From: a virus
Length of the DNA: 20,539 bases
IMG/VR virus record: IMGVR_UViG_3300033233_000189
Span: 1 to 20,539 of that record
Strand: one strand, 5' to 3'
In this document: piece after piece, positions 1-20,539 of the stretch
Layout: every line of letters starts with the position of its first letter
How positions within the stretch are numbered: the first letter of the stretch is position 1
Position numbers and translations under genes: made by a program
Notes under the pieces: model-generated
Seen by the model: only the letters and a program-made list of their open reading frames with translations
The model's database searches: none
Told to the model about the DNA's origin: nothing

Positions 1-34
1 TAAAGCCAGTGTGATACTATCGCTCTCATGCGAA

Positions 35-59
35 TTGACAAAAATCAAAAATCTGTCAA
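35..59. promoter_or_regulatory. Inverted repeat upstream of the terminase genes
   Basis: TTGACA at 35-40 is the exact reverse complement of TGTCAA at 54-59, with a 13-base A-rich spacer. It lies just ahead of the first structural gene and could be an operator or a weak RNA hairpin. TTGACA also looks like a -35 box, but I see no -10 hexamer at the right distance, so I do not call a promoter. The window opens with TAA, which may be the stop of an upstream gene. Confidence 0.3.
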
Positions 60-71
60 AAAAGAGGACAT

Positions 72-542
72 ATGCCAGCACGACGAAAGCCGGTAAATGA
101 GTTGGTAGACGATAGGCATGACCGAGTTATCCCGCGTATTAAGCTCAATACGCTGACTGACCCGCCATCATGCCCTGATACATTAACCGAGCTCAAAGCC
201 CGCGAGCTATGGGACGAGATATGCAGGATATTGACTGAGAGTGGTAGGCTTGCCGCCGAGGATATCCAGACCCTGGAACTTGCTTTTTTATCCCTACAAA
301 ACGCAATCCGGCTACAGCGCGTGCTCAATGAGATAAACCCGATTGACGAGGCCAATAAGTATAAGACCATCTCTGGCACTTTGCGCGCTGAGGCTAGTTT
401 TTATTCTGACATCATGCTCCGTTTTGGGGTTACGCCTCGTGGCCGTGAGTCGATAGCTGCGACATTGGCAAAGGCACAGAGTAGACAGCAAAAGAGCCTT
501 GCTGAAAAGATGATGGAGGGCGACGGTGAAGGAGCTGACTGA
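72..542 (+). CDS. Terminase small subunit (P27 family)
   Basis: The 156-residue protein is the likely DNA-recognition subunit of the packaging motor, acting with the large terminase encoded next. The N terminus is basic (MPARRKPVNEL). It is followed by helical segments with ELWDEICRILTESGRL, then AEDIQTLELAFLSLQNAIRL, and a C-terminal region with FGVTPRGRESIAATLAKAQ. The order of a short basic start, an 'L...E.A...W' helix and a late 'G.TP..R' element is typical of P27-type small terminases, and length and position agree. AGAGGA at 63-68 is a suitable ribosome site. The last 17 bases overlap the large terminase start, which suggests translational coupling. The call rests on family pattern and synteny. 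Confidence 0.85.
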   Translation: MPARRKPVNELVDDRHDRVIPRIKLNTLTDPPSCPDTLTELKARELWDEICRILTESGRLAAEDIQTLELAFLSLQNAIRLQRVLNEINPIDEANKYKTISGTLRAEASFYSDIMLRFGVTPRGRESIAATLAKAQSRQQKSLAEKMMEGDGEGAD

Positions 543-2253
543 CTATATCGACTGGGTAAGAGCTCATCCAAAAGATATCTGTGCAATAACTCTCCTGTGC
601 GTCAAGCGCATCGAGGAGCGCGTCAAGTTGGTTAAAAAAGGCCAGCTTGCATATGACGACAAAGCAGTTAAGGCGGTTATCCGATTTATCCAAAAATTGA
701 CGGCCGATGAGGGCGGGCAAAAAATAAGGCTCCTATTATGGCAAAAGTTTTTTATTGCTGGGCTCTATGGTTTCCGCGAGCCTAGCACCGGACATATCCT
801 GCACAATGATGCCTTTTTATTCATCGCCAAAAAAAACGGCAAAACCGCGCTCTCTGCCGGCCTTGCGCTCCATAACCTGATCAACGTGCCAGCCGCGCAG
901 GTCATCCTTGTGGCAACCGATTATAACCAGGCGAAAATAGCGTTCGAGGCAATTTGCAAGTACATCCGCAATACGCCTATACTAGCCGAGGCGCTGGCTA
1001 ACAAGGAGATAGCGATCAGGGAGTCTCCGCCATTGACCGTCGAGTATTATACCGGCGGCTCAAAAATCCGCATCATACCAGAGACTAGAGCAAAACAGGC
1101 GCAAGGCTTTAATGCGACCTTTGCGCTCTTTGACGAGATTGCCTCATATCGCACCGGCGAGATTATCACCAAGATTGCATCGGGGCAGGTGCGCGAGAAT
1201 GCCATTCGCATCAGTCTCACCACCGCAGAGACCTCAATGCAAAATCCTGGGCGCGCAGAATACGACCGCGCCCGCAATGTTTTGACCGGCAAGTTTGAGG
1301 CGCGCAATTACCTGCCGCTCATCTACGAGCTTGATGACCATGACGACCGCTGGAATCCTGACTGCTATATCAAAGCAAATCCGGCGCTCGATGCTATCAA
1401 GCCATTGCGCAAGCTCATCGAGGAGCGCGACAGGGCGCGGCAAAATCCCATTGAGGAAGCATCATTTTTTGCCTATCAACTCAACGTCTGGAGCCAAAAT
1501 AGCGGCTCGGACATCTCTGAGGACGACTGGCGGCCAGCAATAGACAATGTCAAGAAATATGCCGACTATTTAACACCAGACAAGCTCGCCAAATATCCAG
1601 CTATCGCCGCTGTTGACTTGTCCAAGATTGACGACTATACGGCATACACCATCTATTTTTACATCAAGCCGATAGATAAATTCTACGCCAAGCATCGGTT
1701 TTATATCCCGGCCGCCGCGGTCGAAAACAAGCAGCGTATTGAGACCGAGCAAGTGCGCATCTGGATTAAGCAGGGCTACATTATGCCAACCATCGATGAG
1801 CAAGGCTCGCGGGTGATCAACTATGACTATCTCCAATATGACATTATCGAGGATTATAACAAATATCATCTCATCGGCCTTACTTATGACGTTGCGCATG
1901 CATCAAAGTTTGTCGAGCGACTAGAAGAAAAACTGCCGCAATTGCCGCTGATACCATTTGCGCAGGGCTGGAAAAAAATATCGCCTGCAAATAAACAGTG
2001 GCTTGAGCTAATCTACAAACAAAAGCTCATCGATGACAACCCTGTCATGCGCTGGATGGCTGGATGTGCGCGGATTATCAACGACCGCTTGGGCAATACC
2101 TATTTCGAAAAGGTCAACTACCGGCAAAGCAACTTGCGCATCGATGGGGTGGATACGTCGGTCATGGCATTGGCAGTCCTGCTTGGTCAGCTCGAGCAGG
2201 GCGAGGATAACGTTGAGGAACAGGTTAAAGCGCTCGAGGCTATCGAGTATTAG
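526..2253 (+). CDS. Terminase large subunit (ATPase and nuclease)
   Basis: This 575-residue protein is the packaging motor and headful/cos nuclease. The N-terminal ATPase shows a Walker A-type loop, AKKNGKTA (residues 101-108), and a Walker B, ATFALFDE (197-204), with the acidic pair D203/E204. The C-terminal RNase H-like nuclease has AAVDLSKIDD (D364), GLTYDVAH (D455) and RIDGVDTSVMA (D540/D543), the expected spread of metal-binding aspartates. The start is GTG at 526, supported by GGAGGG at 515-520, five bases upstream and inside the small terminase gene. Length is normal for the HK97-type family. All key residues appear intact, so the enzyme is probably functional. Confidence 0.95.
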   Translation: MKELTDYIDWVRAHPKDICAITLLCVKRIEERVKLVKKGQLAYDDKAVKAVIRFIQKLTADEGGQKIRLLLWQKFFIAGLYGFREPSTGHILHNDAFLFIAKKNGKTALSAGLALHNLINVPAAQVILVATDYNQAKIAFEAICKYIRNTPILAEALANKEIAIRESPPLTVEYYTGGSKIRIIPETRAKQAQGFNATFALFDEIASYRTGEIITKIASGQVRENAIRISLTTAETSMQNPGRAEYDRARNVLTGKFEARNYLPLIYELDDHDDRWNPDCYIKANPALDAIKPLRKLIEERDRARQNPIEEASFFAYQLNVWSQNSGSDISEDDWRPAIDNVKKYADYLTPDKLAKYPAIAAVDLSKIDDYTAYTIYFYIKPIDKFYAKHRFYIPAAAVENKQRIETEQVRIWIKQGYIMPTIDEQGSRVINYDYLQYDIIEDYNKYHLIGLTYDVAHASKFVERLEEKLPQLPLIPFAQGWKKISPANKQWLELIYKQKLIDDNPVMRWMAGCARIINDRLGNTYFEKVNYRQSNLRIDGVDTSVMALAVLLGQLEQGEDNVEEQVKALEAIEY

Positions 2254-2261
2254 GGGGTGAT

Positions 2262-2603
2262 ATGGCAAAGTCGCAGTATGATTGGGTGTTTGACGCATAC
2301 ACTAAATGGGTTATATCAGGGGCTGATGAGGATTATAAAAACCTTTGGCTTGCAAGCCAATCACAAATGCGCATGGTGGTTTTCAAGCAGGCGCGCAAAT
2401 TGGGCCGGCCGCTTGACTATGACGATCTTATAGGGATTGTTGATGATTCAACAATTAATGTAATTGAGTTTTTTAAACAGCATAACGACATCAAATATCA
2501 CCAGCTTTATAGCATATTTGGTTATCAAAACAAAAAGGCTTTCCAAGATTTTAACCGTAAGCTGAAAAAATACAATAAATCAAAAATTTTTTCAGAAAAT
2601 TGA
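2262..2603 (+). CDS. Hypothetical 113-residue cargo protein
   Basis: I do not recognise this protein. It sits between the large terminase and the portal, where many HK97-type phages carry no gene or an HNH gene. GGGGGTG just upstream is the likely ribosome site. The protein is soluble and helical, with a basic, lysine-rich C terminus (KAFQDFNRKLKKYNKSK). The middle, 'A.KLGRPLDYDDLIGIVDD..INVIEFF', has the rhythm of a sigma-70 region 2 helix pair, so a sigma-like or nucleic-acid-binding role is possible but weakly supported. From about 2430 the base composition turns clearly AT-rich, unlike the flanking genes, which fits acquisition or decay. A perfect 16-base palindrome lies at 2345-2360. Confidence 0.6.
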   Translation: MAKSQYDWVFDAYTKWVISGADEDYKNLWLASQSQMRMVVFKQARKLGRPLDYDDLIGIVDDSTINVIEFFKQHNDIKYHQLYSIFGYQNKKAFQDFNRKLKKYNKSKIFSEN

Positions 2604-2690
2604 GGTCGATTAGTTACTCATATATTTGAAAGCAAGATAATCCTATAACTGGATTATTGCCAATACCACCGTCGTGATGACAGAGGGATT
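2604..2690 (+). promoter_or_regulatory. AT-rich spacer with hairpin and shared boundary sequence before the portal gene
   Basis: This 87-base gap is the longest in the head module. It holds a perfect 7-bp stem, ATAATCC (2637-2643) with GGATTAT (2651-2657) around a 7-base loop, with no U-tract after it. A weak promoter-like pair, TTGAGG (2600-2605) and TATATT (2621-2626), has a short 15-base spacer. From about 2656 to the portal start the sequence matches that before the fibre gene at 14822. The hairpin and promoter are suggestions; the repeat is directly visible. Confidence 0.4.
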
Positions 2691-2695
2691 ATGGC
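2656..2695 (+). repeat. Boundary sequence, copy 1 (before the portal gene)
   Basis: Partner of the element at 14784-14826. It closes the AT-rich stretch that follows the large terminase and runs into the portal start (AGGGATTATGGC is identical in both copies). It may be a recombination joint or the remnant of a shared coding end. An in-frame stop at 2638-2640 means nothing upstream can be read through into it. Confidence 0.75.
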
Positions 2696-3917
2696 GTTTT
2701 TTTTGCGTATTTTCCGGCGCACACCTCCTCAAGTTCGGGCGGCTGATAGCATAAATTATATCAGCTCGCCCGACATTTTTAATTATCCTTATCTCAGCTT
2801 AAACCCTACCGCCGAGGCGTGCATCCGCAAGATAGTCTCGACGTTGGCATCGCTCAAGCTGGAGCTGTATACGCATCGCAAGGGCGGCGGGCGCTCGCTC
2901 ATGGTTGGACATCCGCTGTTTGTGGCGCTCAAAAACCCTGATCCAAACATGACCCCAATCCAGTTTTATTCGCAGCTTATCGACGACATCATGCGGGGTG
3001 ACGCCTATCTACACATTATTAGGGCTGGCGGGCAAATCCTTTTTGAGCGTTTAGACCCGCGTGCAATCAGACCGTCAAATCTGTCTGGCAGAATAGTCTA
3101 TCAGTACAGCCAGCAGACCTACACCGACCGCGACGTGCTCCATATCCCCTACCCGTTTGCGACCAAGATTGTCAACGGCATCGTCTATGGCGTAGCACCA
3201 GAAGAAAAATACCGCGACCTGATAGCTCTCGACAATGCGCTGACGGCATATATCAAAATGTACTTTGGCAACTCGATTGGCAAGCGTACCGTGATTGAAA
3301 TGGGCGATGCTTGGACGGGCAAAAAACTTGATGAGGCATATGCACTCATTGCGCCAGCAGTGCAAAAGTTTGTTTATGGTGCGGCGAATGCAGGTAAACC
3401 TATCATTCCGCCGCCTGGGACTAAATTAACAACACTTGACCAGACACAAAATCTCTATGCCGATATTAAGACGCTCAAAGAAATGGTAGAGCGGCAAATA
3501 TCACAAGGCTTTGGTGTGCCATACTCCCTGCTGTCCGAGACCAATAAATATGACTCTCTTGAAGCCAATCAGCTGCAATTTTTGGCCGATACTATCGAGC
3601 CATTGGGGACGCATATCGAGCAGTCGTTTGACAGGCTCTTAGACCCTACCGAGACCGCTCTGTACTGCAAATACGATTATAAAGCAATGCTGCAATCTGA
3701 TGTGAAAACCACTGTCGAATACCTTGCCAAAGAGGTGCAAGCCGGACTGCTCACCATTAATGAGGCGCGCGACAAGCTCGACCTGGCCGCGGTTGATGCT
3801 GGCGATTATACGTTTGTGCCGGCCAACTTGTGGCCGCTAACCGTTGATAACGTGCAAGCATTTTTCGCGCAGTCTAAGCTCGCCATGCATAATGGCGCAG
3901 GAGATCAAATGAAATGA
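2691..3917 (+). CDS. Portal protein (HK97 family)
   Basis: The 408-residue protein forms the dodecameric portal ring at the capsid vertex through which DNA enters and to which the tail attaches. Family-typical stretches are NPTAEACIRKIVSTLASLKLELY near the N terminus (start and end shown in part), HPLFVALKNPDPNMTP, the 'F...L..D....GDAYL.I' segment, and late in the protein GFGVPYSLLSETN followed by a long helix with 'SLEANQLQFLADTIEPLG'. Length is normal. The ATG at 2691 follows GAGGGA; the same start context recurs at 14822. The end overlaps the protease start by four bases (ATGA type), typical of coupled head genes. Confidence 0.93.
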   Translation: MAFFLRIFRRTPPQVRAADSINYISSPDIFNYPYLSLNPTAEACIRKIVSTLASLKLELYTHRKGGGRSLMVGHPLFVALKNPDPNMTPIQFYSQLIDDIMRGDAYLHIIRAGGQILFERLDPRAIRPSNLSGRIVYQYSQQTYTDRDVLHIPYPFATKIVNGIVYGVAPEEKYRDLIALDNALTAYIKMYFGNSIGKRTVIEMGDAWTGKKLDEAYALIAPAVQKFVYGAANAGKPIIPPPGTKLTTLDQTQNLYADIKTLKEMVERQISQGFGVPYSLLSETNKYDSLEANQLQFLADTIEPLGTHIEQSFDRLLDPTETALYCKYDYKAMLQSDVKTTVEYLAKEVQAGLLTINEARDKLDLAAVDAGDYTFVPANLWPLTVDNVQAFFAQSKLAMHNGAGDQMK

Positions 3918-4609
3918 AAAAGCAAATTCGCAAACTTGATTATCAATCTGAGATTACCATCCGTGATGCGACCGAGAGCGAGCCGCGCAAGCTAGTTGGA
4001 CTTATCCCATATAACAAGCCATCGGTCGACATAGGATTTATCGAGATTATCACGCCGACCGCTTTCGATAAGACCTTATCAGACCGCGCCGACGTCAAGG
4101 CCCTGGTATCGCATGACGCAAGCAAGGTGCTGGGCTCTGTTAAGGCTGGAACCTTGCGACTGACATCAACTGACAATGGTTTGCTTGCCGAGGTTGACCT
4201 GCCGAACACCACCTTTGCCAACGATGTTTGGGAGACTGTCAAGCGTGGCGATGTCACTACCATGAGCTTTGGATTTTACCCAGTCAACGAGCGCACGGAA
4301 GTCCAAAACGGGAAGGAAGTGCACTACCTGACCGAAGTTCGCCTACTTGAGGTTAGCTTTGCGGTCGCCTGGCCAGCCTATGAGGATACGACCAGCATGG
4401 CGAGGGCAGTGCGAGGCATTGACCTGGACAAACTCGAAACCGTGCTTGCCAAAGAAACTATCGAATCAAACGACCTTGCGGTCGTTAAAGATACCATTGA
4501 AAAGCTGCGGGCGCTGTTAGAGCCGAGCCCGTCCACCACCGAGGCCGCGCAGAGCACCTCGGCCGGAGACTTGCTGGCATCACTCTATGATGCGTCGCAA
4601 AAACTCTAA
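3914..4609 (+). CDS. Prohead protease (HK97 family, S78)
   Basis: The 231-residue serine protease matures the procapsid by removing the capsid protein's N-terminal scaffold. The expected catalytic elements are visible: VSHDASKVLGS with H67, the nucleophile motif TTMSFGF with S118, and a later acidic residue in RLLEVSFAVAWPAY (E146). The motif 'R.L.G..P' near residues 25-32 and 'ITP.AF' near 46-51 are also family marks. The last 50 residues are low-complexity (SPSTTEAAQSTS), typical of a self-removed tail. AGGAG at about 3898 is the likely ribosome site. The gene directly precedes the capsid gene, as in HK97. Confidence 0.93.
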   Translation: MKKQIRKLDYQSEITIRDATESEPRKLVGLIPYNKPSVDIGFIEIITPTAFDKTLSDRADVKALVSHDASKVLGSVKAGTLRLTSTDNGLLAEVDLPNTTFANDVWETVKRGDVTTMSFGFYPVNERTEVQNGKEVHYLTEVRLLEVSFAVAWPAYEDTTSMARAVRGIDLDKLETVLAKETIESNDLAVVKDTIEKLRALLEPSPSTTEAAQSTSAGDLLASLYDASQKL

Positions 4610-4620
4610 AGGAGACTACT

Positions 4621-5664
4621 ATGGCTGAAGAAGTCAAGACTGAAGCAAAGACCCCGGAGATTATGCTCCGCGAAATTGAAACCAATGTCGAGAAAAGAGT
4701 CGAGGAGAAAATCGAATCCTCGCTTGTCGAAAAGATTGATGCCAAATTCCGTGCGGCGCTGGCTGACCTAAAACCCAAGGTTGAGGTTGTCGGACCCGCA
4801 TCAGAGTACCGCGCAATCGCGCAGGCGATGGCTGAAAAGCGCGCGATTACTCTCAATGGCTCTGGCGCATACAAAATTGTACAGGACCTTGTGCAAGCTG
4901 TCATTAAAAAGCAAGACTTGCTCGCCAAGTACCGCTTTGAGTATGGCGCTGGCGCGCAGATGAATATCCCTGTACTATCTGCTCGGCCTGCAAAACCGAC
5001 AAAGCAATCTGAAGGTGCGACATCAATCACCGCTGACTCCACCGCGGCACTGGGCGCAATGACCTTGACACCGTATGCCTATGTGTCCGTCCTGCCCATC
5101 TCTGCCGAGGCTCTCGTACAGGGCGCGGCTGATATTGAGAGCAGACTGCCGCAGGTGTTTGGCGATTCTTTCGCCGATGCTATGCTTTATGGCTCCATAA
5201 TCGGCGACAGCACCATGACTGGCGTCTTTGCGGATGCTGCACTTTCGCAGGATGTGAGCTGCGCAGCGACCGGAGCTCCGACATGGGCTGACCTTATTAC
5301 TCTTGCTGGCGCAGTCAAAGGCTATGCATTTAGCCCGCTCATCATCATATCGCCGGCGCTTATGTCTGATTTGCTGGCAAATACCAGCACTGGGCTTGAC
5401 CCACTCAAAACCGAGTATCTCACCCGCGGCACAATCCGTGGCGTGCCGGTTTATGAAAGCGCTTATGCTCCATCCACTACAACCGCCGGCTCGGTTGTCG
5501 CGGTCGCAATGGACCCCGCCAATTATGCAATCGGTGTGGCCGCCGCGCTCAACATTATCCCGATTCGCAAGGCTGGCGATACCAATACCTACTTCCAGGC
5601 CGAGGCTTTCTTCAATGGCAAGCCAATCCTCGCCGCAAACGGCTGGCAGCTCAAGACTGTATGA
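4621..5664 (+). CDS. Major capsid protein (HK97 fold)
   Basis: The 347-residue protein forms the capsid shell. Residues 1-60 are charged and heptad-like (EIETNVEKRVEEKIESSLVE), matching the delta domain, the built-in scaffold that the upstream protease removes. The rest fits the HK97 fold, with a 'PVLSARPAK..QSEGATS' region, 'SVLPISAEAL', 'FGDSFADAMLYG' and the late 'RGTIRGVPVYES' and 'DPANYAIGVA' strands. AGGAGA lies just before the ATG at 4621. There is no fused decoration domain. The exact cleavage site cannot be read from sequence. Confidence 0.93.
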   Translation: MAEEVKTEAKTPEIMLREIETNVEKRVEEKIESSLVEKIDAKFRAALADLKPKVEVVGPASEYRAIAQAMAEKRAITLNGSGAYKIVQDLVQAVIKKQDLLAKYRFEYGAGAQMNIPVLSARPAKPTKQSEGATSITADSTAALGAMTLTPYAYVSVLPISAEALVQGAADIESRLPQVFGDSFADAMLYGSIIGDSTMTGVFADAALSQDVSCAATGAPTWADLITLAGAVKGYAFSPLIIISPALMSDLLANTSTGLDPLKTEYLTRGTIRGVPVYESAYAPSTTTAGSVVAVAMDPANYAIGVAAALNIIPIRKAGDTNTYFQAEAFFNGKPILAANGWQLKTV

Positions 5665-5673
5665 GGTTAGATA

Positions 5674-6210
5674 ATGGCACTGGTGACAGTTGATGATCTG
5701 AATGCATACTCTGGCAACTATGAGACTGCGGCATACAAGACTACTCTGGTTGAGGCCGCGTCCGATATCGTTGTCAAGTATCTTGGATATAATCCCTCGC
5801 AGGCCGAGCGGATATACCGCACGGTCGGCTGGGGGAACGATTTTGTCATCCTACCAGTGCCAGAAGTTTCAGTGGTGGCCAGTCTTGTCGTTGACGGCGA
5901 GACTTGGCCATCGACTGATTATCTTGCGATTGTTGACCCCGTGAGCGGCCGGACAAGGCTTGAGTTAATATCCAAAACATTTCTGCGCGGGGCAAAGATT
6001 GTCATCACCTACACTGCCGGATATGTTACCATCCCTGAGCCAATCAAATTGGCGGTCTTGCGCATTGCATCGCTCTTGACGACCGAGGCAAACGGCAATA
6101 TTGGCGTTACGAGTAAGAGCTTTGCTGATATGTCGCGCACTTTTGTCAACTATACCAATTTTGATAAATACCTTAAGCCGCTCGCGCGCTATCGCGCGGA
6201 GGAAATCTAA
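5674..6210 (+). CDS. Head-tail connector protein (HK97 gp6-like)
   Basis: The 178-residue protein probably forms the ring under the portal. It starts with a short helical repeat (VTVDDLNAYSG). After a strand-rich middle (FVILPVPEVSVVASLVVDG) comes the signature VITYTAGYVTIPEPIKLAV, followed by a helix and the 'GNIGVTSKSFADMSRTF' segment. 'YTAGY..(I/P)P..(I/L)K.AV' is a well-known mark of gp6/YqbG-type connectors. The position directly after the capsid gene agrees. The stop overlaps the next ATG (TAATG). Confidence 0.85.
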   Translation: MALVTVDDLNAYSGNYETAAYKTTLVEAASDIVVKYLGYNPSQAERIYRTVGWGNDFVILPVPEVSVVASLVVDGETWPSTDYLAIVDPVSGRTRLELISKTFLRGAKIVITYTAGYVTIPEPIKLAVLRIASLLTTEANGNIGVTSKSFADMSRTFVNYTNFDKYLKPLARYRAEEI

Positions 6211-6719
6211 TGGGTGCGGAATTTGTCAGCATCAAGGCTGAGATGCAGGAGGTGCGCGAGGCGCTCGATTATGTCGCAAACTATACCAAGTATATCCATC
6301 GCGATGTGCTGCAGGAGCTTGGCCGGCAGGCGGTGCGCGTCATCAAGCGCAACTACCCGCTTGTGCTCCATAAACGCACAGGGATGCTCTACAAAGGTAT
6401 CAGCAGCAAATTTACCCGCGATAAAAATGCCGTCATCGTGACGTCAAATGCGCGCGATATGAGCCGCGGTTATAAGGGTGGCACTCGCTATGGCTGGGTG
6501 CTCGCAAAAGGCGCAACCATCCTGCCAAAAAAGGGCAAGACGCTTACGTTTATGGGGCAAAATGGCTGGGTGCGGCTGCATAAGGTGGTCCTGCCTGGCC
6601 GCGACTGGATTGAGGGGCCTGCTATGTCCTATCTGCGCGGGCCGCAGATGCATAATGACATCGACAAGGTTGTGCAAAAAAAGCTCGACAAACTGCGGGC
6701 TAAAGGGGTCATCGCATGA
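6210..6719 (+). CDS. Neck / tail-completion protein (HK97 gp10-like)
   Basis: The 169-residue protein is rich in basic residues and joins head and tail. Recognisable elements are 'LGRQAVRVIKRNYPLVLHKRTGMLYKGI', in which 'RTG.L..(S/G)I' is typical of gp10-type proteins, and 'GPAM' near the end of the core (PGRDWIEGPAM). GGAGG at 6198-6202 serves the ATG at 6210. It overlaps the next gene by four bases. The call relies on motif pattern and synteny between the connector and tail terminator. Confidence 0.75.
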   Translation: MGAEFVSIKAEMQEVREALDYVANYTKYIHRDVLQELGRQAVRVIKRNYPLVLHKRTGMLYKGISSKFTRDKNAVIVTSNARDMSRGYKGGTRYGWVLAKGATILPKKGKTLTFMGQNGWVRLHKVVLPGRDWIEGPAMSYLRGPQMHNDIDKVVQKKLDKLRAKGVIA

Positions 6720-7156
6720 GCAAAGAGTACGAAGCGCTGACCAAGCTCCGCGATTATTTGCGGGTATATCTCGACCCTGCGCCACAGCCGGCTCTGGCCG
6801 ATGGGCAGATTGTCGTTGAGTATCCCGATGTGGACTCGATGCCGTACTCGACCATGCTCTACATCGTCCCGGAGCGCGAAAATGTCGAGCAGTCAAGCAT
6901 GACTATGAGTCGCGTCACTCTGAATGTGACGATGTACCTGATCCTCAAAAACCAGCAGATGGCGACGATGATACAAGCCGCATTTGACTATCTCGCGGCA
7001 ATCCAAAACGCCATCAATAAAGACCGCACATTAGGCGGATCACTTGCTGAATGTGAAATTAACGCCGCGGAATTTTATCCGGCGATTGTTGGGCTTACCA
7101 ATTCCGTCGGCATTGAGATAACTGGAACGCTGACCTATGAAAGATTAGGAGGTTGA
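6716..7156 (+). CDS. Tail terminator-like protein
   Basis: The 146-residue protein sits where siphophages encode the ring that caps the tail tube. It has an N-terminal helix (EYEALTKLRDYLRVYL), a strand-rich core (VTLNVTMYLILKN), a helix (MIQAAFDYLAAIQNAI) and a final strand (GIEITGTLTYERL). This alpha-beta layout and length fit the gpU/gp17 terminator group, but no strict motif proves it. The start overlaps the upstream stop as ATGA. Confidence 0.65.
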   Translation: MSKEYEALTKLRDYLRVYLDPAPQPALADGQIVVEYPDVDSMPYSTMLYIVPERENVEQSSMTMSRVTLNVTMYLILKNQQMATMIQAAFDYLAAIQNAINKDRTLGGSLAECEINAAEFYPAIVGLTNSVGIEITGTLTYERLGG

Positions 7157-7157
7157 G

Positions 7158-7319
7158 ATGAAAGAGCTAAAGGTAAAAATCAAAATGCTTGGCAATTTCG
7201 CCAAGTATGAGAATGGCAAAGAGTATGAGGTTGACGAGCGCGAAGCCGCGTTTTTGATAGGATATGGTTTCGCCGTCAAAATTGAGTCTGAAAATACGCC
7301 TAAAGAGGCGGAGGAGTAA
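7158..7319 (+). CDS. Small conserved phage protein before the tail tube gene
   Basis: This 53-residue gene, MKELKVKIKMLGNFAKYENG followed by KEYEVDEREAAFLIGYGFAV and an acidic tail, has an ideal ribosome site (AGGAGG, 7146-7151, six bases upstream). The pattern of short strands, 'Y.NGK.YEV.E.EA.FLI..GFA', is common in small proteins of phage head-tail modules. It fits the gap exactly, with AGGAG for the tail tube gene formed by its own last codons. Function is unknown; a role in neck or tail assembly is inferred from position. Confidence 0.8.
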   Translation: MKELKVKIKMLGNFAKYENGKEYEVDEREAAFLIGYGFAVKIESENTPKEAEE

Positions 7320-7322
7320 CAT

Positions 7323-8288
7323 ATGGCAGTGACTGGTAGTGGTGCGTCATTACAAATTGGTAAAGAGAGCGCCTGGGGCACGGCAGCTGCCGGGGCGTAT
7401 ATCATTGATTTTACCAGCGAGTCAATTAAGCTCGCGCCTGATAAAAAGGTGCAGGATTCGCTTATTGCAAGCAAGGCGGCGCCGGCAAAAGACCTAATGG
7501 GACTGCAGGTACAAGGCGATACGGCATTTGTCCTGCGGCCTGAATATGCTGGATTTTTGTTCCGAGCAATGCTTGGCGGCGCAGATACGGTTGCCGCTAA
7601 TGCGCCTGTTACTGGTGCGTACACTCATACTATTGCCCTTGCTGCTGCCAATGGGGCATTTCCAAGCTATACGCTCATTATTGACCGTAAGGCGTCAGTC
7701 AATAAATATTCTGGCTGCAAGGCCGCAAGCTGGTCTCTCGATGCCAAGGTTGGGGACTACGTCAAGGGCTCAATTACCTGGATGGGTAAGGATGAGTCAG
7801 ATGGCTCACTTGCATCCCTCTCGCCGCTGGCGTTGCAGGCATTTAAGGTTATCAACGCGACCTGCACCATCGCCGGCACAAGCTATGATGTCAAATCAGT
7901 CTCGCTCAAGGGTGACAACAAATTTGAGGATGTCGGCATTACTTATTCCAGCGGCCTATATCATTTGGAGCCAATCCATGGCATGCGCGAGCTGAATGTT
8001 GACATCGAGATGAACTATGACTCGACTGTTGAGACCCTGCATGATAACTACAGCATAACCGGCGCGGTCATTAACTCCATCGTCATCGTCCTCAAATCGC
8101 CGTCAATTGTTACAGGCTCGACGCAGTACCAGGTAACCCTGACTATCAATAACGTATCGGCAACTGTCGAGCGCGGAATTTCAGGCACCGGGCTTGTGAT
8201 CGCAAAGCTTTCCGGCTCTCCGACCAGCGTTGGCGCGACTGAGCCTGTGACTGCGGCGATTGTCGATGCGACGGCGACGGCATATTGA
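7323..8288 (+). CDS. Major tail tube protein
   Basis: The 321-residue protein probably stacks in rings to form the tail tube. Its opening, 'GSGASLQIGKESAWGTAAAG', contains the 'GxE..WGT' element seen in many siphophage tube proteins. Next come 'DSLIASKAAPAKDLMG' and a long beta-rich body. A second beta domain occupies about residues 180-310 and may be a surface Ig-like domain. Position before the chaperone pair and tape measure is standard. GGAGGAG at about 7309-7315 serves the ATG. Confidence 0.85.
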   Translation: MAVTGSGASLQIGKESAWGTAAAGAYIIDFTSESIKLAPDKKVQDSLIASKAAPAKDLMGLQVQGDTAFVLRPEYAGFLFRAMLGGADTVAANAPVTGAYTHTIALAAANGAFPSYTLIIDRKASVNKYSGCKAASWSLDAKVGDYVKGSITWMGKDESDGSLASLSPLALQAFKVINATCTIAGTSYDVKSVSLKGDNKFEDVGITYSSGLYHLEPIHGMRELNVDIEMNYDSTVETLHDNYSITGAVINSIVIVLKSPSIVTGSTQYQVTLTINNVSATVERGISGTGLVIAKLSGSPTSVGATEPVTAAIVDATATAY

Positions 8289-8310
8289 TGAGCCAAAAAG
8301 GAGGTAAATC

Positions 8311-8664
8311 GTGGATATTACAAAGAAAAATTACATTCAAAACAAAAAAATAGATTGCTCTGAGTATTTTGGCGATGAAGCATGGGTCATCCTGCGCGAA
8401 CCAAATATGGATAAACTCATGGCGCTGCGCGAGCTGGCACCCCTTAAAGAGCGCGAGATGCTCGCAGAAGCCCATGATGTGCTTATTGAGCTTGTTATTG
8501 ACCATAGTTTTTATGCAGGCGACCACAAAGTAGAGCCCAAGGCGGCAATTGATACCATTTATGAAAAGCCTAAGGCGGCGCTAGAGCTTGTTACCAGATA
8601 CATGGAATGGGCTTTTGAGCCTTTTCGACCAGCAGGAGCGAATACAGATAGCAAGTCTATGTGA
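8311..8664 (+). CDS. Tail assembly chaperone, upstream frame
   Basis: The 117-residue protein starts at GTG 8311 behind AAGGAGG (about 8298-8304). It lies between tail tube and tape measure genes, where siphophages encode the chaperone (lambda gpG analogue) that coats the tape measure during assembly. It is acidic and helical (DKLMALRELAPLKEREMLAEA). Its 3' end overlaps a second reading frame by about 80 bases, the layout of programmed frameshift chaperones. The call is based on position and overlap, not on a motif. Confidence 0.7.
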   Translation: MDITKKNYIQNKKIDCSEYFGDEAWVILREPNMDKLMALRELAPLKEREMLAEAHDVLIELVIDHSFYAGDHKVEPKAAIDTIYEKPKAALELVTRYMEWAFEPFRPAGANTDSKSM

Positions 8665-8890
8665 GGAGGTTTTTGCCGGCAGATATAACGAGGGTTTGTA
8701 TCGCGAATATGGCCGCTGGCTGCCCTACATAACGGACATTTACCTGCCGATATGCGACAGCCAGTCTGGAGACTTCCGGATGCTGCCGTTTCCGGGCGGC
8801 ATCTTAGATCAGCCGGCGATAACGATGGAGCTGCTAAAATTGATACAGCTTAACTACAGGATTTCGGTTCGCAAGCAGATGGAGCGATGA
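8588..8890 (+). CDS. Tail assembly chaperone, downstream frame (probably frameshift product)
   Basis: This frame is open from 8585 to the stop at 8888-8890 and encodes a protein-like sequence including 'CEEVFAGRYNEGLYREYGRW' and 'LLKLIQLNYRISVRKQ'. It is offset +1 (equivalently -2) from the upstream frame. It has no good independent start: only TTG at 8588 with no clear ribosome site. A tRNA-Phe slip at TTT-C (8623-8626), before the CGA codon, would join residues 1-105 of the first frame to 87 residues of this one, giving about 192 residues. GAGGAGG at 8663-8669 lies in the overlap just after the first stop. This is the likely gpGT-type extension. Confidence 0.65.
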   Translation: MLPDTWNGLLSLFDQQERIQIASLCEEVFAGRYNEGLYREYGRWLPYITDIYLPICDSQSGDFRMLPFPGGILDQPAITMELLKLIQLNYRISVRKQMER

Positions 8891-8891
8891 G

Positions 8892-11447
8892 ATGGCCGAT
8901 GCGAAAGTAATCATAAGCGCGGAAAATAAACTCAAGCAGGGGCTTGATGATGCCAAAAAAGACCTGCTCGGCTTTGGCGACGCCGCAGAGGCTATCGGCA
9001 ACAAGCTCAAAAATGCGCTGACAGTAACCGCTATCGCTGTTGGGCTTGAAAAGCTTGGCAAGGCGGCGTTTGATTGCTTTGTCGAGTTTGGCGAGGGTGA
9101 ACGCAGGCTCAAACAGCTCAAAATCGCGCTTGATAACAATGAGACGTCTTTCAGCCGCGCAACCAGGCTCATCGATGAGATGCGCGGCATGTCGCTCGCG
9201 AGCAAAGATCAGATTGAGGGACTTGTTGCCGAGCTTGCGGCGCTGGGCAAGTCTGATGCCGAGATTGACAAGATAACCCGCGCGGCAGTCAACCTGTCCA
9301 ATGTTACTGGGCAAGACCTCAATAGTGCGTTTACCCTTATCAATGGCACGTATGCCGGCACGGCAGGAAGGCTTGACAGGCTTATCCCTGAAATTAAAGA
9401 CCTATCAAGAGAGCAACTCACTGCCGGCGGGGCTGCCGACCTCATCAACAGTAAATTCGGCGAGATGTCAAAACAGCTTGCCGAGGACAATATCCCGCAA
9501 AAACTAAAAAATATCAAAGATAGCTGGAGCGAGCTAAAGCAAAACTTTGGGCAGGCCGTCGCCCCGATTTTCAATCCTATCCTTGAGGGCATCAATCAGA
9601 TAATAACCGGCTGGAATAAAGCCGCAGAAGCCGCAGACCTGCATTACAAAGTCCTGCGGGCTGCAAGTTATACCAGTAAAATCGCGCTCTATGAAAATAT
9701 AGTCCAAAATACTCAAGAGCGCTTGCGCTTATGGGATCAGCAAAATAGCGGGGCTATCCAACGCATACAGCGTAATATCGTCCAGGCAAAGCAAATCGGT
9801 GATATAGGCGCACAAAAGAATGCGGAAGAGGCTTTGGCAGTCTTGCTTGAAACACGCCAAGCGCTTGTTACCGAGCTTGATACCGCAAAAGCGAGTATTA
9901 CTGACCTTAAAAAGCTCTGGGCGCAGACGCCGGTATCGTTGCTCAATCCACAGGACAAAACTACCATTGTTCCCAAGTTGGGAACAATTACTGCAGGGAC
10001 ATCGACTAGCGGCGGTGGCGGTAAGGGCAGCGGCTCTATTACACCATCTTATGGCAACGAGCTTACTCCAGAGGATTTTTATTTCTTCCAGCAATGGTTT
10101 CCGCAGCTTGGCGCAGAGGCGCAAAAAGATAGTGCATTATTGGCGGCATTTGGTGTGGAGCTTGCCAATTTTACTCCACCGCTCACCCAAGCAGAAGAAT
10201 TATCACAAATTTACGGCACTTCCGGCACAGAAATGGCAGGCGGCGGAGCTGGCTTGTCAAGCGGAGTACTGGATGGCGTCACGCAGGTAATTGACGCATA
10301 TTCCGACCAATTGTCTAATGCGTTTTCCGGAGCTATTGATGCAGGACTTAATAATTACATCCCGCTCATATTAGATGGGCTTAATAATGTCAGCACTAAC
10401 TGGCTTGCGTTTGAAGAGTCGTTATTACTCAATTTTGCACCCTGGAAAACTACAGCTGAACAATTATCTGAGATATATTCTACCTCCGGCGTCGATATGG
10501 TCGGCGGTGGGACCGGTCTATCAAGTGGAGTAATAGACGGCGTTACTCAGGTTATTGACTCGTATTCAGACGTTTTGTCAGAAGCTTTTGCCGGCGCAAT
10601 TGATGCTGAGCTTGTTCAGCCAGTAACAGAAGAATTGCATGACCTTAATACCAACTGGCTTACTTTTGAGGAATCTTTTCTTGTTAACTATGCACCGCCC
10701 AAGACACAGGCGCAGGAGCTATCGGATATCTATGGAGCATCAGGAGTCGATATGGTTGGCGGCGGCACTGGGTTGGCTGCAAGCACGGCTGCAGGTGGTG
10801 TTGAGACTCCAATGCTTGCCCCGATATCTGGATTTGACAAGCTCATCTCTGCCATCACGCCGTTTGCCAATAGTTTGCTTGGCATGATAACACCATTGGC
10901 GTCAATCCAGTCAATCCTTAACCCGATGCAGACAATCCTGCAGTCGGCGTTTGCCATACTTGAGCCTTTTATCAATTCCGTGATTGCCCCATTACGAGGC
11001 ATCCTTGCCATCATCGGCAAAACGCTTGGCGCAGTCCTTGCGCCGGTGCTCAAGATACTCTCTCCCATCATCGAGCTTATCGGCAAGGCGTTTGTATGGC
11101 TCTATAATAACATTATCAGACCGATTGCCAATGGGCTTATCTGGATATTTACCGCCGTCCAAAACGCCATTGCTGCGGTCATCAACGCGTTTAGCTGGCT
11201 GACTGGCATATCCGTGCAATATGCGTCCTACGAGGATGCCAAACTGCAAAAGATTGAGTACGGCGACGTTGTACAGGCTGGTGCTAATTCGGCAGGTGCG
11301 ACCGCCGCGCAGTCGGCACAGTATCGCTCACAGTCTATTACCATCAATATCTACCAGCAGTCTCCGGTTGTCGGCGATAACGGCATGCGGCAATTCGCGG
11401 CGATGATTCGCGCCGAGTTTGAGGCTTTGGCTTATTATGGGACTTAA
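8892..11447 (+). CDS. Tape measure protein
   Basis: The 851-residue protein sets tail length and probably helps DNA cross the membrane. At about 0.15 nm per residue it predicts a tail near 125-130 nm. The N-terminal third is helical, with 'AKKDLLGFGDAAEAIGNKL' and a 'LASKDQIEGLVAELAALGKS' stretch typical of tape measures. A glycine-rich linker follows at about residues 371-381. Residues 432-631 hold tandem repeats: two units of 88 and 85 residues and a partial third. A hydrophobic stretch spans about residues 640-770. The end is 'SITINIYQQSPV', common in tape measures. Starts one base after the chaperone stop. An unusual DNA palindrome lies at 9966-9988. Confidence 0.92.
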   Translation: MADAKVIISAENKLKQGLDDAKKDLLGFGDAAEAIGNKLKNALTVTAIAVGLEKLGKAAFDCFVEFGEGERRLKQLKIALDNNETSFSRATRLIDEMRGMSLASKDQIEGLVAELAALGKSDAEIDKITRAAVNLSNVTGQDLNSAFTLINGTYAGTAGRLDRLIPEIKDLSREQLTAGGAADLINSKFGEMSKQLAEDNIPQKLKNIKDSWSELKQNFGQAVAPIFNPILEGINQIITGWNKAAEAADLHYKVLRAASYTSKIALYENIVQNTQERLRLWDQQNSGAIQRIQRNIVQAKQIGDIGAQKNAEEALAVLLETRQALVTELDTAKASITDLKKLWAQTPVSLLNPQDKTTIVPKLGTITAGTSTSGGGGKGSGSITPSYGNELTPEDFYFFQQWFPQLGAEAQKDSALLAAFGVELANFTPPLTQAEELSQIYGTSGTEMAGGGAGLSSGVLDGVTQVIDAYSDQLSNAFSGAIDAGLNNYIPLILDGLNNVSTNWLAFEESLLLNFAPWKTTAEQLSEIYSTSGVDMVGGGTGLSSGVIDGVTQVIDSYSDVLSEAFAGAIDAELVQPVTEELHDLNTNWLTFEESFLVNYAPPKTQAQELSDIYGASGVDMVGGGTGLAASTAAGGVETPMLAPISGFDKLISAITPFANSLLGMITPLASIQSILNPMQTILQSAFAILEPFINSVIAPLRGILAIIGKTLGAVLAPVLKILSPIIELIGKAFVWLYNNIIRPIANGLIWIFTAVQNAIAAVINAFSWLTGISVQYASYEDAKLQKIEYGDVVQAGANSAGATAAQSAQYRSQSITINIYQQSPVVGDNGMRQFAAMIRAEFEALAYYGT
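10185..10784 (+). repeat. Tandem protein repeats in the tape measure gene
   Basis: Unit 1 (10185-10448, 88 residues) starts TQAEELSQIYGTSG, unit 2 (10449-10703, 85 residues) TTAEQLSEIYSTSG, and the partial unit 3 (10704 to about 10784) TQAQELSDIYGASG. Each continues with 'M.GGG.GL', and units 1 and 2 share GVTQVIDAYSD or GVTQVIDSYSD and a TNWL.FEES close. The stretch before unit 1 (FGVELANFTPPL) resembles a unit end, so another decayed copy may precede. The DNA copies have drifted, so the duplication is old. Confidence 0.85.
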
Positions 11448-11450
11448 GCT

Positions 11451-14387
11451 ATGACGATTAGCATATTGGCAACCTGCGGCACAACGCAATATGACCTCTC
11501 AAGTTGGGTCATCAAGGACTCAATCAAGATAGATACGCATCTCTTTACCGACTCGCTGGAGCCGAATACCAACTCCGCCGAGTTTACCTTATCCCGCACC
11601 TGCCCATATATTGATGAGCTCTTGATATATAATGACGCAATCGGCGTGAGCATTGCGGCTGATGGCATAACCTACTTTACAGGCTACTTTACAGATTCTT
11701 TCAGATTTGCGATTACTTCCCGCGGCGCACAGGACGTCAAGATTGAGTGCGAGGATCCTGGTATCCGCAAGCTCAAAATTGCATGGGTATCAGCAGACGG
11801 CATTGGGACCACCTTTGCCGGCGATAAGATATGCGATCCCGCAGACACGACGCATTCGGTATTGCACAAGATAGCGACGCTATCAGGCGTAACGCTTGCA
11901 TCGGGCTTGCCGACTATTAGCCAGCAGGTCTACATGGTGGTCCTCGATAAGGATGGACAGACCTACTGGGATGTCTTAAGTAAACTACTCCTTGAGCATC
12001 TCTACGTTTTTGATTTTAATGCGGCTGGTCAGCTCTACTTGTTTGCCCTGACCGGCATGACGGGCTCGCCGGTACAGACCTTGACAACACAAGAGGGCAT
12101 TATTGGCGATAATTCGACGCCAGGCATCACAGTCAATAAGCGGCTCTATGATATCCGCGAGATTGACATTAAATTTGACGAGATAAGCACCATTGTCAGC
12201 GGCGTCGTCCATCGAGACACGACGGGGCAGACCGCAACTTATGACTGCCTTATCCCGATAGCTCCGGGGGCATATTATCCCGATACCTGCAACGCGGACA
12301 CCTACGCCTATATCGACTATAAGACCGAGGACGGGCGCGATGTTGTCATGGTCGACTCGGCGACGCTCGATGTCAGCAAGGACAGCGGCATCACGGCAGA
12401 GTTTGCTAACCTGGGCAAGTCCGCGAGGATCAGATTTTACAATGGCGGCGCTACGACGCAGTATATCTATCGCCTTAAGGTCAACGCCACCAATATCCGC
12501 GTCAAATCAGCTAACTCTAAAGTCATCGCAGGCGAGGCGAGCCGGCACAAGCGCGAGGTTGACGCGAGCACCATCACAACCAAAGCTGAGGCGCAGGCAT
12601 TTGGTAATCTGCTCTATTACTACTACAAAAACTCCAAGCAGGTATATCAATTTAACGGCTACCGCGGCTTACTCTATCCGTCAGAGATACTCTACCCATC
12701 AGAGACCTTGTATCCCAACGGCGACCTTATCGAGCCAGGCGAGATTATCCGGCTCTATGACCCGATTTTTACCGGCCTTGATGCGACTGTCATGGTCACG
12801 CGCAAGCGTTATACCCTCGGACGCAGTGGTGCAGAGTATGATGCTATCGGCATTGGGACGATAAGCCTTAACGACACGGTAGCACATTGGCAAACAGTGA
12901 CGCCGCCAACATTAATACCTGGCCCAACAGGACCACAAGGTCCTACCGGCCCGGCAGGGCAGCCTGCTATTATTGCCAACCTGTCAAACGAGAGTCACAC
13001 CGTACCCACTGATGCGAATGGCAACAATGGCAATTATACCGGTTGTGCCACCACCATGTCCATCTTTGTCGGCTCGACTGATGACTCGGCAAACTGGACG
13101 GTGAGCGCATCCCCATCAGCGGGGATAACTGGCTCTTTGTCAGGCAGGACCTATACTGTCACGAACATGACCACCGATACCGGCTACGTTGACCTGACTG
13201 CCAGCAAAAGCGGCTACTCGTCGATTACCTGCCGGTTTACCATTTCGAAGGCGAAGGGCGGGATTGCTTACATGCTTGTTGTGTCGGCAGCGGCAATCCA
13301 GAAATCGCAAAGCGGTACTTACACACCGAGCACGATAACTGTCAGTGCTAAAAGTGTTGCTTCAGCGGGGACTGTTGCAGACTATGCAGGCAGTTTTGTG
13401 ATTGCCGAGACGACCGATGGGACAACTTATACTGACAAATATACGTCCTCTGCAAACGAATCGAGCAAGACCTACACGCCGAGCGCCGGAATAAAAGCGC
13501 TTCGCTGCAGGTTGTATCTTGCAGGTGGAACAACAACTCTGCTCGATGAAGAGATTATTCCGATCGTCGTCGATGGCCCAACAGGGCCAACGGGGCCGCA
13601 GGGGCCAACGGGGCCGACCGGCCCCGCTGGCCAAGATGCACCGCATTACCTTGGGCTATACGCGTACTCAAGCAGAGCATCAATTACCGGCATGATTGCA
13701 AACGACCTTGTCGTTTTGTACTCAACTACGCAGTCTGAACGGGGAATCTATGCGTATATATCATCGTCCTGGACAAAACAAACGACACCTACGCAAGACC
13801 AAATCATGCGGTGTATGGTCGGCGTGCTCGATGCCGTCAGGCAGGGATATGGGCAATCATCAGACTATATCGGCACAGGAGCGACAAGTTTCGAGACTTT
13901 GCTTGTTAACTTTTTGTATGCGCAGCAGGCGTTTATTGATAATCTCTTGGTTAACAATGTTTATGCATCAATCTCTGCGGGTACAGTAGAGATAGTTAAC
14001 TATAATTATCCTGGAACAAATTTCAATGTGGGGAATACAAGCGGGGCCTATTATTCTGTTGGTAAAATAGCAAACAATAAAAACAATGCAATATTCTTTT
14101 TGCCAAAGATGTTATTAGTTAAAGGTACGGCAAATATAGACTTTACGTTATATGTATCAACAGCAAATATAGCTGTAACATTGCAATTGTACATAAATAG
14201 TACGCTTATTGGTAGTGTAAGCGTAACAGGAACAGGAAGTAATACTGTCAGTTTTTCTAATGTGTCGATTCCTGCTGGGGCATCGATGGATGTTAAATAT
14301 GCATCGAATGGATCAACAACAATTTCTTTTAGCGCAACATTTAAGGGCACAAATTTATCTCCACTGCTTTTAAATGTTGGAATATAA
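11451..14387 (+). CDS. Tail hub / fibre protein with collagen-like segments
   Basis: The 978-residue protein directly follows the tape measure, the place of the distal-tail and hub genes; no separate distal-tail gene is visible. Residues 1 to about 485 look like a hub core (DLSSWVIKDSIKIDT, 'SVLHKIATLSGVTL', 'GNLLYYYYKNSK', a triple YPSE/YPN repeat). A five-triplet collagen-like run starts at residue 491. Two Ig-like beta domains follow at about 510-705, then a seven-triplet Gly-X-Y run at 709-729. The next part, 'SYIGTGATSF' type sequence with 'LYAQQAFIDNLLV', leads to a C-terminal beta-rich domain from about residue 846. That last part is encoded by much more AT-rich DNA and is probably the receptor-binding domain. 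The collagen runs likely trimerise the tip. Confidence 0.8.
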   Translation: MTISILATCGTTQYDLSSWVIKDSIKIDTHLFTDSLEPNTNSAEFTLSRTCPYIDELLIYNDAIGVSIAADGITYFTGYFTDSFRFAITSRGAQDVKIECEDPGIRKLKIAWVSADGIGTTFAGDKICDPADTTHSVLHKIATLSGVTLASGLPTISQQVYMVVLDKDGQTYWDVLSKLLLEHLYVFDFNAAGQLYLFALTGMTGSPVQTLTTQEGIIGDNSTPGITVNKRLYDIREIDIKFDEISTIVSGVVHRDTTGQTATYDCLIPIAPGAYYPDTCNADTYAYIDYKTEDGRDVVMVDSATLDVSKDSGITAEFANLGKSARIRFYNGGATTQYIYRLKVNATNIRVKSANSKVIAGEASRHKREVDASTITTKAEAQAFGNLLYYYYKNSKQVYQFNGYRGLLYPSEILYPSETLYPNGDLIEPGEIIRLYDPIFTGLDATVMVTRKRYTLGRSGAEYDAIGIGTISLNDTVAHWQTVTPPTLIPGPTGPQGPTGPAGQPAIIANLSNESHTVPTDANGNNGNYTGCATTMSIFVGSTDDSANWTVSASPSAGITGSLSGRTYTVTNMTTDTGYVDLTASKSGYSSITCRFTISKAKGGIAYMLVVSAAAIQKSQSGTYTPSTITVSAKSVASAGTVADYAGSFVIAETTDGTTYTDKYTSSANESSKTYTPSAGIKALRCRLYLAGGTTTLLDEEIIPIVVDGPTGPTGPQGPTGPTGPAGQDAPHYLGLYAYSSRASITGMIANDLVVLYSTTQSERGIYAYISSSWTKQTTPTQDQIMRCMVGVLDAVRQGYGQSSDYIGTGATSFETLLVNFLYAQQAFIDNLLVNNVYASISAGTVEIVNYNYPGTNFNVGNTSGAYYSVGKIANNKNNAIFFLPKMLLVKGTANIDFTLYVSTANIAVTLQLYINSTLIGSVSVTGTGSNTVSFSNVSIPAGASMDVKYASNGSTTISFSATFKGTNLSPLLLNVGI

Positions 14388-14400
14388 AGAGGGAATGGCT

Positions 14401-14787
14401 ATGTTTTTTCAGGCAATTTTACTTGCGGCATCTATTGAGGCTGGAGTAATGAGCGGCGGCATTTATAACTATATGTCGCCCCCTAAAAAGGCATATGATT
14501 CAGCAAGGGTGTTATATACAAGTCTTGATGTACAAGCAAAATATGGCGTTTTTTATATTGGTGGCGGGATTACAACCTATATGTCGATGCAAGATATAAC
14601 AACATATTGGCCGTGGCAGAGCGATTATCGTATTGGTGCTGGACTTAAGATTGGTAATATGCAGATTGGATATGAGCATGAATGTTATCATCCTCAATAC
14701 CCATATCTAATGATTTTCAGGGAGCAATTTACGCCGAAATATGAAGGCGGGCATGACAAAATATTTATTCGCATAACGTCAAAATAG
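14401..14787 (+). CDS. Small beta-barrel-like protein with signal-like N terminus
   Basis: I place the start at ATG 14401 because AGAGGG (14388-14393) is seven bases upstream; an in-frame ATG at 14374 lacks a ribosome site. The resulting 128-residue protein begins with a short hydrophobic stretch (MFFQAILLAASIEAGVMSGG). It then shows alternating amphipathic strands with aromatic girdles (VLYTSLDVQAKYGVFYIGGG, YRIGAGLKIGNMQIGYEHE) and ends in a terminal strand (KIFIRITSK). This looks like a small outer-membrane barrel or a beta-rich surface protein. The conserved-looking 'GYEHECYHPQ' is unexplained. It lies in an AT-rich block with the hub C terminus. Superinfection exclusion or lysogenic conversion is possible; a tail accessory is the alternative. 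Confidence 0.6.
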   Translation: MFFQAILLAASIEAGVMSGGIYNYMSPPKKAYDSARVLYTSLDVQAKYGVFYIGGGITTYMSMQDITTYWPWQSDYRIGAGLKIGNMQIGYEHECYHPQYPYLMIFREQFTPKYEGGHDKIFIRITSK

Positions 14788-14826
14788 CTAATACTACTGT
14801 TGTGAGACAGGAGGAGGGATTATGGC
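14784..14826 (+). repeat. Boundary sequence, copy 2 (before the fibre gene)
   Basis: From 14784 to the fibre start the sequence matches 2656-2695 before the portal gene. In one frame both read I-A-N-T-T-V-V, then two or three variable codons, then E-G-L-W, with the next gene's ATG inside the L-W codons. Over the seven shared codons there are five base differences, all at third positions and all synonymous. The only gap is one codon long. The genes that follow are unrelated, so this is a true shared element. Confidence 0.75.
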
Positions 14827-15724
14827 AATAAGTTATACTGAGCAGGGCTGGACGAACAATGGGCCGCCAGGAGTCAGTGCGACACATTTGATTCCGATGG
14901 ACGATGCGCTCAAAGCCGCCATCGATGCTCTCAACAACATGGGCGACGCCGGTCAGCAAGCCGTCAAGGAGATTGGCGCGGCTCCGGCGACAACAACAGG
15001 CGGCAAGCTGGTCAACAAAATCACCGAGGCGGGCTATTCGCTCGCTCCGGCAACGGGGACGAGCAATCTCGATAATATCGGCGACGGCACATCGTATGCG
15101 CGTGTGCAAAAGGCGCTGGCTGATGCAATCAACGGCGGGACGTTTAATGCGGCAACAGTATCAGCCTTTGGCGTTCAAGCCACACCCCCCACAATAACAG
15201 ATTGTAATGCCGCTTTATCTATTGGATTCTATCGTTTTGACTCGAATTGTACAAATGCTCCACATACAAGTCCTGGTGCATTGCTTGTATTCCGCTATGA
15301 CGGCAATCTGCTTGTACAGATGGCAAATCAATATTTGTCAACTAATATCTGGATTCGCACAAAATACAATACCGGAGTATGGTCAACATGGGGAACGCTA
15401 TGGACAAGCGCTAATCTCAATCCGCAATCGAAAGGTACGCAATATTCCGTGAGTGCAGCGCATAACACGGCAACCACGATTGCGACCTTGAGTTCTGCAA
15501 ATGCTTCATATTTGGTCAAAGCATATCTATCTGGGCAAAACGCCGCAGATTACCATGCTTTTGCAATCATTCAAACATCTAGCAATGGCACTGCCGTTAT
15601 CAACTTGCAAAACGACCGAGGGTATATGTTTATCACGCTCAGCGGTTTGAATATTCAAGTGCGCCAGACAAGTGGTGCAACACAAACAGTCTATGCAGTT
15701 ATCCAGCGGGTTCTGGACTATTAA
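14822..15724 (+). CDS. Tail fibre protein with pyocin-knob domain
   Basis: The 300-residue protein has an N-terminal attachment-type segment (SYTEQGWTNNGPPGVSATHL, IPMDDALKAAIDALN). A middle stalk-like region follows, and at about residues 120-200 a pyocin-knob-like domain with 'GFYRFDSN', 'GALLVFRYDGNLLVQM' and 'IWIRTKYNTGVWSTWGTLW'. The W-S-x-W signature is characteristic of knobs that bind surface glycans. A final beta domain (VKAYLSGQNAADYHAFAIIQ onward) may be the tip. GGAGGAGGGA precedes the ATG. It is the probable host-recognition fibre alongside the hub C-terminal domain. Confidence 0.8.
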   Translation: MAISYTEQGWTNNGPPGVSATHLIPMDDALKAAIDALNNMGDAGQQAVKEIGAAPATTTGGKLVNKITEAGYSLAPATGTSNLDNIGDGTSYARVQKALADAINGGTFNAATVSAFGVQATPPTITDCNAALSIGFYRFDSNCTNAPHTSPGALLVFRYDGNLLVQMANQYLSTNIWIRTKYNTGVWSTWGTLWTSANLNPQSKGTQYSVSAAHNTATTIATLSSANASYLVKAYLSGQNAADYHAFAIIQTSSNGTAVINLQNDRGYMFITLSGLNIQVRQTSGATQTVYAVIQRVLDY

Positions 15725-15733
15725 GGAGGAAAT

Positions 15734-16123
15734 ATGAATATTGATTTTGCCTATAAACGCGAAAATTGCTTTGTGGTTTTTGAAGTCGGCTATCCGGCAG
15801 GATACTTGGTATACCAAGACGATGAGCGATATGCAGAAATTGAGGCATATCTGCAAGAGCATCCCGAAGCATTGAAAGATGAGCCGTTACCCCCACCGCC
15901 GAGCGATGCAGAACTGGAAGCCCAAGCCGAAGCCATAAGGCAAAGTCTTTTTGCCGAATATGACCTTGCGGTGAAACAGCATACTCGCTGGATTGCGCTG
16001 GGAATTGATAAAGATGACTCAAAACTGCTGGCATGGCATGAATATGCCCGACAGCTAGAACTAATCAATGACGTCGAGGGCTGGTACAAAGACCCACAGT
16101 GGCCGCCGAAGCCGGAGGCTTAA
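15734..16123 (+). CDS. Tail fibre assembly-like protein
   Basis: The 129-residue acidic protein follows the fibre gene with AAGGAGG just before its start. It has an N-terminal small alpha-beta part, a proline patch (PLPPPPSDAE) and a charged helical C terminus (AYDLAVKQHTRW-like) ending in 'DPQWPPKPEA'. The 'A.QQ..LLA.(W/Y)...(L)..I' pattern and late 'W...P.WP..P' are common in phage tail fibre chaperones. The call rests on position and this pattern. Confidence 0.6.
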   Translation: MNIDFAYKRENCFVVFEVGYPAGYLVYQDDERYAEIEAYLQEHPEALKDEPLPPPPSDAELEAQAEAIRQSLFAEYDLAVKQHTRWIALGIDKDDSKLLAWHEYARQLELINDVEGWYKDPQWPPKPEA

Positions 16124-16124
16124 C

Positions 16125-16445
16125 ATGCAGACCGCCATCGAGACTGCCATTGCGCTAGTAACGACCGCGATACTCACAGGCACATGGGCGATTGCGCGCA
16201 AGCGGTACAAATTGCTCAATCAACGGGATGAATTACTTGCAGAGGTGCAAAAAACGCTATCGGCGATGCGCGACGATAATCGTTGCCAGTATACCGCGCT
16301 TTTGGCGGTCATCGATGCGCAGGAACTGCAATTACATGCGCTCAAAGGGAAAAAGATGAATGGCGATGTTGATGACGCATTGGCAAAAATCCGTGTAGCG
16401 CGCGAGGAAATCCAGGCGCATCTTGTGGAGGTAGGGTGCAAATGA
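16125..16445 (+). CDS. Membrane-anchored coiled-coil protein (lysis region)
   Basis: The start is ATG 16125 behind GGAGG (16114-16118); a longer frame from 16068 only overlaps the previous gene. The 106-residue protein has one N-terminal membrane segment (about 4-23, AIETAIALVTTAILTGTWAI). It is followed by a basic stop and a charged helical region (NQRDELLAEVQKTLSAMRDD) and a second helix with 'ALAKIRVAREEIQAHLVE'. Such proteins in lysis cassettes include XhlA-like holin helpers. No motif settles its role. It overlaps the next gene as ATGA. Confidence 0.55.
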   Translation: MQTAIETAIALVTTAILTGTWAIARKRYKLLNQRDELLAEVQKTLSAMRDDNRCQYTALLAVIDAQELQLHALKGKKMNGDVDDALAKIRVAREEIQAHLVEVGCK

Positions 16446-16840
16446 ACACACAATCAATTTGCAAAAAAATTGGCGACTCTGGATGCTATTTTATCTCATT
16501 ACTAAAACTTGTAAATGCGGATTATGCCGCTATTGGAATGTATCAAAAGGCGCTCGCGGCAAAGATCATCGATGAGGACTGCTTTGTGCAAGACCCTGCT
16601 GGGTTGCTGGCATTGGCGGCGGGCGGACAATGGGACGTCCGGCACGAAGATGCCAGCTATCAGACCAAGCGCAATGAGTGGGAAATCCTGCGCTTTGAAC
16701 GCAAAGAGGCAACAGTAACGTATGCGCACTTTGTCGTTGGCGATGGCTATGGGCGTGTCGCCTATGACCCTCTCGATGATTCGCGCACGGTTGCCGAGGG
16801 GAAACTTGTGTCCAAGCGTATCATCACGAGGCTGTCATGA
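16442..16840 (+). CDS. Putative cysteine peptidase / endolysin candidate (DUF261-like)
   Basis: The 132-residue protein starts at ATG 16442, overlapping the upstream stop; GGAGG at 16427-16431 fits. An N-terminal 'KKIGDSGCYFISLLKLV' puts a cysteine at a helix start, a later 'TYAHFVVGDGYGRVAYDPL' gives a histidine strand and an aspartate, the order of a papain/C39-like Cys-His-Asp enzyme. The pattern resembles DUF261 proteins known to me from spirochaetes and phages. Set between membrane proteins in the lysis region, it is the best endolysin candidate, although no signal peptide is present. Function is inferred. Confidence 0.6.
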   Translation: MNTQSICKKIGDSGCYFISLLKLVNADYAAIGMYQKALAAKIIDEDCFVQDPAGLLALAAGGQWDVRHEDASYQTKRNEWEILRFERKEATVTYAHFVVGDGYGRVAYDPLDDSRTVAEGKLVSKRIITRLS

Positions 16841-17205
16841 GCGCAGGCTATACGCAGGAGCAGGACGGTTCCAAGTCGATGCGCAGACTATTGGCGCTCT
16901 ACTATTCGCTCTTGTCGGGCGCATTGCTGATAATCGGGGCGCTATACGGCACAACGGCAGGTATCTATGGCGGGCTTGGCTGCGCGCTGGTGGTGCTAGT
17001 GCTGCTAGGATTGACGACTATCAGCGATATTAAAGGGATCAACTATCAAGCAATATTTAATGGTTCAAACTATCCGGAATCTCCGGATACTTCGCGCGGC
17101 GTAAAATCTGTCAGCGAACTACCAAAATTACGCCAAAATTTGGACACTAAACTGACAGAATTTAGTGGCTCTAATAAGGAAGAGCCATATAGGGCTGGAG
17201 ATTGA
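16837..17205 (+). CDS. Holin candidate with two membrane segments
   Basis: The 122-residue protein overlaps the peptidase stop as ATGA. Two hydrophobic segments are clear: LLALYYSLLSGALLIIGALYG (about 18-38, shown in part) and GLGCALVVLVLLGLTTI (about 46-62). The rest is a hydrophilic C-terminal tail with lysines (KLRQNLDTKLTEFSGSNKEE), so both ends are probably cytoplasmic, as in class II holins. Its position next to the peptidase candidate supports holin. The last 130 bases contain three perfect inverted repeats (see findings). Confidence 0.6.
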   Translation: MSAGYTQEQDGSKSMRRLLALYYSLLSGALLIIGALYGTTAGIYGGLGCALVVLVLLGLTTISDIKGINYQAIFNGSNYPESPDTSRGVKSVSELPKLRQNLDTKLTEFSGSNKEEPYRAGD

Positions 17206-17218
17206 TGTGGGAGGAACT

Positions 17219-17434
17219 ATGAAAATTAAGCTGATTTTTGATGATGGGTCGGAAACAGAAATTACTGAGCAGGGGTTGAAAGGGTTACTGGAAGTATTGA
17301 AGGATGAAAATAAAAAGGAGGTAACAATAATGCCATATGTTACCCCGTGGTATCCAAATACATATCCTTATACTACTTGGAAAGATTCAACCGGAACGTG
17401 CCATTATGAATTACATGTAGCGTATTGGAGGTAA
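17219..17434 (+). CDS. Small protein gene with a second internal start
   Basis: The 71-residue frame begins at ATG 17219 behind GGGAGG (17209-17214). The first half is a small strand-helix unit (MKIKLIFDDGSETEITEQGL). An in-frame ATG at 17330 has a stronger ribosome site, AAGGAGG (17315-17321) eight bases upstream, and would give a 34-residue tyrosine- and tryptophan-rich peptide starting MPYVTPWYPNTYPYTTW. The gene may make two products, or the N-terminal part may act as a leader. I do not recognise the family. Confidence 0.6.
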   Translation: MKIKLIFDDGSETEITEQGLKGLLEVLKDENKKEVTIMPYVTPWYPNTYPYTTWKDSTGTCHYELHVAYWR

Positions 17435-17435
17435 C

Positions 17436-17759
17436 ATGAATGACAAAATCGGCAAAGATATTGCTATCATTATTGCTTGTATTTTGCTTGTTGTCGCCGC
17501 TTTCGGCGCAATCGTCTATTCCCACGAGCTGGGAGCAGTTCGACGCCTTAATAGTGAGCTTGCGGAGCGAAATCGGCAGCTTGAACTCACAGCTAATGAG
17601 TATCAACAGCGACTTGACTCAATCGCAAACCGAGTTACAAGCGCTCAAAATGCGGTTAGCGGAGCGGGAGACAGCGTATCAAAACTTAGAGCAATCGTGG
17701 ACGCAATTGCTGCAATCTCAAAAGACTTGCGAAAGCCGCTTGCAGTCAATCAACCTTAA
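17436..17759 (+). CDS. Rz-like inner-membrane spanin candidate (frame A)
   Basis: The 107-residue protein has an N-terminal membrane segment (IAIIIACILLVVAAFGAIVY, about 9-28) and then a long coiled coil (RRLNSELAERNRQLELTANE). This is the classic layout of an i-spanin (Rz), which spans the periplasm to disrupt the outer membrane. GGAGG at 17427-17431 lies four bases before its ATG and eight before that of frame B. It overlaps frame B from 17440 to its own end. It starts one base after the previous gene's stop. Spanin function is inferred from topology; family membership is not proven. Confidence 0.6.
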   Translation: MNDKIGKDIAIIIACILLVVAAFGAIVYSHELGAVRRLNSELAERNRQLELTANEYQQRLDSIANRVTSAQNAVSGAGDSVSKLRAIVDAIAAISKDLRKPLAVNQP

Positions 17760-17826
17760 ATTTGGCGTTTCTGTTGCGATAAATTTGGCGCTTATCGGTG
17801 GGGTTCTATATTTAGTTTTCCACTAG
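17440..17826 (+). CDS. Signal-peptide/coiled-coil/TM protein overlapping frame A (spanin-like, frame B)
   Basis: The 128-residue protein, +1 relative to frame A, starts with a signal peptide (AKILLSLLLVFCLLSPLSA) whose likely signal peptidase I site follows A23. A coiled coil comes next (about 40-100, with 'LRSEIGSLNSQLMSINSDLT'), then a C-terminal membrane segment (FGVSVAINLALIGGVLYLVF). C16 is preceded by L-V-F, so there is no proper lipobox. An exported N terminus plus a C-terminal anchor resembles the topology of single-protein spanins, apart from the missing lipobox. Its stop is only eight bases before the next gene, and it fills the DNA after frame A ends. One or both frames may be translated. 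Confidence 0.6.
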   Translation: MTKSAKILLSLLLVFCLLSPLSAQSSIPTSWEQFDALIVSLRSEIGSLNSQLMSINSDLTQSQTELQALKMRLAERETAYQNLEQSWTQLLQSQKTCESRLQSINLKFGVSVAINLALIGGVLYLVFH

Positions 17827-17834
17827 GAGCAATA

Positions 17835-18614
17835 ATGCCAAAAACAGGTATCATTATATCCGATTTCCACTGCGTGCATCTTTTTGGCCTTACGCCACCT
17901 GACTATCAGATCAGCCCTGACGATGACCGACAATTAGGCAAGGCTGCCGAGTGGCAGCAAAAAACATGGGATTGGTATTCTGAGCAGGCAAAGGCTATTG
18001 GGCACATTGACCGGCTGATATTCAACGGCGATGCGATTGACGGTATAGGCGCAAAATCCGGCGGCACTGAACTCATCACGACCGACCGGCGGCGGCAAGT
18101 GCAAATGGCGAAAGCCTGCGTTGAGGCTTTTAGTTATGACGCTATTACCGTTATTCGTGGCACAGCCTATCACACCGGAGAGCAAGAGGACTGGGAGGAC
18201 ATTCTCGCTGACATGCTTGGTACACATGCTCAAGACCATGCTTGGTTAGAGTATGCCGGGTGCGTGCTGGATTTTAAGCATCACATCGGTTCGACAAGCG
18301 TTCCTGGCAATGCACCGCCATCCCTAGGGCGCGAGGCGATTTGGAACCTGCTCTGGGCGGAAAAACAGTTACAGCCAAGGGCAAACGTGATTATCAGATC
18401 ACACTTGCATACCTACTGCTATACCGGACAAGATGACTGGCTGGCAATTGTAACGCCGGCCTTGCAGGGCTGGACTAAATATGGAGGCCGAAGGATGAGC
18501 AAGACTATCTCCTTCGGCTTTTTGTATTTTGAGATTAGCGACAAGGGGGAATTTTTATGGCGACCGCATCTCCTAGTGCCGACCTTCGCGGCGGCGCAAG
18601 CAGAAGCACTATAA
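17835..18614 (+). CDS. Metallophosphoesterase (calcineurin-like)
   Basis: The 259-residue protein carries the metal-binding set of the calcineurin-like superfamily: SDFHCVH (D10, H12), NGDAID (D66, D69), 'IRGTAYHTG' (H113, where the usual GNH[DE] is altered to GTAYH), H149/H150 in DFKHHIG, and RSHLHTY (H190, H192). The fold should bind two metals and hydrolyse a phosphoester. Substrate is unknown; phage relatives may act on nucleic acids or signalling nucleotides. AGGAG precedes the ATG. The 3' end overlaps the next gene by 58 bases. Confidence 0.85.
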   Translation: MPKTGIIISDFHCVHLFGLTPPDYQISPDDDRQLGKAAEWQQKTWDWYSEQAKAIGHIDRLIFNGDAIDGIGAKSGGTELITTDRRRQVQMAKACVEAFSYDAITVIRGTAYHTGEQEDWEDILADMLGTHAQDHAWLEYAGCVLDFKHHIGSTSVPGNAPPSLGREAIWNLLWAEKQLQPRANVIIRSHLHTYCYTGQDDWLAIVTPALQGWTKYGGRRMSKTISFGFLYFEISDKGEFLWRPHLLVPTFAAAQAEAL

Positions 18615-18835
18615 AATTCGACGGCTCCGAAGAGGACTATCAGAGGATTTTAGAGGCTATACAAGCCCTTCCGGACAAAAACTCGCGGAGCATCAAATGG
18701 AATCCGAGGCTCGATGAGCTATTGGTCAAATATTATCCAATCAAGCGCAAAAAGGAATTGGCGCGCTTTTTTGGCGTGTCGGATCGCTCGCTGTATCAGC
18801 ACTACATGGAGCTGACAGAGGGAAAACATGAGTGA
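18557..18835 (+). CDS. Small helix-turn-helix protein
   Basis: The 92-residue protein starts at ATG 18557 behind AGGGGG, inside the end of the metallophosphoesterase gene. After a low-complexity N terminus, residues 50-86 read 'RLDELLVKYYPIKRKKELAR' and 'FFGVSDRSLYQHYMEL'. The latter is a convincing helix-turn-helix, with a basic first helix and 'GVSDRSLYQHY' as recognition helix. It is a likely DNA-binding protein: a late-gene regulator or a terminase-related factor are both possible. Confidence is good for the motif and low for the role. Confidence 0.7.
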   Translation: MATASPSADLRGGASRSTIKFDGSEEDYQRILEAIQALPDKNSRSIKWNPRLDELLVKYYPIKRKKELARFFGVSDRSLYQHYMELTEGKHE

Positions 18836-19139
18836 TTGTTTCATGGCGGCTGAGACAATGCAAGAAAAGATTACAAAGACCTGCAATGGTGTAGCGCGCC
18901 TGCTTATCGGCAAGAATGAGCGCTACGGCAATAGTGCTTTGGAGCCTATAAGAGTGTTTTCCAATGTTGACGCGGATGTTGGTCTCTTAGTGCGGCTCGA
19001 TGACAAGCTCGCGAGAATCAAATACGCGTCAAGTAACCATAAACCATTGCGCAGAAATGATATAGTCGATATGACAGGCTACCTGATTTTGTACTGCGTC
19101 AAGCAAGGATGGACGGATTTTGACGACCTGATTGATTAA
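18828..19139 (+). CDS. Nmad1-like (DUF1599-type) phage protein
   Basis: The 103-residue protein matches the pattern of a phage family related to Nmad1 (nucleotide modification associated domain 1): 'LLIGKNERYGNSALEPIRVF', then VRLDDKLARIKY, and 'RRNDIVDMTGYLILYC'. The 'KN..YG.SA', 'R.DDKL.R' and 'D..GYL' elements are all present. The biochemical role is not established. It is the last gene of the rightward late operon; it overlaps the previous stop and is followed by the repeats and terminator described below. Confidence 0.7.
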   Translation: MSDCFMAAETMQEKITKTCNGVARLLIGKNERYGNSALEPIRVFSNVDADVGLLVRLDDKLARIKYASSNHKPLRRNDIVDMTGYLILYCVKQGWTDFDDLID

Positions 19140-19143
19140 CTTT

Positions 19144-19213
19144 TATGCGCCGGCGTGTATAGTCTATGCGCCGGCGTATAGGCGCATATAAGGCGTGTAT
19201 AGACAATGTATAG
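19144..19213. repeat. Phased GTATAG repeats and a hairpin
   Basis: GTATAG occurs at 19157, 19176, 19197 and 19208, spaced 19, 21 and 11 bases, so roughly whole helical turns. Three copies sit in GCG(TG)TATAG. An 8-bp perfect inverted repeat, TATGCGCC (19165-19172) with GGCGCATA (19181-19188), overlaps them. Further copies lie at 19397, 19863 and 20317. They could be protein-binding iterons, for example integrase arm or regulator sites. Confidence 0.5.
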
Positions 19214-19233
19214 CTGTGCTGGCAGTCTCCAGC

Positions 19234-19265
19234 GCCCCGGTGCGCCTCCTCGCCGGGGCTTTCTT
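19234..19265 (+). terminator. Terminator of the late operon
   Basis: GCCCCGG (19234-19240) pairs with CCGGGGC (19253-19259); two more pairs extend the stem to nine with one G-U. TTTCTT follows. It lies about 95 bases after the Nmad1-like gene and is the first rho-independent terminator I can see after the terminase genes. Confidence 0.75.
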
Positions 19266-19292
19266 GATAATAGTGCCGTAGGGCATTATATT
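19264..19292 (+). promoter_or_regulatory. Promoter of the candidate small RNA
   Basis: TTGATA (19264-19269) and TATATT (19287-19292) are separated by exactly 17 bases, a good sigma-70-type promoter. It starts right at the end of the previous terminator. The predicted transcript start is near 19299, where the folded RNA begins. Confidence 0.6.
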
Positions 19293-19298
19293 ATAACT

Positions 19299-19374
19299 GA
19301 ATCTGATCCGTGCCCATGCACGGGGTAAGATTCCCCTGGCCCCGGCTGGCATAACTGCTTGTCGGGGCCTTTTT
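19299..19374 (+). ncRNA. Candidate structured small RNA, about 75 nt
   Basis: From the predicted start, GAATCT (19299-19304) pairs with AGATTC (19328-19333). This encloses a perfect CCGTGC-CCAT-GCACGG hairpin (19308-19323). A terminator follows: GGCCCCG (19338-19344) with CGGGGCC (19363-19369) and TTTTT. GGGG (19322-19325) could pair instead with CCCC (19333-19336). No open frame with a ribosome site is present. Promoter, compact fold and terminator together suggest an independent RNA; its target is unknown. Confidence 0.55.
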
Positions 19375-19375
19375 G
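19338..19375 (+). terminator. Terminator of the candidate small RNA
   Basis: A 7-bp G+C stem, GGCCCCG (19338-19344) with CGGGGCC (19363-19369), has an 18-base loop and is followed by five T residues. It is a strong rho-independent terminator. Confidence 0.7.
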
Positions 19376-19442
19376 TTAAGTAATTTACCCCATTTTGTAT
19401 AGTATTTTTCACAAAAAATCGCAAATATTTTTATTTTTCCCA

Positions 19443-19471
19443 TTGACAACCTAAGCGGTTAGGATTATATT
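19443..19471 (+). promoter_or_regulatory. Strong promoter with operator-like dyad
   Basis: TTGACA (19443-19448) and TATATT (19466-19471) are 17 bases apart. Inside the spacer CCTAA (19450-19454) and TTAGG (19459-19463) form a perfect dyad around GCGG, the layout of a repressor operator. It drives the two small genes that follow. No second copy of the operator is visible in the window. Confidence 0.75.
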
Positions 19472-19493
19472 GTATTCAGAAAGGATGAAAAAA

Positions 19494-19535
19494 GCCTGCG
19501 GGCGACAGAAGGGCGCCGAGGCCGGGAGGTAAATC
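19494..19535 (+). promoter_or_regulatory. Structured leader, copy 1
   Basis: GCCT (19494-19497) pairs with AGGC (19519-19522) around an inner GGCG (19501-19504)/CGCC (19514-19517) stem; GGGAGG and AAATCATG follow. The same layout occurs at 19868-19911, about 80% identical. In that copy the outer pair is GCCC/GGGC, a compensatory change. Confidence 0.65.
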
Positions 19536-19823
19536 ATGAAAGAGTTTATCAAATCGTTGACTGATGAAGAAAGGCTTGCCCTTGGCAAGTATTTTGTTGA
19601 TGCCATTGACGATGGTACAGATATTACAATCTCCCTAAAAGAAGCGATTCAAAATCTGCTCCTTGATAGTCTGAGCTATGACAGTGAAGGGTTTTACGAT
19701 TACATAGCTCGTACTGCCCAGCAAGTCATTGATGGTATCTATGAAAGCATAGATGAGATAAGAAAGGAATTCGATGGATTGGTGAAAGAATTTAGCCAAG
19801 ATCAAGATAATGAGATTGATTAA
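19536..19823 (+). CDS. Hypothetical 95-residue acidic protein
   Basis: I do not recognise this protein. It is acidic and helical, with no signal or membrane segment: KSLTDEERLALGKYFVDAID, then 'EAIQNLLLDSLSYDSEGFYD' and a C-terminal helix with 'IDEIRKEFDGLVKEF'. It lies directly downstream of the strong promoter and the folded leader, so expression could be controlled by the dyad and the RNA. GGGAGG (19524-19529) is six bases before the ATG. A regulator or antitoxin-like role is possible but not supported by motif. Confidence 0.75.
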   Translation: MKEFIKSLTDEERLALGKYFVDAIDDGTDITISLKEAIQNLLLDSLSYDSEGFYDYIARTAQQVIDGIYESIDEIRKEFDGLVKEFSQDQDNEID

Positions 19824-19865
19824 CGGCTGCTGGTGCGCAGGGCGGTTCGATTCCGCCCCGCCGTA
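19823..19865 (+). other. tRNA-like acceptor/T-arm minihelix
   Basis: GGCGG-TTCGATT-CCGCC (19841-19857) is an exact T-arm, with GGTTCGATTCC as B-box. The next seven bases, CCGCCGT (19858-19864), pair 6 of 7 with ACGGCTG (19823-19829), leaving an 11-base connector in place of the D and anticodon arms. There is no CCA. It could be the tRNA part of an att core, a tRNA remnant, or an RNase P-type processing structure. Confidence 0.5.
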
Positions 19866-19867
19866 TA

Positions 19868-19908
19868 GCCCGCGGGCGCGAAAAGGCGCCGGGGCGTGGA
19901 GGAAAATC
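19868..19908 (+). promoter_or_regulatory. Structured leader, copy 2
   Basis: GCCC (19868-19871) pairs with GGGC (19892-19895) around GGCGC (19875-19879)/GCGCC (19886-19890). GGAGG (19898-19902) and AAATCATG follow. Partner of the leader at 19494. Confidence 0.65.
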
Positions 19909-20235
19909 ATGGAACAGATCAAATACGGGCTTGAAGAAGTTGAGCTTGACCGTGAGCGAGGACTTGTTTACTCGCTCGACGGCGAAAGGTTCGGTGTTGT
20001 GGAAATCTGCCCGGTATGTGGGCAGGTTGTTGGGACTGGCTGCGCTTATCGAAGCGATGAGCCAGTGTATGAAATTGCGGGCGAGTACGCCAGAAAAGAA
20101 TTGGCTGAGCACATGAAAATCCATGAGGCCGCCAGGACATTGGGCAAGAAGGGCGGATCGATGAAGTCTGAAAAGAAGGCCGCCGCCGTTCGGGAGAACG
20201 GCAAGAAGGGAGGTAGACCACGAGACAAAAAGTGA
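19909..20235 (+). CDS. Small zinc-finger-like protein with KGG tail
   Basis: The start is ATG 19909 behind GGAGG; a longer frame from 19810 would run through the tRNA-like element and second leader, so I reject it. The 108-residue protein has a CPVCGQVVGTGC cluster and an 'EHMKIH' pair, suggesting one zinc site. Its tail, 'LGKKGGSMKSEKK' then 'ENGKKGGRPRDKK', is a basic repeat seen in many small bacterial and phage DNA-binding proteins; GRP is AT-hook-like. It is probably a nucleic-acid-binding regulator, co-transcribed with the 95-residue gene and followed by a strong terminator. Confidence 0.75.
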   Translation: MEQIKYGLEEVELDRERGLVYSLDGERFGVVEICPVCGQVVGTGCAYRSDEPVYEIAGEYARKELAEHMKIHEAARTLGKKGGSMKSEKKAAAVRENGKKGGRPRDKK

Positions 20236-20241
20236 TCAATT

Positions 20242-20266
20242 GCCCCGCTTCGGCGGGGCTTTTTTT
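20242..20266 (+). terminator. Terminator between the KGG gene and the integrase
   Basis: A perfect stem GCCCCGC-TTCG-GCGGGGC (20242-20259) with a stable UUCG loop is followed by seven T. It ends the rightward two-gene unit and meets the end of the minus-strand integrase gene, whose stop lies in the T-run. Confidence 0.9.
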
Positions 20267-20539
20267 ATATTTCCACCTCTCGCGCGACTTGCGAGAGGTC
20301 ATATAATTGGCGGTGCGTATAGTTATCTTGTATCGCCGCGCCCGACCAGCCGAAACTTGCCCGCAGAAGGTCATCTGGCAAGCCTTTGCCGCGTAGATAT
20401 GTGTTGAGACTATGCCGGAGCATATGGAGTGTCACTGATATATCGGCACGTTTCGCCGCGCGCTCAACCTCGGCAGACCATGCCCAATATGATAATGGCG
20501 TATCGCCTCCAAAGACAAAACCTGCCGGCTGTCGCAGGG
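20265..20539 (-). CDS. int: Tyrosine integrase, C-terminal part (5' end outside window)
   Basis: Reading the minus strand, the frame is open from the window edge to the TAA at 20265-20267, giving about 91 codons. It contains 'VTLHMLRHSLNTYLRGKG', the H-x-L-R-H box with catalytic H and R, then 'DDLLRASFGWSG' with the tryptophan that often replaces the second histidine, and 'NYTH' with the nucleophile tyrosine. Integration and excision of the phage DNA is the expected role. The N-terminal arm-binding and core-binding domains lie beyond the window. Confidence 0.92.
   Translation of the reverse strand, partial: LRQPAGFVFGGDTPLSYWAWSAEVERAAKRADISVTLHMLRHSLNTYLRGKGLPDDLLRASFGWSGAAIQDNYTHRQLYDLSQVAREVEI

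Follow-up and report, generated by a model that had tools for sequence, protein, structure and literature searches.

The window, by which we mean the whole stretch of 20,539 bases analysed here (IMG/VR record IMGVR_UViG_3300033233_000189), carries terminase, portal, HK97-type protease, capsid and tail genes and, downstream of these, two small genes, A and B, that occupy nearly the same bases in different frames. Gene A (17436-17759, + strand) encodes 107 aa with a short N-terminus, a transmembrane (TM) helix at residues 9-27 and a coiled coil, an i-spanin-like layout. Gene B (17440-17826, +) lies in the +1 frame of A and encodes 128 aa, predicted to comprise a signal peptide, a helix or coiled coil of ~100 residues and, at the C-terminus, a TM segment; the part of B past the stop of A (17760-17826, +) is essentially this C-terminal TM helix (FGVSVAINLALIGGVLYLVFH). 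The two ATGs are 4 nt apart (ATGAATG) and have in common the Shine-Dalgarno sequence GGAGG at 17427-17431 (+), 4 nt before the ATG of A and 8 nt before that of B. Re-derivation from the sequence returned exactly the coordinates given in the original prediction, and its claims of one GGAGG for both starts and of tight packing were borne out: the ATG of A is one base past the stop of the upstream ORF (17432-17434), and the next gene starts (17835) eight bases past the end of B.

Upstream of the pair lie a 71 aa ORF (17219-17434, +), a gene for a holin-like membrane protein of 122 aa (16837-17205, +), a DUF261 gene in the endolysin slot (16436-16840, +) and, directly before the latter, a gene for a small protein with an N-terminal TM and a coiled coil (16068-16445, +, start perhaps 16125). 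The 71 aa ORF (MKIKL-FDDG-ETEITEQGL...) is also found in L017, a distant relative described below (5319-5552), and is absent from four close relatives; our reading is that it is a mobile or accessory gene. Elsewhere in the window, 14374-14787 encodes a secreted-looking protein of 137 aa between tail genes, which had no family match and by eye resembles a small outer-membrane-barrel-like protein. By eye again, 20265-20435 (-) resembles a tyrosine integrase C-terminus, and on that basis the phage is probably temperate. As for the host, DUF261 may point to spirochaetes. Scanning of genome contigs with A and with the holin gave no match, and neither did a search of named phages with the DNA of 16801-19200, the holin, DUF261 and the B protein of L017. 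The terminase and portal had matches in named phages at <60% identity, scattered over many hosts.

We examined the two proteins by hydropathy and pattern-based calls of TM segments, signals and coils. In all relatives A shows a single TM window, at the N-terminus, as in a type II i-spanin, in agreement with what was originally proposed for it; the predicted TM helix (residues ~9-27) is followed by a helix with coiled-coil periodicity, and the model of the window protein is helical to residue ~99. The predictions for B likewise agreed with the proposed signal, coiled coil and C-terminal TM and with the lack of a canonical lipobox. Its signal-like N-terminus runs up to PLSA/QS or PLTA/QS, a site that includes a Pro, and PLSA/QS is likely cleaved by signal peptidase I. 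In the AlphaFold2 model B is one helix (29-127, pLDDT 88-97 over most of it) and is not beta-rich. The C-terminal TM helix of the window protein is at residues ~109-127. In five of six loci the codons of this helix lie almost wholly past the stop of A (partly overlapping in L004), so B's hydrophobic tail is mostly no by-product of A's codons. Since positive residues precede this helix and none follow it, a type I topology for B is uncertain. The cysteines of A are mostly limited to Cys15 in the TM, and Cys97 of B is found in three close relatives and is absent from L004, L008 and L017; A and B thus do not show the periplasmic cysteines for intermolecular disulfides expected of two-component spanins. 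PHROG searches gave weak matches, and coiled coils hit many unrelated families with comparable E-values. In these searches A matched phrog_214 'Rz-like spanin' in 6/7 members (best 1e-4) and the window B matched phrog_1193 'hemolysin' (E 2.7e-4) over its coil and C-terminal TM, the only one of six B members to do so. PADLOC and NCBIfam matches were to generic coiled coils, and a PDB search gave no relative of use.

Four close relatives (L002, L003, L004 and L008) came from IMG/VR scans in which A, B and alignments of these proteins served as queries; their identities to the window are 53-75% for A and 50-68% for B (50-75% overall). All five sequences retain the two open frames across the overlap and the two ATGs, and none of the other four frames is free of stops in any of them. 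L008 has an in-frame insertion of 21 nt, by which A and B are both longer. The only frame break is in B of L002, beyond the end of A. Apparent single-base frameshifts are seen in L002 both there (4340-4442, the C-terminus of B) and in its M15 gene (3158-3805); the contig comes from a 454+Illumina enrichment-culture assembly (PMC5029510), and the frameshifts are probably sequencing errors.

More distant relatives were best reached through the holin-like gene, an alignment of which retrieved L017 and L019, the latter with phage genes on its flanks. Downstream of the holin both have the same layout, an A with an N-terminal TM and coil and a B with a signal, coil and C-terminal TM. In L017, A (5549-6100, 183 aa) and B (5553-6173, 206 aa) start with ATGAATG and overlap by 545 nt; in L019, B (2120-2572, 150 aa) has its ATG 5 nt before that of A (2125-2505, 126 aa) and the overlap is 378 nt. 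B lies in the +1 frame of A at all loci, starting at +4 or -5 nt relative to A, and the two-protein stretch spans about 320-550 bases across the phage group. Profile comparison with the window pair gave a weak match for B of L017 (probability 77%) and no homology support for L019, and a search for further relatives of L017's B found none. As A/B sequence homology is weak or undetectable, the kinship of L017 and L019 to the window rests on the holin and gene order; either their A and B are extremely diverged, or the layout has evolved on more than one occasion. The search for the pair in related phages, suggested with the original prediction, thus gave seven cassette loci counting the window, with both frames open in all of them. 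Homologues with one frame broken, which would have spoken against that prediction, were sought, and none has a stop within the overlap in either frame.

Length alone proved a poor guide to dual coding. In the window, 240 of 3541 107-codon gene stretches (6.8%) are open in +1, and its larger genes contain three further off-frame ORFs of 155-174 aa on the sense strand; with long off-frame ORFs this common, we rejected ORF length as sole proof, and homologues were needed. When the window codons were shuffled with one protein kept and its own codons used, the other frame was open with a probability of 0.02-0.09, and at about 0.002 with window-wide codon usage. For L017, the other frame was open in 0/5000 shuffles with A kept and in 4/5000 (0.08%) with B kept.

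Substitution patterns in the close relatives were then compared for each frame. Differences in the overlap are even over the codon positions of A, whereas neighbouring genes are third-position-heavy: 43/30/37 versus 25/18/79 for L004-L008 (Fisher p 3.5e-6) and 41/29/36 versus 35/22/83 for window-L008 (p 1e-4), with p 0.012 for window-L003 and 0.021 for window-L004, values that are not independent because the pairs share one tree. Per site, changes that alter both proteins (NN) occurred less often than those leaving A or B unaltered in 10/10 pairs (NN/SN 0.34-0.95, NN/NS 0.25-0.84). We also held one protein fixed, redrew its synonymous codons at the rate of the holin and scored the other frame. 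In most pairs this other frame was more conserved than the null, with 0-2 of 2000 draws matching it in the 107-codon pairs; the test was weak for L008 with the window and with L004 (z 1.5-2.4), pairs whose holins are unusually similar. The substitution test proposed at the outset thus detected constraint in A and in B. Together with the absence of stops from the overlap, this removes the earlier doubt that one frame is accidental, and on these comparisons A and B are almost certainly a dual-coding pair with both frames kept by selection.

We found that gene order in the loci examined is a small TM-coil protein, endolysin, holin-like protein, then A/B. The endolysin slot is held by DUF261 in the window and in L003 (3280-3702), by an M15 peptidase in most of the other relatives (L008 and L017 by Pfam, L002 and L004 as read from the sequence) and by an M23 peptidase in L019; from its place in this slot, DUF261 may itself be a peptidoglycan-degrading enzyme. 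Endolysin and holin precede A/B in 7/7 loci, the placement of a two-component spanin, with the holin label itself weak (2/7 members matched PHROG holin phrog_565). The gene after A/B varies, and the linkage to the holin is strict in all seven loci. Because the endolysin type is swapped while the holin and A/B stay linked, a lysis module is supported, and we consider it likely that A/B functions in one. Small TM-coil proteins also stand before the endolysin in L003 (2942-3283), L008 (3858-4202), L017 (4133-4522) and L019 (978-1283); their sequences differ between some of the phages while slot and layout recur, and they are possibly another lysis component.

The original prediction had set B apart from normal Rz1 proteins and normal u-spanins alike, and this holds. 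A strict lipobox, as required of an o-spanin, was found in none of the B proteins; a relaxed one (LFAC) is present in B of L002 and L003 only and not in the window, L004, L008 or L017. A six-frame scan for an export signal plus lipobox, checked on lambda Rz1 and Lpp, gave no convincing lipoprotein gene in the lysis regions of the window and six related records, though this was a crude scan of possibly incomplete records. Antisense and signal-less lipobox matches were rejected as no credible genes. Judged as a unimolecular spanin, B has the C-terminal TM domain but neither the lipoylation signal nor the beta-rich domain. With no conserved lipobox and no lipoprotein gene nearby, B is neither a standard o-spanin nor a standard u-spanin.

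On balance, we favour A/B as a dual-initiated, non-lipoprotein spanin-like pair at the end of the lysis cassette. Ribosomes at the single Shine-Dalgarno would start at either ATG, and one binding site with two starts would give two exported coiled-coil proteins at a linked ratio. The N-terminal TM helix would hold A in the inner membrane. B would be exported with a signal peptide that is then cleaved off, and its C-terminal helix would serve as the anchor; in the periplasm the two proteins would probably pair through their coiled coils. Their position and the layout of A make the last step of lysis the likely task of A/B: after holin and endolysin have acted, the pair would break the outer membrane without a lipoprotein. 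We put such spanin-like disruption, which assumes a diderm envelope, at slightly better than even. The C-terminal helix of B may sit in the inner membrane (type I) or may reach the outer membrane; both A and B may be inner-membrane anchored, and the proposed mechanism gives no route to the outer membrane. Somewhat short of an even chance, in our view, is the broader proposal that the pair is a third, lipoprotein-free outer-membrane disruptor, made of overlapped, dual-initiated type II and type I coiled-coil proteins with a stoichiometry set by one ribosome site.

Several other explanations were weighed against this one. That a single frame is the gene, and the other an accident of U-rich TM and coiled-coil codons, gains from the 6.8% of open +1 stretches and the three long off-frame ORFs in the window; it is very hard to reconcile with two frames open in 7/7 loci, with indels that keep both, with differences spread evenly over codon positions, with an NN rate lower than SN and NS in all pairs and with a TM tail of B outside A, and we regard it as highly improbable. 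Alternatively, B might be a lipoprotein after all, lipidated at an atypical lipobox (Cys15/16). In a host that accepts relaxed lipoboxes, A/B would then be a conventional two-component spanin, or B itself a u-spanin. All five close relatives have Cys16, LFAC of L002 and L003 fits a relaxed lipobox, and Kongari 2018 (PMC6139136) verified an odd lipobox, AWAC. Yet Phe precedes Cys16 in the window, L004 and L008, B of L017 has no Cys at all, the hydrophobic run does not end at Cys16 but extends to an A/Q site typical of signal peptidase I, and Cys16 overlaps the TM codons of A, which leaves a lipoprotein improbable.

Two further readings leave the outer membrane aside. A/B could regulate the holin or endolysin, as an antiholin, XhlA-like accessory or timing factor; the pair adjoins the holin, the window B weakly matches phrog_1193 'hemolysin' (E 3e-4), and Kongari's criteria need a lipoprotein that B does not supply. 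However, Rz-like spanin is the best-supported PHROG family of A (6/7 members), B carries a signal peptide and matches phrog_1193 in just one of six members, and another TM-coil protein already stands beside the endolysin, so we think a regulator unlikely, if less so than a lipoprotein. Some other membrane function parked beside the lysis genes, such as superinfection exclusion, would suit the facts that most functional labels are inferred and that A and B lack a strong family match; against it stands the strict holin linkage in 7/7 loci while the endolysin swaps and the downstream gene varies, and we give it little credence. A non-lipoprotein spanin-like pair is the reading that we retain. Beyond the original prediction, the analysis adds the endolysin-holin context, the distant relatives of the same layout, the finding that most of B's TM is encoded beyond the overlap, and the failure to find a convincing lipoprotein gene nearby. 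With near-coincident starts and selection detectable in both frames, A/B is a compact test case for dual coding, one of whose members gene callers that penalise overlap are likely to drop.

Compared with two-component spanins such as lambda Rz/Rz1, as treated in Kongari 2018 (PMC6139136), A/B is likewise a pair at the end of a cassette with the second gene in the +1 frame. A, like an i-spanin, is a type II coiled-coil protein with an N-terminal TM, and B continues beyond the stop of A, which is also the case in the 'overlapped' class of that paper. The pair differs in that the starts are 4-5 nt apart with one Shine-Dalgarno for both, whereas about 70% of embedded o-spanins are there said to start at 0.4-0.5 of the i-spanin gene, and in that B is a non-lipoprotein, helical, with a C-terminal TM helix. 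B resembles the unimolecular spanin of phage T1 (gp11) in its N-terminal export signal and C-terminal TM, but is predicted to be all-helical, has no conserved lipobox and has an i-spanin-like partner. Haemolysin XhlA-like proteins (phrog_1193) are small coiled coils with a C-terminal TM; one of six B members, that of the window, matches this family (E 2.7e-4), and B also has a signal peptide. Adjacent out-of-frame starts (AUGUG/GUGUG) behind one Shine-Dalgarno initiate both frames in E. coli (PMC9841429); here the arrangement is ATGAATG or a 5 nt spacing, and both products are long and conserved. Finally, spanin searches demand a lipobox, and in Kongari 2018 (PMC6139136) a spanin was not found in about 13% of the surveyed Gram-negative phages. 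The section of that paper on spanin-less phages names a type I (N-out, C-in) i-spanin as possible without considering it further. B, with its predicted exported N-terminus and C-terminal TM, fits this topology and is a candidate for such a protein, differing from the type proposed there, for which that section gives no example, in being paired with a type II partner.
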